From Ruminococcus sp. (GTDB lineage: Bacteria; Bacillota; Clostridia; Oscillospirales; Ruminococcaceae), in contig JAIDQQ010000020.1 of assembly GCA_029062165.1 (NCBI GenBank), positions 62,001 to 126,000 of the forward strand: a stretch of DNA of 64,000 nt, given 5' to 3'. The notes under the pieces were generated by a model. The model had not been told where the DNA came from and made no database searches. It saw only the letters and a program-made list of their open reading frames with translations. Positions 1-64,000 of this stretch are shown piece after piece. Numbering within the stretch: the first letter of the stretch is position 1; each line of letters opens with the position of its first letter. The translations under genes and the position numbers were made by a program.

Positions 1-602
1 GTTTTCACACCTTCGCCACAGTATTCGATAACTTTTCCTACTCCACCTTTTACCGATAGTCTGCGGAGTACCTCTAATATAACGTCCTTGGCGGATACCC
101 ACGGATTAAGTTTTCCGGTAAGTTCTACTTTTACGACTTTCGGACAGGTTATATAATATGCTCCGCCACCCATAGCTACAGCGACGTCAAGACCGCCTGC
201 TCCTATGGCAATCATGCCTATACCGCCACCAGTAGGTGTATGGCTGTCTGAACCGATAAGGGTCTTACCAGGTATGCCGAATCTTTCAAGGTGTACCTGA
301 TGACAGATTCCATTTCCTGGGCGTGAGAAGTATATACCGTGTTTCTTTGCGACGCTTCCTATAAAACGGTGGTCATCAGCGTTTTCAAAACCGTTCTGGA
401 GTGTGTTGTGGTCTATGTAGGCGACTGAACGTTCAGTCTTTACACGAGGTACGCCAATAGCCTCAAACTCAAGATAAGCCATAGTACCGGTTGCGTCCTG
501 TGTGAGAGTCTGATCAATACGGATTCCGATTTCCTGACCTTTGACGTATTCACCGTCAACAAGGTGTGCTTTAAGTATTTTTTCTGTAAGGGTTAAACCC
601 AT
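1..602 (-). CDS. Aconitate hydratase, N-terminal part (gene runs off the window)
   Basis: Partial gene; only the first 200 codons are inside the window. It begins MGLTLTEKILKAHLVDGEYV and contains the aconitase-family segments DQTLTQDATGTMAYLEFEA, AYIDHNTLQ and IGSDSHTPTGGGIGMIAIG. The last is the conserved GSDSHT region of the 4Fe-4S dehydratases. The wording matches the roughly 640-residue clostridial aconitase better than LeuC, so the likely reaction is citrate to isocitrate in the cytosol. A good SD (GAAAGGAATG on the minus strand) precedes the ATG at 602. The cluster cysteines lie outside the window, so homoaconitase or isopropylmalate dehydratase cannot be wholly excluded. Confidence 0.88.
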   Translation of the reverse strand, partial: MGLTLTEKILKAHLVDGEYVKGQEIGIRIDQTLTQDATGTMAYLEFEAIGVPRVKTERSVAYIDHNTLQNGFENADDHRFIGSVAKKHGIYFSRPGNGICHQVHLERFGIPGKTLIGSDSHTPTGGGIGMIAIGAGGLDVAVAMGGGAYYITCPKVVKVELTGKLNPWVSAKDVILEVLRRLSVKGGVGKVIEYCGEGVK

Positions 603-633
603 TTTCAATCATTCCTTTCATTGATATGATTTT

Positions 634-662
634 ATTGTACACCAATTAACAGACTTTGTCAA
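634..662 (-). promoter_or_regulatory. Sigma-A promoter of the aconitase gene
   Basis: On the minus strand TTGACA (662-657), a 17-nt spacer and TACAAT (639-634). The start would be about 30 nt upstream of the aconitase ATG. Confidence 0.7.
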
Positions 663-686
663 GATTTAAACAGGTTAAAAAATAAA

Positions 687-714
687 AAAAGAGGTCACAA
701 ATAGCAACCTCTTT
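687..714 (-). terminator. Intrinsic terminator
   Basis: Minus-strand hairpin AAAGAGGT / ACCTCTTT with an 11-nt loop, followed by a T-rich run. It would end the two-gene unit 1230-767. It also lies only a few bases downstream of an apparent promoter (729-757). Confidence 0.75.
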
Positions 715-728
715 GTCTGTCTGTGGAT

Positions 729-757
729 AGTATAACATATTATTCCGTAAATGTCAA
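729..757 (-). promoter_or_regulatory. Promoter-like sequence with no gene between it and a terminator
   Basis: Minus strand TTGACA (757-752), 17 nt, TATACT (734-729). The following leader matches the leader of the gene starting at 1230 (shared ACAGACAAAGAGG). Predicted transcription would meet the 687-714 terminator almost at once. It is probably a leftover of a duplication. Confidence 0.5.
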
Positions 758-766
758 TAGTTTCAG

Positions 767-1000
767 TTATTTTTTCGGAACGATATATTCCGGATTTTCT
801 TCAACTTTTTCTTCATAACCTATACCATTGTTGCAATTTTCAGGTGGATTCCAGTGATTCATAAAAGCGTAATGCTTATATGGTATACCTTCCGGAAATG
901 CCTTACACTTCCAATCATCAGTTATATTTTTCTGTGGTAAAAAATTTGCACATCTTACACAACGAGGAATACTTATCATTTTATCACTTATTTCAAGCAT
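767..1000 (-). CDS. Small cysteine-motif hypothetical protein
   Basis: 77 residues, function unknown. It has CVRCANFLPQ near residue 14, then a spaced WKCKAFPEGIP and a later NCNNGIGYE. This CxxC...C.AFP.GIP pattern recurs in short bacterial proteins and suggests a small zinc site, but that is inference. The start codon overlaps the stop of the upstream gene (1000-1230) in a TAATG arrangement, so the two are probably translationally coupled. No signal peptide or membrane segment is seen. A good terminator follows. Confidence 0.65.
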   Translation of the reverse strand: MLEISDKMISIPRCVRCANFLPQKNITDDWKCKAFPEGIPYKHYAFMNHWNPPENCNNGIGYEEKVEENPEYIVPKK

Positions 1001-1230
1001 TAAATATCAATGTTTGTTATATGATTGAATATTTCTGTCAGAGATTTGCCGTCAAAAATTCTGATATTAAAAACTTCTTCAATACTTTTTGCAACAACAG
1101 CCTCTTCACCATACCACATATCAAAATGTTCTGCATTTATAGGGTAAATTCCACAGGGAATATCATTGTAATCAAAGTCGACAAAATTTACAAGAGAATT
1201 TATTCTATCTTTAAAATCTGATAAATTCAT
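1000..1230 (-). CDS. Small hypothetical protein, first gene of a coupled pair
   Basis: 76 residues, acidic and soluble, beginning MNLSDFKDRINSLVNFVDFD. The segment EEVFNIRIFDGKSLTEI resembles a motif common in short firmicute proteins of unknown role. An SD (AGAGGATATTT) and a consensus promoter (1257-1285) sit just upstream. Its stop overlaps the ATG of the cysteine-motif gene by one base, so the pair likely forms one transcript of unknown function. Confidence 0.6.
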   Translation of the reverse strand: MNLSDFKDRINSLVNFVDFDYNDIPCGIYPINAEHFDMWYGEEAVVAKSIEEVFNIRIFDGKSLTEIFNHITNIDI

Positions 1231-1256
1231 AAATATCCTCTTTGTCTGTCGGGGTT

Positions 1257-1285
1257 ATTATATCATATTTTTCCGGAAATGTCAA
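1257..1285 (-). promoter_or_regulatory. Sigma-A promoter for the pair 1230-767
   Basis: Minus strand TTGACA (1285-1280), 17-nt spacer, TATAAT (1262-1257). It overlaps the 3' end of the upstream lipoprotein-like gene. Confidence 0.75.
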
Positions 1286-2228
1286 GATTTTTTTCAGACG
1301 CAGTTTCTTTTTCAAGCTGTATGAGCCGTATGAAATGTATCAGTACGCCTATATTTATCGGCATAAATATGAAACTTAAATAACCTATGAATATATTGAA
1401 CAGGTTTATAAAAAAATCAACTATTGTCAGCGATTTTCCGAAAGCCATATATAAGAACGTCATAATCAATACAACAACCGGAATATTAAATATTGCAGAT
1501 GCTATAATATATCCATATCCCTTATAACTTACAATAGGTCTGTTCTGATTGAGTTTACCTACAATAAGCGTTATGATACAGCCTATCGTACCTGCTACAG
1601 ATAACAACCATACTTCTAAAACAGAATAACTTAAGCCCTCTGATACTACATAATCCGGTTTTATTCTATTCCTTTCAAGATTATATGAAATATCCTGCAG
1701 ATAAAATTTTCCGAGCGATACAATCGGTATCTGCTTTGAAATATGTAATATATTTCCGTTGCCGTCGAATACTACAGCATAACACTTTTTATACTTATTG
1801 CAGAACTCCTTAAACTTTTCATCTCTCTCAGACATATGATAAGACGGTAAACATACACATTGACTTATTTTATAGGGAATACCGTTATATTCTTCGTGCG
1901 TATTGTGATGACCTTCAGAATCTTGTATGTAAATTTCCAGTCTTGAATCTTTCACGTGCATAAGCATACTCCGGTAACCGTCTTTATTGTAGTTTACTAT
2001 CTCACTGTCTTCGGGGATTTCTATATGACCCTCAATATTACAGTTGTAAGGGGTATAAAATTCGTCGTCTTCGTCAATCGGGATAAGCAAATCTACATAT
2101 TTATCCGCCATGTATCTACCTGAAAAATCAAAGTCAAAATGGTCACTGTAATGTAAACCACACCCGCTCAAAACAAACATAATTCCGACGAGTACAAAAA
2201 TCATGATAAAAAATCTTGTTTTCCGCAT
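1263..2228 (-). CDS. Lipoprotein-like membrane protein of unknown function
   Basis: 321 residues. The N-terminus MRKTRFFIMIFVLVGIMFVL is followed by a lipobox-like LSGCG, so it is probably acylated and exported. Residues about 30-200 form an extracellular domain with no recognised motif. Three hydrophobic segments follow (about 205-225, 245-268 and 285-305), so the C-terminal third is in the membrane. A lipobox plus later membrane spans is unusual but seen in firmicute surface proteins. No family was recognised. The stop overlaps the promoter of the next transcription unit. Confidence 0.65.
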   Translation of the reverse strand: MRKTRFFIMIFVLVGIMFVLSGCGLHYSDHFDFDFSGRYMADKYVDLLIPIDEDDEFYTPYNCNIEGHIEIPEDSEIVNYNKDGYRSMLMHVKDSRLEIYIQDSEGHHNTHEEYNGIPYKISQCVCLPSYHMSERDEKFKEFCNKYKKCYAVVFDGNGNILHISKQIPIVSLGKFYLQDISYNLERNRIKPDYVVSEGLSYSVLEVWLLSVAGTIGCIITLIVGKLNQNRPIVSYKGYGYIIASAIFNIPVVVLIMTFLYMAFGKSLTIVDFFINLFNIFIGYLSFIFMPINIGVLIHFIRLIQLEKETASEKNLDISGKI

Positions 2229-2307
2229 CTAATCACCGTCCTTTGTAAATATTATACATAAATTTCCTGTAACAGTCAATTAAGATAACATTACAAATAG
2301 TAACAAA

Positions 2308-2335
2308 ACAACTCCGGATTTTTTTCCGGAGCTGT
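2308..2335 (-). terminator. Intrinsic terminator after 2341-2721
   Basis: Hairpin ACAGCTCCGGA / TCCGGAGTTGT with an A-rich loop, followed on the minus strand by a short TTTTGTT run. Confidence 0.65.
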
Positions 2336-2340
2336 TTATA

Positions 2341-2721
2341 TTATTCTTTCTCGAAACTCTCAAGTTCAGTACAAAGTGTCACGAAATCTTCATATACAGT
2401 AATTGTCTGTAAATAGCGGAAGTCAAGAATATATCCGGACGCACGATGTTTAAGAAAATCAGCGTCCCATAACGGAACATCAATAAAACCGTCCTTATAA
2501 TCGTACCTGACCGGCTGATATTTTTCAATGTTTGCACGGAAATATTTCACTTTTGCCATACATAATTTATTGATACGGAAAAGTAATCCGATAATATCAG
2601 TTCTTTCAAAAAACGAATCCTTGAAAACCAGATGTTTATGTGAATTTTCCCTTTCTGAATACCATGCATTATTTTCGTGTTTCAGTCGGTACTTTTCCGT
2701 AAGTAAATACTTTTCATTCAT
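2341..2721 (-). CDS. Hypothetical soluble protein
   Basis: 126 residues, rich in Tyr, Lys and Glu, beginning MNEKYLLTEKYRLKHENNAW. No signal peptide, membrane span or catalytic motif is visible and no family was recognised. An SD-like GGAAGAATAAAT precedes the ATG. It is monocistronic: a terminator follows and the upstream GNAT gene has its own terminator. Confidence 0.5.
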   Translation of the reverse strand: MNEKYLLTEKYRLKHENNAWYSERENSHKHLVFKDSFFERTDIIGLLFRINKLCMAKVKYFRANIEKYQPVRYDYKDGFIDVPLWDADFLKHRASGYILDFRYLQTITVYEDFVTLCTELESFEKE

Positions 2722-2776
2722 TTTATTTATTCTTCCTTAAATATAGTTTAAACTGTCAATTAATATATGATTACAA

Positions 2777-2803
2777 AACAGTCCCGATTTCTCAGGACTG
2801 TTC
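2777..2803 (-). terminator. Intrinsic terminator after the GNAT gene
   Basis: AACAGTCC / GGACTGTT hairpin with a 9-nt loop, then TTTTGTAAT on the minus strand. It closes the lysA-GNAT unit. Confidence 0.7.
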
Positions 2804-2810
2804 TATAAAA

Positions 2811-3227
2811 CTATTCAATTTCACACATTAGCTTTAACCTTTGTGCTTCATTTGCAGAAAATCCCTGTTTTTCATAAAAAGGTATTTTATCAGGCATTGC
2901 ACATAACTCAACAAAAACACCAGTTCCTTTAATGCCATTATCTTTAACAAACTTTATAAGTTCATTAATAAGTATTTTTCCGATTCCCTTATGCTGATAT
3001 TCAGGTTTTACCACGACATCTTTAATGTAGTAATTCAGACCTATATCACCAATCATTCTTGCCATTGCTACAATATTATTTCCGTCAAATACAGATACTC
3101 TGAATAATGTATTCTGCATTGCAATTTCAGTTTGTTCCAGAGAGGGAGAACCATTCCATACACTTTTCCACAGATATATAAATTCTTCTGCACTGAGTTC
3201 ATTATATTTTATCGTAAGATTATTCAT
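2811..3227 (-). CDS. GNAT-family N-acetyltransferase
   Basis: 138 residues from ATG 3227; a GTG at 3236, directly after the lysA stop, would add MRI. GNAT hallmarks are visible: the beta4 segment IKDVVVKPEYQHKGIGKILI with the acetyl-CoA pyrophosphate loop Q.KGIGK, followed by VELCAMPDKIPFYEKQGF, the usual beta6-beta7 motif. Substrate unknown; small-molecule or protein amine acetylation is equally possible. It is adjacent to lysA and probably co-transcribed, but the link to lysine metabolism is only positional. Confidence 0.8.
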   Translation of the reverse strand: MNNLTIKYNELSAEEFIYLWKSVWNGSPSLEQTEIAMQNTLFRVSVFDGNNIVAMARMIGDIGLNYYIKDVVVKPEYQHKGIGKILINELIKFVKDNGIKGTGVFVELCAMPDKIPFYEKQGFSANEAQRLKLMCEIE

Positions 3228-3236
3228 AATTCTCAC

Positions 3237-4535
3237 TTATATATCATTGCGGATTATGTCGTCAAGAGTTTCACGCTTTACGGCTATTCTTGATTCGCCG
3301 TTATTTACGAAAACAACCGCCGGTTTCTGAAGTCTGTTATAGTTAGATGACATTGAATAGTTATAAGCACCAGTAGCACATACGGCTATGATGTCACCTG
3401 ATTCAGCGTGCTGTAACGGCATATTCTCGCCGATTAAGTCACCGCTTTCGCAACATTTTCCGGCAATTGTAACACGTTCAGTGCGTTCTTCTGTAGCCTT
3501 GTTTGCGACGATTGCTTCATATTCGGATTTATACAGAATATATCTCGGACTGTCAGCCATACCGCCGTCAACTGATATGTATGTACGGATTTCCGGAATT
3601 TCTTTTCTTGCACCGACTGTATAGAGAGTTATTCCGGCTGGTGCAGCTATGGAACGTCCTGGCTCTATGAAGATATACGGTTGTGTGATATTCAGTTCGG
3701 AGCAGGTGTTCTTTATAACTTCCGAAACTTTTTCCATGTATGTCTCAAAAGGTGCAGGGTCATGTTCGTTGAGATACTTAATTCCGAATCCACCACCTAA
3801 ATTAAGTCCTTTTATTTCGTAATTGAGTTCGTTTTTTATTTTAGCAATGAATTTTAACATAACTCTTCCGGCTTCCTCGAATGGTGCAATATCGAAAATC
3901 TGCGAACCGATATGACAATGTAATCCCATAAGATTTACATTTTTGCACTCTATAGCACGTTTTACAGACTCGAAAGCCTCACCTGTTTCGAGTGCAAAAC
4001 CGAATTTACTGTCAATCTGACCGGTTTTTATGAAGTCATGTGTATGAGCGTCAATGCCTGGTTTGATACGGAACATTATATCAGGTTTTACATTTTTTGC
4101 TTCTGCAATCTTTTCAAGGCGGAGAAGTTCGGAAATATTATCTACAATAATATGACCTACTTTCACATCAACGGCGTATTCAAGTTCCTCATCGGTCTTG
4201 TTGTTGCCGTGGAATCCTATTTTAGAAACATCAAAATCGGCTTTTACAGCGGTATAGAGTTCGCCTATTGAAACGGCATCAAGACCCATTCCTTCGCTTG
4301 CGACTATACGACACATTTCAAGACACGAAAATGCTTTACTTGCATAACACGCAAGACCTTTTCCACCGTAATACTTGTCTATACTGCTTCTGAAACGCTG
4401 ACAGGCTTTTCTTATAGCCTGCTCGTCCATGACATACAGTGGTGTACCGTACTGTTTTGCGATTTCGACGGTATCAGCACCGCCTATTGTGAGATTTCCT
4501 TTTTCATTTACGTTTAAATTTTCTGATACAAACAT
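3237..4535 (-). CDS. lysA: Diaminopimelate decarboxylase
   Basis: 432 residues, the normal length for LysA. This PLP enzyme decarboxylates meso-diaminopimelate to L-lysine, the last step of lysine synthesis. The PLP-lysine motif is in ACYASKAFSC (about residue 62). The barrel glycine loop NLGGGFGIKY, the HCHIGSQI segment and the substrate motif CCESGD are present. The start fits an SD (AAAGGATTG). The GNAT gene follows directly; ysxC and lon lie upstream on the same strand. Confidence 0.95.
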   Translation of the reverse strand: MFVSENLNVNEKGNLTIGGADTVEIAKQYGTPLYVMDEQAIRKACQRFRSSIDKYYGGKGLACYASKAFSCLEMCRIVASEGMGLDAVSIGELYTAVKADFDVSKIGFHGNNKTDEELEYAVDVKVGHIIVDNISELLRLEKIAEAKNVKPDIMFRIKPGIDAHTHDFIKTGQIDSKFGFALETGEAFESVKRAIECKNVNLMGLHCHIGSQIFDIAPFEEAGRVMLKFIAKIKNELNYEIKGLNLGGGFGIKYLNEHDPAPFETYMEKVSEVIKNTCSELNITQPYIFIEPGRSIAAPAGITLYTVGARKEIPEIRTYISVDGGMADSPRYILYKSEYEAIVANKATEERTERVTIAGKCCESGDLIGENMPLQHAESGDIIAVCATGAYNYSMSSNYNRLQKPAVVFVNNGESRIAVKRETLDDIIRNDI

Positions 4536-4556
4536 TTTAAAACAATCCTTTCTTAA

Positions 4557-5150
4557 TTAATCATTTTCCGATACATCTTCAACTATGTTCCGGAGTTCCT
4601 CGACGCCCTCGCCGGTAACTGACGAAAATGCAACATAATGTATATCGCTGAAACATGGTATTTCTTCTTCAAATGCTTTCATACGCTTTTCACGTTCCGT
4701 TTTTTTAAGTTTGTCGGCTTTAGTCAGTACGATTACAAACGGTGTTTCAGTATCAATGAGATAATTTATCATCTGAATGTCATCTTTAGTCGGAGAGTGT
4801 CGGATATCCACGAGCATGAAAACAAGTCTCATATCCCTGTCGTCGTTAAGATACCCCTCTATAAGTCCTGACCAGCGTTCCTTTTCGGATTTGGAGACTT
4901 TCGCATAGCCATAACCAGGGAGGTCAACGAAGAATATATTATCAAGCCTGTAGAAATTAATAGTAGCGGTCTTACCAGGAACAGAACTTACACGGGCGAG
5001 ATTTTTTCTGTTGAAGAGTTTGTTTATAAGCGTGGATTTCCCGACATTTGAGTGTCCGGCGAAAGCTATTTCAGTATTTTCCGGTGGTGGTATCTGCGAG
5101 TATTTACCATATGAAGCGTAAAATTCCGCTTTATTGTAATTAAGTTTCAT
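4557..5150 (-). CDS. ysxC: Ribosome-biogenesis GTPase YsxC/EngB
   Basis: 197 residues. TRAFAC GTPase needed for late assembly of the 50S subunit in firmicutes. G1 is GHSNVGKST (about residues 32-40), G3 DLPGYGYA, G4 TKAD and G5 SSVTGEG; the family-typical SSVPGKT switch I is also present. It lies 12 bp downstream of lon on the same strand, the same lon-ysxC order as in Bacillus, and is probably co-transcribed with it. Confidence 0.95.
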   Translation of the reverse strand: MKLNYNKAEFYASYGKYSQIPPPENTEIAFAGHSNVGKSTLINKLFNRKNLARVSSVPGKTATINFYRLDNIFFVDLPGYGYAKVSKSEKERWSGLIEGYLNDDRDMRLVFMLVDIRHSPTKDDIQMINYLIDTETPFVIVLTKADKLKKTEREKRMKAFEEEIPCFSDIHYVAFSSVTGEGVEELRNIVEDVSEND

Positions 5151-5162
5151 ATATCAGTCCTT

Positions 5163-7511
5163 TCATTCCGTAAGAAGTGCATTACCGAGAACATCGGAAA
5201 GATTTTCGGCATATATGAATTGTATATTTTCCTTTACGACGTCATCTACTTCTTCGAGGTCAGGTTTGTTGTCAGCCGGAATAATTACTGTTTTAACTCC
5301 GGATTTATATGCCGCCATAGTTTTTTCACGTAAGCCACCTATCGGAAGTACTTTTCCGTGTAAAGTGATTTCGCCGGTCATAGCGACGTCTGCACGGACA
5401 GGGATTCCGGATAACGCCGAAACTAATGCAGTAGTCATAGTCACACCCGCTGACGGTCCGTCTTTTGGTACAGCCCCTTCCGGTGCGTGTATGTGAATAT
5501 CCTTATTCTTGTAAAATTCCGGATTGATATTGTATTTTCCGGCAATACTTCTTACATAACTTACGGCAATACGTGAACTTTCTTTCATAACGTCACCGAG
5601 AGAACCTGTAACTTCCGTCTTGCCTGTACCGTCAAGGACGAGGACTTCAAGAGGCATTATAACTCCACCTACGGAAGTCCACGCAAGACCGTTTACAACA
5701 CCTACCTGATTTTCTTTGGATAGCAGGTCAGCGGAATATTTAGGTATTCCGAGGAAATCATGTAGATTTTCCGACTTTACGGTAACTTTCTTGGTTTCTT
5801 CAGAGGCTATCTTTCTTGCGGATTTTCTGCATATTGAGGCTATAACTCTTTCAAGGGAACGTACACCGGCTTCCTTGGTATAGAAACGTATAATATCGTG
5901 AAGTGAATCGTCTGTTATTCTCAACTGCGACGCTTTAAGACCGTGTTCCTTTATCTGTTTCGGAACGAGATGTTCTTTGGCTATATGGAATTTTTCTTCT
6001 GCCGTATAACTTGGAAGTTCTATTATTTCCATACGGTCAAGTAATGGAGCAGGTATAGCAGAAATATTATTTGCAGTCATGATAAATACGACTTTACTTA
6101 AATCAAACGGAATTTCTATGAAGTGGTCACGGAATGCGTTGTTCTGTTCGCTGTCGAGGACTTCAAGCATAGCGGAAGAGGGGTCACCTTTTATGTCACT
6201 GCATAACTTGTCAATTTCGTCGAGAAGTATAAGCGGATTGCTTGTACCGGCTTGTTGCATAGCTGTAATTATGCGTCCGGGCATAGCACCGATATAAGTT
6301 TTTCTGTGACCTCTTATATCAGCCTCATCACGTACACCACCCAGTGAAACTCTTGCATATTTTCTGCCCATAGCCTTTGCGACGGATTTTGCTATGGAAG
6401 TCTTGCCTATTCCGGGAGGTCCTGCAAGGCATATAATCTGACCTTTTATTTTAGGATTCAGCATATATACAGCAAGAAATTCTATAATACGTTCCTTTAC
6501 TTTTTTCAGCCCGTAATGTTCTTTTTCAAGAATGTTTTCGGCTTTAGAGACGGTCATTTTTGTTTTTGAATTTTTTCCCCACGGAAGTTCAAAAACCGTA
6601 TCAAGATAATTTTTTATAACGAAAGCCTCCTGAGAATAAGGCGGTAATTTACTTAATTTTTCAATTTCCCTGATAAGTTTTTCACGGCTTTTTGCATCAC
6701 AGTCTATACCCATAGCCTTGGACATATAACGGAAAGTTTCTTCGTTTTCGCTTTCGCCTAACTGTTCCTGAATAACTCTCATCTGTTCACGTAGGAAATA
6801 ATCTCTCTGATTTTTGTCCATATTTTCCCTTGTCTGTTCGTGTATTTCCTCTTCGACTTCAAGGACGTTATTTTCATTTGAGAGATATGAAACAAGCATT
6901 GAAAGCCTGTGTATAAGATTATTTTCTTCAAGAAGTTTCTGCTTTTCCTTGTAGCCTATACCGCAGTTGAAAGCTATCAGTTCAAAGAGTTTTTCGGGGT
7001 CTTCCTGAGTGAGTACGGATAAAGCGAGTTCTTTAGGCATTTTCGGGAAGAATGATGAATATTTTTCAAAAGTATTTTTAGTCACACGCATAAGGGCTTT
7101 TATTTCAGTCTCATCATATTTTGCCCTTGAATGTGATGGTATACGTTTCACTTCAGATACAAGTGTTTCGTCGTCGTCATTGAAAGATATTAAACGTGCT
7201 TTGTAGATACCTTTTACAAGAACTTTCATAATATTGTCGGGTAGTCTAAGAACCTGTTTTATTTCGGCAACAACGCCTGTTTTGTACAGGTCTGAAACTT
7301 CCGGATTATCTGTAAATGCGTCTTTCTGTGCGATAAGGAATAATCTGCCGTTCCTTTCAGCAATGGCAGATTCAATTGACTTGACGGTTTTTTTACGTGC
7401 TACATCAAAAGTCATTACCATATCAGGAAATGCAACAAGTCCACGCATAGTAACAGTATAAAAAGCGTTTTCATTTTCTATAAGCTGATTGTTATTGATA
7501 ATTTCTTCCAT
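5163..7511 (-). CDS. lon: ATP-dependent protease La
   Basis: 782 residues. Cytosolic AAA+ serine protease that degrades misfolded and regulatory proteins. Order: N-terminal LON domain (about 15-210), coiled-coil linker with NQRDYFLREQ, Walker A GPPGIGKTS, Walker B ILLDEID, and the C-terminal protease with the Ser in PKDGPSAG and Lys in GGLREKTMAA. I prefer the ATG at 7511 because GGTGAT lies five bases upstream; the ATG at 7523 adds four codons and has a poorly placed SD. A consensus promoter is at 7608-7636. No CIRCE repeat was seen. Confidence 0.95.
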   Translation of the reverse strand: MEEIINNNQLIENENAFYTVTMRGLVAFPDMVMTFDVARKKTVKSIESAIAERNGRLFLIAQKDAFTDNPEVSDLYKTGVVAEIKQVLRLPDNIMKVLVKGIYKARLISFNDDDETLVSEVKRIPSHSRAKYDETEIKALMRVTKNTFEKYSSFFPKMPKELALSVLTQEDPEKLFELIAFNCGIGYKEKQKLLEENNLIHRLSMLVSYLSNENNVLEVEEEIHEQTRENMDKNQRDYFLREQMRVIQEQLGESENEETFRYMSKAMGIDCDAKSREKLIREIEKLSKLPPYSQEAFVIKNYLDTVFELPWGKNSKTKMTVSKAENILEKEHYGLKKVKERIIEFLAVYMLNPKIKGQIICLAGPPGIGKTSIAKSVAKAMGRKYARVSLGGVRDEADIRGHRKTYIGAMPGRIITAMQQAGTSNPLILLDEIDKLCSDIKGDPSSAMLEVLDSEQNNAFRDHFIEIPFDLSKVVFIMTANNISAIPAPLLDRMEIIELPSYTAEEKFHIAKEHLVPKQIKEHGLKASQLRITDDSLHDIIRFYTKEAGVRSLERVIASICRKSARKIASEETKKVTVKSENLHDFLGIPKYSADLLSKENQVGVVNGLAWTSVGGVIMPLEVLVLDGTGKTEVTGSLGDVMKESSRIAVSYVRSIAGKYNINPEFYKNKDIHIHAPEGAVPKDGPSAGVTMTTALVSALSGIPVRADVAMTGEITLHGKVLPIGGLREKTMAAYKSGVKTVIIPADNKPDLEEVDDVVKENIQFIYAENLSDVLGNALLTE

Positions 7512-7607
7512 TTTTATCACCATATCCTTTAATTTAAGTCATGAATACTGCTCCGGATAAGCAACTTACAATATATCCGGTATAACAGGAAATCACCTGT
7601 GAATTAT

Positions 7608-7636
7608 ATTATACTACAAAGATGATAAAAATGCAA
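7608..7636 (-). promoter_or_regulatory. Promoter of the lon-ysxC unit
   Basis: Minus strand TTGCAT (7636-7631), 17 nt, TATAAT (7613-7608), about 95 nt upstream of the lon start. Confidence 0.65.
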
Positions 7637-7645
7637 GCATAAATT

Positions 7646-9028
7646 TCAGATAAGCATTAAAACCGGAAAAAAACTGACAAGATAACGGCATCTTGTTTCC
7701 CATACCATAAGGAATAACGCAAGAATAATTACAATAATTCCGGAAATATCGTATTTTCCGGCAATAAATTTACCGGAAATTTTATAAAGCATTCTGAAAT
7801 GAAATACCGATATTAAAACATAAAATGCGTAATTTTTCAGGAATCCGTATTTATTGTAATATCCTGCCATGTATGTACCGTCACGCCACGTATACGAAAT
7901 CTTACAGGATAAATGTTTCAGAAATCCCATAACGCCCATGTCGGAAAGTTTTTCATATAGTCGGGAAATATCAGCATTTATCTTGTTGTTGTAGCCGTCG
8001 AAACTCAACGTATACCGGAAATCTTCCGCACAGTAACCGCCTCTTCCGTGCGTACTCATCATAATCCAGTGAATCAGCGGAAATTTATATTTTTCCATTT
8101 CAAAGGCGTCAATATTTATAATCCCGACGGAAATTTTACTGAAAATCATACAGCATACTGCAAATACCGTAATCAGTAGGGATATACTTTTCAGACCGTT
8201 CCGCCGACGGTTAATAATAATGTCAGTAATAACCGCCGGTATGATAAGTCCGGCACTGCCCTTGAATTTATATCCCACCGCCGTGAGTATACCGCATATT
8301 ATAATATCCGGCGTACTGTATTTTTCGGTGTATCTGATGTAAAAATATAAAGCACCGGTAATATAAGGCATTGTCATTGAATCGGTATAGAAAAATGCCG
8401 AATACGTTACAAATGGTGTAAGAATAAGTCCGCATACCGCACACGAAACGGATTTTTCAGGAGTATGAATAATTCGGGAAATTTTATACATCAGTATGTA
8501 TGATATATCCAGACTGATTATATTGAATATAACCGGAAATATATTATTTATACTTCCGGTAAATAAATACTCCAGTCTGTAAAGTACGTAAATTACAGTA
8601 AGTATCATGTGGTTATTAGGATATACGGAAAAATAATGGCTGTGTATTTCCGGTATATTATCATACAGAAAATTTCCGGTGACCATATTTTCCGCACCTG
8701 TACATATATATGAAAGGTCATTTTTCGGGGTGAAATCCTGTATAAATGCAAAATTCCATTGAAATATAAATAAAATCAGTGCCAGTATACAGAATATCCG
8801 GTCAGAAAGTATTTTATTTCCACGTATAAATTTTTCAAGTAAGTTTTCTGTCTTACCTGCTCCGGAATGTATTAAATAAGTTACTGTCAGGAATACCAGT
8901 ACAATAATGATTCCGGCGGTCACTGAATTTAGTATACGGCTTATAACAGGTATTAAAGAAGTAGCCGATACCGCAATGACGTACAGGAAAAATATTCCGG
9001 AAATAAAACTAAGATATTTTTTTATCAT
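7646..9028 (-). CDS. Polytopic membrane protein, probable GT-C type glycosyltransferase
   Basis: 460 residues with roughly ten hydrophobic segments spread from residue 8 to the C-terminus. Between the second and fourth spans is a loop with TPKNDLSYICTGAENM and then HSHYFSVYPNNHMI. This placement, with an acidic residue in the first large extracytoplasmic loop and a following Asn/His-rich loop, resembles polyprenyl-phosphate-sugar transferases of the PMT/ArnT superfamily. A role in cell-surface glycan or teichoic acid decoration is inference. The C-terminus is abrupt (LVSFFPVLMLI) but a stop is present. No operon partner. Confidence 0.6.
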   Translation of the reverse strand: MIKKYLSFISGIFFLYVIAVSATSLIPVISRILNSVTAGIIIVLVFLTVTYLIHSGAGKTENLLEKFIRGNKILSDRIFCILALILFIFQWNFAFIQDFTPKNDLSYICTGAENMVTGNFLYDNIPEIHSHYFSVYPNNHMILTVIYVLYRLEYLFTGSINNIFPVIFNIISLDISYILMYKISRIIHTPEKSVSCAVCGLILTPFVTYSAFFYTDSMTMPYITGALYFYIRYTEKYSTPDIIICGILTAVGYKFKGSAGLIIPAVITDIIINRRRNGLKSISLLITVFAVCCMIFSKISVGIINIDAFEMEKYKFPLIHWIMMSTHGRGGYCAEDFRYTLSFDGYNNKINADISRLYEKLSDMGVMGFLKHLSCKISYTWRDGTYMAGYYNKYGFLKNYAFYVLISVFHFRMLYKISGKFIAGKYDISGIIVIILALFLMVWETRCRYLVSFFPVLMLI

Positions 9029-9137
9029 AATTAATCACTCTCCGGTTACTATGATATACCGGTGTGCTTAATTATGGTGTATATTTTTCTTAAATAATTC
9101 TTAAAAATTATATTTTTCTGAAATTTGCGAATCATCT

Positions 9138-9179
9138 ATTTACTTTTGCGTGATAATGTGTTAAAATGTAAAAGTAAAT
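9138..9179 (+). promoter_or_regulatory. Promoter of the TrpR-family gene inside a 10-bp inverted repeat
   Basis: TTTACT (9139-9144), 17 nt, TAAAAT (9162-9167). A perfect inverted repeat, ATTTACTTTT (9138-9147) and AAAAGTAAAT (9170-9179), brackets the -35 and the start point. This is a likely operator for autoregulation. Confidence 0.6.
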
Positions 9180-9209
9180 AATGCCCTATGGCAGACAGGA
9201 GTAATATTA

Positions 9210-9506
9210 ATGATTGATAAAATAAAGTCTGAAAATATGGACCTGCTTTTTGAAGCAATTCTCACACTCGAAACAGTGGACGATTGTTATAAATTCTTCG
9301 ATGACCTCTGTACAAGTCTTGAGTTGAAGGCATTTGCACAAAGATTACAGGTTGCAAAATGTCTTAATGAACATAAAGTCTATAGCAATATCGTGACCGA
9401 AACTGGTGTAAGTACAGCTACAATAAGCCGTGTACACCGTTCACTGAAAGACGGTAACGACGGCTATAATATAGTATTTGACCGTCTTAAAAAGAAATCC
9501 GATTAA
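9210..9506 (+). CDS. YerC/YecD-family TrpR-related DNA-binding protein
   Basis: 98 residues, matching the YerC/YecD subfamily of the Trp-repressor superfamily in length and sequence. Residues about 38-80 form the helix-turn-helix: LELKAFAQRLQVAKCL then ETGVSTATISRVHRSL. The effector is not known for this subfamily; tryptophan is not assumed. ATG 9210 follows an SD-like ACAGGAG. The inverted repeat over its promoter suggests self-regulation. Its 3' end overlaps the convergent HAD gene by four bases. Confidence 0.9.
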   Translation: MIDKIKSENMDLLFEAILTLETVDDCYKFFDDLCTSLELKAFAQRLQVAKCLNEHKVYSNIVTETGVSTATISRVHRSLKDGNDGYNIVFDRLKKKSD

Positions 9507-10291
9507 ATAAGTCGGAAATGTTTGAGTGCGTTAAAAATTCCGTCGTCTTCAATGTCAGATGTCACATACGATACAAACGGATATAATTTTTCAGCACCAC
9601 CCATAGCGATACTGTTCGGGACGGCTTTCAGCATTGGCAGGTCATTCATGCTGTCGCCTATGGCATATGCTCTTTCTCGTGGGATATTCAGCTTTTCAAG
9701 GATAATGTCAATGGCGGTTGCCTTAGTATAGCCCAGCGGTACATTTTCATAGAATCCGTTGCCACGGTCTATAATGGAAAAATATTTCCCTATTTTCCTG
9801 TTGAAGCGTTCTATATCACTTTCAGGATTAGTCCATATAACGAATTTATCAAAAATAAAATCTGTGTCACTGACTTTTCTGCTTATGTCAGTACCGTTTT
9901 CAACGAAAACATTCATGAAATAGTCAAGACCGGCATTATGTACCGCTTTGTCGTCAAAAAAATAACAGTCGCTGTATTCGTATACCGGAGTTACACCACA
10001 TTCACGGATAATACCGGCTATTTCCCGACAGAATTTCTTTTCCGGAGTATAATGCAGAATGACTTCATTTCCGTATTCTATATAAGTACCGCAACCACAT
10101 AGAAATCCGTCAAAACCTAAGTTACGGACTTCCGGACTTATATTAAATGCAGTACGTCCGGTATTTATGAAAGTAAGATTTCCCATTTCACGAGTGAGGG
10201 CAATTGCTTTACGTGTACTTTCCGGAATAATACAGCGTTCGTCCTCGGTAACAACAGTACCGTCTATATCGAAAAAAATAACTGATTTCAT
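9503..10291 (-). CDS. Cof-type HAD-IIB phosphatase
   Basis: 262 residues. Motif I is FFDIDGTVV (nucleophile Asp near residue 8), motif II FINTGR, motif III the Lys in TKATAIDIIL and motif IV GDSMNDLPML. The C2B cap occupies about residues 85-190. Family members dephosphorylate sugar phosphates, nucleotides or flavin precursors; the substrate here cannot be deduced. SD AAGGAG precedes the ATG. It is single-gene, between convergent yerC and divergent cobO. Confidence 0.9.
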   Translation of the reverse strand: MKSVIFFDIDGTVVTEDERCIIPESTRKAIALTREMGNLTFINTGRTAFNISPEVRNLGFDGFLCGCGTYIEYGNEVILHYTPEKKFCREIAGIIRECGVTPVYEYSDCYFFDDKAVHNAGLDYFMNVFVENGTDISRKVSDTDFIFDKFVIWTNPESDIERFNRKIGKYFSIIDRGNGFYENVPLGYTKATAIDIILEKLNIPRERAYAIGDSMNDLPMLKAVPNSIAMGGAEKLYPFVSYVTSDIEDDGIFNALKHFRLI

Positions 10292-10323
10292 TTTAAAACA
10301 CTCCTTGAAAAAATAATTATGAG

Positions 10324-10830
10324 GTGATATTTATTTTACACATATATCACGGAAACGGCAAAGGCAAAACATCTAATGCTGTGGGTATGGCGATAAGAGC
10401 CTCCGGAGCAGGTCTTGACGTTATGTTTGTACAGTTTCTTAAAAACGGAAGTTCTTCAGAAATAAAGATACTCCGGAAAACAGAAAATATAACGGTCATA
10501 TGCTGTGAAGCCTGTAATAAATTCACTTTCCGTATGAACGAATATGAAAAAAAACTGGTCACCGAAAGGCATAATTCAATGATTGGTCAGGCGTTCCGGA
10601 GTACCGCAGATATTATCATACTTGACGAGTTTCTTGACGCTTACAACATGAACCTACTTGACAGGGAAATTTCCGGAAATCTGATACTCGGCGATAATCG
10701 GGAAATAATTCTCACCGGAAGAAATCCGGCAGAAATATTCCTCGAAAATGCCGACTATATCAGCGAAATAAATTCAGTACGTCACCCATATGAAAAGGGT
10801 ATCACCGCCCGAAAAGGTATAGAGTATTAG
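10324..10830 (+). CDS. cobO: CobO/BtuR-type corrinoid adenosyltransferase
   Basis: About 165-168 residues. P-loop HGNGKGKTSNAVGMAIRASG at the N-terminus and IIILDEFLDAYNM in the middle identify the CobA/CobO/BtuR family, which transfers adenosyl from ATP to reduced corrinoids. The start is unusual. The only GTG (10324) is embedded in the SD sequence GAGGTGAT (10321-10328), and family members normally begin one residue before the LHIYHGNG segment. An AUU at 10333 or UUA at 10336 would fit the SD better. No other cobalamin genes are nearby, so salvage is likelier than synthesis. The 3' end overlaps the opposing gene by four bases. Confidence 0.85.
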   Translation: MIFILHIYHGNGKGKTSNAVGMAIRASGAGLDVMFVQFLKNGSSSEIKILRKTENITVICCEACNKFTFRMNEYEKKLVTERHNSMIGQAFRSTADIIILDEFLDAYNMNLLDREISGNLILGDNREIILTGRNPAEIFLENADYISEINSVRHPYEKGITARKGIEY

Positions 10831-11054
10831 GAATGGAAAAATTCTCTTGTTTCCTTTACAAGTGCCATATCCTGCTCCGATACTTTCACTTTTGTGAAAA
10901 ATTCCTTACCCTCGGAAGTAGTGACTTTTACTTCAACTATTGTACCCTCATCTACTTCCTGAAGAGATTTCCTTACGAACATAAGAAATTTAGGGTGATT
11001 TTCCTTGAAAGTCTTAAGGAGCGGTTTTATTTTTACTAATGCTAATGGATTCAT
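10827..11054 (-). CDS. Small conserved hypothetical protein
   Basis: 75 residues, beginning MNPLALVKIKPLLKTFKENH, soluble, with alternating charged segments (VEVKVTTSEGKEF). It looks like a short firmicute protein of unknown role. A strong SD (GGAGGTATAAAT) supports the start. It follows gpmI on the same strand across a hairpin and could be the last gene of the glycolytic operon. Confidence 0.65.
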   Translation of the reverse strand: MNPLALVKIKPLLKTFKENHPKFLMFVRKSLQEVDEGTIVEVKVTTSEGKEFFTKVKVSEQDMALVKETREFFHS

Positions 11055-11076
11055 ATTTATACCTCCGATAACAACA

Positions 11077-11098
11077 GGCTGACTTTTTTGTGTCAGCC
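11077..11098. terminator. Hairpin between gpmI and the small gene at 11054
   Basis: GGCTGAC / GTCAGCC stem with an 8-nt loop. Its T-rich side lies on the plus strand (CGTTTTGTTTTT), so on the minus strand it may act only as a partial terminator or 3'-end stabiliser for gpmI mRNA. Confidence 0.4.
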
Positions 11099-11108
11099 CG
11101 TTTTGTTT

Positions 11109-12434
11109 TTACTTTTTGATTAATGATTTTCCGGTCATTTCCGGTGGTTGTGGCATATCAAGGATTTCAAGCATAGTCGGTGCGAGGTCAGCGAGTACAC
11201 CACCGTCACGGAGTTCACAGTCATATCCCACACAGAAAAGCGGTACAGGATTAGTTGTATGTGCCGTGAACGGACTTCCGTCGGGTTCGTACATCTTGTC
11301 GGCGTTGCCGTGGTCAGCGGTAATCAGTGCCGAACCACCTTTAGCAAGTATAGCATCAACCATTCTTCCTACGCATTCGTCGACGGCTTCTACTGCCTTT
11401 ACAGCAGCGTCGAAAACGCCGGTATGTCCTACCATATCGCAGTTAGCATAGTTGAGAATGATAACGTCGTATTTATCGGAGTTTATAGCCTCAACTACAG
11501 CATCGCAGACTTCGTAGGCACTCATTTCCGGTTTCATGTCGAAAGTTTCAACATCAGGCGACTTTATAAGGATTCTGTCTTCACCTTCAAACTGTTTTTC
11601 CTCGCCACCGTTGAAGAAGAATGTTACGTGTGCATATTTCTGAGTTTCAGCGATACGGAGTTGTGTTTTTCCGGATTTACTTAGATATTCGCCCATAGTC
11701 ATAGTAAGCTGTTCCGGTGGATATGCAACAGTTACATTCGGCATAGAAGCGTCATATTGTGCCATGCATACAAAGTGAACATTAAAGAAACCGTTCTTTC
11801 TCTCGAATCCTGTGAAATCAGGGTCAACGAATGCACGGGTAATCTGTCTTGCACGGTCAGGACGGAAATTGAAGAAAATAACACTGTCGTTTTCTTTAAT
11901 CGTCTCGCCACCGTCCATGACTGTAGGTAACATAAATTCGTCCGTAACGCCGTTAGCATATGAATTTTTTATAGCCTGTACCGGACAGGATTCTTTAACG
12001 CCCTCGCCGTAAACCATTGCGGAATATGCTTTTTCTACTCTGTCCCATGCATTATCCCTGTCCATAGCGTAGAAACGTCCGGCAATAGTTGCAATTTTTC
12101 CGAGACCTATTTTATTTAATTCCTCAACAGTCTGCTCCATGAACTCCGAAGCAGATGACGGCGGAACGTCACGACCGTCAAGGAATGCGTGGATATATAC
12201 CTTTTCGAGACCGTTTTTCTTAGCCATTTCGACTATACCGAAAAGATGTTCCATATGACTGTGTACGCCACCAGGGGAAAGAAGTCCCATAAGGTGAAGT
12301 GCCGAATTTTTTTCCTTACAGTTTTTCATAGCGTCAAGGAGTGCCTTGTTCTCAAAGAAAACACCGTCTTTAATATCCTTGGAAATCTTTACAAGCATCT
12401 GATATACTATTCTGCCTGCTCCGATATTTGTATG
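11109..12434 (-). CDS. gpmI: Phosphoglycerate mutase (cofactor-independent), 3' exon
   Basis: 441 codons plus stop, continuing gpmI after the group II intron. Joined to the 5' exon (14997-15191) it gives a 506-residue protein, the usual length for GpmI, which interconverts 3- and 2-phosphoglycerate. The exon begins exactly at H of the family motif GNSEVGHTNIGAGR. It carries the metal ligands in LLSPGGVHSH, FLDGRDVPP, GRFYAMDRD, NFRPDRARQ and the C-terminal TADHGNAD and HTTNPVP. An ATG inside the intron (12467) gives a misleading longer frame. Without splicing no complete enzyme could be made from this locus. Confidence 0.93.
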   Translation of the reverse strand, partial: HTNIGAGRIVYQMLVKISKDIKDGVFFENKALLDAMKNCKEKNSALHLMGLLSPGGVHSHMEHLFGIVEMAKKNGLEKVYIHAFLDGRDVPPSSASEFMEQTVEELNKIGLGKIATIAGRFYAMDRDNAWDRVEKAYSAMVYGEGVKESCPVQAIKNSYANGVTDEFMLPTVMDGGETIKENDSVIFFNFRPDRARQITRAFVDPDFTGFERKNGFFNVHFVCMAQYDASMPNVTVAYPPEQLTMTMGEYLSKSGKTQLRIAETQKYAHVTFFFNGGEEKQFEGEDRILIKSPDVETFDMKPEMSAYEVCDAVVEAINSDKYDVIILNYANCDMVGHTGVFDAAVKAVEAVDECVGRMVDAILAKGGSALITADHGNADKMYEPDGSPFTAHTTNPVPLFCVGYDCELRDGGVLADLAPTMLEILDMPQPPEMTGKSLIKK

Positions 12435-14996
12435 GTAGAGTAGGAAAGCGTCGCCTTGCTTTATCACTAAAGTAGGTTTACACTAACCCCTCCCCAAACC
12501 GTACTTACACCTCTCGATGTATACGGCTTTCCATCATAATATAACTAACTAATTTAATCTTGTTCAGGATTATGGATTTTCCTGTGACAATCTTCGCACA
12601 ATACTAAGGTTTTTCTCTGCCGTGCTATCATCATGTATTCCCACGGTTCTTTGGCTTTTAAGTCTTTGAGTTTGTGAACATGATGTATATTAAACGGCAC
12701 GTTTTCTTTTCCGCACATTTCACATTTTCCTGCGGATATTCTCTGTTCAAGTTCAGTTCTTCCTGTGTACTTCATTGTATTTGCTATGCTGTCAATACCA
12801 GTTTCCTTGCTTGGAGTACTTTTCTTCTTGAATCCTTGACAATAGAAGAATCTTATTTTGTTCTTTTCTTCCTTTGTGTCATATCTGATACCCCAGTCTT
12901 TTCCTACTGAAAACTGGCTTCTTATTTTGTACACACTGCTTTTGTGTTTTCCTGCAAGTGTTTTTAAGCAACTGTATTCCATGACATGATATATCATGTT
13001 CATTCTTGAAGATACATTCAATGCCATTGCATAATAGTTATATAGTCCTCTTATTTCTGTGTTGTATGTTGTAACTATTTCTAAATCACTCAAACATTGA
13101 AGATATGGTCTTGCTTTTCCTCTCCAGTGTTCAGCATTTATGTCTTGGACTACACCTTTTTCATTGATGTAATTAAACATAACATCTCTTGGCATATACA
13201 GTGCTATTCCCATATTTCCAGTTCTTCTTTTCTGACCGTTTTTGTTCTCAAAGAATTGGTTATTTTCACAGACCTGTATTTCATAGCTTAAAAATCTTGC
13301 CTTTTCTCTACTATGCGTTATCAGTGTTTTTTCTTCGGAAAGTTCCAGTTTCAGTTCACTTTTTAAATATTCCGTCAGTTCATCTTTAATGTCTTGACAG
13401 TCCTGTTTACTTCCTATAACACCAATAATAAAATCGTCTGCGTATCGCACATACTGCATATTTTTATAATTGCCTAATCCTGTTTTTTCAGGTTCATTAT
13501 TCCGTAATTTCTGTAATCGCTTGTACTCATTGATAAGCTCCTGTCTGACTGTTTCGTCCTCACATTTGTCTATCTGCTTTTTGAGCTTACCCATGTCGTT
13601 ACTGAGTTTAACATATATCGGATTTCTTACTCTGTTCTTCTTGGCATTGCCCTCATTGTTGGCTGTGAACTTTTGCTTGATAGCTTCTATTCTTGTGTCA
13701 AGTTCATTCATATATATATTTGCCATTATGGGACTTATAATACCACCTTGTGGCGTTCCGCTGTATGTGTTTCTGTATTTCCAATTCTCTATATATCCTG
13801 CTTTCAGGAATTTCCATATCAGTCTTATAAATCTTTCGTCTTTAATTCTTTTTCGCAAGATATTTATTAAAACAGTGTGGTCTATGTTGTCAAAACAACC
13901 CTTTATGTCTCCCTCTATGAACCAATTCGCACCTTTAAATGTTCGCTGTACTTGTGCTAATGCGGTATGACAACTTCTTTGTGGTCTGAATCCATGCGAT
14001 TGGTCGGAGAATACAGGTTCATAAATTGCTTCTAATATCATTCTGCATACCTCTTGCACAAGTCTGTCACTAAAGCTTGGTATGCCTAATGGTCTTTTCT
14101 TGCCGTTCTTTTTGGGAATATATGTCCTCCTTACAGGCTGAACTTGATAGCTCTCGTCTTTTAAGCTGTCTATAATACGCTGTATGCTTTTTTCACTAAA
14201 TCCGTCTGCGGTTTCATTGTCGTTACCGCTTGTGGAGCTACCATTGTTGTTATAGATATTACAATACGCTTTAATATACATATTTGCATTGCACAAATTT
14301 CTGTATATTCTTTCAAACTGATATTCCTTATTTTGCGCTTGTTTCGTTAGTTCAACTAAAACCTTTTCTGAATCTCTCATTGGGGAACTTCCTCCATTCT
14401 TCTTGGTTTTAATTCATTATGACTGCTGTCCTTTGCCATGTAAACGGCTTTCCCATTCTCGGACTACTACGACAGCTCCGTTGCCATGTCGGATATTCAA
14501 ATGACTTTTCATTATAGCTTAACTTGTATTAAGCGTTCCGATTTAGGCAATCTCCGTTTAGTACAATAATTGCAAGTATACGGTTATTGTCGGATAATTC
14601 TTTAGCGTTTTTACATTTTCTCAACGTATGCCCCAAGTTATTTAACATCATTGCTGATGTGAGAACCATTGATTTTACTCCCTAAGGTTAAAATCAACAC
14701 TGTCTTAGAAGTAGGTCAATTCCTTGACATAACTTAGTCTATCGTTTCAACTGGTTTCGATAGTGCCTCACGATTTGACTGCTCACGCTCGAATTTCAAG
14801 TAGAACAACTTTTATCCTCATATAACCTTTACATCTCGCTATTCAGTCGTGACATTCCAGTTTGTCAACTTATAGCTTTCTGACCATGCTACACTCCCCG
14901 TCTGATTTCTCTTTTGGATAAGGTCAGTGATGTTATCCCGTTCTCTTAGGATAGTAACACTAATCGTTACAACAACTATTGCCCTTACGGACGCAC
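12435..14996 (-). mobile_element. Group II intron inserted in gpmI
   Basis: 2562 bp, same strand as gpmI. The 5' end is GTGCGTCC (consensus GUGYG) directly after the exon codon GGT. The 3' end is TAC directly before CAT. Removing it restores SEVG-HTNIG in frame. Domain V is at about 12496-12532 (AAGCCGTA pairing with TACGGTTT, with the AGC triad). Domain VI (12435-12495) ends CCTACTCTAC with a bulged A seven bases from the 3' end. The 616 bp between the 5' end and the ORF (14381-14996) hold the domain I-III RNA core and no other gene. I found no CCGG in the intron, although CCGG is very common elsewhere in the window, which supports recent acquisition. Confidence 0.95.
12554..14380 (-). CDS. 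ltrA: Group II intron reverse transcriptase/maturase with HNH endonuclease
   Basis: 608 residues, encoded in intron domain IV. Order: N-terminal RT0 region, RT core (about 75-350) with SHGFRPQRSCHTALAQV, TPQGGIISPIMANIYMNELD and the catalytic YADD in YVRYADDFIIGV, then a maturase/thumb region (about 370-500), and a C-terminal HNH domain with CEMCGKENVPFNIHHVHKL and CEDCHRKIHN (about 545-605). The wording is close to Ll.LtrB LtrA, so mitochondrial-like class (IIA) is likely. It would assist splicing of its own intron and drive target-primed retrohoming. All key motifs are intact. Confidence 0.95.
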   Translation of the reverse strand: MRDSEKVLVELTKQAQNKEYQFERIYRNLCNANMYIKAYCNIYNNNGSSTSGNDNETADGFSEKSIQRIIDSLKDESYQVQPVRRTYIPKKNGKKRPLGIPSFSDRLVQEVCRMILEAIYEPVFSDQSHGFRPQRSCHTALAQVQRTFKGANWFIEGDIKGCFDNIDHTVLINILRKRIKDERFIRLIWKFLKAGYIENWKYRNTYSGTPQGGIISPIMANIYMNELDTRIEAIKQKFTANNEGNAKKNRVRNPIYVKLSNDMGKLKKQIDKCEDETVRQELINEYKRLQKLRNNEPEKTGLGNYKNMQYVRYADDFIIGVIGSKQDCQDIKDELTEYLKSELKLELSEEKTLITHSREKARFLSYEIQVCENNQFFENKNGQKRRTGNMGIALYMPRDVMFNYINEKGVVQDINAEHWRGKARPYLQCLSDLEIVTTYNTEIRGLYNYYAMALNVSSRMNMIYHVMEYSCLKTLAGKHKSSVYKIRSQFSVGKDWGIRYDTKEEKNKIRFFYCQGFKKKSTPSKETGIDSIANTMKYTGRTELEQRISAGKCEMCGKENVPFNIHHVHKLKDLKAKEPWEYMMIARQRKTLVLCEDCHRKIHNPEQD

Positions 14997-15191
14997 ACCT
15001 ACTTCGGAATTGCCCATTTGACCGTCGGGAAGTCCTACGTCGAGACCGCTTGCACCGATAAGTGTATGAGGTCCTTGTTTGTATTTGTCAATGTTAGGTG
15101 TGTTCGCACTACTTATAGCATTGCCGTAATCGGACGGATTATAACCGAAACCGTCCATAATAATAAGTGCAACTGGTTTTTTTGACATCAT
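14997..15191 (-). CDS. gpmI: Phosphoglycerate mutase (cofactor-independent), 5' exon
   Basis: 65 codons. ATG 15191 lies five bases after AGGAGG; an upstream frame opening at 15215 adds eight codons without an SD. It contains the first metal-binding motif [13 protein letters not shown] and the catalytic serine motif MGNSEVG, and ends at the intron boundary. Read straight through, the intron adds only VRP and a stop, so unspliced mRNA yields a 68-residue fragment. The group II intron therefore sits two codons past the phosphorylated serine, in a highly conserved part of the gene. Confidence 0.93.
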
Positions 15192-15207
15192 TTTTTCCTC
15201 CTGTAAT

Positions 15208-15639
15208 TTATTCACGTATGTCCTGTTGACCTACGTTGTCTGTACTTTCAAACCCGCTTATCTTAAAAGTCTTTTTGTCGCTCACTGCATAAACGTAATT
15301 TCCGTTCTGAGCGATAATATAGTAATCGCCCGACTGATATTTATTTTCATATGTCCTGAACAGAGTTTCTGCATCTGAGGCACTGAGTTCATAACATATA
15401 TCAATATATTTATCATCTTTTTCGGCATATACTCTTTTTCCGGAAAAATCCGTATCAAGTACTGTATCGAAAATTTCAACGGAATATCCGTTATCAGTGA
15501 GGTTTTCAACAAGTTCATTTTTCTGGGGGACTATTTTGTCAGGTTCGGGAATACCTGTTTTGCTGTCACCGCACCCCATTGTCATAGATACTAACGCAAC
15601 GACTGCTGACAGCATTATAAAAATTTTTTTTAAGTACAT
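15208..15639 (-). CDS. Putative lipoprotein
   Basis: 143 residues from ATG 15639, chosen because AAGGAG lies five bases upstream. The N-terminus [19 protein letters not shown] is followed by TMGCGDS, a lipobox-like cysteine, so the protein is probably lipid-anchored outside the cell. The mature part has no recognised domain and ends in a Gln/Asp-rich tail. It lies 16 bp upstream of gpmI and downstream of a membrane protein gene, within the glycolytic operon. Confidence 0.65.
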
Positions 15640-15655
15640 TAAATCTCCTTTCAAA

Positions 15656-16375
15656 TCAGTACCAGAATACAGCAAGACCGGAATTATAATCAAGCATACA
15701 GCCTTTAACGTAATAAGCCGGTACTGTATATATTATTGCCTTTCCAAAATCGTGTATATGTTCGGATTGTAATTGTGAAAATACGTGCCGTGGGAGTTCT
15801 TCCGGACATTTCAGCCATAAATCGCTATTTTCTTTATCGGGCATATGTGCTGTATGGCGTTCTGCTTTGTCATAAGAATTGAAATGTTCTTCATACTTTT
15901 TAAGAGTATTTTTATCTGTGTGAAATATCAGATAAGCATCTGCATGATAGTCCTGTGCAACTACACTTCCTTTTGTAATAAATAAATAATCGTCGCATTT
16001 TTCCGGCATACTTTCGGGAAGAAAATTTCCGGTGTCATGTACACCATAATTGTAGCAGAAACGCTTTACAGGATACATTATTTTTGTGTGGTTGAAATTC
16101 ATTAAAATAACCGGTGCAATAAAACCTAATACAAAAATAATTACAGCTATTATCCGGAGTACAATAACCGGTATTCCTAAATGTCCGTATTTTTTATTAA
16201 TTTTATACAACAGCACAAGTACAATATTAACCGGAAGTCCTACCTCAAATAGTACAGTCGTTATTCCGCTCGTATACATTATAAACATCATACCTAATGA
16301 CATCATCAAAGTAGCTATAAGAACATTTATACTATTCCATTTATTGTCTTTTATTTCATTTATGGAATCTTTCAT
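15656..16375 (-). CDS. Membrane protein of unknown function in the glycolytic operon
   Basis: 239 residues from ATG 16375 (SD GAGGTGAC four bases upstream). Three hydrophobic segments fall in the first 115 residues. The C-terminal half is extracytoplasmic or cytosolic, soluble, and has Cys at GCMLDYNSG. No family was recognised. It sits between tpiA and a lipoprotein gene on the same strand, so it is likely co-transcribed with glycolytic enzymes. Confidence 0.65.
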   Translation of the reverse strand: MKDSINEIKDNKWNSINVLIATLMMSLGMMFIMYTSGITTVLFEVGLPVNIVLVLLYKINKKYGHLGIPVIVLRIIAVIIFVLGFIAPVILMNFNHTKIMYPVKRFCYNYGVHDTGNFLPESMPEKCDDYLFITKGSVVAQDYHADAYLIFHTDKNTLKKYEEHFNSYDKAERHTAHMPDKENSDLWLKCPEELPRHVFSQLQSEHIHDFGKAIIYTVPAYYVKGCMLDYNSGLAVFWY

Positions 16376-16446
16376 AGCTGTCACCTCTTTGAAAAGGCAG
16401 TGGGTAAACATAAAATTCACCCACCGGAAAAAAGTTTTATTCAGAA

Positions 16447-17223
16447 TCAGCCGTTTACAGCAGACTGAACTATTGTGTTGAAGTCGTCAGCTTTGAGTGA
16501 CGCACCACCGATAAGTCCGCCATCAATGTCAGGTTTTGCGAGGAGTTCTGCACAGTTTTTAGCGTTCATTGAACCGCCATACTGTATTGTTATACCGTCT
16601 GCAATTTCCTGATTGAAAAGTCCTGCGATTGTCTTTCTGATAAATGCACAAACTTCCTGTGCCTGCTCCGGAGTAGCAACCTTACCAGTACCGATAGCCC
16701 ATACAGGTTCGTAAGCGATAACAACGTTCTTTATGCACTTCGGACAAGTACCCTGTAAAGCGATTTTTGTCTGCATAGCGATAACTTCTTCAGTAATGCC
16801 CTGTTCTCTCTGTTCGAGGGTCTCGCCTACGCAAAGGATAGCCTTTAATCCGCCACCGATTGCCGCAAGGAGTCTCTTGTTTACAGTTTCGTCAGTCTCG
16901 CCGAAATACTGTCTTCTTTCGCTGTGTCCGATAACGACGTACTCTACACCGAGTTCAGCGAGCATATCGGCGGATATTTCACCGGTATATGCTCCGCTCT
17001 TCTCGAAGTGTACGTTTTCTGCACCGATTTTTACGTTTGAACCGGCTGTTGTGTTGATAGCTGTCTCGAGGTTTGTGAACGGTACGCAAGCGATAACTTC
17101 TACATTACCCTCGGCGTTGGCAACGAGTGGTTTAATAGCTTCGAGAAGTTCCTTAGCTTCCGGACGTGTCTTGTTCATTTTCCAGTTACCAGCAATAATT
17201 GCCTTTCTTGTTGATTTGTTCAT
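16447..17223 (-). CDS. tpiA: Triosephosphate isomerase
   Basis: 258 residues. Interconverts dihydroxyacetone phosphate and glyceraldehyde 3-phosphate. Catalytic residues are visible: Lys in AGNWKMN, His in VIGHSERRQYF, Glu in VIAYEPVWAIGTG; the phosphate-binding IQYGGSM and GLIGGASL segments are present. SD AAAGGAG supports ATG 17223. It is part of the pgk-tpiA-gpmI operon. Confidence 0.97.
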   Translation of the reverse strand: MNKSTRKAIIAGNWKMNKTRPEAKELLEAIKPLVANAEGNVEVIACVPFTNLETAINTTAGSNVKIGAENVHFEKSGAYTGEISADMLAELGVEYVVIGHSERRQYFGETDETVNKRLLAAIGGGLKAILCVGETLEQREQGITEEVIAMQTKIALQGTCPKCIKNVVIAYEPVWAIGTGKVATPEQAQEVCAFIRKTIAGLFNQEIADGITIQYGGSMNAKNCAELLAKPDIDGGLIGGASLKADDFNTIVQSAVNG

Positions 17224-17238
17224 TGTAATTAACTCCTT

Positions 17239-17451
17239 TTAATTAATATTATCATCTTCGTCATCAGTGTTCATTTTGCAGTTTTTGTAATTGCTTACAT
17301 CGTTATGACAACCGTTATACGAACCTATCGCAATACCCTTTTTAACGGGTGCGATAAGTATTCCGGCTACCACTCCGGCAAGAAAACATACAATTGATAA
17401 CAGCATAACTTCTGAAGAATAATTTTCTTTTATTTTGTCTGTCAGTTTCAT
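17239..17451 (-). CDS. Small single-span membrane protein
   Basis: 70 residues from ATG 17451 with the SD-like GCAGGTG upstream. One membrane segment (about residues 15-38) with a GxxxG-like VVAGILIAP. The C-terminal tail has two Cys and ends in an acidic stretch (TDDEDDNIN). Unknown function. It lies 15 bp before tpiA. Its leader carries one copy of the 34-bp repeat also found after pgk. Confidence 0.6.
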   Translation of the reverse strand: MKLTDKIKENYSSEVMLLSIVCFLAGVVAGILIAPVKKGIAIGSYNGCHNDVSNYKNCKMNTDDEDDNIN

Positions 17452-17459
17452 ATATACAC

Positions 17460-17493
17460 CTGCATATAAGAGCAAATATTTCTACCTGTCTTT
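17460..17493. repeat. 34-bp direct repeat, copy 2 (decayed hairpin)
   Basis: 29 of 34 positions match 19017-19050 in the same orientation. In the other copy the arms AAGGGCG/CGCCCTT form a hairpin; here three changes in one arm and two in the other weaken it. The two copies bracket the cluster of small membrane genes. Confidence 0.75.
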
Positions 17494-17507
17494 TTTGATT
17501 AATATTT

Positions 17508-17765
17508 TTATTTAAATGCCAAAACGGTTAAAAGCACTAACGGAATAGCAGTCATAATTGAGCGGAATATAATTTTTTTCTTACAGGATTTCAATTTATC
17601 AATGTCGGATTTATCAGTTTGTCTGAACTCTTCCATTGCGGAAATCAGCTTACTTGCAAATATTGTAATCCACAGAAAATATATTCCTATGAGTATATAT
17701 TCAAAAATTATATAATAAATAATCCTACCCGATGGGTGACCCTCCAGAGCTAAATATATAATAAT
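17508..17765 (-). pseudogene. Decayed small membrane protein gene without a usual start
   Basis: An open frame of about 85 codons ends at 17508 and reads as a membrane protein: GRIIYYIIFEYILIGIYFL, then a charged segment KSDIDKLKSCKKK and a second hydrophobic stretch. No ATG, GTG or TTG starts it. An SD (AAAGGAG) precedes in-frame ATT codons, so either the start codon was lost or AUU is used. It is one of four or five small membrane genes between pgk and tpiA. Confidence 0.45.
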
Positions 17766-17794
17766 TCACTCCTTTAGTTTGTTATATACGCACT

Positions 17795-18080
17795 TCAGTA
17801 AATATTCGTCAGTTCAGCCATTACAAGTCCGTAAAGGCAGATAACCCCTATATACTGTCCGAATCCTAATATAAAAACTACAGCGAAAATGACAGTATAT
17901 TTTTCAGTTCTTTTTTAAGTACCGGAATACGTTCAGGATAATGTTTTTTTCTTTAATATATGCTATTTTTGTTATTATCATTTTTATCAGATAAACTAAT
18001 GCAATAAGCATTGATATACAAAAGATAACTAATGAAATCACTGCTAGTGACGTATCAACAGAAAATAAAGCCATATTCAT
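17795..18080 (-). pseudogene. Frameshifted small membrane protein gene
   Basis: ATG 18080 (SD GGGAG, ATGA overlap with the upstream gene) opens a 58-codon frame (MNMALFSVDTSLAVISLVIF...) that stops at 17904. The other two frames continue the same kind of protein: HYPERIPVLKKELKN, then TVIFAVVFILGFGQYIGVI down to a stop at 17795. Two shifts, near 17950 and 17890, would rejoin a two-span protein of about 95 residues. The N-terminus (MALF) resembles the paralog at 18516-19001. It is either a pseudogene or sequencing errors. Confidence 0.5.
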
Positions 18081-18499
18081 AATTTACTCCCATGCATTAA
18101 GTCTACCATGATTTTAAGAATAATAAAACCTGAAATAAAAATTGTTGCGGAAGTAATAAGATTTTTAACTATAACTTTGTGCCATAATTCCGGACTTTCC
18201 ACAATAACTTTATGTGGCTTGCGTTTCATATAGATAACGTTTATAGTTTCCTGACGTATATAATAAGGTACTTTAACAGAAAACTCTCTTTTGTCCACTG
18301 TATAATAAAGGTGGTCACTATATAAAGTTGCGGTGGTTTTTCCGTAAGAGCGTTCATATTTCCGGAAGTTCTTTATTATATGACAATTGCTTATGGGTCT
18401 GGCAATCCTGAAAAGAAAAATCAAGGCAATCGGAAAAATTATATATCCTACTAATGCGAACATCAATAAAAATAAATTCATTGCTCCTGAATAGTGCAT
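18077..18499 (-). CDS. Small membrane protein, paralog 2
   Basis: 140 residues from ATG 18499 (SD AAAGGAGG). An N-terminal membrane segment (about 7-30), a basic cytosolic or external domain containing FSVKVPYYIRQETINVIYMK, and a second span near residues 110-130. The central KVPYYI..... .VIY.K..P.K block matches the neighbouring gene 18516-19001 (FHIKVPYYIKSDSTHVIYPK), so the two are paralogs. Function unknown. The stop overlaps the next start as ATGA. Confidence 0.65.
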   Translation of the reverse strand: MHYSGAMNLFLLMFALVGYIIFPIALIFLFRIARPISNCHIIKNFRKYERSYGKTTATLYSDHLYYTVDKREFSVKVPYYIRQETINVIYMKRKPHKVIVESPELWHKVIVKNLITSATIFISGFIILKIMVDLMHGSKL

Positions 18500-18515
18500 A
18501 TTTAAACCTCCTTTA

Positions 18516-19001
18516 TTATGACGGATATGATACACCAGTATCATCAACACCAATACTTTTAACAAGTAATATAAATGTTAAAATAATCATAATAAATTCC
18601 AATATAATACTTAGATTCACAAGAGCGGTATATTTTTTTACTTTCTTTTTCAGACGGTTGCAATCATATAGAATAGCTTTATTAGGTTTATTTTTCGGAT
18701 AAATAACATGGGTACTGTCCGACTTAATATAATATGGTACTTTTATGTGAAAATCCTGTCCGTTTACATTATAACAAAGCGTTGATTTTTTTAAAATCCT
18801 GTTTACTGATTTTACTAAAGCTACAGTTTTAATGTAATCCGCACTTTCTGAATTGAAATTTTCTACTGTTTCCGCCTGTACAGATACAATGAATCTTTTA
18901 TAGCAGAATACAGCGTAAAATACAAGTGGTATAATTACAAACGCTGAAGAATATACAAATACAGACGGATTAACCGCAAATAAAGCCATATTATAGTGCA
19001 T
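18516..19001 (-). CDS. Small membrane protein, paralog 1
   Basis: 161 residues from ATG 19001; the leader GGGGTTTAAAT gives a fair SD. Two hydrophobic segments (about 12-32 and 125-150) flank a soluble domain with the paralog signature KVPYYI....THVIYPKNKP. Family not recognised; its layout is like small two-span proteins with an immunoglobulin-size domain. It follows pgk, separated by the hairpin repeat 19017-19050. Confidence 0.65.
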   Translation of the reverse strand: MHYNMALFAVNPSVFVYSSAFVIIPLVFYAVFCYKRFIVSVQAETVENFNSESADYIKTVALVKSVNRILKKSTLCYNVNGQDFHIKVPYYIKSDSTHVIYPKNKPNKAILYDCNRLKKKVKKYTALVNLSIILEFIMIILTFILLVKSIGVDDTGVSYPS

Positions 19002-19016
19002 ATTTAAACCCCGTTT

Positions 19017-19050
19017 CTGCATATAAGGGCGAATATTTCTACCCGCCCTT
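19017..19050. repeat. 34-bp direct repeat, copy 1, with hairpin downstream of pgk
   Basis: AAGGGCG...CGCCCTT inverted arms (19024-19050) 14 bp past the pgk stop, without a U-tract, so at most an attenuating hairpin. A diverged copy lies at 17460-17493. Confidence 0.7.
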
Positions 19051-19064
19051 GTTTTGAGATTGAA

Positions 19065-20285
19065 TTACTTTTCAGCGATTACTGCAACACCAGGGAGTAC
19101 CTTGCCTTCGAGGTATTCGAGAGATGCTCCGCCACCGGTAGAAATATGGCTCATCTGGTCAGCGAAACCGAGTTGCATTACCGCTGCTGCGGAATCACCA
19201 CCACCGATAATTGTTGTAGCGTCTGTTTCAGCGAGTGCCTTTGCTACTGCTATTGTACCCTTTGCGAGTACAGGGTTTTCAAATACGCCCATAGGACCGT
19301 TCCATACAACAGTTTTAGCGGTCTTTACAGCTTCGGCGAAAATCTTCTGTGTTTCTGTACCGATGTCAAGACCCATTTTTCCGTCCGGTATTGAATCAGA
19401 AGCCACGTTTTCAACTTCTATTTCAGCGTCAATCGGATTCGGGAATGCGGAAGCAACTTCTGTATCTACAGGAAGAAGAATCTTCTTGCCGAGTGATTCA
19501 GCTTTAGCAAGCATTTCCTTGCAGTATTCAAGTTTTTCGTCGTCAACGAGTGAATTTCCGATTGAACCGCCGTTTGCCTTGATAAATGTATAAGCCATAC
19601 CGCCACCGATAATAAGAGTATCGCACTTTTCGAGGAGGTTGGAAATAACATTCAGCTTGTCTGCAACCTTAGCACCACCGAGGATAGCTACAAACGGTCT
19701 TTCAGGTACTTCTACAGCGTTTCCGAGGTACTGAATTTCTTTCTGCATGAGGTATCCTACAGCAGTTTCCTTGACGAACTTTGTAACGCCTGCTGTTGAA
19801 GCGTGTGCACGGTGTGCAGAGCCGAAAGCGTCCATAACGAAAACTTCGCCGTCTACGAGGTCAGCGAGTTCCTTGGAGAAGTCCTCACCGTTTTTAGTTT
19901 CTTCTGCACCACGGAATCTTGTGTTTTCGAGTACAACAATTTCGCCGTTGTTCATTTCAGCGACTGCTTTCTTAGCGTTTTCGCCTACTACTGTATCATC
20001 AGCAGCGAAAACAACCTTAGTATTTACGAGTTCTGCAAGTCTTGCAGCTGCCGGAGCGAGTGAGAACTTAGCTTCCGGACCGTTCTTGGGCTTGCCGAGG
20101 TGTGAACACAGTACAACTTTTGCACCGTTTTCAACGAGTTTGTTGATTGTGGGAAGTGCAGCCTGTATTCTGTTGTCGTTTGTGATAACACCGTCTTTAA
20201 GCGGTACATTGAAGTCTACTCTTACGAGTACCTTTCTGCCGGTAACGTTTACGTCTTCGACAGTAACCTTGTTTAATCCTGCCAT
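19065..20285 (-). CDS. pgk: Phosphoglycerate kinase
   Basis: 406 residues. Transfers phosphate from 1,3-bisphosphoglycerate to ADP. The N-domain has [11 protein letters not shown] and SHLGKP; the hinge and C-domain have [22 protein letters not shown] and the C-terminal [11 protein letters not shown] with [12 protein letters not shown] promoter is at 20339-20367. It is the first gene of the glycolytic operon running to gpmI. Confidence 0.97.
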
Positions 20286-20338
20286 TGGTATGACATCCTT
20301 TCATATTATAATTACGGAGCATGAACGCTCACAATAAT

Positions 20339-20367
20339 ATTGTACACCATTCTGACAGATTTTTCAA
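20339..20367 (-). promoter_or_regulatory. Promoter of the glycolytic operon
   Basis: Minus strand TTGAAA (20367-20362), 17 nt, TACAAT (20344-20339), 50 nt upstream of the pgk ATG. Confidence 0.7.
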
Positions 20368-20428
20368 GTATTTCTGAAAATTTTTTCATGAACAATCAGT
20401 AAATTTTTACGGAGTTATTTTCACGTAC

Positions 20429-20457
20429 TTGACTTTACTGAAAATATGTGTTAAAAT
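20429..20457 (+). promoter_or_regulatory. Promoter of the Maf-DUF1015 gene
   Basis: TTGACT (20429-20434), 17 nt, TAAAAT (20452-20457), just upstream of the SD AAAGGAGTGAT. Confidence 0.7.
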
Positions 20458-20478
20458 CTGTATAAAGGAGTGATAGAA

Positions 20479-22305
20479 TTGAAGATAATACTTGCATCTG
20501 CGTCACCTCGTCGGCGTGAACTTATGAAACTTATTACAGATGATTTTGAATGTGTTTCATTAGATATAGACGAGACTGTACCGGAGGATTACCCATATCA
20601 TCCATCATCTTATCTTGCGGAACTCAAAGCAAAAAAGGCATCTGAACTTTATCCGGACTGCATAGTTATCGGTTGCGATACCGTCGTGAATATTGACGGT
20701 CATATACTTGGTAAGCCGAAAGATACTGACGAATGCAGAAAATTTCTTAGAATGCTTTCCGGAAAAGTTCATAGCGTAACAACTGCTTACTGCATAATTT
20801 GTGGTGATGATTTTACTCTTAATTCACAGACAACTTCCGTAACGTTCCGGAAACTTTCCGAAAAAGATATAGAATGGTACATCTCTACCGGTGAGCCTTT
20901 CGATAAAGCCGGTGGATACGGCATTCAGGGTAAGGGTGCATTGCTGATAAAGAACATGAACGGCGATTATTTCAATGTTGTAGGTCTTCCTGTCTCACGA
21001 CTTTATCAGGAACTAAAAACTTTTATTAAGGAGAAAAAATATATGTATACAACAGCTTTTCATAATGCGGATATACTTATTCCGGAAAACGTCGATATGA
21101 AGAAATGGTCTGTAATCGCCTGTGACCAGTACACAAGCGAACCGGAATACTGGAATGAGGTATATAAAAAAGTCGGTGATGCACCGTCAACACTTAATCT
21201 GATACTGCCGGAAATTTTCCTTGAAAATGACGACGTTTCCGAAAGAATAGACAATATTCATAGTTGCATGGATAAATATATCGCTGACGGCGTTTTCAAA
21301 GAGTATAAAAATGCTATGGTCTATGTTGAAAGAGTTCAGAGTAACGGCATTGTAAGGCGTGGTATAGTCGGTGCGATTGACCTTGAAAAATACGACTTCT
21401 CAAAGGGTAGCCGTTCTGAAGTACGTGCCACGGAAGCTACTGTTATAGAGAGAATCCCCCCTCGCATAAAGGTACGTCAGGGAGCAGGTCTTGAATTACC
21501 GCATATTATGATTCTTATTGATGACCCTGAAAATACAGTAATTGAACCGCTTGCAAGTCAGGAAATGGAAAAAATCTATGATTTTGACCTCATGCAGAAC
21601 GGCGGAAGTATAAAGGGTTATTTACTTGACGAGCAGACACAGCAGAAAATTGACTACGCTTTATATGAACTCGGTGACTATAGAAAATTCAATGAAAAAT
21701 ACGGTCTTGAAAAATCTCCGGTACTGCTTTATGCTATGGGCGACGGAAATCATTCACTTGCAACCGCAAAACAATTTTACGAACAACTTAAAAAATCCAA
21801 TCCGAATATTGACCTGTCCGGACACCCTGCACGTTATGCACTCGCTGAAATAGTAAACCTCCACAGCGAAGCCCTTAAATTTGAAGCTATACATCGTCTC
21901 GTGTATGATGTTGACTGCGACAAACTCATTTCTGAAATGTCAGAAGCTCTTGAATTATCCGAAACACAGACTTCTGACCAGTATGTAGTAATGTCATATA
22001 AAGGTACGGAAAAGAAATTATATATCAATAAAAAATCTTCAAATCTTTCAGTCGGCTCTTTACAGAATTTCCTTGACAGTTATATAAAATCGAACGGCGG
22101 AAAAATCGACTACATTCACGGCACGGAAACTGTTAAAAACCTCGCTGAAAAGCATAAAGGTATAGGCTTTATACTTCCGGATATGGATAAGTCACAGCTT
22201 TTCCCTACCGTAATCAAAGACGGTGCATTACCTCGGAAAACTTTTTCAATGGGTCATGCGGAAGACAAGAGATTCTACATTGAAGCAAGAAAAATTACTG
22301 AATAA
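20479..22305 (+). CDS. Maf nucleotide pyrophosphatase fused to a DUF1015 domain
   Basis: 608 residues from TTG 20479, which follows AAAGGAG by eight bases and gives the classical Maf start KIILASASPRRREL. Residues 1-185 are Maf, a house-cleaning pyrophosphatase for non-canonical or methylated nucleotides, with CDTVV, GKP and AGGYGIQGKGA motifs. Residues about 189-608 are a complete DUF1015 protein (NVDMKKWSVIACDQYTSEPEYW, later YAMGDGNHSLATAKQFYE); some DUF1015 members are free-serine kinases. No stop separates them, but ATTAAGGAGAAAAAATATATG puts an SD and ATG (21043) exactly at the DUF1015 start. The second half may thus also be made alone. Confidence 0.88.
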   Translation: MKIILASASPRRRELMKLITDDFECVSLDIDETVPEDYPYHPSSYLAELKAKKASELYPDCIVIGCDTVVNIDGHILGKPKDTDECRKFLRMLSGKVHSVTTAYCIICGDDFTLNSQTTSVTFRKLSEKDIEWYISTGEPFDKAGGYGIQGKGALLIKNMNGDYFNVVGLPVSRLYQELKTFIKEKKYMYTTAFHNADILIPENVDMKKWSVIACDQYTSEPEYWNEVYKKVGDAPSTLNLILPEIFLENDDVSERIDNIHSCMDKYIADGVFKEYKNAMVYVERVQSNGIVRRGIVGAIDLEKYDFSKGSRSEVRATEATVIERIPPRIKVRQGAGLELPHIMILIDDPENTVIEPLASQEMEKIYDFDLMQNGGSIKGYLLDEQTQQKIDYALYELGDYRKFNEKYGLEKSPVLLYAMGDGNHSLATAKQFYEQLKKSNPNIDLSGHPARYALAEIVNLHSEALKFEAIHRLVYDVDCDKLISEMSEALELSETQTSDQYVVMSYKGTEKKLYINKKSSNLSVGSLQNFLDSYIKSNGGKIDYIHGTETVKNLAEKHKGIGFILPDMDKSQLFPTVIKDGALPRKTFSMGHAEDKRFYIEARKITE

Positions 22306-22334
22306 TTCATAATTAACAAGCAAATACAAAAAAT

Positions 22335-22360
22335 GCCGGTATCATACCGGCGTTTTTTTT
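22335..22360 (+). terminator. Terminator of the Maf-DUF1015 gene
   Basis: GCCGGTA / TACCGGC hairpin with a 3-nt loop followed by eight T. Confidence 0.85.
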
Positions 22361-22371
22361 ACATAACTTTT

Positions 22372-22857
22372 TCAGATTATTATAGCAGATAAAAGACATA
22401 CAACAGACACAAACCCATAAATAATGCAGTCTCTCAATGGTTTATGTAACAGAATACTTTTCATATCTTTTGCGAATGCCTGCTCAGGATTATAAGGGTC
22501 ATAATAAATTTTAATAATATCATTAAATTTCGGATTTTTTCCGAATGACTGACGTATAATTATAGTCTGTATATTTTCACTTTCTGCCATAAAACTGACT
22601 TCTGTATAAACATATTCAAGAGGTAAATTATAAATATTCTGAAATACATCTGATATTTCCGGAACTTTACTCTTACCATTCAATATAACCGGAGTTATAA
22701 CTATTGCATTACATTCAATATATCTGTTGACAAGAGATTTTATTTCCTTATATTTTTTCCTGTATGTTTGTATGGAATTTATTGTAATAAAGACAGACAC
22801 TATTGAAATATACCACAACAAAAAAGGAATATATTCAGGTAATAAATTTGTATCCAT
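22372..22857 (-). CDS. DUF3592-like membrane protein
   Basis: 161 residues. An N-terminal span (about 9-30) and a C-terminal span (about 142-160) flank a domain with IRQSFGKNPKFNDIIKIYYDPYNPEQAFAKD. The pattern of a short flag followed by YYDPxNPxxA is typical of DUF3592. Function unknown. The SD is weak. It lies 9 bp after the second WYL gene on the same strand and may be the last gene of that operon. Confidence 0.6.
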   Translation of the reverse strand: MDTNLLPEYIPFLLWYISIVSVFITINSIQTYRKKYKEIKSLVNRYIECNAIVITPVILNGKSKVPEISDVFQNIYNLPLEYVYTEVSFMAESENIQTIIIRQSFGKNPKFNDIIKIYYDPYNPEQAFAKDMKSILLHKPLRDCIIYGFVSVVCLLSAIII

Positions 22858-22866
22858 AATAAAAAA

Positions 22867-23820
22867 TCACATCACTTTATGTAGTAATTCGTATTGTCTG
22901 TCGATTCGTTCCTTTGCTTTCCGGCGGAAATCCGGCGGAGATACTATTTCCAGCATAGCACCGTAACTTAAAAGCCTTATTAATAATTCCGTTTCGTCCT
23001 GTCTGTCGTACCACAGTTGCACCATACATACACCTGTTTCCGAATCATATTCAGTACGTTTTTCATAGGGTGCGAACTCCATAAAAAAGCGTTCTGTAGT
23101 ATTTCTGCCGGTTGAAACACGGACAGTAACCGGTTCATGACATTTATGTTCATTGAAATATCTTTCGACGGAGATATTTTCGGTAAATATCATACCGGTA
23201 TTTTTTATGTCCGTAATTCTGCCGATATTTATAACGCTTGTACGGTATTTCTGTACAGAAAATGCAAGTATACGGAATCTGTTATTTTTCGGGGAATACT
23301 GTATTTTCAGCGGAATATACAGACCTTTTAAATTTTTGTTGTTTCTGCTGACAAAATTTATTTCAGTTACTTCATGTTTTTTCACAGCAGAAACAATTTT
23401 CCGGAAATTTTTCTGATAATTCATGTCAGAAAAGTCGTCACCGTCGCTGAAACGGTCAGTATACCGGAAATGCTTTTCACTGTAGAGAGGCTTGACATTT
23501 CCGAGACGTTTTTTCAGGGAATCTATAGTATTTTTTTCAAGAAAGAGAAGAATTTCCGGACTTTCAAGTTTTGCCATAAGCCAACGTTTCTGTATGCCGG
23601 TCAGGATTGAAACAGGTTTGTTTTTAATTACGGGGATATAGTTACCGTACTGATTTTTCTGAAGCAGACCCCATAAATCGTCAGGGATATGGGCATTAGT
23701 TTCAGTGAAACCCAGTTCGGAAATAATTTTGTTTTTACTGTCTCTTGTGATTTCCGGAAATTTAAGAATTTCAGAAGCAATCCGGAAATAATTACTGTAA
23801 ATTTCATGAAATATTTTCAT
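22867..23820 (-). CDS. WYL-domain transcriptional regulator, second of a pair
   Basis: 317 residues. The N-terminal third holds a degenerate winged-helix-like region. Residues about 125-215 form the WYL domain (HEVTEINFVSRNNKNLKGLYIPLKI.. ..RILAFSVQKYRTSVINIGRI). A C-terminal WCX-like extension follows. WYL proteins sense ligands such as nucleic acids or nucleotides and control stress or defence genes. Its ATG overlaps the stop of the first WYL gene (ATGA), so they are translationally coupled and may form a heteromer. Confidence 0.8.
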   Translation of the reverse strand: MKIFHEIYSNYFRIASEILKFPEITRDSKNKIISELGFTETNAHIPDDLWGLLQKNQYGNYIPVIKNKPVSILTGIQKRWLMAKLESPEILLFLEKNTIDSLKKRLGNVKPLYSEKHFRYTDRFSDGDDFSDMNYQKNFRKIVSAVKKHEVTEINFVSRNNKNLKGLYIPLKIQYSPKNNRFRILAFSVQKYRTSVINIGRITDIKNTGMIFTENISVERYFNEHKCHEPVTVRVSTGRNTTERFFMEFAPYEKRTEYDSETGVCMVQLWYDRQDETELLIRLLSYGAMLEIVSPPDFRRKAKERIDRQYELLHKVM

Positions 23821-25055
23821 AATTCTCCGTCCTTGTATATGACATTTTTCAGCTGACGTATATCATTACAGAAACGTTCTGTTACATCTGCGTTACTGCT
23901 TTTTAAGGATATTATTCTGCCGGTAAAGGTTCTAATCCATGGTATGAGTTCATTGGAATCGAGTGTTTTTATGGTCAGCCGGAAATAATTGTTTCCGGTT
24001 TTTTCGAGAATACCGTTTCTTTTTTCACGTTCAAGACGTTCGATAATATATTTTTCGTTGATTTCGTCAATAAAGAAATCAATCGTTACGGTTTCGGTTT
24101 TGAGATAATTTTTCCACGGACCGAACGAGGCATTAAAACAATATTTACAGCAGTTCATGTACTGACTGTATATCTCGTCATAGTAATCACATATATTACC
24201 GGTTATAATTTTTTCAGTGAAGTCAAGCCTTAGTGAAGTGAAACGTTTATCAACATACATAGCAAGATAACGCCTTCCTGTTTCGAGTGATGACATTATC
24301 TGTAACGGAATTATATTGTTTATAGTTTTATCTTTATTACGGAAATTCACCACGGATATATATTTTTTGTTTTCTATAGCTTCAATGATTTCAGATATAA
24401 TAATATCTTCAAGAGTATGTACAATATAATTATGTTTGGTCACGAAAATATCATTTCTGATACCTGCTGATTTAAGTATGCTGTTTCCTATAACTCCGAA
24501 TTTCTGGGTTTCCGAAAAAAACTTGACCGCATCAGCGAGACCTTCATATTTTTCTGTAAAATCGCCGACAGTATCAGGTGAAAGACGGAAATATGAAGTT
24601 TTTTTAACTTTTTTGGTTAATATTATACCCTCTTCCACGTATTCAAGGAGTTTTTTTCTGACAGTCTGCATTTCAAAGAGTTCATTGTATGATTTATCCA
24701 TTTTAAGTAAAATTTCTTTCAGGGACATGAAATTTCCGTCGATGAGGGTATCAATAATAAAGAAGTGTAATTTTATATCGTTTGGAGTAAAACTCTTTGA
24801 GTAGTAAGCATTATAAAGCGGATTTTCGGAAATACAACCGCTGTCAAGGGAAATAGCTACTTTTTTTCTGTGCTGTGAATTATCGTATTTCATGTAATCG
24901 CTTAACCAGCTTTCTATACGACGTTTTTCGTCGTCGTAGGTTCGTTTACTTTTTCTTTCAAAGTCGCCTCTCACTTTAAAGCCATATATAAAGAAATCAC
25001 GTATATAATGTCTTGTTTTATCAAAATTCTTGACCAGTTCCGAAAACCCACCCAT
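23817..25055 (-). CDS. WYL-domain transcriptional regulator, first of a pair
   Basis: 412 residues from ATG 25055; a GTG at 25067 sits too close to the SD (AAAGGAA). Residues about 85-165 contain a winged-helix (DIKLHFFIIDTLIDGNFMSLKEILLKM). Residues about 225-300 are the WYL domain (NKKYISVVNFRNKDKTINNIIPLQI...RRYLAMYVDKRF). The C-terminal part is WCX-like. It is transcribed divergently from the hairpin-RNA array and DUF2828 gene, and so is the natural candidate for their regulator. Confidence 0.8.
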   Translation of the reverse strand: MGGFSELVKNFDKTRHYIRDFFIYGFKVRGDFERKSKRTYDDEKRRIESWLSDYMKYDNSQHRKKVAISLDSGCISENPLYNAYYSKSFTPNDIKLHFFIIDTLIDGNFMSLKEILLKMDKSYNELFEMQTVRKKLLEYVEEGIILTKKVKKTSYFRLSPDTVGDFTEKYEGLADAVKFFSETQKFGVIGNSILKSAGIRNDIFVTKHNYIVHTLEDIIISEIIEAIENKKYISVVNFRNKDKTINNIIPLQIMSSLETGRRYLAMYVDKRFTSLRLDFTEKIITGNICDYYDEIYSQYMNCCKYCFNASFGPWKNYLKTETVTIDFFIDEINEKYIIERLEREKRNGILEKTGNNYFRLTIKTLDSNELIPWIRTFTGRIISLKSSNADVTERFCNDIRQLKNVIYKDGEL

Positions 25056-25082
25056 AAAGACATTCACTTCCTTTCATATATA

Positions 25083-25111
25083 ATGATAGCATAAAAATAA
25101 TATTTTTGCAA
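25083..25111 (-). promoter_or_regulatory. Promoter of the WYL operon
   Basis: Minus strand TTGCAA (25111-25106), 17 nt, TATCAT (25088-25083). Confidence 0.55.
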
Positions 25112-25146
25112 GCCTGTCGGGAAAGAAGTTCGCAGATTTTTTTATA

Positions 25147-25174
25147 TGATTTTTCCAGAAAGCTGTGGTATACT
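25147..25174 (+). promoter_or_regulatory. Extended -10 promoter of the RNA array
   Basis: TGG-TATACT at 25166-25174 is a good extended -10, but no recognisable -35 lies 16-18 bp upstream. This suggests an activator-dependent promoter, with the divergent WYL pair as candidates. Transcription would start near 25181. Confidence 0.5.
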
Positions 25175-25191
25175 TAGAACATACAAAGGGA

Positions 25192-25318
25192 ACGGCTTAT
25201 ACAGCAAATATTTCATGAGGTTGTTTATAGGTGAGGACTGTGTAAAGTTTCGCAACAGCGACAGCAGTTGTGTCATTGCAATGACCACCGGAAGTCACAG
25301 ACTTTTACGTGCCGTGAA
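25192..25318 (+). ncRNA. Array unit 1 (long, weakest)
   Basis: ACGGC (25192) pairs with GCCGT (25311-25315). ACAGC follows the 5' arm at 25201; the 3' motif is GAAA, not GTAA. Inside are the perfect 14-bp palindrome GTCATTGCAATGAC (25272-25285) and small stems AAGTC/GACTT and GCAAC/GTTGT. An alternative hairpin TTACGTGCC / GGGCACACGTAA (to 25339) competes with it. Confidence 0.35.
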
Positions 25319-25368
25319 ATCTGTAAGGGCACACGTAAGGGGTTAATACGTATGCCTGCTCCTTATCA

Positions 25369-25461
25369 ACGATTCTGACAGCAATATATTTCTTTGTGGT
25401 CGCAGGGAACTTGTACAGAAATGTATTCAAGTCTGCATAAGAAAAAAACAGAATCGTGTAA
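25369..25461 (+). ncRNA. Array unit 2, hairpin RNA with ACAGC/GTAA motif
   Basis: Closing stem ACGATTCTG / CAGAATCGT (9 bp). ACAGC (25378) comes right after the 5' arm and GTAA (25458) right after the 3' arm. The interior folds into nested stems GCAG/CTGC and ACTTG/CAAGT, capped by TACA-GAAA-TGTA. Confidence 0.65.
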
Positions 25462-25467
25462 ATTTTA

Positions 25468-25552
25468 ATGGTTCTTACAGCAAAAAAATGCACATCACGC
25501 CGGCAAGTCGGAAAACAGAAATGTTCTCTGACACCGAAACAGAACCATGTAA
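25468..25552 (+). ncRNA. Array unit 3, hairpin RNA with ACAGC/GTAA motif
   Basis: Closing stem ATGGTTCT / AGAACCAT (8 bp) with ACAGC at 25477 and GTAA at 25549. The interior has TCGG/CCGA enclosing CAGA/TCTG. Confidence 0.65.
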
Positions 25553-25565
25553 AAACAAAAGCTGA

Positions 25566-25625
25566 AAGGTTCGTACAGCAATATTTTCGCTTATCTGTCA
25601 AATAAGATTGAAATGAACCTTGTAA
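25566..25625 (+). ncRNA. Array unit 4, short hairpin RNA
   Basis: Closing stem AAGGTTC / GAACCTT (7 bp) with ACAGC at 25575 and GTAA at 25622. The inner hairpin is CTTAT/ATAAG. Confidence 0.65.
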
Positions 25626-25640
25626 GGCTTTTGTACCCGA

Positions 25641-25698
25641 AAGACACTTACAGCAATTCTTACATATTTTATGGGAAAATATTTGATGTGTCTTGTAA
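25641..25698 (+). ncRNA. Array unit 5, short hairpin RNA
   Basis: Closing stem AAGACAC / GTGTCTT (7 bp) with ACAGC at 25650 and GTAA at 25695. The inner hairpin is ATATTTT/AAAATAT with loop ATGGG. Confidence 0.65.
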
Positions 25699-25719
25699 AC
25701 TTAACCTCTGAAAATATTA

Positions 25720-25802
25720 ACGATTCTGACAGCATTAAAATCAGGGGCATAGTACGCCGGACGGAAACGTTATCAGGCACTATGAAAAAATGAATCGTGT
25801 TA
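25720..25802 (+). ncRNA. Array unit 6, hairpin RNA next to the DUF2828 start
   Basis: Closing stem ACGATTC / GAATCGT (7 bp, the same stem sequence as unit 2) with ACAGC at 25729 and GTTA in place of GTAA. The interior has CATAGT/ACTATG enclosing GCC/GGC. It ends 21 bp before the DUF2828 ATG. Confidence 0.6.
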
Positions 25803-25823
25803 CATAAAGAAAAGAGGTATTTT

Positions 25824-27293
25824 ATGCTTGATTATCTGAAAAAAGAAAGTTCCGTCACTACTACTGAAAACGGTGCTTTAACATACTCCACAACCGGAAA
25901 TGAATGTCTTGACCTGTTTTTCAAGGCTGGTGCTATGCGTTCCGCCGAAGAAAAGGAAATAGCTAATGTTGTAATCCGTGCATATGTCGAAAATCCTGAA
26001 AAAACTATGAAGATTATTTTTTATGTCCGTGATATAAGAGGCGGTTTAGGTGAAAGACGCTTTTTCAGGACAGCCATAAAATCCCTCCTGAAATGTTATC
26101 CCGACGCTGTAGAAAGAAATATACCGTATTTTGCGGAATACGGACGTTACGACGACTTAATGACCGTCATAGACAGTCCGTGCGAAAGCACAGCAGTAAA
26201 TGAAATAAAAAAACAGCTTGATTCCGATATTCAGGCAATGAACGCTGATAAAAACGTTTCACTTCTTGCGAAGTGGTTGCCGTCCGTCAATACGTCGTCG
26301 GAAGAAACAAGGAAACTCGGCAAGAAAATGTGTCGCCTGCTTGGTATGAACGAAAAGACTTACAGACAAACATTATCTTCATTGAGGAAATATATTGATA
26401 TAATAGAAAATCGTCTCCGTGAATCAGACTACACTTTCGACTATTCAAAACAACCTTCCTGTGCAATGTTCAGATACCGTCAGGCTTTTCTTAGGAACGA
26501 CGAGGAACGTTATACAGAATATCTCAAAGCCGTAGACAAAGGCGAAACTACTATTAATACATCTGCTCTCTATCCGTATGAGATAACAAGAAAATGTAAT
26601 GAAAATAAATGTATGTCCGAAGACGAAAAACTTTCACTTGACGTAACATGGAAGAATCTCCCTGACTATGCAACCACCGACGAAAACGCCATAGCAGTTA
26701 TAGATACTTCCGGTTCTATGACATGGAGTGAAAATTCGTCAGTACGTCCTTTGGATGTTGCACTTTCGCTGGGTATCTACTTTGCCGAACACAATAAAGG
26801 TACTTTCGCAAATCACTTCATAACATTTTCTGAAAATCCACGTCTTATAGAAATAAAAGGCGATGACATATTTCAGAAAGTCAATTACTGTATGAAATTT
26901 ACAGAATATGCAAATACAAACCTTGAAGCCGTATTCAATCTGATTCTTAATACTGCTGTTAAAAACAAATTGCCACAGGAAGAACTTCCGACAAAAATAT
27001 ACATCATATCAGATATGGAATTTGATTACTGTATAGAGGGCGGAAACAGTCTGCCACTCTTCGAGACCATGAAGAAGAAATATCAGAAAAAAGGCTATAA
27101 ACTTCCCGATATTGTTTTCTGGAATGTCAACAGCAGACAGTCAAATATGCCCGTAAGTATGTCAGAAACTGGTGCTACACTTGTATCAGGTTTTTCACCT
27201 GTGATATTTGACATGACCATATCCGGCGATATTTCACCGGCTTCAGTTATGGAAAGGGTTATTTCTTCTGAACGTTATGCACCGATAAAATAA
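25824..27293 (+). CDS. DUF2828 protein, Ro60/TROVE-like with C-terminal vWA domain
   Basis: 489 residues from ATG 25824 (SD AGAGGT). The N-terminal two thirds are helical repeats with the DUF2828 signature KIIFYVRDIRGGLGERRFFR and AEYGRYDDLMTVID. The C-terminal third (about 290-480) is a von Willebrand A fold with the metal site DTSGSM and downstream FSENPRL and SDMEFDYC segments. DUF2828 is related in architecture to Ro60/TROVE proteins, rings that bind Y RNAs and misfolded RNA. A hairpin-RNA array directly upstream and divergent WYL regulators suggest a dedicated ribonucleoprotein. RNA binding is inference; no enzymatic residues are seen. Confidence 0.85.
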   Translation: MLDYLKKESSVTTTENGALTYSTTGNECLDLFFKAGAMRSAEEKEIANVVIRAYVENPEKTMKIIFYVRDIRGGLGERRFFRTAIKSLLKCYPDAVERNIPYFAEYGRYDDLMTVIDSPCESTAVNEIKKQLDSDIQAMNADKNVSLLAKWLPSVNTSSEETRKLGKKMCRLLGMNEKTYRQTLSSLRKYIDIIENRLRESDYTFDYSKQPSCAMFRYRQAFLRNDEERYTEYLKAVDKGETTINTSALYPYEITRKCNENKCMSEDEKLSLDVTWKNLPDYATTDENAIAVIDTSGSMTWSENSSVRPLDVALSLGIYFAEHNKGTFANHFITFSENPRLIEIKGDDIFQKVNYCMKFTEYANTNLEAVFNLILNTAVKNKLPQEELPTKIYIISDMEFDYCIEGGNSLPLFETMKKKYQKKGYKLPDIVFWNVNSRQSNMPVSMSETGATLVSGFSPVIFDMTISGDISPASVMERVISSERYAPIK

Positions 27294-27295
27294 AT

Positions 27296-27327
27296 AAAAA
27301 AAGCGGTTATTATGACCGCTTTTTTCA
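27296..27327. terminator. Bidirectional terminator between DUF2828 and sigE
   Basis: AAAAAAGCGGT / ACCGCTTTTTT with a 7-nt loop. A and T tracts on both sides serve both convergent genes. Confidence 0.85.
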
Positions 27328-27341
27328 TGTTTCTGAAAAGT

Positions 27342-28040
27342 TTATGTTATACTTTCGAGTTTAACACGTAATTTATGTATGATTTTCTTTTCAAGACGTG
27401 ATATATATGACTGTGAAATACCTATTTGTTCAGCTACTTCTTTTTGAGTTTTTTCCTTGCCGTCGATAAGTCCGAACCGCATTTCCATAATTTCACGTTC
27501 ACGGTCACAAAGTTCCGCAACGGCATTACGAAGTATTTCCCTTTCGGCTTCGGTTTCGATTCCCTTGTTTACAATATCGTCATCAGTGCCGAGTACGTCC
27601 GATAAAAGAAGTTCATTTCCGTCATAGTCTATATTCAGTGGCTCATCTATGGAGAGGTCATTTCTGTACTGTGAGGACTTCCGCAGGAACATAAGTATTT
27701 CATTTTCTATACACCGTGAGGCATACGTTGCGAGTTTTATATTTTTTGTAGGACAGAAAGTATTTACCGCCTTTATAAGACCTATAGTACCGATTGAAAT
27801 AAGGTCTTCGAGACCTATTCCTGTTGATTCAAATTTCTTTGCTATATATACAACAAGTCTTAAATTATGTACAATAAGTCTGTCACGGGCGGACGGGTCA
27901 TTTTCAAGAAGACCTTTGAAGACTTCCTCTTCCTCCTGACGTGTAAGCGGTGGTGGGAGAGTGTCCGGACCGTTTATATAGAATACATCACAACTGAAAA
28001 TATCCCTGAATTTTTCAAGAATCATCTGAATAATGTTCAT
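27342..28040 (-). CDS. sigE: Sporulation sigma factor E (pro-sigma-E)
   Basis: 232 residues from ATG 28040 (SD AAGGAGG). Mother-cell sigma factor of early sporulation. The N-terminal pro-region ([17 protein letters not shown]) ends near [14 protein letters not shown], equivalent to the processing site. Region 2 has [16 protein letters not shown] and [12 protein letters not shown]; region 4 has [12 protein letters not shown] and the [23 protein letters not shown]. It lies 16 bp after spoIIGA, its processing protease. Confidence 0.95.
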
Positions 28041-28056
28041 AAAAATTTCCTCCTTT

Positions 28057-28866
28057 TTATATTTTAAGAATTTTCGGATTAAATACAGCATTTCCGGAAT
28101 TTTCGCCCAGACCTATTACAGCGTCTACTTTTTTTCTTTCGCCGGAGAGAGTATTTTTTATAAGTACCTCGTCCGGACGGAAAACTTCTATAAAACCGCT
28201 GTCGGATATAGTGGAGCAGGGCAGAATCCGGAAACCTTTCGGAATACTTCCGTTATTTTTTATTCCGCTGAATTTTTTCCTGTCGCATACTATGACCGGC
28301 GAACCGGAAAAGAAATCTGTCAGGGAATTTCCGGTATCTGCAAGTCCGTCAAGAGTTACTACAGTATCCATGTATTTTATTATAACGTCGTAACAGTCTG
28401 TACTTTCAGGTGTGCGGTACATGAAATTTTCAGCGATATATACAAGAAAATACATGACAGCAGTTGTCAGGACAAGTAACAGAAGTGAAAAATCTATATA
28501 GAAATAGGAATTATTGAACTGCATGAAATCCGGTTCAGACCATGAGTATACAGCGTATACAGTTCCGGCGAGTATGAAGTTTGCCGAAAAAAAAGCGACT
28601 GTATTTATAATCAGGCGTTTTTTACCCTGAAATCCGAAAGCTATTATAACAATCGTCACCACAGCGATAAGTTTTATCAGCGTATTGATAAAACCGTTCA
28701 GACTTGGTGCGAGTATCAGTAATGAGTAGATACTTCCATAGACGGCAGTTATCATACATCGCCGGAAACTAAGCGGTGAATGCGTAATGCGTGCCGTTAT
28801 ACGAAGAAGAAAATAATTCACGTATATATTCAGTATGATAAGGACATCAATATAGATAGTCTGCAC
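28057..28866 (-). CDS. spoIIGA: Sigma-E processing peptidase
   Basis: 269 residues. Five N-terminal membrane spans (residues about 5-150) are followed by an aspartic-protease-like domain with [20 protein letters not shown], where DTGN is the catalytic signature. The C-terminus has VIGLGENSG. It cleaves pro-sigma-E at the division septum after a forespore signal. The SD GGGAGGTG precedes the ATG. A TGTCGGAA sequence upstream (about 28932) only partly matches a Spo0A box. Confidence 0.93.
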
Positions 28867-28954
28867 ATGACACCTCCCGAAAACTTTATTACTTGTCTTT
28901 ATATATTATAATATGTCCGATGTGCAGAATTTGTCGGAATCGCAGACCGGATAT

Positions 28955-28986
28955 AAAAAAACTCCCGAAATTTATCTTTCGGGAGT
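28955..28986 (-). terminator. Strong intrinsic terminator after the helicase unit
   Basis: ACTCCCGAAA / TTTCGGGAGT stem with a 6-nt loop and a run of seven T on the minus strand. Confidence 0.92.
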
Positions 28987-28992
28987 ATTCTG

Positions 28993-29097
28993 TCAGCGAA
29001 GAAACGGAAGTATTATTGCACCGAGTATCATTAAAATTGCTACTATAAGTACGGCTATTCTTTTTGCCGGAGTTTTTTCATGATTATTCCTGCTCAA
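28993..29097 (-). CDS. Tiny single-span membrane protein
   Basis: 34 residues with a TTG start: MSRNNHEKTPAKRIAVLIVA then a hydrophobic stretch ending PFLR. The SD AGAGGTGA stands six bases before TTG. A basic head and one span are typical of small firmicute membrane peptides. It is 29 bp downstream of the helicase and immediately before its terminator, so probably co-transcribed. Function unknown. Confidence 0.55.
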   Translation of the reverse strand: MSRNNHEKTPAKRIAVLIVAILMILGAIILPFLR

Positions 29098-29126
29098 ATT
29101 TTTTCACCTCTTGTATCAGATATTTT

Positions 29127-30836
29127 TCAGTGTCTTTTTTTCGTACGCTTACTGCGGTTCGGGATATAGTCATAGACTTCATTCTTTTTTCTGTGTCCGT
29201 ATGCACGGGCTTTACGGTCAAATTCAGGTTTTTTCGGATTGTCATAACGTCTGCTTTTTGTTTCCTTACCCTTATATAATTTTACTTCAACTTTATTACC
29301 GTTTATCTTCATGGGATTGGTACTGTCAAGAATGTAGTCTTTTTCAGCTTCCGGAATCTCAACTGTAGTATGTGTATCGAATATATCTATTTTTCCGAAA
29401 TCTCTTCCGGACATTCCTGTAGCGTCTACCAACGCACCGAGTATAAAATTAGGGGCTATATGTTTGTTTCTGCCTATGCTTATATCTACCTTTACTGTCT
29501 GTGTACCTTTTCTGCCTTTTTTAAGCGGACGTGGTTTTTCAAATTCCGGAATATTTTCAGTTTCGGATTTAAGTTTTTCTGAAATAAGTCTTAAAGCTGT
29601 CTCACGGTAATTAATACCTGCTCCGGCGAGTTTTTCAAGAACGTCATCAGCCTCACGGACTGTTTCATTTATGGATGCTATTTCAGAAATAATCTCATCT
29701 TTTTTCATGGAAATAATTTCCGATTTTTCCGGTAAAGACTTTTCAATAATATCAGCTTTTGTATAACGTTCAATTTCACGGAGTTCATATAACTGTCTGC
29801 GTCCGCTTATCAAAGTGTAAGCCGTTCCGGTATGCCCTGCACGTCCGGTACGTCCTGTGCGGTGTATGTAGTATTCGTTATCCTGTGGCAAATCGTAATT
29901 GAAGACGGCGTCAACACCGGTTACATCTATTCCACGTGCGGCGACGTCCGTGGCAACGAGTATTTCAACGGATTTATTCCTGAAACTGTTCATGACCTGT
30001 GTACGCTGTGACTGTTTCATATCGCCGTGTATTCCGACAGCCCTGAATCCTGATTTGACAAGCTCTTCCGTCAAATCGTCAACCATTTTCTTTGTATTGC
30101 AGAATACCATTGAAGACTTAGGGGCATACGCTTTTAAAAGAAGTTTAAGAGCATCTGTTTTTCTGCCCATAGCGACTTCATAATAATATTGTTCAATCAA
30201 TTCAACTGTTTTCTGTGTCGACTTTATTTCCACGTGTACCGGATTTTTCTGATAAGTTTCGGTTATGGCGAGTATAGCCGGTGGCATAGTCGCCGAAAAT
30301 AAAACGGTCTGTCGGTCTTCCGGTACTTCCGAAAGTATAGCTTCTATATCTTCCCTGAAACCCATATTTAACATCTCGTCAGCCTCGTCGAGTACAACAT
30401 ATCTGATGTTGTTAAGTTTCAGGGTACGTCTGCGGATATGGTCTAAAATTCGACCTGGTGTGCCTATGACGATATTCGCACGGCGTTTGAGTTCGTGAAT
30501 CTGTTTGTCCATACTCGCACCCCCGTATACACAGACAGCCTTTACACCCTTTTTGTACCGTGCAAATTTGCGTATTTCCTCGTATGCCTGCATAGCGAGT
30601 TCACGTGTAGGACACATAACAAGTACGCTGATATTTCCGGTATCTGTTATGGATTCAACAGCCGGTATGCCGAATGCAGCGGTTTTACCTGTACCGGTGT
30701 TTGAATGTCCGATAACGTCCTGTCCCTCAAGAATAAGAGGAATGCTTTTCTGTTGGATTTCGGTCATTTCCGTGAAGCCGAGTTCCTCAACAGCCTTCAA
30801 AATTTCCTGTGATAAATTCAATTCTTTAAAATACAT
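29127..30836 (-). CDS. DEAD-box RNA helicase with DbpA-type RNA-binding domain
   Basis: 569 residues. The helicase core (about 1-370) has FTEMTEIQQKSIPL (Q motif), SNTGTGKTAAF (Walker A), VLDEADEML, FSATMP and the C-terminal HRTGRTGRAG. A linker follows. Residues about 455-535 match the DbpA C-terminal RNA-binding fold (IDISIGRNKHIAPNFILGAL...DYILDSTNPMKINGNKVEV). It ends in a basic tail with NRSKRTKKRH. It is of the CshA/DeaD type that works in ribosome assembly, RNA decay and cold adaptation. SD AAAGGATTT. Confidence 0.93.
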   Translation of the reverse strand: MYFKELNLSQEILKAVEELGFTEMTEIQQKSIPLILEGQDVIGHSNTGTGKTAAFGIPAVESITDTGNISVLVMCPTRELAMQAYEEIRKFARYKKGVKAVCVYGGASMDKQIHELKRRANIVIGTPGRILDHIRRRTLKLNNIRYVVLDEADEMLNMGFREDIEAILSEVPEDRQTVLFSATMPPAILAITETYQKNPVHVEIKSTQKTVELIEQYYYEVAMGRKTDALKLLLKAYAPKSSMVFCNTKKMVDDLTEELVKSGFRAVGIHGDMKQSQRTQVMNSFRNKSVEILVATDVAARGIDVTGVDAVFNYDLPQDNEYYIHRTGRTGRAGHTGTAYTLISGRRQLYELREIERYTKADIIEKSLPEKSEIISMKKDEIISEIASINETVREADDVLEKLAGAGINYRETALRLISEKLKSETENIPEFEKPRPLKKGRKGTQTVKVDISIGRNKHIAPNFILGALVDATGMSGRDFGKIDIFDTHTTVEIPEAEKDYILDSTNPMKINGNKVEVKLYKGKETKSRRYDNPKKPEFDRKARAYGHRKKNEVYDYIPNRSKRTKKRH

Positions 30837-30907
30837 TGTAAATCCTTTCTCAAAAAAAAGTATGATAATATAATATCACATTTTCCGGAGAACGTCAATA
30901 GTAAAAT

Positions 30908-30934
30908 AAAATGCGAGTATAAAAACCCGCATTT
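30908..30934 (-). terminator. Terminator of the first sulfhydrylase gene
   Basis: AAATGCG / CGCATTT hairpin with a 12-nt loop, then TTATTTT on the minus strand. Confidence 0.7.
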
Positions 30935-30942
30935 CATATAAA

Positions 30943-32223
30943 TTATTTTACAGCCTCAAAACCTTTGGCGAGGTCAGCTATTATGTCGTCAATGTGTTCC
31001 GTACCTATGGAAAGTCTTATAGTATTAGGCTTGATACCTGCGGAAAGTAATTCGTCTTCGTTCATCTGTGAGTGTGTCGTTGAAGCCGGATGTATTACCA
31101 GCGACTTTACGTCAGCTACGTTTGCAAGCAGTGAGAATAATTCAAGACTTTCGGTAAATTTCTTTGCGGTATCGGCATTGCCTTTTATCTCAAATGTGAA
31201 AATAGAAGCCGAACCGTTAGGGAAATATCTGTCATAGAGTTCTTTGGCTTTTCCGGTTTCGAGTGACGGGTGATTTACCTTTTCTACCTGTGGGTGATTG
31301 TTCAGGAAATCAACGACTTTCAAGGCGTTCTCGACGTGTCTTTCAAGACGGAGTGAGAGGGTTTCCAGACCTTGCAGTAACAGGAACGAATTGAACGGCG
31401 ATATAACTGCACCTTGGTCACGCATAAGGGTTGTACGGATTTTCATGACGTATGCGAGATTTCCGCAAGCCTCCGTGAAAACTACTCCGTGATATGACGG
31501 ATTAGGTTTCGAGAGTGCCGGAAATTTATCATTCTGTGACCAGTCGAATTTACCGCTGTCAACGATAACGCCACCCATTACAGTACCGTGACCGCCTATG
31601 AACTTTGTAGCAGAATGTACTACAATATCAGCACCGTGTTCGATAGGTCTTAAAAGATAAGGTGTAGCAAAAGTATTGTCAACGATAAGCGGTATACCGT
31701 GTCTGTGTGCGACTTCTGCAATAGCTTCAATGTCTATAACGTCGGAATTAGGATTGCCGAGGGTTTCTGCATAGAGTAACTTTGTATTCGGCTGGATAGC
31801 TTTTTCAAAATTTTCAGGGTCAGACGGATTGACAAATGTTGTAGTGAGACCCTGTTCAACAAGGGTATTGGCGAAAAGATTATAAGTTCCTCCGTAAAGA
31901 TTCGTAGATGATACAATATGGTCACCGGCTGTGGCGATATTCTGTACAGCGTATGTTATAGCCGATGAGCCTGAAGACGTTGCCAATGCACCTGCTCCGC
32001 CCTCAAGGACGGCTATTCTTTTTTCAAAAACGTCGGAAGTAGGATTCATAAGACGTGTATATATGTTACCGCCCTCTGTGAGTGCGAAACGTCCGGCAGC
32101 CTGTGCGGAATCCTTGAAAACATAGGAAGTTGTCGCATATATCGGTACAGCACGTGCATCTGTAGTAGGGTCTGGAGTTTCCTGACCGGCGTGTACCTGC
32201 ATAGTTTCAAATTTATAACTCAT
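30943..32223 (-). CDS. metY: O-acetylhomoserine sulfhydrylase
   Basis: 426 residues. PLP enzyme of the Cys/Met-metabolism family, making homocysteine from O-acetylhomoserine and sulfide. It begins MSYKFETMQVHAGQETPDPT, typical of MetY. It carries YTRLMNPTSDVFEKR, the PLP-Lys motif VHSATKFIGGHGTVMGG, and LRLSIGTEHIDDI at the end. It has its own promoter at 32274-32302 and a terminator, so it is separate from the paralog upstream. Confidence 0.92.
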   Translation of the reverse strand: MSYKFETMQVHAGQETPDPTTDARAVPIYATTSYVFKDSAQAAGRFALTEGGNIYTRLMNPTSDVFEKRIAVLEGGAGALATSSGSSAITYAVQNIATAGDHIVSSTNLYGGTYNLFANTLVEQGLTTTFVNPSDPENFEKAIQPNTKLLYAETLGNPNSDVIDIEAIAEVAHRHGIPLIVDNTFATPYLLRPIEHGADIVVHSATKFIGGHGTVMGGVIVDSGKFDWSQNDKFPALSKPNPSYHGVVFTEACGNLAYVMKIRTTLMRDQGAVISPFNSFLLLQGLETLSLRLERHVENALKVVDFLNNHPQVEKVNHPSLETGKAKELYDRYFPNGSASIFTFEIKGNADTAKKFTESLELFSLLANVADVKSLVIHPASTTHSQMNEDELLSAGIKPNTIRLSIGTEHIDDIIADLAKGFEAVK

Positions 32224-32273
32224 GATTTATCATACCTTTCATATTAAACATAGTTTTTAAGTAGGTTAAAAAT

Positions 32274-32302
32274 ATAATAACATATAAATTTCTGTTTGTC
32301 AA
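32274..32302 (-). promoter_or_regulatory. Promoter of metY
   Basis: Minus strand TTGACA (32302-32297), 17 nt, TATTAT (32279-32274). Confidence 0.75.
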
Positions 32303-32319
32303 GACCTTTCAAGAAAAAA

Positions 32320-32342
32320 ATCCGGATATTTTTTATCCGGAT
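32320..32342 (-). terminator. Terminator of the second sulfhydrylase gene
   Basis: ATCCGGATA / TATCCGGAT hairpin with a 5-nt loop and a seven-T tract on the minus strand. Confidence 0.88.
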
Positions 32343-32351
32343 TTATATATT

Positions 32352-33617
32352 TCAATCTATTGCCTTAAATGCCTGCTCAATATCTGCTATGATGTCATCG
32401 ACGTTTTCAAGACCGCATGAAAATCTAATCATACCGCCGTTTATTCCGGCTGATACGAGCTGTTCTTCTGTAAGCTGTCTGTGAGTTTCGCTTGCCGGAT
32501 GAAGAACGCACGTTCTTATATCAGCGACGTGTACTTCATTTGAAGCGAGTTTAAGGCTGTCCATGAATTTAATGGCATTAGGTCTGCCACCCTTGATTAC
32601 GAAAGAAATTACTCCACTGCAACCGCTTAAATATTTTTGTGCGAGTCCGTAACTCTTATCAGACTTCAGAGCAGGATATATTACAGACTCAACCTTATCT
32701 GATTTTTCAAAATATTCCGCTACTTTAAGGGCATTTTCACAATACTGCTTCATTCTTACGGCGAGGGTTTCAAGACCTAAATTCAGCAGGAATGACGAAT
32801 GTGCAGACGGATAACAACCAAAATCCCGCATTAACTGCATTCTTGCCTTAGTGATGTAGGCTGATTTTCCGTAAGTCTGTACATATGAAATGCCATGATA
32901 TGATTCGTCAGGCTCTGTAAATTCAGGGAAATTGCCGTTAGACCAGTCAAAATTACCGCTGTCAACGATAACACCGCCGGTCTGTACCGCATGACCGTCC
33001 ATATATTTACTTGTTGAGTGTATAACAATATCCGCACCAAATTCAATAGGTCTGCAAAGTATCGGCGTTGCAAAAGTATTGTCAACTATAAGCGGTACGT
33101 TATGTGCGTGGGCGATACGTGCGAATTTTTCTATATCAAGTACGGTAAGTGCCGGATTGGCTATAGTTTCGCCGAAAACTGCCTTAGTGTTCGGTTTGAA
33201 ACATCTGCTTATTTCCTCATCACTTGCCGACGGGTCAATGTATATGCACTCAATGCCTAATTTTTTAAGAGTATACGAAAAAAGATTGATAGTTCCGCCG
33301 TAAATTTCCGGAGTGCTTATAATACTGTCACCGGCTTTACAGATATTAAGTATGGAAAGGAGCGTGGCAGCCTGTCCGGAGCTGGTACACATTGCACCGA
33401 TACCGCCCTCCAGAGCGGATATTTTCGCCTCGATAGCCATAGTGGTGGGATTCTCGAAACGTGAGTATATAAGGCTTTTTGTGGGGTCATCGAATACTTG
33501 TGCTACTTCTTCCGTCGAATCGTATACATATGTAGTACTCTGCACTATCGGAACTACTCTCGGTTCGCCGTTTTTAGGAGTATAGCCCTCATGCAGACAT
33601 TGTGTTTCTATCTTCAT
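32352..33617 (-). CDS. PLP-dependent sulfhydrylase/trans-sulfuration enzyme, MetY paralog
   Basis: 421 residues from ATG 33617 (SD GGAGGT). It begins KIETQCLHEGYTPKNGEPRV, has YSRFENPTTMAIEAKISALE, the PLP-Lys motif VIHSTSKYMDGHAVQTGG and RFSCGLENVDDI. It could be an O-acetylhomoserine or O-acetylserine sulfhydrylase, or a cystathionine gamma-synthase or lyase; sequence alone does not settle this. The ATG is only about 20 bp past a terminator hairpin (33643-33658), and the leader carries two tRNA-like folds, so expression is probably controlled by transcription attenuation. Confidence 0.88.
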   Translation of the reverse strand: MKIETQCLHEGYTPKNGEPRVVPIVQSTTYVYDSTEEVAQVFDDPTKSLIYSRFENPTTMAIEAKISALEGGIGAMCTSSGQAATLLSILNICKAGDSIISTPEIYGGTINLFSYTLKKLGIECIYIDPSASDEEISRCFKPNTKAVFGETIANPALTVLDIEKFARIAHAHNVPLIVDNTFATPILCRPIEFGADIVIHSTSKYMDGHAVQTGGVIVDSGNFDWSNGNFPEFTEPDESYHGISYVQTYGKSAYITKARMQLMRDFGCYPSAHSSFLLNLGLETLAVRMKQYCENALKVAEYFEKSDKVESVIYPALKSDKSYGLAQKYLSGCSGVISFVIKGGRPNAIKFMDSLKLASNEVHVADIRTCVLHPASETHRQLTEEQLVSAGINGGMIRFSCGLENVDDIIADIEQAFKAID

Positions 33618-33636
33618 TTTAAAAACCTCCTTAAAA

Positions 33637-33848
33637 TAAAAAAGGTCATTACTGACCTGATTATTTTTATTTAAAATCCGCATACGGATTTACACCGTAA
33701 TCTTTCCTCTTAGCAGGAGGACTGTTTTATTACTTAAACTATGCGGAAATGTCAGGCGGATTATCCGCACCGTCAGAATGTGGAAACTGAAGTTCTTTAC
33801 TTAAACTACTGACAGCATTATTATATCATATTATTTTCATTTTGTCAA
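33637..33848 (-). ncRNA. Double-cloverleaf leader RNA, copy C, with promoter and terminator
   Basis: The promoter is TTGACA (33848-33843), 17 nt, TATAAT (33825-33820). Module 1 (33814-33750): 6-bp TGTCAG/CTGACA, TA linker, D-like arm GTTT/GAAC, a TCAG/CTGA arm, then GCGG/CCGC. Module 2 (33747-33677): TCCGCA/TGCGGA, TA, GTTT/AAAC, TCCTC-CTGCTAA-GAGGA (7-nt loop with U33 and GCU in the anticodon place), a 5-nt variable region, and TACGG-TGTAAAT-CCGTA. The terminator hairpin AGGTCA/TGACCT plus T6 (33637-33658) lies just before the SD of the sulfhydrylase gene. CCTGA of module 1 could pair with TCAGG of the terminator. Confidence 0.65.
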
Positions 33849-33857
33849 TAGAAAAAT

Positions 33858-34068
33858 AAAAAAAATTCAGTCCTGAAAGACTGAACCATTTTTAAAGACC
33901 GTTTGCGGAGTTAAACCGCAGTTTCCACAACTGTTGCGGAGGTGGCGTTCTGACGTTGAACTATACGGCAGTATCAGGCGGATAACCGCACCGCCAGCGT
34001 GAAGGGCTGGAGTTCTGAATTTAAACTACTGACAACGTTATTATATCATATTATTTTCATTTTGTCAA
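33858..34068 (-). ncRNA. Double-cloverleaf RNA, copy B, with promoter and terminator
   Basis: TTGACA (34068-34063), 17 nt, TATAAT (34045-34040). Module 1: TGTCAG/CTGATA (one G-U), TA, GTTT/GAAC, CCAGC-CCTTCAC-GCTGG, GCGG/CCGC. Module 2: GCCGT/ACGGT, TA, GTTC-AACGTCA-GAAC, CCAC/GTGG arm, TGCGG-TTTAACT-CCGCA. The terminator TTCAGTC/GACTGAA plus T8 (33858-33885) makes it a free-standing RNA of about 175 nt. CCAGC/GCTGG replaces TCAG/CTGA of the other copies, a compensatory change. Confidence 0.65.
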
Positions 34069-34077
34069 TAGAAAAAT

Positions 34078-34288
34078 AAAAAAAATTCAGTCCCGAAAGA
34101 CTGAAACATTTTTAAAGACCGTTTGCGGAGTTGAACCGCAGTTTCCCTAGATTTGTGGCCGGGGCGTTCTGACGTTGAACTATACGGCAGTGTCAGGCGG
34201 ATAACCGCACCTTCAGAATGTGGAAACTGACGTTCTTTACTTACACTACTGACATTGTTATTATAGCATAATGTTTTTAATTTGTCAA
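34078..34288 (-). ncRNA. Double-cloverleaf RNA, copy A, with promoter and terminator
   Basis: TTGACA (34288-34283), 17 nt, TATAAT (34265-34260). Same plan as copy B: module 1 TGTCAG/CTGACA with GTCAG/CTGAA arm; module 2 GCCGT/ACGGT, D-like GTTC-AACGTCA-GAAC, and a T-like TGCGG-TTCAACT-CCGCA whose loop fits the tRNA T-loop TTCRANY. The terminator is TTCAGTC/GACTGAA plus T8 (34078-34105). It is divergent from the SDR gene promoter. Confidence 0.65.
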
Positions 34289-34296
34289 GATAAAAT

Positions 34297-34325
34297 TTGA
34301 CTTTTTTTCAGTTTTATGTTAAAAT
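34297..34325 (+). promoter_or_regulatory. Promoter of the SDR gene
   Basis: TTGACT (34297-34302), 17 nt, TAAAAT (34320-34325), eight bp from the divergent -35 of RNA copy A. Confidence 0.7.
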
Positions 34326-34357
34326 AGTTTCAGTAAATTATCAGGGAGGACTTTTTT

Positions 34358-35377
34358 ATGAAAATCTGTTTAATGTGTCGTCAGCGTAATATGGAAGAAT
34401 ACGGCATCTGTCCGGAATGTAAGGAAATCAACGAAAAAATGCGTACTTTAACTTGCGACTTGACCGGAAAAAATGCCGTCGTGACCGGTGGCAGAATTAA
34501 AATCGGTTATGCGGTATGTCTGAGGCTGTTAAGAATGGGGGCTAACGTGATAGCCGTCACCCGATACCCGAAGAACGCTCTTGAAAACTACTCGAAAGAA
34601 CCCGATTTTGAAAATTTCCGAAGCAGGCTTTTCATTATCGGTTTTGACTTAATCAGAGTTGACCGCATACAAGAACTTATCGAACATATTGCAGATATTT
34701 CCGGAAATCATCTCGATATACTTATTAATAACTCTGCACAGACCGTCAAGAAATCCGCTGAATATTATGCTGAACTCGAATTAAAAGAAAAGTCTATCCA
34801 ATGCGATTCCAGACAGCTTTTATCGCTGAAACTTCCGGAGCAGGAAAATTTTTCGTTGATACTGAATAATCAGCTTGTCGACTACGGTGAAAAACCTGAT
34901 AAAAATTCATGGGTACGCCGTCCGGAAGAAATCTCGCCACAGGAATTACTTGAAGTACAACTGATAAACGTCACAGCACCGTTCATACTCACTAACGGTT
35001 TAAGAAAATATCTCGCACACGGTAAGGATAACAAATCATGGGTCATAAATGTAAGCTCCGTTGAGGGACGTTTCAATACTAAACAGAAACTCGCACGGCA
35101 TGTACATACCAATATGGCAAAGGCTTCGCTGAATATGATGACCCATTCAATATCATCTGATTTTGTCCGTGACGGAATATATGTCTATTCCTGTGACCCT
35201 GGTTGGGTATCGAATCAGTTTCCACCGGCGTATGAAATCAGTACGAATTTCAAGCCATACCTTACTTTCGACGACGGTGCTATGAGAATACTTTACCCGA
35301 TTATCAAAAACTTCAACGAAACCAAAATAAAAGATTACGGAATGTTCTATAAAGACTACAGAATTATTGACTACTGA
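34358..35377 (+). CDS. SDR-fold oxidoreductase with N-terminal Cys4 motif
   Basis: 339 residues. It begins with CLMCRQRN....GICPECKEI, a four-cysteine zinc-ribbon-like tip not usual for SDRs. The Rossmann part has VVTGGRIKIGYAVCLRLL (variant of TGxxxGxG), FDLIRVD, LINNSAQT and INVSSVEGRF. The catalytic YxxxK is altered: HTNMAKAS keeps Lys, but the Tyr position is Thr. SD GGGAGGA supports the start. Substrate unknown; it may be a non-catalytic or atypical SDR. Its stop lies inside the truncated AraC fragment frame on the other strand. Confidence 0.82.
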   Translation: MKICLMCRQRNMEEYGICPECKEINEKMRTLTCDLTGKNAVVTGGRIKIGYAVCLRLLRMGANVIAVTRYPKNALENYSKEPDFENFRSRLFIIGFDLIRVDRIQELIEHIADISGNHLDILINNSAQTVKKSAEYYAELELKEKSIQCDSRQLLSLKLPEQENFSLILNNQLVDYGEKPDKNSWVRRPEEISPQELLEVQLINVTAPFILTNGLRKYLAHGKDNKSWVINVSSVEGRFNTKQKLARHVHTNMAKASLNMMTHSISSDFVRDGIYVYSCDPGWVSNQFPPAYEISTNFKPYLTFDDGAMRILYPIIKNFNETKIKDYGMFYKDYRIIDY

Positions 35378-35640
35378 TTTGAAAATTACCTGTTTTGCGG
35401 TAATTTTTCGGAGTTGTACCGGTTATTTTCCTGAAAAGACTGTTGAAATTTGACAGCGAACGGAATCCGCATTCTTCGGAGATAGTCAGAATGCTTTTAT
35501 CGGTATTAATCAGCATATATTCAGCTTCTGTAATGCGTTTCCGGATAATGTAGTTTACAGGTGAAATACCGGTCAGTGACCTGAATGTACTACACAGATA
35601 AGGTATACCGGCCGTTGACGGTTCGTCGACGGACTGACAA
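35364..35640 (-). pseudogene. AraC-type regulator, C-terminal half (broken)
   Basis: An open minus-strand frame reads IPYLCSTFRSLTGISPVNYI, then KRITEAEYMLINTD, SILTISEECGFRSLSNFNSL and FRKITGTTPKNYRKTG: the second half of an AraC HTH domain. No start is available; homology stops abruptly at GTATAC (about 35603-35608). The missing first half is found 7.3 kb away in opposite orientation (42555-42968). Beyond the break toward 35761 I see only AT-rich palindromic sequence and the upstream region of the histidine kinase. Confidence 0.85.
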
Positions 35641-35761
35641 TTATAAATTATAAATTCTTAATTTTGAATTGAATTGACAACCGGTCTGATAAATGCTATA
35701 CTATGAATAGCCTGAAAAATTTTTAATCATGGCATAAAATTCAATAAAGGAGGTATTTTTA

Positions 35762-38700
35762 ATGCAGGCTGAACACAAGGCATATATCAGAATAATTGTC
35801 GCTTTTATGACGTGTCTTACTTTTATCACGTCCGGTTACATGACTGCGTCAGCCGATGAGGCTTCCGACAACAAGACGGTCAGAGCAGGTATTTTCGATT
35901 TTGAAGGCTATCACATGAAAGACGATGACGGAACACTGACTGGTTACGGAATAGAATTTCTGAATCTGGTTTCAGAATATTCACACCTGAATTTTGAATA
36001 TACAGGTTATGACAAGTCATGGAGCGAAATGCTTGATATGCTTGAAAACGGTGAAATTGATGTGGTTACTTCCGCACGGCGAAATGAAGAACGTGAAAAG
36101 ATTTTTGATTTTTCGTACCCTATAGGCAGAAATGATACTGTTCTTTCGGTCAGGCTTGACAATACAAGGATACACAGCAGTGACTACAAAACTTATGACG
36201 GAATGATAATCGGTCAGCTGAAAGGTAGCAGTCAGAACGAGAGCCTCGTGAAATTTGCGGAAAAAAAAGGGTTCTCTTACGTTGTGAAAGAATATGATGA
36301 CGCAGATACGCTTGCTTCTGCATTACAGAATGGTGAAGTTGACGCTATACTTTCAAGTGACCTGAGAAAATCGGAAAACGAAAAAACACTTGATATTATC
36401 GAAGAAGATAATTTCTATGCAATCGTCAGAAAAGGCGATACCGAACTTCTTGACGAAATAAATTACGCTATAGAACAGATGGACTTAAACGAAGGTGACT
36501 GGAAAAATTTACTGTTTTATCAGCATTACGGACCTGTTTATTCTTCCGAACTTACTTTCACGGAACGTGAACTTGAATATATAAAAGAAATTGTATCGGG
36601 TGAAAAGAAAATCACGGTCACGGCACTCGGAGAGAGAGAGCCTTACTCCTATGTTGAAAACGGTGAACTCAAGGGCATTTTACCGGATTATTTCCGATAT
36701 GTCATGGAACTTGCCGGACTTCCCTATGAAGTGGTAGTACCCGAAAACAAGGAAGATTATTACAATATCGCAAACACAAACAGCGTCGATATAGTCATTG
36801 ACAGCATAAAGACAGTACCGGTTATGGAAAATTCCGCCTACCGTGGATTCAATACAAAGTCGTATCTTACGACAGGTATCGCAAGAGTTACAAGACAGGA
36901 TTTTATCGGCGATATAAAGAAAGTGGCAGTAGCTGATTCTCAAAGCAGGGAAATTATAGTCAATGAACTCCATGATGTCGAGTTTGTGACATATCCCACA
37001 AGAGAAGACGCTATGCAGGCAGTCCTTGACCGTAAAGCAGATGCCGCATATGTATACGCCTACGCCGCACAGCTTTTTGTGAACAACGATAAAACACGCT
37101 CTCTTTACTACAGCGTTACAAACAACATGAATATTGATTTCAGAATGTATGTCCGGAACAGTGCCGAACACGAACTCATAACCATACTCAACAAGTGTAT
37201 ACAGCAAGTACCTAATGATATGCTTAGTCAGTTTGTTGCAAAGTATACAACGTATACCGTCGATGATATGAATTTTTTTGAATATCTTCAGGCAAATCCG
37301 GAAATAATGCTGATAGTTGCGTTTATTGTTGCCCTGATATTCAGCGTTGTACTCATACTGTATCTTAAAGGACGTTGGAGTGAAAAACTTCTGAACGCCA
37401 CGGAGCAGGCAAATAAAGAGATGTCCGAACAACTGGCAATAGTAGAGGCATTAAGCCATGACTATACCAATGTATACGCCGTCAACGAAAAAGCCGGTAC
37501 TGCACGTATAGTCAAACTTGAGGGCTATGTTGTAGAGGGTCTGAAAAAGGATTCCATAGAGGAACATCCATATACACCCATACTGCGACAGTATATCAAT
37601 ACGAGAGTACACGAGGAAGACAGGGAATACCTTACGGAAGCACTATCTCTTGAAAAAGTACGTGAACAGTTGAATGAAAATACCGAATATAACGGCAGTT
37701 ATCGTATACAGGTTGACGGTGAAGAACATCATTTCCAGTATACCTACGTTAAAGTGAAAGACAGTACGGAAAAGAATAACAGTTTTATACTTGCGGGATT
37801 CCGTAACATAGATGATATGATTCAGCGGGAACAGGAACAGAATGAAATACTTTCGGAAGCACTCGCACAGGCACAGTACGCCAATAACGCTAAAACGACG
37901 TTTCTTAATAATATGTCGCATGATATACGTACGCCTATGAACGCTATTATCGGTTTTACGTCGCTGGCGGTGACACATATCGATAACAAACAACAGGTAC
38001 AGGACTATCTGGGAAAAATTCTCACATCAAGTAATCACCTGTTAAGTCTTATCAATGACGTTCTCGACATGAGCCGTATAGAAAGCGGTAAGGTTAAAAT
38101 TGAAGAAAAAGAAGTAAGTCTGCCGGATATAATGCACGATTTGAAAACTATCGTACAGGCGGATGTTAAATCAAAACAGCTTGAATTTTATATTGATACC
38201 CTTGACGTTACAAATGAAATGATTATCTGTGATAAATTACGTCTTAATCAGGTACTGTTGAATATTTTAAGTAATGCCATGAAGTACACAAAACCAGGGG
38301 GAATGGTAAGTGTACGTGTTATCCAGACAGCCAAGGAGCAGGACAATTATGCGTCATACGAGTTTCGTGTGAAAGATACCGGTATCGGAATGAGTCCGGA
38401 ATTTTTAAAGCACGTCTTTGAACCGTTTGAACGTGAACAGACAGCTACTGTCAGCGGAATACAGGGTACAGGTTTAGGACTGGCGATAACTAAAAATATC
38501 GTCGATATGATGGGCGGTACTATCCTTGTAGAGAGCGAAGAGGGTAAAGGTTCGGAATTTATTGTAAAGCTCCGTTTCAGAGTTGCAGAAACTTCCGAAA
38601 ACTCACAGAAAATAGAACATCTCGCAGACTTAAGGGCATTGGTTGTAGATGATGATGTTAATACTTGTGTAAGCGTAAGTAAAATGCTGTCGGCGATTGG

Positions 38701-39424
38701 TATGCACCCCGACTGGACTACTTTAGGAAAAGAAGCCCTTATCCGTACACAGTTTGCCATAGAACAGAATGAACCATACAGTGCGTATATAATCGACTGG
38801 CTTATGCCTGATACGAACGGTATTGAACTTGTCCGCCGTATACGTAAGGTAATAGGCGATATAGCACCTATAATAATACTTACGGCTTACGACTGGGCTG
38901 ACATTGAGGAAGAAGCCCGTGAAGCCGGAGTAACTGCATTCTGTTCAAAACCTATATTCTTTTCTGAACTCCGTGAAGTACTTGCCAGACCGTACGAAAA
39001 CAATGACGCTCCTGAAGAAGCTGATACCGAAGAAATACGTTTCGACGGCATGAAGATTCTTCTTGTAGAGGATAACGAACTTAATCAGGAAATTGCAATG
39101 GCTATCCTTGAGAACGTCGGATTTATAATAGATACCGCCGACGATGGTACAGTAGCAGTTGACATGATAAAGAATAAACCGGCAGATGCCTATGACCTCA
39201 TTCTCATGGATATTCAGATGCCTATCATGAACGGTTACGAAGCGACTAAAATAATCCGTGAACTTGACGACAAAACAAAAGCAAATATTCCGATAGTCGC
39301 TATGACAGCCAATGCTTTCGACGAAGACAGACAGGAAGCTATAAATGCCGGTATGAACGGTCATATCGCAAAACCTATCAATATTGATATGCTTATGGAA
39401 ACTTTAAGGGATATTCTGAAATAA
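35762..39424 (+). CDS. Hybrid sensor histidine kinase with two solute-binding domains and two receiver domains
   Basis: 1220 residues. A signal or anchor (about 8-32) is followed by two tandem SBP_bac_3-type extracellular sensor domains (about 38-265 and 280-510). Next come a membrane span (about 515-540), a PAS-like region (560-690), HisKA with the phospho-His in NNMSHDIRTPMNAIIGF, HATPase_c (NAMKYTKPGG, DTGIGM, GTGLGLAI), receiver 1 (Asp in IIDWLMPD) and receiver 2 (Asp in LILMDIQMPIMNGYEA). No DNA-binding output or HPt is fused. SD AAAGGAGG. It lies upstream of dockerin hydrolase genes, so sensing of oligosaccharide or amino-acid-like ligands is plausible. Confidence 0.92.
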   Translation: MQAEHKAYIRIIVAFMTCLTFITSGYMTASADEASDNKTVRAGIFDFEGYHMKDDDGTLTGYGIEFLNLVSEYSHLNFEYTGYDKSWSEMLDMLENGEIDVVTSARRNEEREKIFDFSYPIGRNDTVLSVRLDNTRIHSSDYKTYDGMIIGQLKGSSQNESLVKFAEKKGFSYVVKEYDDADTLASALQNGEVDAILSSDLRKSENEKTLDIIEEDNFYAIVRKGDTELLDEINYAIEQMDLNEGDWKNLLFYQHYGPVYSSELTFTERELEYIKEIVSGEKKITVTALGEREPYSYVENGELKGILPDYFRYVMELAGLPYEVVVPENKEDYYNIANTNSVDIVIDSIKTVPVMENSAYRGFNTKSYLTTGIARVTRQDFIGDIKKVAVADSQSREIIVNELHDVEFVTYPTREDAMQAVLDRKADAAYVYAYAAQLFVNNDKTRSLYYSVTNNMNIDFRMYVRNSAEHELITILNKCIQQVPNDMLSQFVAKYTTYTVDDMNFFEYLQANPEIMLIVAFIVALIFSVVLILYLKGRWSEKLLNATEQANKEMSEQLAIVEALSHDYTNVYAVNEKAGTARIVKLEGYVVEGLKKDSIEEHPYTPILRQYINTRVHEEDREYLTEALSLEKVREQLNENTEYNGSYRIQVDGEEHHFQYTYVKVKDSTEKNNSFILAGFRNIDDMIQREQEQNEILSEALAQAQYANNAKTTFLNNMSHDIRTPMNAIIGFTSLAVTHIDNKQQVQDYLGKILTSSNHLLSLINDVLDMSRIESGKVKIEEKEVSLPDIMHDLKTIVQADVKSKQLEFYIDTLDVTNEMIICDKLRLNQVLLNILSNAMKYTKPGGMVSVRVIQTAKEQDNYASYEFRVKDTGIGMSPEFLKHVFEPFEREQTATVSGIQGTGLGLAITKNIVDMMGGTILVESEEGKGSEFIVKLRFRVAETSENSQKIEHLADLRALVVDDDVNTCVSVSKMLSAIGMHPDWTTLGKEALIRTQFAIEQNEPYSAYIIDWLMPDTNGIELVRRIRKVIGDIAPIIILTAYDWADIEEEAREAGVTAFCSKPIFFSELREVLARPYENNDAPEEADTEEIRFDGMKILLVEDNELNQEIAMAILENVGFIIDTADDGTVAVDMIKNKPADAYDLILMDIQMPIMNGYEATKIIRELDDKTKANIPIVAMTANAFDEDRQEAINAGMNGHIAKPINIDMLMETLRDILK

Positions 39425-39445
39425 TAAAAAAGGAGTTTGAAATCT

Positions 39446-40747
39446 ATGAAGAAATCAGTCAGAAAATTTACAGCGTCTTTAATGGGAATACTTATTACAG
39501 CTTCGGGAATAATGACAAATTCCGTCCATGCGGAAGTAATATCCAATCCGGTAATAAGTACAGATTGTCCGGCATACTCACAGACCGGTATGACATCTTA
39601 CGCCAATGACGAACATTATTTTTCATTCTGGAGCAGTTCCGGTGCGGACTATCTTGCCTATGACCTTTCGGAAGTACCCGAAAATCAGCGGAAAAAAGTA
39701 ATTGCCGTATGGTATAACGCTACCGGAGCATTTGACTATACAGTCGGAAACGGTGGGTCTAATGGTGTTCCCTATGACTACACTATAGAAGTAAATTCAG
39801 CAGTCGGCGGTACTTATCCTGAAGACAACTGGGAAGTTATTGAAACAGTTACAGGAAATACGCTTCATTCAAGACAGCACGTCATTGACATGGACGGTTA
39901 TAACTGGATAAGACTTAACATTACCGGTAATGACGGCAAATCAGGTGGGAATACTTCCATAAATTTCGATATTCATAACGTATCCGACGGTGTTTCAGAC
40001 AGCTGGATTTTTTACGGAGATTCTATTACGGCGTGCGGTATGATGAACTGTTACGGCACAGGATTCGCTGAATTTGTCCACCAGATTGACGACAGATATT
40101 TTCCGGTACAGGAAAACGGAGGTATCGGCGGAATAACAAGTACTCACGGTGCGGAAAACATTGACCGCTGGCTTGAAGCTTTCCAAGGGAAATACGTAAG
40201 TGTGGCTTACGGTACAAACGACGCATGGGGTAATCCCTCGAATACGGAAAAATATTATGAAAATACATCATATATGGTAGAAAAAATAATAGAATCCGGA
40301 AAAATACCGGTTGTTCCGAAGATTCCGTACGCTACAGAATCGGCAGTAGGCGATAATGTACCGGCATATAACGCTATGATTGAAAAAATCTATGAAAAAT
40401 ATCCGGAAGTAGTAAAAGGTCCGGACTTTGAAAAACTTTTCCGTGAAAATCCTGAACTGCTAAGTGCCGACGGCGTACACCCTAATGATGACGGTTACGC
40501 TACTATGCGTAAATTATGGGCTGAAACAATGTATGAAACGGTTTACTCTTCAGACAGTAATATAAAATCCGTTAATGGTGACGTAAATTCAGACGGAAAA
40601 TTTGATATTGCAGACCTTGTCATGTTACAGAAATGGCTTCTCGGAAGTGGTAATCTGACCGACTGGCACGCCGGTGACCTCGATAAGAATAATATTATAG
40701 ATGTCTTTGACCTCTGCATGATGCGAAAGTTAATTATCAATTCATAA
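39446..40747 (+). CDS. Secreted SGNH/GDSL hydrolase with dockerin
   Basis: 433 residues from ATG 39446; SD GGAG ten bases upstream. Signal peptide (about 1-30, ending SVHA). Residues about 35-180 form a beta-rich carbohydrate-binding-like domain. The SGNH domain follows with catalytic Ser in WIFYGDSIT, Gly in GIGGI, Asn in YGTNDAW and the Asp/His pair in ADGVHPND. The C-terminus is a type I dockerin: GDVNSDGKFDIADLVMLQKW and DLDKNNIIDVFDLCMMRKL. Probable carbohydrate esterase (for example acetyl-xylan) attached to a cellulosome. Confidence 0.92.
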   Translation: MKKSVRKFTASLMGILITASGIMTNSVHAEVISNPVISTDCPAYSQTGMTSYANDEHYFSFWSSSGADYLAYDLSEVPENQRKKVIAVWYNATGAFDYTVGNGGSNGVPYDYTIEVNSAVGGTYPEDNWEVIETVTGNTLHSRQHVIDMDGYNWIRLNITGNDGKSGGNTSINFDIHNVSDGVSDSWIFYGDSITACGMMNCYGTGFAEFVHQIDDRYFPVQENGGIGGITSTHGAENIDRWLEAFQGKYVSVAYGTNDAWGNPSNTEKYYENTSYMVEKIIESGKIPVVPKIPYATESAVGDNVPAYNAMIEKIYEKYPEVVKGPDFEKLFRENPELLSADGVHPNDDGYATMRKLWAETMYETVYSSDSNIKSVNGDVNSDGKFDIADLVMLQKWLLGSGNLTDWHAGDLDKNNIIDVFDLCMMRKLIINS

Positions 40748-40772
40748 TTCTTAATTGACAGAATATAAAAAC

Positions 40773-40839
40773 AGAATCATTGAACGACTTAAGCTTGACT
40801 GTATAAAATCAGCTACGCTTATCGGTCTTCAATGATTCT
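40773..40839. repeat. Long imperfect hairpin between convergent genes
   Basis: A perfect 12-bp outer stem AGAATCATTGAA / TTCAATGATTCT encloses further complementarity (AAGC/GCTT). Short T runs flank both sides, so it may be a bidirectional terminator; a structured RNA or a small mobile palindrome is also possible. Confidence 0.55.
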
Positions 40840-40932
40840 TTTATCAGTATATCATATTTATCTGAACTTGTCAAGCATATGTGTAAATTAAATTTTTTAT
40901 TTTAAAAAATCATTGTTTTTTACAAGCGATAT

Positions 40933-40963
40933 AAAAAAGCCGGAATAAAAATCCGGCTTTTTG
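40933..40963. terminator. Bidirectional terminator between SGNH and GH8 genes
   Basis: AAAAGCCGGA / TCCGGCTTTTT with a loop of A and T. Confidence 0.85.
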
Positions 40964-40965
40964 TT

Positions 40966-41034
40966 ATTATCTGTATCTATATCTGTATCTGTTTCTGTAT
41001 CTTTATCTGTTTCTGTATCTTTATCTGTATCGGT
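40966..41034. repeat. Imperfect CTGTAT/CTGTTT/CTTTAT hexamer tandem repeat
   Basis: About eleven consecutive 6-bp units of the type ATCTGT, with 12-18 bp higher-order periodicity. No gene lies here. The remainder of 40748-41094 holds only the two hairpins and the decamer repeat. Confidence 0.8.
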
Positions 41035-41043
41035 AGCCATCGT

Positions 41044-41085
41044 AAACGTTCGTTAGCGTTCGTATACGTCCGTACACGTTCGTGC
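41044..41085. repeat. 10-bp tandem repeat GTTCGTNNNC
   Basis: Four units GTTCGTTAGC, GTTCGTATAC, GTCCGTACAC and GTTCGTGC directly after the hexamer array. Dispensable spacer DNA between convergent genes, or protein-binding sites. Confidence 0.75.
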
Positions 41086-41094
41086 TAATATCAA

Positions 41095-42513
41095 TTATGA
41101 ATTAATAATCAGTTTCCGCATAAGAACGAGGTCAAAAATATCAATTCTTGAATCTTTTAATAAGTCACCGGCTTGCCAGTCTGCCATACCTTCGCCGTAC
41201 AGAAGATATTTCTGCATTGCCACGAGGTCAGCGACATCAAAATTTCCGTCAGAATTTACATCGCCTGTCACTGATTTTTCCGTATTTTCCGGAACAGTCC
41301 AGCCGTCGTCATCTACGATAAGACACAACATTTTTATTGTATCGCCGTAATATACGTCTTCACCGTAATCTGTCAGAACTTCACGTATATCATCATGCCA
41401 TTTAGTATTCTTACCACATTTCGCCGAAACAAGCAGAGGTGCTACAAAACATAAATCATTGTAATCTTCAATAGCCTTGCCGTCTGGAGTGTATCCGGCT
41501 AAGACTTCCCACGGGTCACCTTTGGTAGCGGACATCATGAAATTGTCTATAGCTTCCGCAAAAACAAGAGCGTCTTTGTTACCATTTATAAGATAGTCCA
41601 TACCTATACGCCACGGTACACGACAGCTGTTATAATAATAATTACCGTCGTTTTCGCTTTCGAGGAAATCAGCCGGAGCAGGTACGTAATTACCGGACTT
41701 GTCACGGATAACAAAATCGGGTAATATACCGGTTTTGTACTTATCGACAATTCCGTTTATTATTCCGTATGTAGTTTCATAGACTTTCAGCCAGTCGTCA
41801 TTACCGGAGACTTCAGCGAATACAGGAAGATACTGTACGATAAAATCAGAACATCTTGTAGCGGAATAATAATTTTCCGTCCTGTCACATTCGGAAACCC
41901 AGTCACCGAGATTTATAGTCCAGTATTCGTGATTTATGTCATATTTCATGATGTCATTTATTACCGCAAGGGCTTCGGAATAGTAATCAATATCGCCATC
42001 ACTGCCCCATACGGAATCAGCCATAAGAAGAGCATAGGCAATATCCATATCGCCATCAGTAGCGGAATCGCATAAACCGCCGGTCATACTGCCTTCTTCC
42101 GCACCGTCAATGAGTGCCGTACCGTTATCGCACTGTTGCCATGACATAAGATTTTTACCTATATCACTCGGATGAGCCTTGAAATAACGGTACATTCCGT
42201 CAAAATAGTCCTTGGCGTTTTCGTCGTAATCCGCCATACTGGCAGTAATAAGCATACCGTAGCCGTGTGCCTCCGATACCGTAACGGCAACGGAAGTATT
42301 TCCGCCGGTGTATTTTTCGTCAGCGTAGTATACGTAATATTGTGTTTCGTCAGTAACGTAATTATCCTGTACGAGATATTTCTGTTTCCAGTAATTATAA
42401 AAATTTAAAGTATCTGCTGAAAGTCTGTTTTCTGCCGATACGGAAACAGGCATTATACTCTGAATCATTACCGCTGAAAGTATAAACGCCGGTAATTTTT
42501 TGATATGTTTCAT
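41095..42513 (-). CDS. Glycoside hydrolase family 8 enzyme with dockerin
   Basis: 472 residues. Signal peptide (about 1-27, ending SVSA). The catalytic (alpha/alpha)6 domain spans about 30-400, with the proton-donor Glu in VTVSEAHGYGMLI and the family motif SATDGDMDIAYALLMAD; SCRVPWRIGMDYLI is also typical. GH8 includes endoglucanases, lichenases and xylanases. The C-terminal dockerin has GDVNSDGNFDVADLVAMQKY and DLLKDSRIDIFDLVLMRKL, so the enzyme docks on a cellulosome. SD CAGGAGG. It lies inside the presumed inverted segment. Confidence 0.94.
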   Translation of the reverse strand: MKHIKKLPAFILSAVMIQSIMPVSVSAENRLSADTLNFYNYWKQKYLVQDNYVTDETQYYVYYADEKYTGGNTSVAVTVSEAHGYGMLITASMADYDENAKDYFDGMYRYFKAHPSDIGKNLMSWQQCDNGTALIDGAEEGSMTGGLCDSATDGDMDIAYALLMADSVWGSDGDIDYYSEALAVINDIMKYDINHEYWTINLGDWVSECDRTENYYSATRCSDFIVQYLPVFAEVSGNDDWLKVYETTYGIINGIVDKYKTGILPDFVIRDKSGNYVPAPADFLESENDGNYYYNSCRVPWRIGMDYLINGNKDALVFAEAIDNFMMSATKGDPWEVLAGYTPDGKAIEDYNDLCFVAPLLVSAKCGKNTKWHDDIREVLTDYGEDVYYGDTIKMLCLIVDDDGWTVPENTEKSVTGDVNSDGNFDVADLVAMQKYLLYGEGMADWQAGDLLKDSRIDIFDLVLMRKLIINS

Positions 42514-42554
42514 ATTAAAAAAACCTCCTGAATTATATTTGTACTATAAATATA

Positions 42555-42968
42555 TCACATATTTTTTATAAAATCCACCTGTTTTTTATCGGAAACGGTA
42601 CAGTCGGGAATCCCGAATTTTTTACAACCAGTCTTTACGGTGGTTTACGGAAAATTGACCGTTCATGTATATATACACCTGTTCTTGCGGATATTCTTAC
42701 GGAAATACAATCGGAATACGATAACCGACAAAAAGGTTATGAAAACATGATAAAATCACTTCTGCTGAAATTCTTCACGGTAATTTTCAGGAATATTCCG
42801 GAAAATTCCGGCAACAGAAAAGTAATAAGCCGTAATGCATCTTCTAAAATCCGTAATATAATACTTTACATTGACGAAAACTTTCAGAAACCTATTGACC
42901 TTGAATTTCTTGAAAAAAAGTTTGAAATAAGTATACAAATGGTAGACGAACGGTATACCACTGGTTGA
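42555..42968 (+). pseudogene. AraC-type regulator, N-terminal half (broken)
   Basis: One open frame reads NGTVGNPEFFTTSLYGGLRK, IYTPVLADILTEIQSEYDN, GYENMIKSLLLKFFTVIF and then KIRNIILYIDENFQKPIDLE with FLEKKFEIS: the sensor domain, linker and first HTH helix of an AraC regulator. AraC homology stops at GTATAC (42931-42936), followed by a foreign tail QMVDERYTTG and a stop. The far N-terminus is also missing. The matching C-terminal half is at 35364-35640 on the other strand. The ATG at 42747 is internal, not a real start. Confidence 0.85.
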
Positions 42969-42969
42969 C

Positions 42970-43004
42970 GCAGGTAAGGTAAGGTAAGGTTAGATTAGGT
43001 TAGG
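42970..43004. repeat. GGTAAG/GGTTAG microsatellite
   Basis: Five-base units GTAAG three times, then GTTAG/ATTAG variants, directly to the right of the rearrangement junction. Confidence 0.7.
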
Positions 43005-43011
43005 TGAGATA

Positions 43012-43043
43012 AATTCATAATTATGCATTCTCAATTATGAATT
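43012..43043. repeat. AT-rich dispersed palindrome
   Basis: AATTCATAATT...AATTATGAATT. It is one of several related palindromes at gene ends in this window (compare 50944-50982 and 56322-56353). It overlaps the rlmD stop region. Confidence 0.7.
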
Positions 43044-44381
43044 TTTTATCATAAGTACCACACATTCAACGTGTCGGGTACGTGGGAATAAATCAACGCC
43101 ACATACTTTTTTTACTTCGTAACCAAGTCCGCTGAAAATTTTCGCATCTCGTGAAGCCGTTGCCGGATTACATGAAATCATTACGATTTTATCCGGTTCA
43201 GATTCTGCAACAGTCCGGACGGTCTCAAGCGTACAGCCTTTGCGAGGGGGGTCAATTATGATTATATCTGGTTTTATATCCAGTTTACCGAAAACTTCAC
43301 CGGCGTCACCGCAATGGAAATCAGCATTTTCTATATCATTTACAAGTGCATTTTCACAGGCATTTCCGACTGCTTCCGGAATAATTTCAATTCCTATTAC
43401 TTTTTTTACGCTATGTGCCATTGAAAGTCCTATTGTACCTGCTCCGCAATATAAATCGGCGATTACGTCTTCCGGAGCAGGTGAGGCAAATTCAAGGGCT
43501 TTTCTGTAGATTTTTTCCGCCTGTACGGTATTCACCTGATAGAACGACATAGGCGAAATTTTAATTTTATTTCCGCACATAGTATCTGAAATTGTATCGC
43601 TTCCGGCAAGAGTGATGCATTTTTTTCCCATTATTACATTAGTTTTTTCCGGATTGATATTCATTACTATACTTTTTACTTCCGGAAATTTTTCCGCAAT
43701 AATACGACAAAGTCCGGTAAACTGTCGTGATACGTCTTTACGGACTATCAGACATAGCATTATCTCACCGGAATATGTACCCTGTCTGATATATATATGA
43801 CGCATTATTCCTGTATGCGTACTCTCCGAATATACCGGTATTCTGTGTGAATTTACGTATTCAAGGACTGTTTCGAGAATATCACGGAAAATTTCCGGCT
43901 GTAACGGACAGTCAGTAACCGGTATCACTCTGTGACTTCTTTCGGCATAGAATCCGCTTACTGCTTTACCGTCGACTACTGCCAGCGGATATTGTGCCTT
44001 GTTTCTGTAACGGTCTGTGTTATCGGCTTTTATGAAGTCGGTAAATTCCGGATTAAGTCCGCCTATTCTCCGGAAAGCGTCCTGAACAATATCGTTTTTT
44101 ATACGACATTCGTCATCATAGCTGATATGTCTGAATACACAACCACCACACTTTTTGTACACAGGACAGTCCGGAGTTATTCTTTCGGGTGAGGGAGTTA
44201 TAATTTCGTCGACTATTCCATATGCGTAACTTTTCAGGACTTTTACAATTTTTATTCTGCAAACGTCACCAACAGCGGTATCGGGTACGAAAACCGCCAT
44301 ACCGTCAATACGGCATACGCCATTACCCTCGGAAGTGATACCGGTTATTTCAGCATTTATGAATTGATTTTTTTCAGGCAT
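43035..44381 (-). CDS. rlmD: 23S rRNA (uracil-C5)-methyltransferase, RlmD/RumA type
   Basis: 448 residues. N-terminal TRAM domain (about 5-60), then the Fe-S cluster cysteines in CPVYKKCGGCVFRHISYD. The C-terminal Rossmann methyltransferase has DLYCGAGTIGLSMA, IIDPPRKGC and the catalytic Cys in MISCNPATASRD. It methylates C5 of a uracil in 23S rRNA. SD GAGGAGA. Its start overlaps the hemZ 3' end by 25 bp, so translation is coupled. Confidence 0.92.
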   Translation of the reverse strand: MPEKNQFINAEITGITSEGNGVCRIDGMAVFVPDTAVGDVCRIKIVKVLKSYAYGIVDEIITPSPERITPDCPVYKKCGGCVFRHISYDDECRIKNDIVQDAFRRIGGLNPEFTDFIKADNTDRYRNKAQYPLAVVDGKAVSGFYAERSHRVIPVTDCPLQPEIFRDILETVLEYVNSHRIPVYSESTHTGIMRHIYIRQGTYSGEIMLCLIVRKDVSRQFTGLCRIIAEKFPEVKSIVMNINPEKTNVIMGKKCITLAGSDTISDTMCGNKIKISPMSFYQVNTVQAEKIYRKALEFASPAPEDVIADLYCGAGTIGLSMAHSVKKVIGIEIIPEAVGNACENALVNDIENADFHCGDAGEVFGKLDIKPDIIIIDPPRKGCTLETVRTVAESEPDKIVMISCNPATASRDAKIFSGLGYEVKKVCGVDLFPRTRHVECVVLMIKNS

Positions 44382-45823
44382 TGTATAATCTCCTCTTTTT
44401 TTGTCATGAGACGGTCAAAATCGCTTATGTACTCATACGGAAATTTATAATTATGTATTCTGTTTATCCTGTTATCAGGATATACAAGTTTTGTAGAAGC
44501 TCCGCTACCTGCTCCGATAATTGTCTGTGTTTCGTCCATGATGTATATATTGTAATAACTTTCGTAACCTTTTCTTGCGTATCCGATATTCTCCAGATTA
44601 CCGATGGTATTTTTCTGACGGTACATATAATATGGCTGATAGTCATTATTCATGAGTTTTTCTATACTGTAGTCAACCATTTCCGCTACCGGATTTGATA
44701 TATTTTCCTCACCCTGTGCGAATAAATTCGAGGAGCGTTTAAGAGTAAGAGTATGTACGGTAATGCTTTCGGGTGAGATGTCAATGATTTTGTCGAGAGT
44801 ATTCCGGAAACTTTCCGGTGTATCGTCAGGCAATCCGGCGATAAGGTCAGTGTTTATGTTCCGGAATCCCTCTTTTCTTGCCAACTCATAGGCTTTTAAC
44901 GTATCATCAGCGGTATGCCGTCTGCCTATTACTTTAAGTATGTCATTGTTAAGTGTCTGCGGATTTATCGAAATCCTGTCCGCACCGTATTCCTTTATTA
45001 TATGAAGTTTTTCCGCCGTAATGGTATCAGGTCTTCCGGCTTCAAAGCTGTATTCACGTATTTTATTGAGGTCAAAATTTTTCCGGACGCATTCCATAAT
45101 AGTACGTATATCCTCTGCCGGAATGGCACTCGGAGTACCTCCGCCGAAGTATATAGTATCAATTTCAGTACCGGTTTCACTTATTATACGGCTTATTATT
45201 TCAAGTTCCTTACACAGACACTGAACGTAATCGGGGATTAGTTTTCCGGCTGATTCTATCGAATGCGAGACGAATGAACAGTAACTGCACCTCGATGGAC
45301 AGAACGGTATTGAGATATACAGGCTTACGGCTTTACGATTGATATTTTCGACTATCGGCAACTGATTTACTGCTGTATCGTATGCGAGTTTAAGTTTTTC
45401 GGGTGAGAGTTCGTATTTTTCAGTGAGTATTTTTTCAATTTCCGGAAAATTTTTCCCTTGTGCGAGAAGTTCTGTTACTTTCTTTACCGGACGTATACCT
45501 GTCATAAGTCCCCACGGCGTATTTACCTTGATTTTTTCCTTGAGAACATGATATATAATCCGGCATAATTCGTGTTCAGTGTACTTGTCGTCAGTGGTGG
45601 GGATATTCCTTTCACTATGGAAAGTTTCGCCGTTTAACTTTATATCCGTATAGATTTTTTCATTTTCCACACCGGCAACTACAAAATCGTCACCGGTGGC
45701 ATTTTGTATATCATCGGAAAACTGAAATTTTCTTGTCGGAAAGAACATTTTCAAAGTTGATTCCGTTTCGTATTTAAAAGAATTGCCGATTAATATAACC
45801 GGCATTTTAGTAAGATTATTCAT
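44357..45823 (-). CDS. hemZ: HemZ-type radical SAM protein (coproporphyrinogen III oxidase-like)
   Basis: 488 residues. The N-terminal 150 residues are the HemZ-specific extension. The radical SAM core has SIPFCPSRCSYCSFVSH with the CxxxCxYC cluster motif, YFGGGTPSA and SINPQTLNNDILKVIGRRHT. This subgroup is annotated as oxygen-independent coproporphyrinogen dehydrogenase, but members in organisms lacking haem synthesis may do something else. It sits in a chain of overlapping genes: MBL hydrolase, hemZ, rlmD. Confidence 0.9.
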   Translation of the reverse strand: MNNLTKMPVILIGNSFKYETESTLKMFFPTRKFQFSDDIQNATGDDFVVAGVENEKIYTDIKLNGETFHSERNIPTTDDKYTEHELCRIIYHVLKEKIKVNTPWGLMTGIRPVKKVTELLAQGKNFPEIEKILTEKYELSPEKLKLAYDTAVNQLPIVENINRKAVSLYISIPFCPSRCSYCSFVSHSIESAGKLIPDYVQCLCKELEIISRIISETGTEIDTIYFGGGTPSAIPAEDIRTIMECVRKNFDLNKIREYSFEAGRPDTITAEKLHIIKEYGADRISINPQTLNNDILKVIGRRHTADDTLKAYELARKEGFRNINTDLIAGLPDDTPESFRNTLDKIIDISPESITVHTLTLKRSSNLFAQGEENISNPVAEMVDYSIEKLMNNDYQPYYMYRQKNTIGNLENIGYARKGYESYYNIYIMDETQTIIGAGSGASTKLVYPDNRINRIHNYKFPYEYISDFDRLMTKKEEIIQCLKKINS

Positions 45824-46452
45824 TATTTTCTGAAACTCCTGAAATATGGATTTGTTTGTTTTTCGTATTCAAGTTCCGTATTGTCGCCATGACCTGTAAA
45901 AATTTTATAATTTCCGTCCAGATTGTAAAGTTTTTCAAGTGATTTCAGCATCATTTCCGGATTACTTCCGTTAAAATCAGTTCTGCCTATCGAACAGCAG
46001 AAAAGAGTATCGCCGGAAAAAATAACATCGTCGCATATATAGCAGACACTTCCCATAGAATGTCCGGCAGTATGCATGACCCTGAAATTATAATCACCGT
46101 CGGAAATAATATCGCCGTCGTGTACTACTGTATATTCGCTTACCGGATTGAACGGCATACAGGAAATAAGGTCAGCCAGCGAAAGTCCTGAACTGTTCAG
46201 CATAGGAGCATCATTTTCATGTATGAATACTTCCGCACCGGTTTTTTCAACGATTTCCGAAACGCCGTTCATATGGTCATAGTGTCCGTGTGTGAGAAGT
46301 ATTTTACTTAACGTCAGTTTTTTCATGGTCAGAAACTCATATAAAAGACGGGCATTTCCGCCTACGTCAACGGCAATACACTGATTAGGTGCAGTTTCGG
46401 CAATAAAGCAGTTGGCACGGAGTTCACCGAGTTGTAATGTATGGATTTTCAT
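45823..46452 (-). CDS. MBL-fold metallo-hydrolase, glyoxalase II-like
   Basis: 209 residues. Metal ligands THGHYDHMNG, HTAGHSMGSVCY, FSGDTLF and TGHGDNTELEYE fit the binuclear metallo-beta-lactamase fold of YcbL/GloB-like hydrolases. The thioester substrate is not defined. The stop shares a base with the hemZ start, and the gene follows relA by 12 bp, so it is part of the recJ-relA-MBL-hemZ-rlmD run. Confidence 0.9.
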   Translation of the reverse strand: MKIHTLQLGELRANCFIAETAPNQCIAVDVGGNARLLYEFLTMKKLTLSKILLTHGHYDHMNGVSEIVEKTGAEVFIHENDAPMLNSSGLSLADLISCMPFNPVSEYTVVHDGDIISDGDYNFRVMHTAGHSMGSVCYICDDVIFSGDTLFCCSIGRTDFNGSNPEMMLKSLEKLYNLDGNYKIFTGHGDNTELEYEKQTNPYFRSFRK

Positions 46453-46464
46453 TTTATTTCCTCC

Positions 46465-48720
46465 TTACGTTGCGGAACGTTCAACGGATATTACACCGGA
46501 AATTTTACTTATTTTTTCAAAAAGACGTTTAAGCTGTTCGATATTTGATATTATTATTGTACTTTCAAAAAAGGCATTACCATTTTTCAAAGTCCTTGAA
46601 GAAGAATGTACAATCGGTATGCGGGCGTCGTAAAGAAGTTCAGTAATGTCATGTACAAGTCCTACACGGTCAACGGCTATAACCTCGAAACTTGTATGAA
46701 GCTGTACCGGTTTTTCGGCGTTCCACTGTACTTTTATCCATCTTTCGAGTTCTTCCGGAATATTACGTCTGACGGCTGAAACATAGTTTGTACATTTTGT
46801 CGTATGTACTGAAAGTCCGTAACCTCTTGTGATATATCCTACAATATCGTCCCCCGGGAGAGGATTACAGCATAAGGCACATTTATAATTTATACCGTTC
46901 ACGTCGTCGAGGATAATGCCGTCCTTTACGGAATCTCCGGAAACGACTACCGGAGCAGGTATTTTTCTGTCAGTACTGTCGGCATACATTTTTTCGTATT
47001 TGTCTTTAAGTCTGGGAATGATATTCACAAGCTGAATACCGCCGTAACCTACAGATGCGTAAAAATCTTCAAGAGTTTCGCAGTTGTGTCTTTTGAGGTC
47101 TTTTCCGAAAAATTCTGTATATTTTGATTCCGGAATGTTTATACCGTTTTTCCTGAACTCTATTTCAAGTCGGGTACGTCCCTCTTTTATATTTTCTTCA
47201 CGGCGTTCGTCCCTGAACCATATGCGGATTTTAGACAATGCATAATTAGTCTTGGCAATGTTCAGCCAGTCACGGCTGGGACCTTTGTTTATATCTTTCG
47301 AGGTTATAATTTCACATATATCATCGTGGTGTAGTTCCGAACTCAAAGGCACTAATCTGTTGTTTACTTTCGCCTGTATAGCCTTGTGTCCTACTTCCGT
47401 ATGAATCTTGTACGCAAAATCAATGGGAGTTGAACCGATAGGGAGCATTATTCTTTTAGCTTTAGGGGTGATTATGGAAATATTATCCGGTGAAAGTTCC
47501 GTATTTATAACGGAAATTATTTCTTCAGGGTCATCAGAAGATTCATAGGCGTCCATAATTCTGCTAATCCATGAGAGGTCTCTTTCGCCTTTACTGTCAC
47601 TTTTGATAAGAGATTTATATTTCCAGTGGGCTGCAAGACCGTATTCCGCAACCCTGTGCATTTCCCACGTTCTTATCTGTACTTCAAACGGTACGCCTTC
47701 TTCACTCAGGACGGTAAGATGTATAGACTGATAGCCATTTGATTTAGGATTATTAATATAGTCTTTTGACCTCGAAGAAATAGCCGGATAGTCCTTGATA
47801 ATATCGGACATTGCTATAAAACATTCTTCTCTTGTATTGACGATAATACGCAGTGCATATCTGTCATAGATTTCCTCAAAGTTCTTATGTTTTTTATAAA
47901 TTTTGTTCCATATACCGAAAATACTTTTAACACGTCCCTGAACGAAAGGTTTTTCAGAATAATGTCCGGTATTTTCAAGATATTTTTCAATATCGTTCTT
48001 GGTTTTCTCGATAAAGGCATTGCGTTCTTTCATGTCATTGTTGAGACGTTCTTCAATTTCAAGGTAAGATGACGGTGAAATATAAAAAAATGAAAGGTCT
48101 TCAAACTGGTCTTTAAGTTCGTTCATACCGAGACGGCGTGCAATAGGACTATATACATTTTTTGTTTCATAGGCTATGCGTTTCTGCTTGTCTGGTGAAC
48201 AGTATTTAAGAGTACGCATATTATGGAGACGGTCAGCCAGCTTGACAATAATCACACGTATATCTCTTGATGTTGCAGTGAGGATTTTTACTATAGCTCC
48301 GGCTTGCTGTTCGCTTTTTGTCATATCGTCCATACGCTTCATTTTGGAAACGCTGTCGACGATAAGGGCAATATCAAGCCCGAAATTTCTTCTAAGGTCT
48401 TCAAACGTGGTGTCGGTATCTTCTATGACGTCATGGAGCAGGGCGGCACATATTGCATCGGTATCCATTCTTAATTCAAGTGTTATATAAGCCACTGCCA
48501 GAGGGTGCGTTATATAGGGCTGACCGGACGAACGTTTCTGACCTTCATGGGCATTTTTTGCGAAGTTATAGGCAGAAATTATTTTACTTAGGTCATATTG
48601 TGTATCGTCGTCCATAATTTTCTGAATAATCATATCTATAGTGAAATTATCTTCATAACCCCTGATACTTACAGGAACGATTTCCTTTTCAGAATTATTT
48701 TCAGATTTTCCGGAATCCAT
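46465..48720 (-). CDS. relA: Bifunctional (p)ppGpp synthetase/hydrolase
   Basis: 751 residues, full-length RSH. HD hydrolase (about 45-200) with HPLAVAYITLELRMD and AALLHDVIEDT. The synthetase (about 260-390) has RYALRIIVNTREECF and NPKSNGYQSIHLTVL. Then come TGS (ISIITPKAKRIMLPIGSTPIDFAY), the Cys-containing helical/ZBD region (INYKCALCCNPLPGD) and a C-terminal ACT domain. It controls the stringent response at the ribosome. It sits 40 bp after recJ. Confidence 0.95.
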   Translation of the reverse strand: MDSGKSENNSEKEIVPVSIRGYEDNFTIDMIIQKIMDDDTQYDLSKIISAYNFAKNAHEGQKRSSGQPYITHPLAVAYITLELRMDTDAICAALLHDVIEDTDTTFEDLRRNFGLDIALIVDSVSKMKRMDDMTKSEQQAGAIVKILTATSRDIRVIIVKLADRLHNMRTLKYCSPDKQKRIAYETKNVYSPIARRLGMNELKDQFEDLSFFYISPSSYLEIEERLNNDMKERNAFIEKTKNDIEKYLENTGHYSEKPFVQGRVKSIFGIWNKIYKKHKNFEEIYDRYALRIIVNTREECFIAMSDIIKDYPAISSRSKDYINNPKSNGYQSIHLTVLSEEGVPFEVQIRTWEMHRVAEYGLAAHWKYKSLIKSDSKGERDLSWISRIMDAYESSDDPEEIISVINTELSPDNISIITPKAKRIMLPIGSTPIDFAYKIHTEVGHKAIQAKVNNRLVPLSSELHHDDICEIITSKDINKGPSRDWLNIAKTNYALSKIRIWFRDERREENIKEGRTRLEIEFRKNGINIPESKYTEFFGKDLKRHNCETLEDFYASVGYGGIQLVNIIPRLKDKYEKMYADSTDRKIPAPVVVSGDSVKDGIILDDVNGINYKCALCCNPLPGDDIVGYITRGYGLSVHTTKCTNYVSAVRRNIPEELERWIKVQWNAEKPVQLHTSFEVIAVDRVGLVHDITELLYDARIPIVHSSSRTLKNGNAFFESTIIISNIEQLKRLFEKISKISGVISVERSAT

Positions 48721-48760
48721 AAAAAAATTCTCCTTTCGTGAATATTATTCGGTAATTATA

Positions 48761-50785
48761 TTATCTGCCGGTTTTTTCCATAAGGGCAGAAATTACAGGT
48801 GCTGAATAAAAATCGGATTTTTTATCCGTGACTGTCCTTTTTATGACAGAATCGGAAGACGAAACTGTTATAATATCAAGCTGTCGGAGTGCTTCAATTA
48901 TAATTAAAAATTTACAGTAATTAATCTGCGGACAAAATTTCATGAAAAGTTTATCGGAATAAATACCTGCTCCGGATATAGCTTTATAAATCATTACTGC
49001 CTCATTACGTGTCGGGAGCATAGCAGAATAATAATTTTCCGGAAGTTCCTCACCACGCATGAAAGATTCAAAAATTTCACGTCCGGCAAAATATTTACTC
49101 TGATTGAAGCCGTGTGGTCTTATATCCTGAACGAAAATACCAACACTTGTATTGCCGTTAAATTCGTTTTTATCAAGTTTAACTATCATGTCGCATACGT
49201 CGCCGGACTGTACTACAAGAGAATCCGCAGATATGGAAAATGCCGGTGCTTCAAAACGACGTCTTTCAAGTTCAAAGCGTAACTTACTGTATTTTCCGTC
49301 AGAAAGCGGAATAACTTCATTTATCAGGGCATTTTCTATAATAAAATAAGGTCTTGCATTACCCTCTCCGTATGGTTCAAGCAATTTCAGTTCATTGAGG
49401 TTTTTCATATTAATCATTCCGGCATTAAGTACGGCATTTGCACGTAACGTAAAAACAGGCATTTTCTTATGATTTTCAAGGGCATATTCTTCAAGAAGAT
49501 TTTTAAAATCTTCCGTTCTGCCGGATTTTATACTGAAACCGCCTGCACTCTTATGACCACCGAATTTTTCAAGCGTTTCAGAAGCGTATGTAAGAGCATC
49601 GAAAACTGAAAATTCGCCGAAAGCACGGGCAGAACCTCTTATTTCACCGTCTTCGGATTCCGTGGCTATGAAACAAGGTTTGCCGAAACGTTCTTCAATA
49701 CGTGAAGCCACAATGCCGATAACTCCGTGATGCCAGCCCTTACCGCATATGAAGATTACTCTTTCACGGACTATATCGGGATTTTCTTTTGTAATCCTGT
49801 ATATCTCGTCAGTTATAGATGATTCTGCCTTACGACGTTTTTCGTTGAGTTCGTCGAGTTCCTTTGCCATTACGAGTGCGGTGTCATAGTCCTCACACAG
49901 AAAAAGTTTAACAGCATATTTAGGTGAGCCGAAACGTCCGGTAGCGTTTATACGTGGTGCAATTCTGAAACCTATTGCATCAGTATCAACGGATTTTTTT
50001 ATATTACAGACTTCCTTCAGAGCCATAAGAGCAGGTCTGTCGGTGTTTTCGATAAGACGCATACCACAGGAAACAAGGTATCTGTTTTCACTGATAAGAG
50101 GTACAACATCGGCAACTGTAGCCAATGCCGCAAGGTCAGCGAACTGTTCAATAGCGATTGTATAATTTCCGCCGTCGAGAGCCGACACCAGTTTGAGAGC
50201 GAGACCTGCTCCGCACATATCCTTGAAAACAGATTCACAGTCATGACGGTGCGGGTCAAGTATAGCCTCTGCACGTGGGAGTGTTTCGCCCTGCTGATGA
50301 TGGTCAGTGATTAAAAGTTTCATACCGATGGAATATATATATTCCGCCTCATCAACTGCCGATATACCGTTATCAACCGTCAGTATGAGATTTACACCCT
50401 GTTCGTGAATGTCGTCAATCGCCTTGACGTTAAGACCGTAACCTTCTGAACGTTCCGGAATATAGTATATGACATCTGCCCCGATTTCACGAAGATAAGA
50501 ATACATAATCACGGTTGACATTATACCGTCACAGTCGTAATCGCCGTAGATACATATTTTTTCATTGTTATCAATGGCATGATTTATGACGTCAACAGCT
50601 TTCTGCATATCCGTTATAAGAAACGGATTTGAAAGCCTGCTGGTCTGAAGACTTTCTGTAACCTCTCCGGCTGTCCTGAAACCTTTTGAAGCAAGTACGG
50701 TGGCGGTAAGATAATTCACACAACAGTCTTTTTCAAGTCTGTGTATAATATCGCTGTCCGGAGTATCTGCAACCCAGTTTTTCAT
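48761..50785 (-). CDS. recJ: Single-stranded-DNA-specific exonuclease RecJ
   Basis: 674 residues. DHH motifs: ICIYGDYDCDGIMSTVIMYS, LILTVDNGIS, LLITDHHQQG. The DHHA1 region has GWHHGVIGIVASRIEERF and KFGGHKSAGGFS, and an OB-fold-like C-terminus follows. 5'-3' ssDNA exonuclease of recombination and mismatch repair. A consensus promoter stands at 50821-50849. First gene of the recJ-relA-MBL-hemZ-rlmD run. Confidence 0.95.
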   Translation of the reverse strand: MKNWVADTPDSDIIHRLEKDCCVNYLTATVLASKGFRTAGEVTESLQTSRLSNPFLITDMQKAVDVINHAIDNNEKICIYGDYDCDGIMSTVIMYSYLREIGADVIYYIPERSEGYGLNVKAIDDIHEQGVNLILTVDNGISAVDEAEYIYSIGMKLLITDHHQQGETLPRAEAILDPHRHDCESVFKDMCGAGLALKLVSALDGGNYTIAIEQFADLAALATVADVVPLISENRYLVSCGMRLIENTDRPALMALKEVCNIKKSVDTDAIGFRIAPRINATGRFGSPKYAVKLFLCEDYDTALVMAKELDELNEKRRKAESSITDEIYRITKENPDIVRERVIFICGKGWHHGVIGIVASRIEERFGKPCFIATESEDGEIRGSARAFGEFSVFDALTYASETLEKFGGHKSAGGFSIKSGRTEDFKNLLEEYALENHKKMPVFTLRANAVLNAGMINMKNLNELKLLEPYGEGNARPYFIIENALINEVIPLSDGKYSKLRFELERRRFEAPAFSISADSLVVQSGDVCDMIVKLDKNEFNGNTSVGIFVQDIRPHGFNQSKYFAGREIFESFMRGEELPENYYSAMLPTRNEAVMIYKAISGAGIYSDKLFMKFCPQINYCKFLIIIEALRQLDIITVSSSDSVIKRTVTDKKSDFYSAPVISALMEKTGR

Positions 50786-50820
50786 AAAAAATCCTCCCCT
50801 TTTCAGAATTGAGTATATTT

Positions 50821-50849
50821 ATTATATCACTATCCGATTAAATTTTCAA
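50821..50849 (-). promoter_or_regulatory. Promoter of the recJ-relA run
   Basis: Minus strand TTGAAA (50849-50844), 17 nt, TATAAT (50826-50821). Confidence 0.7.
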
Positions 50850-50943
50850 TAGAATACGTACAAAAAAATATCATAAAAATTTCAGGCAATTCCCTTGAAG
50901 TGTGTGGTTTTTTGTGGTATAATATTAATAATCGTGCGTTGAT

Positions 50944-50982
50944 AATTCATAATTGAGAATGCATAATCAAGAATTATGAATT
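50944..50982. repeat. AT-rich dispersed palindrome
   Basis: AATTCATAATT / AATTATGAATT arms around GAGAATGCATAATCAAG. It shares GAGAATGCATAAT (reverse complement) with the copy at 43012-43043. Confidence 0.75.
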
Positions 50983-51023
50983 GATTAAAAAAAGCACCTG
51001 CATTTTACTGCAAGTGCCTTTAT

Positions 51024-51293
51024 TCAGCGTTTATAGATGTCTCTTCGGTGACCGATTTCAAGAATAAGAATTACAATTTTTTCCTCCTGAATATCGGCTA
51101 AAATACGGTAATCGCCTACACGATAACGCCACTGACCGCTTCTGTCAGCCGTAAGTCCCTTGCCGTGTTGATAAGGGTCTGAACAGTTCTGAAGATTTTT
51201 ATAAATCCATGAAATAATCAGTTTAGCGGTTGACTTATCAAGTTTTGAGAACTGTTTTTTAGCAGATTTGGTAAATTCAACGGAATATTTCAA
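51024..51293 (-). CDS. RelE/ParE-family mRNA interferase toxin
   Basis: 89 residues. The sequence KYSVEFTKSAKKQFSKLDKS at the N-terminus and QWRYRVGDYRILADIQEEKI, VILILEIGHRRDIYK at the C-terminus match the RelE/YafQ fold with the catalytic Arg/His-rich end. RelE toxins cleave mRNA in the ribosome A site. Start ATG 51293 overlaps the antitoxin stop by four bases. A hairpin-free AT region follows. Confidence 0.92.
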   Translation of the reverse strand: MKYSVEFTKSAKKQFSKLDKSTAKLIISWIYKNLQNCSDPYQHGKGLTADRSGQWRYRVGDYRILADIQEEKIVILILEIGHRRDIYKR

Positions 51294-51511
51294 AGTAAAT
51301 CAAGCTCCTTTGCGACTTCTTCAAGCGAATATGTCACGGGGTCAGCACGATATTCAGCCATTGCCTCTTCGTAAGCCTTTATGTCAAGTTCATCTTCAAT
51401 GTGTTCAAGAACTGCTTTTCTGAAAAGTTCAGACATAGAAATACCGTTCATACTGGCATAAGCTCTGATAATTTCTGAATCCTCGTCATTAAGTCTTAAT
51501 GATACGTTCAT
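51290..51511 (-). CDS. RelB/DinJ-type antitoxin
   Basis: 73 residues from ATG 51511 (SD AAGGAGTG). The N-terminus NVSLRLNDEDSEIIRAYA is a ribbon-helix-helix DNA-binding fold. The C-terminal acidic part (YRADPVTYSLEEVAKELDLL) would wrap the toxin. It represses its own operon in related systems. The toxin gene follows with a 4-bp overlap. Confidence 0.9.
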   Translation of the reverse strand: MNVSLRLNDEDSEIIRAYASMNGISMSELFRKAVLEHIEDELDIKAYEEAMAEYRADPVTYSLEEVAKELDLL

Positions 51512-51607
51512 AAATAAAACACTCCTTTCTGTAATACATTGTATCACATATTCCGGAGTTTGTCAAGAATTTTTTTAATTAATAATTAAAGATACGGAGG
51601 TGATTAT

Positions 51608-52096
51608 ATGAAAACTAAACTTAAATTTATAATACCGGTCATTTTATTAATTATGTTGATTTCTGTAATTTTAATAATAAACAATAAACCTGTTGAAAAT
51701 GAAACTCCGACAGTAACAAAATCCGTATCGGACATAGACAGAATAGAAATAGAAGACGGTGAATATCTTTTCGGATATAAAAGTAATTATGTAATTGATT
51801 TTAAAACCAATACTTTTACTTCCGTATATAGTGACAGCGACAGTGAGGACAATGAAGAAACTATTGGACATTTCAGCGATAAAGCTAAGGAAAATTTTGT
51901 CCGTCTGGCAAATAAGTACGGTTTTTTCAGCTGGCATGACTATGTAAACTTAAATATAGAAGACGGCGGATATACAGAATTTCTTATAGTATATAACGAC
52001 GGTTCACAAAAAGAGATATGGTGCGATAATGCCTATCCCGATACATACGAATCAATGTGGGGGGCTGTCCGAGAGTTAAGGAGTAACAGCTATTGA
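51608..52096 (+). CDS. Secreted or membrane-anchored hypothetical protein
   Basis: 162 residues. A basic start and hydrophobic span (KFIIPVILLIMLISVILII, about 6-25) suggest an uncleaved anchor, followed by an acidic extracellular domain with YLFGYKSNYVIDFKTNTF and FLIVYNDGSQKEIWCDN. The layout resembles small firmicute exported proteins of unknown role. SD GGAGGTGATT. Monocistronic. Confidence 0.6.
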   Translation: MKTKLKFIIPVILLIMLISVILIINNKPVENETPTVTKSVSDIDRIEIEDGEYLFGYKSNYVIDFKTNTFTSVYSDSDSEDNEETIGHFSDKAKENFVRLANKYGFFSWHDYVNLNIEDGGYTEFLIVYNDGSQKEIWCDNAYPDTYESMWGAVRELRSNSY

Positions 52097-52107
52097 AGAA
52101 TTAAAAA

Positions 52108-52134
52108 AATCCGGAGCAGGTAATGTTCCGGATT
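52108..52134. terminator. Terminator of the ASCH gene, containing the GGAGCAGGT word
   Basis: AATCCGGA / TCCGGATT stem with an 11-nt loop; the minus strand continues with seven T. One stem side runs into GGAGCAGGT. Confidence 0.8.
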
Positions 52135-52141
52135 ATTGTTA

Positions 52142-52480
52142 TCAGTGTTTAATAAATTCTATTCCCAGTACGCCGTATTGTGACTGTCTTTCCTGTGAAT
52201 AATAAGTGTGCATATCTTCCGGATTGGCGTATTCTTCCGGACGGTAGCCTAATTTTTCCTTAGGGATAGCGTTAAAGAGTTCCGCAAAGCTGTCAAAATG
52301 ATGTAAGGCAATGACTTTCACAAGAATTTTCCTGTCGGGATAGTCATTATGGGAAAATTCTATGAAGTCGCCTGTCTTTACGTTCTGACGCTTTTCGTCA
52401 TTCAGACGTAATTCAATGGTTTTTGTGCCGTCGGATATTTTCCGGAAAGGTTCGTCTCTCAACTGCATTTCATATATCAT
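52142..52480 (-). CDS. ASCH-domain protein
   Basis: 112 residues. MQLRDEPFRKISDGTKTIEL, RLNDEKRQNVKTGDFIEF and ALHHFDSFAEL are typical of ASCH (PUA-like) domains, thought to bind RNA or modified nucleosides. Start ATG 52480 overlaps the stop of the phosphoesterase gene (ATGA). Role unknown; coupling to a phosphoesterase suggests nucleotide metabolism or RNA turnover. Confidence 0.85.
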   Translation of the reverse strand: MIYEMQLRDEPFRKISDGTKTIELRLNDEKRQNVKTGDFIEFSHNDYPDRKILVKVIALHHFDSFAELFNAIPKEKLGYRPEEYANPEDMHTYYSQERQSQYGVLGIEFIKH

Positions 52481-53145
52481 TCTATCACCTCCATATCGTC
52501 AAGTAGTATCTGGACATTATCACGTACAAGCCTGTTTATGTGAAAATGTCCGGCAAACCATTTTTTAAACTCAAGTTTTCTGTAAAGCCATTCAAAATAT
52601 CCGGTAAGCTCCGCATCATGACTGTCCGGAACATGACCTATATAATATATAACGGATTCCGGTACGGTATGTGTAATAACATAATCTATTTTATATCCGC
52701 ATTTTTCAAGAGTTTCGCCGGCTGTTGAGTAGTCGTTGTTGTCAGGGAGTTCCCGAGACCACCAGTTTACGCCCTCTGTGCGAAGTGCCTTGTCAATTGA
52801 GTAAGCCCCACCCATTGTAAAGAAATTTTTCCCCTCTATTATGAAAAGCTGTCCACGCATAAGGTGAACGATATTTCCAGCTATCCGGCGGACTTTTCCG
52901 CCGTGCCAGTCCTCAACGGGATATGTTTCAAGCAGACTGAAATCTTCATGATTGCCGTCAATAAAAGCTATCATAAATGGCAAGACAGTAAGTTTAGCTA
53001 AAAAATACCTGTGGCGTGGGTCATCCCATACAAAGCCGAAGTCTCCGCACACAATAACAGTATCATCCTTTGTAATCGGATAACGGCATATTCTTTTTAT
53101 GAAATCGTTATAATTACCGTGAGTATCTCCTGTAATGTAAATCAT
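52477..53145 (-). CDS. Calcineurin-type metallophosphoesterase
   Basis: 222 residues from ATG 53145 (SD GGTGAT); a GTG at 53154 adds three residues. Motifs: ITGDTHGNYNDF, VICGDFGFVW, FIDGNHEDF, VITHTVPE and FAGHFHINR, the complete dimetal set of the calcineurin family. Substrate unknown. It is followed by the ASCH gene with a 4-bp overlap. Confidence 0.9.
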   Translation of the reverse strand: MIYITGDTHGNYNDFIKRICRYPITKDDTVIVCGDFGFVWDDPRHRYFLAKLTVLPFMIAFIDGNHEDFSLLETYPVEDWHGGKVRRIAGNIVHLMRGQLFIIEGKNFFTMGGAYSIDKALRTEGVNWWSRELPDNNDYSTAGETLEKCGYKIDYVITHTVPESVIYYIGHVPDSHDAELTGYFEWLYRKLEFKKWFAGHFHINRLVRDNVQILLDDMEVIE

Positions 53146-53163
53146 ATATATCACCTGTTATTT

Positions 53164-53192
53164 ATTATATCACAGAAAAATAATTCTGTCAA
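53164..53192 (-). promoter_or_regulatory. Promoter of the phosphoesterase-ASCH pair
   Basis: Minus strand TTGACA (53192-53187), 17 nt, TATAAT (53169-53164). Confidence 0.8.
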
Positions 53193-53198
53193 TACAGT

Positions 53199-53227
53199 CT
53201 GACGGATTTTTAAATTTATGTTATAAT
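53199..53227 (+). promoter_or_regulatory. Candidate promoter of the ECF sigma operon
   Basis: CTGACG (53199-53204), 17 nt, TATAAT (53222-53227), about 70 nt upstream of the sigma gene start. Confidence 0.55.
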
Positions 53228-53305
53228 ATTCATAAAATGTTTACAATTTAAACCGCACATAATGACCTGTTGAAACGTCATGTATTATTGAAGGGAGGTT
53301 TATAT

Positions 53306-53764
53306 GTGTCAATCGATTTGCACAGTCAGTATGACAAGATATACAGATACTGTTATATACGTGTCCGGAATCGTGAAAAAGCCGAAGACCTGACACAAGA
53401 AACTTTCCTTCATTTTCTTGAAAAACCGCAGTATCATAATCTGAATAAAGATTTACAGTATCTCTATACAATAGCAAGAAATCTATGTATAGACGAATAC
53501 CGTAAAAAAAATACAGAAGAACTTCCGGAGGAATTGCCGGACAGTTCATGTAATGAAGAAACTATACTTGAAAGTGTCGCATTGAGTACGGCACTTGAAA
53601 AGCTTTCGGCGGAAGACAGGGAAATAATACTGCTCCGCTACGTCAATGAAGAACCCGTCGGGGTAATAAGCAGACTGTATAATATATCAAGATTTGCACT
53701 TAACCGCAGAATAAAGAAAATTCTTGAATTTCTGCGGAATGAGTTTGAAAGGGAGGATTTTTAA
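53306..53764 (+). CDS. ECF-type RNA polymerase sigma factor
   Basis: 152 residues from GTG 53306, which lies six bases after GGGAGGT; upstream in-frame codons lack an SD. Region 2 is YDKIYRYCYIRVRNREKAEDLTQETF, with the core-binding helix and the DLTQETF signature; region 4 is LSAEDREIILLRYVNEEPVG and the HTH ISRLYNISRFALNRRIKKI. The gene abuts the next one (stop TAA, then GTG), so sigma and membrane partner are made together, as is usual for sigma/anti-sigma pairs. Confidence 0.9.
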   Translation: MSIDLHSQYDKIYRYCYIRVRNREKAEDLTQETFLHFLEKPQYHNLNKDLQYLYTIARNLCIDEYRKKNTEELPEELPDSSCNEETILESVALSTALEKLSAEDREIILLRYVNEEPVGVISRLYNISRFALNRRIKKILEFLRNEFEREDF

Positions 53765-55168
53765 GTGAATAAAAAGTCAAAAAAGACTTTAAAAAACGCC
53801 TTTAATATTCCCGAACCCAAACGAAAAGAAGAATTTCTGAACAGTCTTCCGGCGAAACAAAAAAAAAGTTTTTCATTTAACGTACCGTTATATATATCGA
53901 CGGCTATAACGGCAGTAGTTATAATAGGTATATGGGGTGGTATAAAGAATCTCCCTCACTTTGACCCACCCATTAATATAGATACTCATGTATATACCGA
54001 AACAACTTCTCTTCCGGAACATACAGAAAATACGTTCGTTCAGACCACCACAACTACTTCAACAGAAAAACATAAAACTGAAACTGCTACAGTAACGACT
54101 TCCGGAAAAAGTACTGTTTCCGGAACGCAACCGGCTGAAACAACCTCTTCCGGAGCAGGTACGGTAATCACGGAAACTGAAACTTTCCAGACAGAAACAA
54201 CAATCACAACCACAAAAAAAGAGAGTAATAATATATCGAATAAACCTACAACTGAAATCCATACTAATGAAATAACTTCCTCACCGGAGACGGATTTTCC
54301 GGAAACTACTGTTAAAACTACTGTAAAAACCACAACCAAAACTACTACTGCAACACTAACCACCACTAAAACTAATTTAAGAACTACAACCAAAACTACT
54401 ACAATGCCACATACAACTACCACAACTACAACGAAAACATTTTATACAAATATTTCTCCGATGACAACAACAACCGCAGAAAGTGAGGTAAACGACGTAA
54501 CCACTACAACACTTATTGATAACGAACCATTGGTTGATATAACAACAAGTCAAACATTAGTTGCCACAATGGACTCACCACCAGTACCGGCGACTACAAC
54601 AACACCTGCTCCGCCAACCGATATACCGCCAGTTGATTTGACGGTAACACCGAAAGTACAATATTATCCGGACGGTGAAATATATATCATGGACAGTGAA
54701 AGCAATGATTCTATGCCACCCACCGAACCGGACGTTACAGGAATATTCCGGCAGATGATAGCAGAATCCGATTTGATAGCAATAGTCGAGGTTGACGAGA
54801 TAATATATACCGGTTTCGAGGGCGTACCGTATACGCAGGAGAACGTAATTGTAAAAGATGTCATATACGGCGATATACAGACAAATTCGAGAATTTCCGT
54901 ATACTGTAAGGGCGGATATATTCCGGCAGAGGAATATTTCATGAATGTATATAAGGAAAATGTAACAGTCCTTGACTACGCCGGAAACAGAAAGTTTTCG
55001 GAAGTTGGTGATGTATATATGTGTTTTCTGAAAGAAAAAGACGGTATTTATTATCTGACAGGATTAAACGACATAAGTAAATTTGAATGTCATGAAGATT
55101 ATTTTGCAAATTTTCATAACAATCAATATATTACATTAAATGATATTCAGAATTTTATAAACAATTGA
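53765..55168 (+). CDS. Membrane protein with long Thr-rich stalk, probable anti-sigma sensor
   Basis: 467 residues from GTG 53765 (SD GGGAGG). A cytosolic head (1-40) has NAFNIPEPKRKEEFLNSLPA, like short anti-sigma segments of this group. One membrane span (about 42-62) is followed by about 220 residues dominated by Thr (TTTT runs, KTTTKTTT), a likely O-glycosylated cell-wall-spanning stalk. The C-terminal extracellular domain (about 300-467) has YPDGEIYIMDSES, LIAIVEVDEIIYTGF and YMCFLKEKDGIYYLTG. No carbohydrate-binding family was recognised. The layout parallels the RsgI anti-sigma sensors of cellulolytic clostridia; that role is inference. Confidence 0.75.
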   Translation: MNKKSKKTLKNAFNIPEPKRKEEFLNSLPAKQKKSFSFNVPLYISTAITAVVIIGIWGGIKNLPHFDPPINIDTHVYTETTSLPEHTENTFVQTTTTTSTEKHKTETATVTTSGKSTVSGTQPAETTSSGAGTVITETETFQTETTITTTKKESNNISNKPTTEIHTNEITSSPETDFPETTVKTTVKTTTKTTTATLTTTKTNLRTTTKTTTMPHTTTTTTTKTFYTNISPMTTTTAESEVNDVTTTTLIDNEPLVDITTSQTLVATMDSPPVPATTTTPAPPTDIPPVDLTVTPKVQYYPDGEIYIMDSESNDSMPPTEPDVTGIFRQMIAESDLIAIVEVDEIIYTGFEGVPYTQENVIVKDVIYGDIQTNSRISVYCKGGYIPAEEYFMNVYKENVTVLDYAGNRKFSEVGDVYMCFLKEKDGIYYLTGLNDISKFECHEDYFANFHNNQYITLNDIQNFINN

Positions 55169-55215
55169 GAATTAATAATTATGAATTATGCATTGAAAAT
55201 TTGGAGGTTTTAACC

Positions 55216-56337
55216 ATGAAAAAATTTTTATCAGCCCTTATTTCAGCGACACTTGCCTTGAATGCCGTGCCTTTAGTATCTGGTGCGGAGGAAACTAAAG
55301 AAACATCAGAAGCAATACCGCCGTCAGTCCAGCCGTATACAGTCGACGGCAACAGCGTTGTTTTTCAGGGTGGCAAGGATTATGACTATATAATCAGTAG
55401 TATAAATTCGACGTTCAGTACCGAAAGGGAAGATAAGACAACGACATTCACACCAGAGCAGGACGGAAAATATATAGTCTCTCGTGTATGGCTTGAAGAA
55501 CAGATTATAGATTATTCATTCGGTAGTGTTTATGACCCTGAAAGAGACGAAACAATTTACATTAATGAACCTATCGAAACACATTGTCATTATTTCTATC
55601 CGCATATACAGAATTTTGAGATAACATATAATAAAAATACAGGTACACAGGTTGAATTTTCGGGCGAAACAACATATTATAATAAAAATACTGTCGAAGA
55701 AATAAAAACAAAACCCTCACAAGCGTGTTATGACTATATGGAAATGAACACAGATGATATTTTAGACAGTTCAGTTTATTATGCATTTGTATCAAGCCAC
55801 CTGCTCCTTGGTGAAAGCAGTTCATTTTTAACGTACTATGATTACGGCTGGAATGATGAAAAAGATAAATCGATATACTGTATAGATTACGGATATAAAG
55901 TACATGAAACCGGTGAAATATTTGTAGATGTTACCGGCAATGCTGAAATAACTAAAACACTTTATGGCGGAAGCTATATTGATGGTAATTTTGAAGTTGC
56001 AACGTGTGACATGGTACCGTATATCCTTATCGAACCCACTGCTGACGGTTATGCGGAAATTTATGCATCTGCTTTAACGCCTATGTTTTCAACTGTACTT
56101 AAAATTGAAGACGGTAAGTTTACGAACAGATTTTCACAGGGGTGTGTAATGGAAACCGGTGACCTTAATTACGACTGTGAAACAACTATCGCCGATGCCG
56201 TTGTATTTCAGAAATATCTTCTCGGACAGACTAATTTGACTTCAACGCAATACGCCTGTGCGGATATTAATTATGACGGCTATGTTGATGTGTTTGATAT
56301 GGTTAATTTCAGACAGAACATAATTAATAATTCATAA
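55216..56337 (+). CDS. Secreted dockerin protein of unknown function, copy 1
   Basis: 373 residues from ATG 55216 (SD TTGGAGG). Signal peptide (about 1-25, ending SGAEE). A beta-rich region of about 270 residues has no recognised catalytic motif; notable are HCHYFYPHIQNFEITYN and YYDYGWNDEKDKSIYCIDYG. The C-terminal dockerin has GDLNYDCETTIADAVVFQKY and DINYDGYVDVFDMVNFRQNI. It is probably a cellulosomal non-catalytic or new-family module. A near-duplicate follows. An AT palindrome covers the stop codon. Confidence 0.8.
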   Translation: MKKFLSALISATLALNAVPLVSGAEETKETSEAIPPSVQPYTVDGNSVVFQGGKDYDYIISSINSTFSTEREDKTTTFTPEQDGKYIVSRVWLEEQIIDYSFGSVYDPERDETIYINEPIETHCHYFYPHIQNFEITYNKNTGTQVEFSGETTYYNKNTVEEIKTKPSQACYDYMEMNTDDILDSSVYYAFVSSHLLLGESSSFLTYYDYGWNDEKDKSIYCIDYGYKVHETGEIFVDVTGNAEITKTLYGGSYIDGNFEVATCDMVPYILIEPTADGYAEIYASALTPMFSTVLKIEDGKFTNRFSQGCVMETGDLNYDCETTIADAVVFQKYLLGQTNLTSTQYACADINYDGYVDVFDMVNFRQNIINNS

Positions 56338-56353
56338 TTAAGAATTATTAATT
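56322..56353. repeat. AT-rich dispersed palindrome at the dockerin-1 stop
   Basis: Perfect 12-bp arms AATTAATAATTC / GAATTATTAATT around an 8-bp loop, spanning the stop codon. Confidence 0.75.
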
Positions 56354-56374
56354 AAATCAGTTGGAGGTATATTT

Positions 56375-57547
56375 ATGAAAAAAATTTTATCAGCCCTTAT
56401 TTCAGCGACACTTGCCTTGAATGCCGTACCTTTAGTATCGAGTGCGGAGGAAACTACAGAAACATCAGACGAAATTCAGCCGATAGCCATGCCATATACT
56501 ATTGACGGCGACAGCGTTATTTTTCAGGGTGGCAATGATTTTGACTATATAATCAGTAGTATAAATTCAACGTTCACAACCGAAAGAACAAAAAAAGCAA
56601 CGGAAATGACCACTAAAACAATGACATTCACACCAAAGGAGGACGGAAAATACGTCGTCTCTCGTGTATGGCTTGAGGAAAGCATTATAGATTATTCATT
56701 CAGTAGTGTTTATGACCCCGAAACAGGTGAGACAATTTACATTAATGACCCTATCGAAACACATTGTCATTATTTCTATCCGCACATACAGAACTTTGAG
56801 ATAACATATAATTCAAAGACCGGTACGCAAGTTGAATTTTCGGGCGAACACAGATATTACAATGAAAGTACAGTCAATGAAAAAATAAAGACAAACCCTT
56901 CAATGGCTTGTTACGACTACATGGAAATGAGTACGGAAGATATTTTATCACGTTCAGAATACTATGCATTTGTATCAAGCCACCTGCTCCTTGGTGAAAG
57001 CAGTTCATTTTTAATGTACTATGATTACGGCTGGAATGATGAAAAAGACAAGTCGATATACTGTATAGACTACGGATATAACGTAAATGAAAACGGTGAA
57101 GTATTTGTAGATGTTACCGGTAATGCTGAAATAACTAAAACACTTTATGGCGGAAGCTATATTGATGGTAATTTTGAAGTTGCAACGTGTGACATGATAC
57201 CGTATATCCTTATAGAACCCACCGCCGACGGTTTTGCGGAAGTTTATGTACCTGATTTAACGCCTATGTCTTCAACTGTACTTAAAATTGAAGACGGACA
57301 GTTTACAGACAGATTTTCAATAGGTTGCGAACAGGAAATAGGTGACCTTAATTACGACAGTGAAATAACTATCGCTGATGCTGTCACATTCCAGAAATAT
57401 CTTATCGGACAGACTGATTTGACTTCAACGCAATACACCTGTGCCGATATAAATTCAGACGACTATGTTGATGTGTTCGATATGGTTCTTCTAAGAAAAC
57501 ATATCGTCGCAACTGCTTTATGTACGCCAGATACGGAGCAGGTTTAA
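56375..57547 (+). CDS. Secreted dockerin protein of unknown function, copy 2
   Basis: 390 residues, a tandem duplicate of the preceding gene (signal peptides and most core segments nearly identical). It differs by an insertion after FTTERTKKATEMTTK and by the last residues, where the dockerin runs DINSDDYVDVFDMVLLRKHI followed by an odd tail VATALCTPDTEQV instead of the usual IINNS. The tail is encoded partly by the GGAGCAGGT word. In the first dockerin repeat the calcium positions are kept. SD TTGGAGG. Confidence 0.8.
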   Translation: MKKILSALISATLALNAVPLVSSAEETTETSDEIQPIAMPYTIDGDSVIFQGGNDFDYIISSINSTFTTERTKKATEMTTKTMTFTPKEDGKYVVSRVWLEESIIDYSFSSVYDPETGETIYINDPIETHCHYFYPHIQNFEITYNSKTGTQVEFSGEHRYYNESTVNEKIKTNPSMACYDYMEMSTEDILSRSEYYAFVSSHLLLGESSSFLMYYDYGWNDEKDKSIYCIDYGYNVNENGEVFVDVTGNAEITKTLYGGSYIDGNFEVATCDMIPYILIEPTADGFAEVYVPDLTPMSSTVLKIEDGQFTDRFSIGCEQEIGDLNYDSEITIADAVTFQKYLIGQTDLTSTQYTCADINSDDYVDVFDMVLLRKHIVATALCTPDTEQV

Positions 57548-57555
57548 AAAAATGC

Positions 57556-57584
57556 TTGACAAACTGAAAACATTGTGATATAAT
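57556..57584 (+). promoter_or_regulatory. Promoter of the riboflavin operon
   Basis: TTGACA (57556-57561), 17 nt, TATAAT (57579-57584), immediately before the FMN riboswitch. Confidence 0.9.
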
Positions 57585-57590
57585 GGAAAC

Positions 57591-57701
57591 ATCTTCGGGG
57601 CAGAGTGAAATTCTCTACCGGCAGTGAAAGTCTGCGAGCCTGTAAGGGTTGAATCGGTGAAATTCCGATACCGACGGTTAAAGTCCGGACGTGAGAAGAT
57701 G
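57591..57701 (+). promoter_or_regulatory. FMN riboswitch (RFN element)
   Basis: The conserved RFN blocks are all present: ATCTTCGGGGCAGAGTGAAA, CTACCGGC, GCGAGCC, GATTCGGTGAAATTCCGA-like segments and GACGGTTAAAGTCCGG, closed by the P1 stem ATCTTC / GAAGAT. FMN binding would favour the downstream terminator and shut off ribD-ribE-ribBA-ribH. Confidence 0.96.
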
Positions 57702-57725
57702 TTACTGTTTCACGCTATATCCATA

Positions 57726-57757
57726 CCCCGAAATATAATTTTTCGGGGATTTTTTTA
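57726..57757 (+). terminator. Riboswitch terminator
   Basis: CCCCGAAA / TTTCGGGG with a 7-nt loop and seven T, between the FMN aptamer and the ribD SD. Confidence 0.93.
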
Positions 57758-57770
57758 TCGGAGGTGTTTT

Positions 57771-58856
57771 ATGACCCACGAAGAATATATGAAAATTGCC
57801 ATTGAATTAGCAAAAAACGGAGCAGGTTATGTAAATCCTAATCCGCTTGTAGGTGCGGTGATAGTCCGTGACGGAAGAATAATCGGTAAGGGCTGGCACA
57901 GAAAATACGGCGAACTTCACGCCGAAAGAAACGCTTTCGCAGACTGTACGGAAGACTGTTCGGGAGCGGATATGTACGTGACTTTAGAGCCTTGCTGTCA
58001 TCACGGAAAAACCCCACCTTGTACGGATATAATCATTGAAAAGAATATAAAGCGTGTTTATATAGGTTCGTCAGACCCTAACCCGAAAGTAGCCGGAAAA
58101 GGTGTCCGTATTCTAATGGAACACGGTATAGAAGTCACGGAGGGTATTTTAAAGGAACAATGTGATAGTCTGAATGAAATATTTTTCCACTATATAACTA
58201 CCGGCAGACCATTTGTCACAATGAAGTACGCCATGACTTTGGACGGTAAAATAGCTTGTCGGACAGGTCTTTCAAAGTGGATAACCGGCGAAACAGCGAG
58301 ACAGCACGTACAATACGAAAGGTTAAGACATATGGCGATAATGGTAGGAGTAGGAACGGTCATAGCAGATAATCCTATGTTAAACTGTCGTCTCGAAAAC
58401 GGACGTAATCCGTTGCGAATAGTATGCGATACGAATTTGAGGACACCTGTTGAATGTAATATAGTCCGTACCGCCTACGAAATCCCGACGATAATAGCCA
58501 CCTGCTCCGACGATACTGAAAAAATAAGTCAGTATGAAAATTATGGCTGTCGTATTATGAGGGTTAAGAAATCCGGAAATCACATTGACCTCAATGACCT
58601 TATGAATAAAATCGGCAACGAAAAAATTGACAGTATTCTTTTAGAGGGTGGCGGAGAACTGAATTATTCCGCCCTTGAAGCCGGTATAGTAAATAAGATT
58701 CAGGCTTATATTGCACCGAAAATTTTCGGCGGTGAGGGTGCTAAAACAGCCGTTTCCGGAGCAGGCGTTAAGACCCCTGACGAAGCGTACAGAATAAAGC
58801 GTACTGAAATAAAGCGTATCGGGGAAGATTTTCTTATAGAAGGGTGGTTGAAGTAG
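57771..58856 (+). CDS. ribD: Bifunctional riboflavin biosynthesis deaminase/reductase
   Basis: 361 residues from ATG 57771 (SD GGAGGTG). The N-terminal deaminase has zinc ligands in ELHAERNAF and LEPCCHHGKTPPC. The C-terminal NADPH reductase has FVTMKYAMTLDGKIA, LLEGGGELNYSALE and IFGGEGAKT. It deaminates and then reduces the pyrimidine intermediate. First gene of the operon; its stop touches the ribE start. Confidence 0.96.
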   Translation: MTHEEYMKIAIELAKNGAGYVNPNPLVGAVIVRDGRIIGKGWHRKYGELHAERNAFADCTEDCSGADMYVTLEPCCHHGKTPPCTDIIIEKNIKRVYIGSSDPNPKVAGKGVRILMEHGIEVTEGILKEQCDSLNEIFFHYITTGRPFVTMKYAMTLDGKIACRTGLSKWITGETARQHVQYERLRHMAIMVGVGTVIADNPMLNCRLENGRNPLRIVCDTNLRTPVECNIVRTAYEIPTIIATCSDDTEKISQYENYGCRIMRVKKSGNHIDLNDLMNKIGNEKIDSILLEGGGELNYSALEAGIVNKIQAYIAPKIFGGEGAKTAVSGAGVKTPDEAYRIKRTEIKRIGEDFLIEGWLK

Positions 58857-59498
58857 ATGTTTACCGGAATTATTGAGGAAATCGGGACGGTTAAGGAAAT
58901 CCAGCATAGTGGTGAAAGTTCTTTCATAAGGATTCAGGCGGATAAAATTTTTTCGGATATGCATATCGGCGACAGTATAGCGGTAAACGGTCTGTGTCTG
59001 ACGGTAACGGAATTTGATAATAAAATCTTCCGTGCCGACGTTATGAACGAAACTCTGAAACGGTCATCACTGGGAAGTCTTAAGAATGGAAGTCGGGTTA
59101 ATCTGGAGCGTGCTATGTCAGCGTGCGGACGTTTCGGGGGACATATAGTTTCCGGACATATCGACGGTACAGGCATTATTTCAGATATTAAAAATGACGG
59201 TATAGCTATATGGTACACGATTACGACTAAACCGGAGATTATGCGGTATATCGTTGAAAAAGGTTCAGTAGCGATAGACGGTATAAGCCTTACTGTCGCA
59301 AGAGTAACGGAAAATAATTTCAGTGTCTCGATAATTCCGCATACTGCCGGAAATACTATTCTTTCGTACAGAAAGTCCGGCGAAATGGTCAATCTTGAAA
59401 ACGATATTATCGGAAAATATGTAGAAAAATTTATCTGTCCGGAAAAAACGGAAAGTAATATTTCTATGGGATTCCTTGCGGAAAACGGATTTGTATAA
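58857..59498 (+). CDS. ribE: Riboflavin synthase alpha chain
   Basis: 213 residues. Two lumazine-binding repeats: [15 protein letters not shown] with [11 protein letters not shown], and [12 protein letters not shown] with [11 protein letters not shown]. It dismutates 6,7-dimethyl-8-ribityllumazine to riboflavin. It begins directly at the ribD stop. Confidence 0.96.
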
Positions 59499-59521
59499 TT
59501 AATAATGAGGAGGTTTGTTTA

Positions 59522-60721
59522 ATGTTTGAATATAATACTGTTGAGGAGGCTGTTCAGGCACTCCGTAATGGTGAGATAATCCTTGTCACCGACGACGAAA
59601 ACAGGGAAAATGAAGCTGATATGATATGTTCAGCGGAATTTGCTACTACTGAAAACGTCAATTTCATGGCAACACACGCTAAAGGTCTGATATGTATGCC
59701 AATGAGTAAGGAACTATGCCGGAAACTTTATCTTCCGCAGATGGTCAGTGAAAATACCGATAATCACTGTACGGCATTCACGGTAAGCATTGACCATGTA
59801 AACACTACTACCGGAATATCCGCCGAAGAACGTGGATATACTGCCCGAATGGTAGTTGACGATAACGCTAAGCCGGAAGATTTCCGCAGACCAGGGCATA
59901 TGTTTCCGCTTACCGCCAAGGATAACGGCGTACTGGAGCGTGACGGACATACGGAAGCAACCGTCGACTTAATGAAAATAGCCGGTCTTAAAGAATGCGG
60001 ACTTTGTTGCGAGGTAATGCGTGATGACGGTACTATGATGCGTTCCGGAGAGATTCGGGAAAAAGCTAAAGAGTGGGGTTTCAAGTTCATAACCATTCAG
60101 GCAATAAAGGAGTACAGAAAATGTAATGATAAACTGGTTGAAAGAGTTGCAGATACGAAACTCCCGACAAAGTATGGTAATTTCCGTGCGATAGGCTTTA
60201 TAAACAAACTCAACGGTGAACATCATGTAGCACTTGTCAAGGGCGAAATCGGCGACGGTCAGGACGTATTATGCCGTGTACATTCCGAGTGTCTGACCGG
60301 TGATGCATTCGGGTCACTGAAATGCGATTGCGGTCAACAGTTTGCGTCGGCAATGACACAGATTGAAAAAGAGGGAAGAGGCGTACTTCTGTACATGAGA
60401 CAAGAAGGCAGGGGTATAGGTCTGATAAACAAACTCCGTGCCTATGAATTGCAGGATAACGGCATGGACACTCTTGAAGCGAATATAGCGTTAGGATTTC
60501 CGGCAGATATGAGAGAATACTATATCGGCGCACAGATTTTAAGGGAATTAGGCTGTAAGACTTTACGACTTCTCACAAATAATCCGGATAAAGTCTACGG
60601 ATTAAGTGGTTTCGGACTGGAAATAAAGGAGCGTGTACCGATACAGGTACAGGCAACCGACTATGATTTATTCTATCTGAAAACGAAAAAAGACAAAATG
60701 GGACATATACTGAATTATTAA
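59522..60721 (+). CDS. ribBA: DHBP synthase/GTP cyclohydrolase II
   Basis: 399 residues. The N-terminal RibB half has [17 protein letters not shown] and the RPGHMFPL motif. The RibA half has [20 protein letters not shown] with the three zinc cysteines, and [13 protein letters not shown]. It supplies both precursors of the lumazine. SD GAGGAGG. Confidence 0.96.
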
Positions 60722-60734
60722 GGAGTATTATGTT

Positions 60735-61253
60735 ATGGGATTTTTTGAAATTTGCAGTATAATAATGTTGGTCTTGAGTGTCTTGTTGTCCGTACAGACT
60801 ATTATAAGAATGGTTAAAAAATCCCGATACATCAGAAATATCGAAAAAAAATTCAGATTGCATAATAGATTCAATATATGGATTATCCTTATACCGATAC
60901 ATTTGTGGATTATTTATGCACGTATGTCAAATAATTCCATGTATCGTGGTAATCTGTCAATGGCAGAAGCAGATGTATATATGGGGATATTCTTTATCAT
61001 AATGTGGATTTTACTTATTATAAAACATTTTTCCTATCCGTATATAGCTGAAAACTGTTTAATAAGTATTGATTTCAATAAAGTTATGCTTGAAAACAAT
61101 GAACTGAAATACGACATATACGAAGATATTCTTGAAATATCCTGTAAGGAAAAAACATATCCTGTTAAATATTATATAGAAGAAAATCAGGATGAAGTTT
61201 ATGAAATACTTTATCAAAACTATCAGAGGAGAAAAGATTATGAAGATTTATGA
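60735..61253 (+). CDS. Membrane protein of unknown function inside the riboflavin operon
   Basis: 172 residues. Spans at about 5-25, 50-66 and 82-104, then a cytosolic domain with [20 protein letters not shown]. No match to RibU or other known flavin transporters was recognised: it has too few spans. SD AAGGAG. It overlaps the ribH start by 14 bp, so it is translated with the operon. Confidence 0.7.
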
Positions 61254-61713
61254 AGGAAAACTTGTTGCGGAGAGTACAAGAATAGGCATTGTAGTAGCGA
61301 GATTCAACGAGTTTATAACGTCAAAACTTTTAGGCGGAGCAGTCGACACACTGAAGCGTCACGGTGTTGACGAAAACAACATTGATACTGCATGGGTACC
61401 AGGGGCATTTGAGATACCGTTAATCGCAAAGAAAATGACGGATTCCGGTAAATATGATGCTGTAATCTGTCTGGGTGCGATAATAAGAGGCAGTACGTCG
61501 CATTATGACCTCGTCTGCAACGAAACCGCCAAAGGTATAGCACAGGTATCGCTGAACAGTAATATTCCGGTAATGTTCGGGGTAATCACGACGGAAAACA
61601 TCGAACAGGCTATAGAAAGAGCAGGTTCAAAAGCCGGAAATAAAGGTAGCGAATGTGCCGAAGGTGCTATTGAAATGATAAATCTTATAAGAGAGATTGA
61701 AAAAAATGCTTAA
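61240..61713 (+). CDS. ribH: 6,7-Dimethyl-8-ribityllumazine synthase
   Basis: 157 residues from ATG 61240 (SD AGAGGAG). Motifs: [45 protein letters not shown], and [17 protein letters not shown]. It forms the icosahedral lumazine synthase shell. The last eight bases overlap the HAD gene. Confidence 0.96.
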
Positions 61714-62356
61714 TCTTATTTTCGATTACGACGGCACTATACACAACAGTATGAAGACTTATGCACCGGCATTCCGGAATACGTGTAAATGGCTTTACGA
61801 AAACGGATATATAGAAAACTGTGAGTATACGGACAGGGAAATAAGTTACTGGTTAGGCTTCAACTCGTCGGATATGTGGGAACAGTTTCAGCCGGAATTA
61901 TCTGCTGAAATCCGTGAAAAAGCCCGAATAATGTTAGGTGAGGACATGGGAAAGAGAGTAGAAAACGGTGAGGGAGCGTTATTTGAAAATACGGAAAACG
62001 TCCTTGAAACGCTGAAAAATACTGGCTATAACCTCATATTTCTTAGTAACTGCCGTATAAGTTACATGGAACGTCATAAACGTGTTTTCGGTCTTGACAG
62101 GTATTTCAGTAAATTTTACTGTTGTGAGGAATTTGATTTCATACCTAAGTACGAAATTTTCCGGAAAATAAGACCTGCTCACGAAGGTAATTTCATAGTA
62201 ATCGGAGACAGATTCCACGATATTGAAACCGCTGTGAAAAATAATCTGAAATCAATCGGGTGCGGATACGGCTACGGCACACCGGAAGAACTTTCGGGGG
62301 CTGATATAATAGTAGACGACATAACACAGATTCCCGAAACTGTAAGAAATTTATAA
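61706..62356 (+). CDS. HAD-family hydrolase, last gene of the riboflavin operon
   Basis: 216 residues from ATG 61706, overlapping the ribH stop. Motif [11 protein letters not shown], motif II FLSNCR, motif III Lys in PKYEIFRKI, motif [14 protein letters not shown]; the cap is helical (C1 type, about 20-90). The phosphatase that dephosphorylates 5-amino-6-ribitylamino-uracil phosphate is usually a HAD enzyme encoded elsewhere; the operon position makes this a strong candidate for it. A phosphoglycolate-type phosphatase is the alternative. Confidence 0.85.
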
Positions 62357-62366
62357 ATAAAAAAAA

Positions 62367-62389
62367 TCCATGATGTAACAGTCATGGAC
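62367..62389. terminator. Bidirectional terminator after the riboflavin operon
   Basis: TCCATGA / TCATGGA stem with an 8-9-nt loop; T7 on the plus side and A6 on the left. Confidence 0.88.
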
Positions 62390-62432
62390 TTTTTTTGTAT
62401 TTTGCGTGTGAATTTTGCGTTTCGTATGTTAA

Positions 62433-64000
62433 TCAGTCAGTGCGTAACGCTTCCACAGGGTCTTTTTTGGATGCAACTCTTGACGGTATAACACCGGCGA
62501 TAAGAGTGAGAGCCATACTTATTACTACAAGTACCACTCCCGCAACCGGCGGAACGTAAGCATTGAGATTATCAAGTGATGTAAGAGTATGGATTATCAG
62601 ATTTATAGGAATGGTAAGAAGTACCGAAACGCCTATACCGATAAGACCGGCAGTCAGACCTACTATCATAGTTTCGGCATTGAATACCGTTGAGACGTCG
62701 TGTTTTGAAGCACCTATCGCACGGAGTATGCCTATTTCCCTTGTACGCTCCAATACGGAAATGTACGTAATAATACCAATCATGATAGACGATACAACAA
62801 GCGAGATACCTACGAAAGCGATAAGCAGATAAGAAATACCGCTGATAATGCTTGTTACCGAAGACATCAGGAGAGCGACATAATCGGTATAGTGTATGAC
62901 ATCATCTTCACTGACGGAATTGTTATAATTTTCAATAACATCTGCAATATCGTCCTTATCCTCGAAAGACTTTACGTAAATACTTATACTTGAGGGGTCA
63001 GAAATATCAGCGTTTCCGAGAAGTTTTAAATTATCGTCGTAAGTAGAAGCTGATACTTCCTGCGGAATAAAGTTATCGTAAATCTGTACATAAAAATCAT
63101 CAATTATGTTCATTTTGTTCAGACGTTGGGCGAGTTGTTCGTCAGTATATTCAGCGAGTTCCTTTTCAGTTTCGGTAGCAGACTGTATCATATACTGTGC
63201 TATCATGACGCCCATAAGAGCCTCATTAAATTCTTCTTCGCTCATAGTTTTTATGTATTCGGTAATCTGTGAACTGTCAACGCCCATTTGTTCAGCGTAG
63301 AAACCGGCAACAGCCGATTGTTTATCCTCGTCTGACATTTTAGCGATACTTGCCTGAATGTCTTTTAACATCTGTTCTTCGTTCGGGAGAGCCGAGACAA
63401 AACGATAAATTTCAGCTTTCTGCGAATCGTCAGCGGATTTTATATAATCCTTAGCGGAAGAAATTTTTTCCTTATCGTCGGGTTCTTCGTAATCGTCCGT
63501 GAGGAACACAGAGCCGGTTATAATATCAGTGTCGGGATTGTCAAGCTGTTCTTTCATGATGTCGCTGTTGTTGGATTGTTCTATAACGTACTTTGTAAGC
63601 ATGGGAGTATATCCGATATAGCCTGAAATCATACCCATATCTGTATCTTCATTAGGTTTTATGAATCCAACTACTTTCAGTTCAGTACCTATATTTTCGG
63701 AAGTATAGAGATAATCAAGACCGGCTTCAGTAGTCGTCAGATTGGTATAACCGTTACCGTTTTCATTGTGCTGATAGTATTCGCACGGAAGAATCATCTT
63801 GAATTTTTTATCAAGGATTTCTTGTGCGTTCCATTCAAGAGTACCATAATTTTCAATATTTTCGCCACTCATAGCGGATTTCAGGATACGTGAAAATTCT
63901 TCGGGTTCTTTGAGACCCATTGCATAGGCGATAATATCGGGAAGTTCATTGTTTTTTGTAAGTACTACAACAACTTCGTCATAATTTTCAGGGAATTTTC
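62433..64000 (-). CDS. FtsX-type ABC transporter permease, C-terminal part (gene runs off the window)
   Basis: About 522 C-terminal codons are inside the window; the frame is open to base 64000. A long extracytoplasmic region (about 380 residues, MacB_PCD-like, with SDEDKQSAVAGFYAEQMGVD) is followed by four-span FtsX: YLLIAFVGISLVVSSIMIGI, VLERTREIGILRAIGASKHD, GLTAGLIGIGVSVLLTIPIN and VISMALTLIAGVIPSRVASK, ending KKDPVEALRTD. It would pair with an ATP-binding subunit, probably upstream outside the window, for lipoprotein, peptide or antibiotic handling. Confidence 0.9.
   Translation of the reverse strand, partial: KFPENYDEVVVVLTKNNELPDIIAYAMGLKEPEEFSRILKSAMSGENIENYGTLEWNAQEILDKKFKMILPCEYYQHNENGNGYTNLTTTEAGLDYLYTSENIGTELKVVGFIKPNEDTDMGMISGYIGYTPMLTKYVIEQSNNSDIMKEQLDNPDTDIITGSVFLTDDYEEPDDKEKISSAKDYIKSADDSQKAEIYRFVSALPNEEQMLKDIQASIAKMSDEDKQSAVAGFYAEQMGVDSSQITEYIKTMSEEEFNEALMGVMIAQYMIQSATETEKELAEYTDEQLAQRLNKMNIIDDFYVQIYDNFIPQEVSASTYDDNLKLLGNADISDPSSISIYVKSFEDKDDIADVIENYNNSVSEDDVIHYTDYVALLMSSVTSIISGISYLLIAFVGISLVVSSIMIGIITYISVLERTREIGILRAIGASKHDVSTVFNAETMIVGLTAGLIGIGVSVLLTIPINLIIHTLTSLDNLNAYVPPVAGVVLVVISMALTLIAGVIPSRVASKKDPVEALRTD

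What the first reader, a model, noticed from the sequence alone, without database searches (positions are those of the whole stretch)
25147..27293. Array of covarying hairpin RNAs feeding into a Ro/TROVE-like DUF2828-vWA gene: candidate new ribonucleoprotein system
Seen: between 25192 and 25802 there are five good units (plus one weak unit). Each is closed by a 7-9 bp stem whose sequence differs between units but stays paired (ACGATTCTG/CAGAATCGT, ATGGTTCT/AGAACCAT, AAGGTTC/GAACCTT, AAGACAC/GTGTCTT, ACGATTC/GAATCGT). In every unit ACAGC follows the 5' arm within 0-2 nt and GTAA (once GTTA) follows the 3' arm. Units have 58-93 nt and separately folded interiors. The array has an extended -10 promoter and ends 21 bp before the ATG of a DUF2828 protein. 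Known: Ro60/Rsr proteins have a TROVE ring plus vWA and bind Y RNAs, sometimes encoded next to the protein. Inference: the ACAGC/GTAA helix is the protein-binding handle and the variable interiors give different clients or guides. I do not recall a described tandem multi-RNA array for DUF2828.
Basis: partly seen in the sequence, partly recalled or inferred. Interest (0 to 1): 0.93.

Follow-up and report, generated by a model that had tools for sequence, protein, structure and literature searches.

The report
Array of tRNA-mimicking Y-like RNAs
A gut bacterium carries, in front of a gene for a Ro60-like RNA-binding protein, a row of small RNAs that share one handle; in relatives and phages such RNAs often display look-alikes of transfer-RNA or ribosomal-RNA parts, which may shield or monitor the cell's translation RNAs.

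Summary
Five perfect units and one weak unit precede the DUF2828 gene. The same handle (7 variable base pairs, 2 nt, ACAGC, payload, partner arm, G) lies beside DUF2828 in all 60 distinct bacterial loci kept and in 14 of 21 phage loci read. Unbiased test: 155 of 206 upstream ACAGCA[AG] sites have their own arm's partner, against 14.6 ± 3.3 for arms dealt at random and 1 of 298 control sites.

DUF2828 folds as Ro60, with WYL regulators and RtcB ligase as recurrent neighbours: a Ro/Y-RNA-type particle linked to RNA repair.

New here: many payloads mimic translation RNAs: anticodon loops that switch anticodon between related units, T arms, whole or permuted tRNAs, and twice 23S helices 70-71; 135 of 220 remain unexplained. 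Inferred function: baits or sentinels for RNA-cleaving toxins; a Y-RNA gate or tether is the main rival. In the window itself mimicry is weak: one Asp-type loop of low folding probability. Tandem arrays may be partly anticipated by a 2014 paper I could not read.

The parts
22867..23820 (-). WCX-type (WYL family C-terminal domain) regulator, second gene of the divergent pair
   Evidence: Pfam WCX 18.7 bits, below the 23.9 cut-off; clusters with homologues in 22 of 41 loci, one of which (L095) just passes the WCX cut-off (24.0 bits)
23817..25067 (-). WYL-type regulator, first gene of the divergent pair
   Evidence: no Pfam hit itself; clusters with homologues in 25 of 41 loci; members L095 and L090 pass the WYL cut-off
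25166..25174 (+). extended -10 promoter-like TGGTATACT
   Evidence: read; not listed by the scan
25192..25315 (+). unit 1 (imperfect closing stem ACGGCTT/GTGCCGT, ACAGC at 25201-25205)
   Evidence: the first unit of L029 pairs fully
25369..25457 (+). unit 2, handle ACGATTC-TG-ACAGC / GAATCGT-GTAA
   Evidence: fold z -3.25
25468..25548 (+). unit 3, handle ATGGTTC-TT-ACAGC / GAACCAT-GTAA
   Evidence: fold z -4.38
25566..25621 (+). unit 4, handle AAGGTTC-GT-ACAGC / GAACCTT-GTAA; payload carries CTTAT-CTGTCAA-ATAAG, an Asp-type anticodon arm
   Evidence: pair closing the loop has probability 0.05 free and 0.25 with linker and ACAGC unpaired
25641..25694 (+). unit 5, handle AAGACAC-TT-ACAGC / GTGTCTT-GTAA
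25720..25798 (+). unit 6, handle ACGATTC-TG-ACAGC / GAATCGT-GTTA; long hairpin payload shared within the genus
25824..27293 (+). DUF2828 protein, Ro60-like (helical-repeat ring plus vWA domain)
27297..27325 (+). terminator-like hairpin after the gene

Best explanation
A Ro60/Y-RNA-type ribonucleoprotein in which one Ro-like protein (DUF2828) is served by a tandem set of small RNAs. Shown by sequence: the RNAs have one handle (7-bp covarying stem, 2 nt, ACAGC on the 5' side, G after the 3' arm) and different payloads; many payloads imitate parts of translation RNAs (anticodon arms, T arms, whole or permuted tRNA bodies, 23S helices 70-71); the bacterial locus often carries RtcB ligase and WYL regulators; the same layout is in lytic phages, often beside tRNA genes. 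Inferred: the protein binds the handle and holds these RNAs with the payload outward. The payloads act as baits or sentinels that bind, or are cut in place of, tRNAs and rRNA by RNA-cleaving toxins; a cut payload stays tied to the particle through the closed handle, can be resealed by RtcB where present, and cut RNA or its ends signal through the WYL proteins to raise expression. Changes of single anticodon bases between related units would follow changes in the toxins met.
Against: No expression, binding or cleavage data. In the same paper YrlA was not cut by the anticodon nuclease studied, which fits an inhibitor better than a cut bait. 135 of 220 payloads have neither a T loop nor an anticodon-like loop; the 85 that do compare with about 11 in shuffles but 38 in the reverse complement under that loose rule. 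The window's own unit 4 loop has pair probability 0.05 free and 0.25 constrained, and the window's other payloads are unidentified. The window's genome has no RtcB (92% complete), nor do 4 other of the 16 genomes searched there. 7 of 21 phage loci with the protein showed no units.
Confidence: 0.45

Rival explanations
1. Classical Y RNA roles: the handle docks each RNA on the Ro-like ring, the RNA gates the ring's RNA-binding surface, and the tRNA-like payloads tether or adapt it to tRNA-handling enzymes (as YrlA tethers Rsr to PNPase), steering RNA decay or repair. Payload variety gives different partners.
For: Ro60 fold; three permuted-tRNA units of phages hit the YrlA model at 47.8, 37.9 and 34.3 bits; reviews describe Rsr-YrlA-PNPase, and YrlA modified by DusA and TruB (PMC8394870 and PMC8058203, passages); RtcB neighbours.
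Against: Does not by itself explain single-base anticodon changes in conserved frames, the bare anticodon arms, or a 23S helix 71 payload.
Confidence: 0.33
2. Payloads are decoys or substrates for RNA-modifying enzymes (anticodon-loop, T-loop and 23S helix 70-71 modifications), so the particle tunes or senses RNA modification.
For: The payload types recognised are modification sites in general knowledge (recalled); YrlA is reported as a substrate of DusA and TruB (PMC8394870, passage).
Against: Association with RtcB and WYL regulators and with phage tRNA genes points to cleavage and repair rather than modification.
Confidence: 0.1
3. The array is a cis-acting leader (attenuator or T-box-like) that only controls the DUF2828 gene.
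For: In the window and in 40 of 41 bacterial loci units lie upstream on the same strand.
Against: In three mycobacteriophages, Felix O1 and a staphylococcal phage the units lie downstream of the gene, and in G108 and G392 an RtcB gene separates them; units vary in number from 1 to 7.
Confidence: 0.05
4. A type III toxin-antitoxin locus: tandem RNA antitoxin repeats followed by an RNase toxin.
For: Tandem structured RNAs in front of one gene.
Against: The protein is Ro60-like, not a ToxN-type RNase (ToxN recalled); units differ in sequence and length; they occur on either side of the gene.
Confidence: 0.03
5. Remnants of tRNA genes or chance hairpins.
For: tRNA-like letters in several payloads.
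Against: Chance is excluded; the anticodon-arm stems differ from those of the window genome's tRNAs while loops agree, so loops seem copied, not genes.
Confidence: 0.01

Closest known systems
Rsr (bacterial Ro60) with YrlA Y RNAs and rtcBA, e.g. the Salmonella rsr-yrlBA-rtcBA operon
   Same: Ro60 fold; small RNAs next to the gene closed by pairing of 5' and 3' ends; tRNA-like modules; RtcB nearby in part of the loci
   Different: DUF2828 is not recognised by the Pfam TROVE model; a different basal stem with ACAGC; tandem arrays of 1 to 7 RNAs; bare anticodon arms, T arms and 23S helix payloads; WYL regulators where Salmonella has RtcR
Phage Ro-like RNA-binding proteins (PHROG 850; mycobacteriophage annotations) and phage YrlA
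   Same: the same protein family (E 1.8e-144) and the same handle; three permuted-tRNA units score on YrlA
   Different: the phage records that I opened annotate the protein but none of the units as RNA features
Thermus phage phiLo Ro60 (PDB 9l5y) and animal Ro60
   Same: overall fold
   Different: 10-14% sequence identity; no array known to me
Type III toxin-antitoxin systems (ToxIN; recalled)
   Same: tandem small RNAs before a gene
   Different: protein fold and RNA variety

Membership tests
Ro60/Rsr-Y RNA ribonucleoprotein | ring of helical repeats joined to a vWA domain | tested here: met
Ro60/Rsr-Y RNA ribonucleoprotein | vWA metal site D-x-S-x-S | tested here: met
   D294, S296, S298 invariant in 40 sequences; metal binding itself not tested
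Ro60/Rsr-Y RNA ribonucleoprotein | sequence match to the Pfam TROVE family | tested here: not met
   none of 40 members hit TROVE at E 0.001; all 40 hit DUF2828 and DUF7788
Ro60/Rsr-Y RNA ribonucleoprotein | small RNAs beside the gene closed by a stem of both ends | tested here: met
   by sequence; transcription not tested
Ro60/Rsr-Y RNA ribonucleoprotein | at least one RNA with a tRNA-like domain | tested here: inconclusive
   met in several phages and other Clostridia; in the window only an anticodon-type loop of low folding probability
Ro60/Rsr-Y RNA ribonucleoprotein | the protein binds the RNAs | not testable with these tools
   needs pull-down or CLIP
YrlA (Rfam RF02553) | score above the family's gathering cut-off of 69 bits | tested here: not met
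   window array: no hit; phage units 47.8, 37.9, 34.3 bits in 2 of 6 loci searched; 20 loci of Bacillota: none
RtcB RNA repair operon | rtcB in the locus | tested here: not met
   met in 19 of 41 loci but absent from the window's locus and from its 92% complete genome
Type III toxin-antitoxin | near-identical RNA repeats and a ToxN-type RNase | tested here: not met
   payloads differ in sequence and length; Ro60 fold

The most novel reading that the evidence does not exclude
DUF2828 particles hold a heritable, switchable library of RNA targets: each RNA shows one site that RNA-cleaving toxins attack (anticodon loops, T arm, 23S helices 70-71), evolves by single anticodon changes, and protects or alarms the translation apparatus. 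Bacteria and their phages both use it, against each other's tRNA- and rRNA-cutting weapons.
Probability: 0.4. Interest if true: 0.95.

Novelty: new variant of a known kind. Interest (0 to 1): 0.82.

Why it matters
What bacterial Y RNAs are for is an open question. This family turns it into a readable design: one handle, many interchangeable payloads, a good part of whose letters name their likely targets. If the bait reading is right, the payload lists of bacteria and phages are a catalogue of the RNA-cleaving weapons they face, and each recognised entry predicts a specific in vitro test. Even if it is wrong, the handle ties many unnamed small RNAs of bacteria and phages to a Ro60-like protein that occurs in 680 of 50,697 phage records.

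Tried and rejected
Guide reading of the payloads: I did not search for complementarity to targets; I set it aside once loops proved to equal tRNA loops. Chance, tRNA gene remnants, type III toxin-antitoxin and leader readings: see rivals. General rRNA mimicry: apart from the two helix 70-71 payloads, blastn of payloads against four rRNA loci gave scores about as high as one shuffled set reached (26.3 bits), or hits to tRNA-like stretches in the flanks of those loci. The long genus-specific payload (GGGNCNNAG..CTNNG) was aligned but not identified. The loose loop rule YUNNNRN is not strand-specific (63 payloads against 38 in the reverse complement), so I rely on exact loops, CU-NNN-A and T loops. 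Part of the loop reference came from loci that hold units, so one search used tRNAs of the window's genome only. The handle pattern misses long payloads: 26 of the 33 DUF2828 genomes match it; one genome without the gene (G039, contig C263) matches, and in G012 the match is on another contig (C39) than the gene (C22). No units were found beside the protein in plasmid L180 and phages L173, L175, L178, L179, L186, L187 and L189. Rows dropped: loci whose DUF2828 match begins beyond residue 5 (L004, L048, L063, L089, L104, L113); 5 of 232 units (odd arms or motifs), with 227 units merging to 220 distinct payloads; plasmid L182 from the phage count. With the looser filter single opposite-strand hits appear in L172, L173 and L182; with that none.

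Full report
Setting. The window is chromosome-like DNA of a Ruminococcus-like genome (G000, 2.72 Mb in 53 contigs, 92% complete; genus taken from record titles of most near relatives). The DUF2828 gene (25824-27293) is followed by a terminator-like hairpin and, on the other strand, a sigma-70 family sigma-factor gene (27342-28091). Divergently upstream lie two WYL/WCX-type genes.

Check of the observation. One search shows the units as described; one search lists five with exact 7-bp arms. The weak unit is 25192-25315. Two of the six window units fold better than all of 200 shuffles (units 2 and 3, z -3.25 and -4.38); units 4, 5, 6 and 1 have z -2.14, -1.32, -1.33 and -0.41. So folding energy alone would not have proved the array; comparison does.

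Comparison. With the own genome counted, DUF2828 was found in 33 of 99 relatives, 20 of 391 genomes of the class (16 over the cut-off) and 7 of 398 of the phylum. Around 41 of these genes, the window included, strict units lie within 2 kb upstream in 40 (the other, L113, starts at the contig end), with 1 elsewhere on the same strand and 1 on the other. 60 distinct loci gave 232 units, 57 of the loci with 2 to 6 and the maximum 7; each of the 60 has at least one of the 192 strict units. Because those units were picked for pairing, I tested pairing without that choice: of 206 ACAGCA[AG] sites within 1.2 kb upstream (57 loci), 155 have the reverse complement of their own preceding arm, followed by G, within the next 135 nt; arms dealt among sites give 14.6 ± 3.3, maximum 25 in 500; control sites give 1 of 298. 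36 different arms occur among the paired sites. A handle pattern occurs in 40 of 149 relatives with no backward-control hit; of the 27 such genomes that one search also searched, 26 have DUF2828. The exception, G039, is an assembly of about 270 contigs; in G012 the match is on another contig than the gene.

Neighbours. Clusters of neighbouring proteins: WYL-type in 25 of 41 loci, its partner in 22, another WYL-type in 5, RtcB in 19. Representatives pass the Pfam cut-offs for WYL and RtcB, and L108 encodes a WYL-WCX-RtcB fusion. The window's genome has no RtcB; 11 of the 16 genomes searched do, not always at this locus.

Payloads. Many contain hairpins with 7-nt loops that equal tRNA anticodon loops, such as CTGTCAA/CTGTCAC (Asp), CTGTTAA (Asn), CTTTTAA (Lys), CTGAAAA (Phe), CTTTCAC (Glu), CTGCTAA (Ser), CTCATAA (Met), and T arms such as GCAGGTTCAAATCCTGC. 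Identities come from tRNAs found, except Phe CTGAAAA and Asp CTGTCAA, which are recalled. Counting distinct 5-bp/7-nt hairpins without choosing loops: in 220 bacterial payloads 26 have the form CU-NNN-A, against a shuffle mean of 0.65 (maximum 3) and 3 in the reverse complement; 14 are T loops, against 0.09 (maximum 2) and 0; in 39 phage payloads 5 and 7, against 0.18 (maximum 2) and 0.03 (maximum 1). The Rfam tRNA model finds tRNA-like bodies inside two units of the 20 loci searched, 48.5 and 32.2 bits. Stems differ from those of the window genome's tRNAs. Units that share flanks change the anticodon: TTATC-loop-GATAA with CTGTCAA, CTGTCAC or CTTTCAC; GACTATG-loop-CGTAG with CTGTTAA or CTTTTAA; CTCATA-loop-TATG with CTGTTAA, CTTTTAA or CTGCTAA; CTTAT-loop-ATAAG with CTGTCAA (window), CTGCCAA or ATTTTAA; CATAAGA-loop-TCTTA with CTGAAAA or CTTAAAA. 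TTTCA-loop-TGAAA carries CTGCTAA or ATGGTAA in units of two mycobacteriophages not shown to be orthologous. Two payloads from genomes of different families match 23S rRNA at GAAATTCCTTGTCAGGTAAGTTCTGACCCGC, helices 70-71 by recalled numbering: 20 of 20 and 29 of 32 positions, E 8.6e-7 and 5.5e-7, 40.1 bits against 26.3 at best in one shuffled set. The UUCCU in this stretch is, from memory, a cut site of a mycobacterial MazF toxin.

Phages. The protein occurs in 680 of 50,697 phage records and 4 of 72,556 plasmid records. I read 21 phage loci: 14 have handle units, none on the opposite strand under that filter. In three mycobacteriophages, Felix O1 and a staphylococcal phage they lie after the gene. 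Units of FADO, UTI-EfS3, Kingsolomon, Faith1 and Felix O1 hold permuted tRNAs (T arm, closed acceptor, D arm); of the six loci scanned, three such units in two loci score on YrlA, below its cut-off, while those of FADO and Felix O1 do not. 10 of 17 annotated loci have tRNA genes in the flank (calls listed under evidence), and Listeria phage P100plus has an RtcB-type ligase 1.3 kb on.

Reading. Anatomy and family are firm: a Ro60/Y-RNA-type locus with tandem RNAs. The function is inferred. The recognised payloads point to enzymes that act on anticodon loops, T arms and 23S helices 70-71; with RtcB, WYL and phage tRNA genes beside them, toxins that cut these RNAs are the likeliest. PMC7790460 (passages) proposes competitive inhibition of an anticodon nuclease by YrlA, and reports that YrlA is not cut by it. 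The gate or tether role known for Rsr (passages) remains the main rival.

Limits. 135 of 220 payloads show neither loop type; the 85 that do compare with about 11 in shuffles but 38 in the reverse complement under the loose rule. Related payloads are not independent. The window's Asp-type loop is weakly formed (0.05 free, 0.25 constrained). Literature: DUF2828 gives four plant papers (listing); ten searches listed no paper whose title or abstract start describes such arrays, but lists were capped, and Chen et al. 2014, which from memory reports Y RNAs near Ro60 in over 250 bacterial and phage species with at least one tRNA-like in each, is not held, so tandem Y RNAs may be partly in print.

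Noticed in passing
L087 1318-1430 (just upstream of DUF2828 in G785): A tRNA-like match of 49.2 bits whose anticodon arm is replaced by a 49-nt insert that holds the handle arms in swapped order (ATGTCTTG..AAGACGTTAACAGCAATC): as if the permuted phage RNAs were seen un-permuted.
   Followed up: partly
L171 3456-4007 (Listeria phage P100plus, upstream of DUF2828): A ROOL RNA match of 86 bits, under the 99.1 gathering score, in the same tRNA-rich stretch.
   Followed up: no
L170 1434-1784 (Enterococcus phage UTI-EfS3): A tmRNA match of 149.7 bits in the phage tRNA cluster next to DUF2828, not among the features shown for the record.
   Followed up: no
L108 4203-6545: A single reading frame joins WYL, WCX and RtcB domains, a regulator-ligase fusion.
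   Followed up: partly
window 25192-25315 and first units of L033 and L029: The first unit has a long payload with a shared TTTCGCAACAGCGACA core that I could not identify.
   Followed up: no
window 25720-25798 and ACGGCTC/ATGGTTC-type units of the genus: Shared long hairpin payload GGGNCNNAG..CTNNG, not identified.
   Followed up: partly
window 12435-12531 (-) and 57587-57704 (+): A group II intron match and an FMN riboswitch.
   Followed up: no
L099 and L097 units: Anticodon-type loop TTCATAG (CAU) within larger tRNA-like payloads.
   Followed up: no
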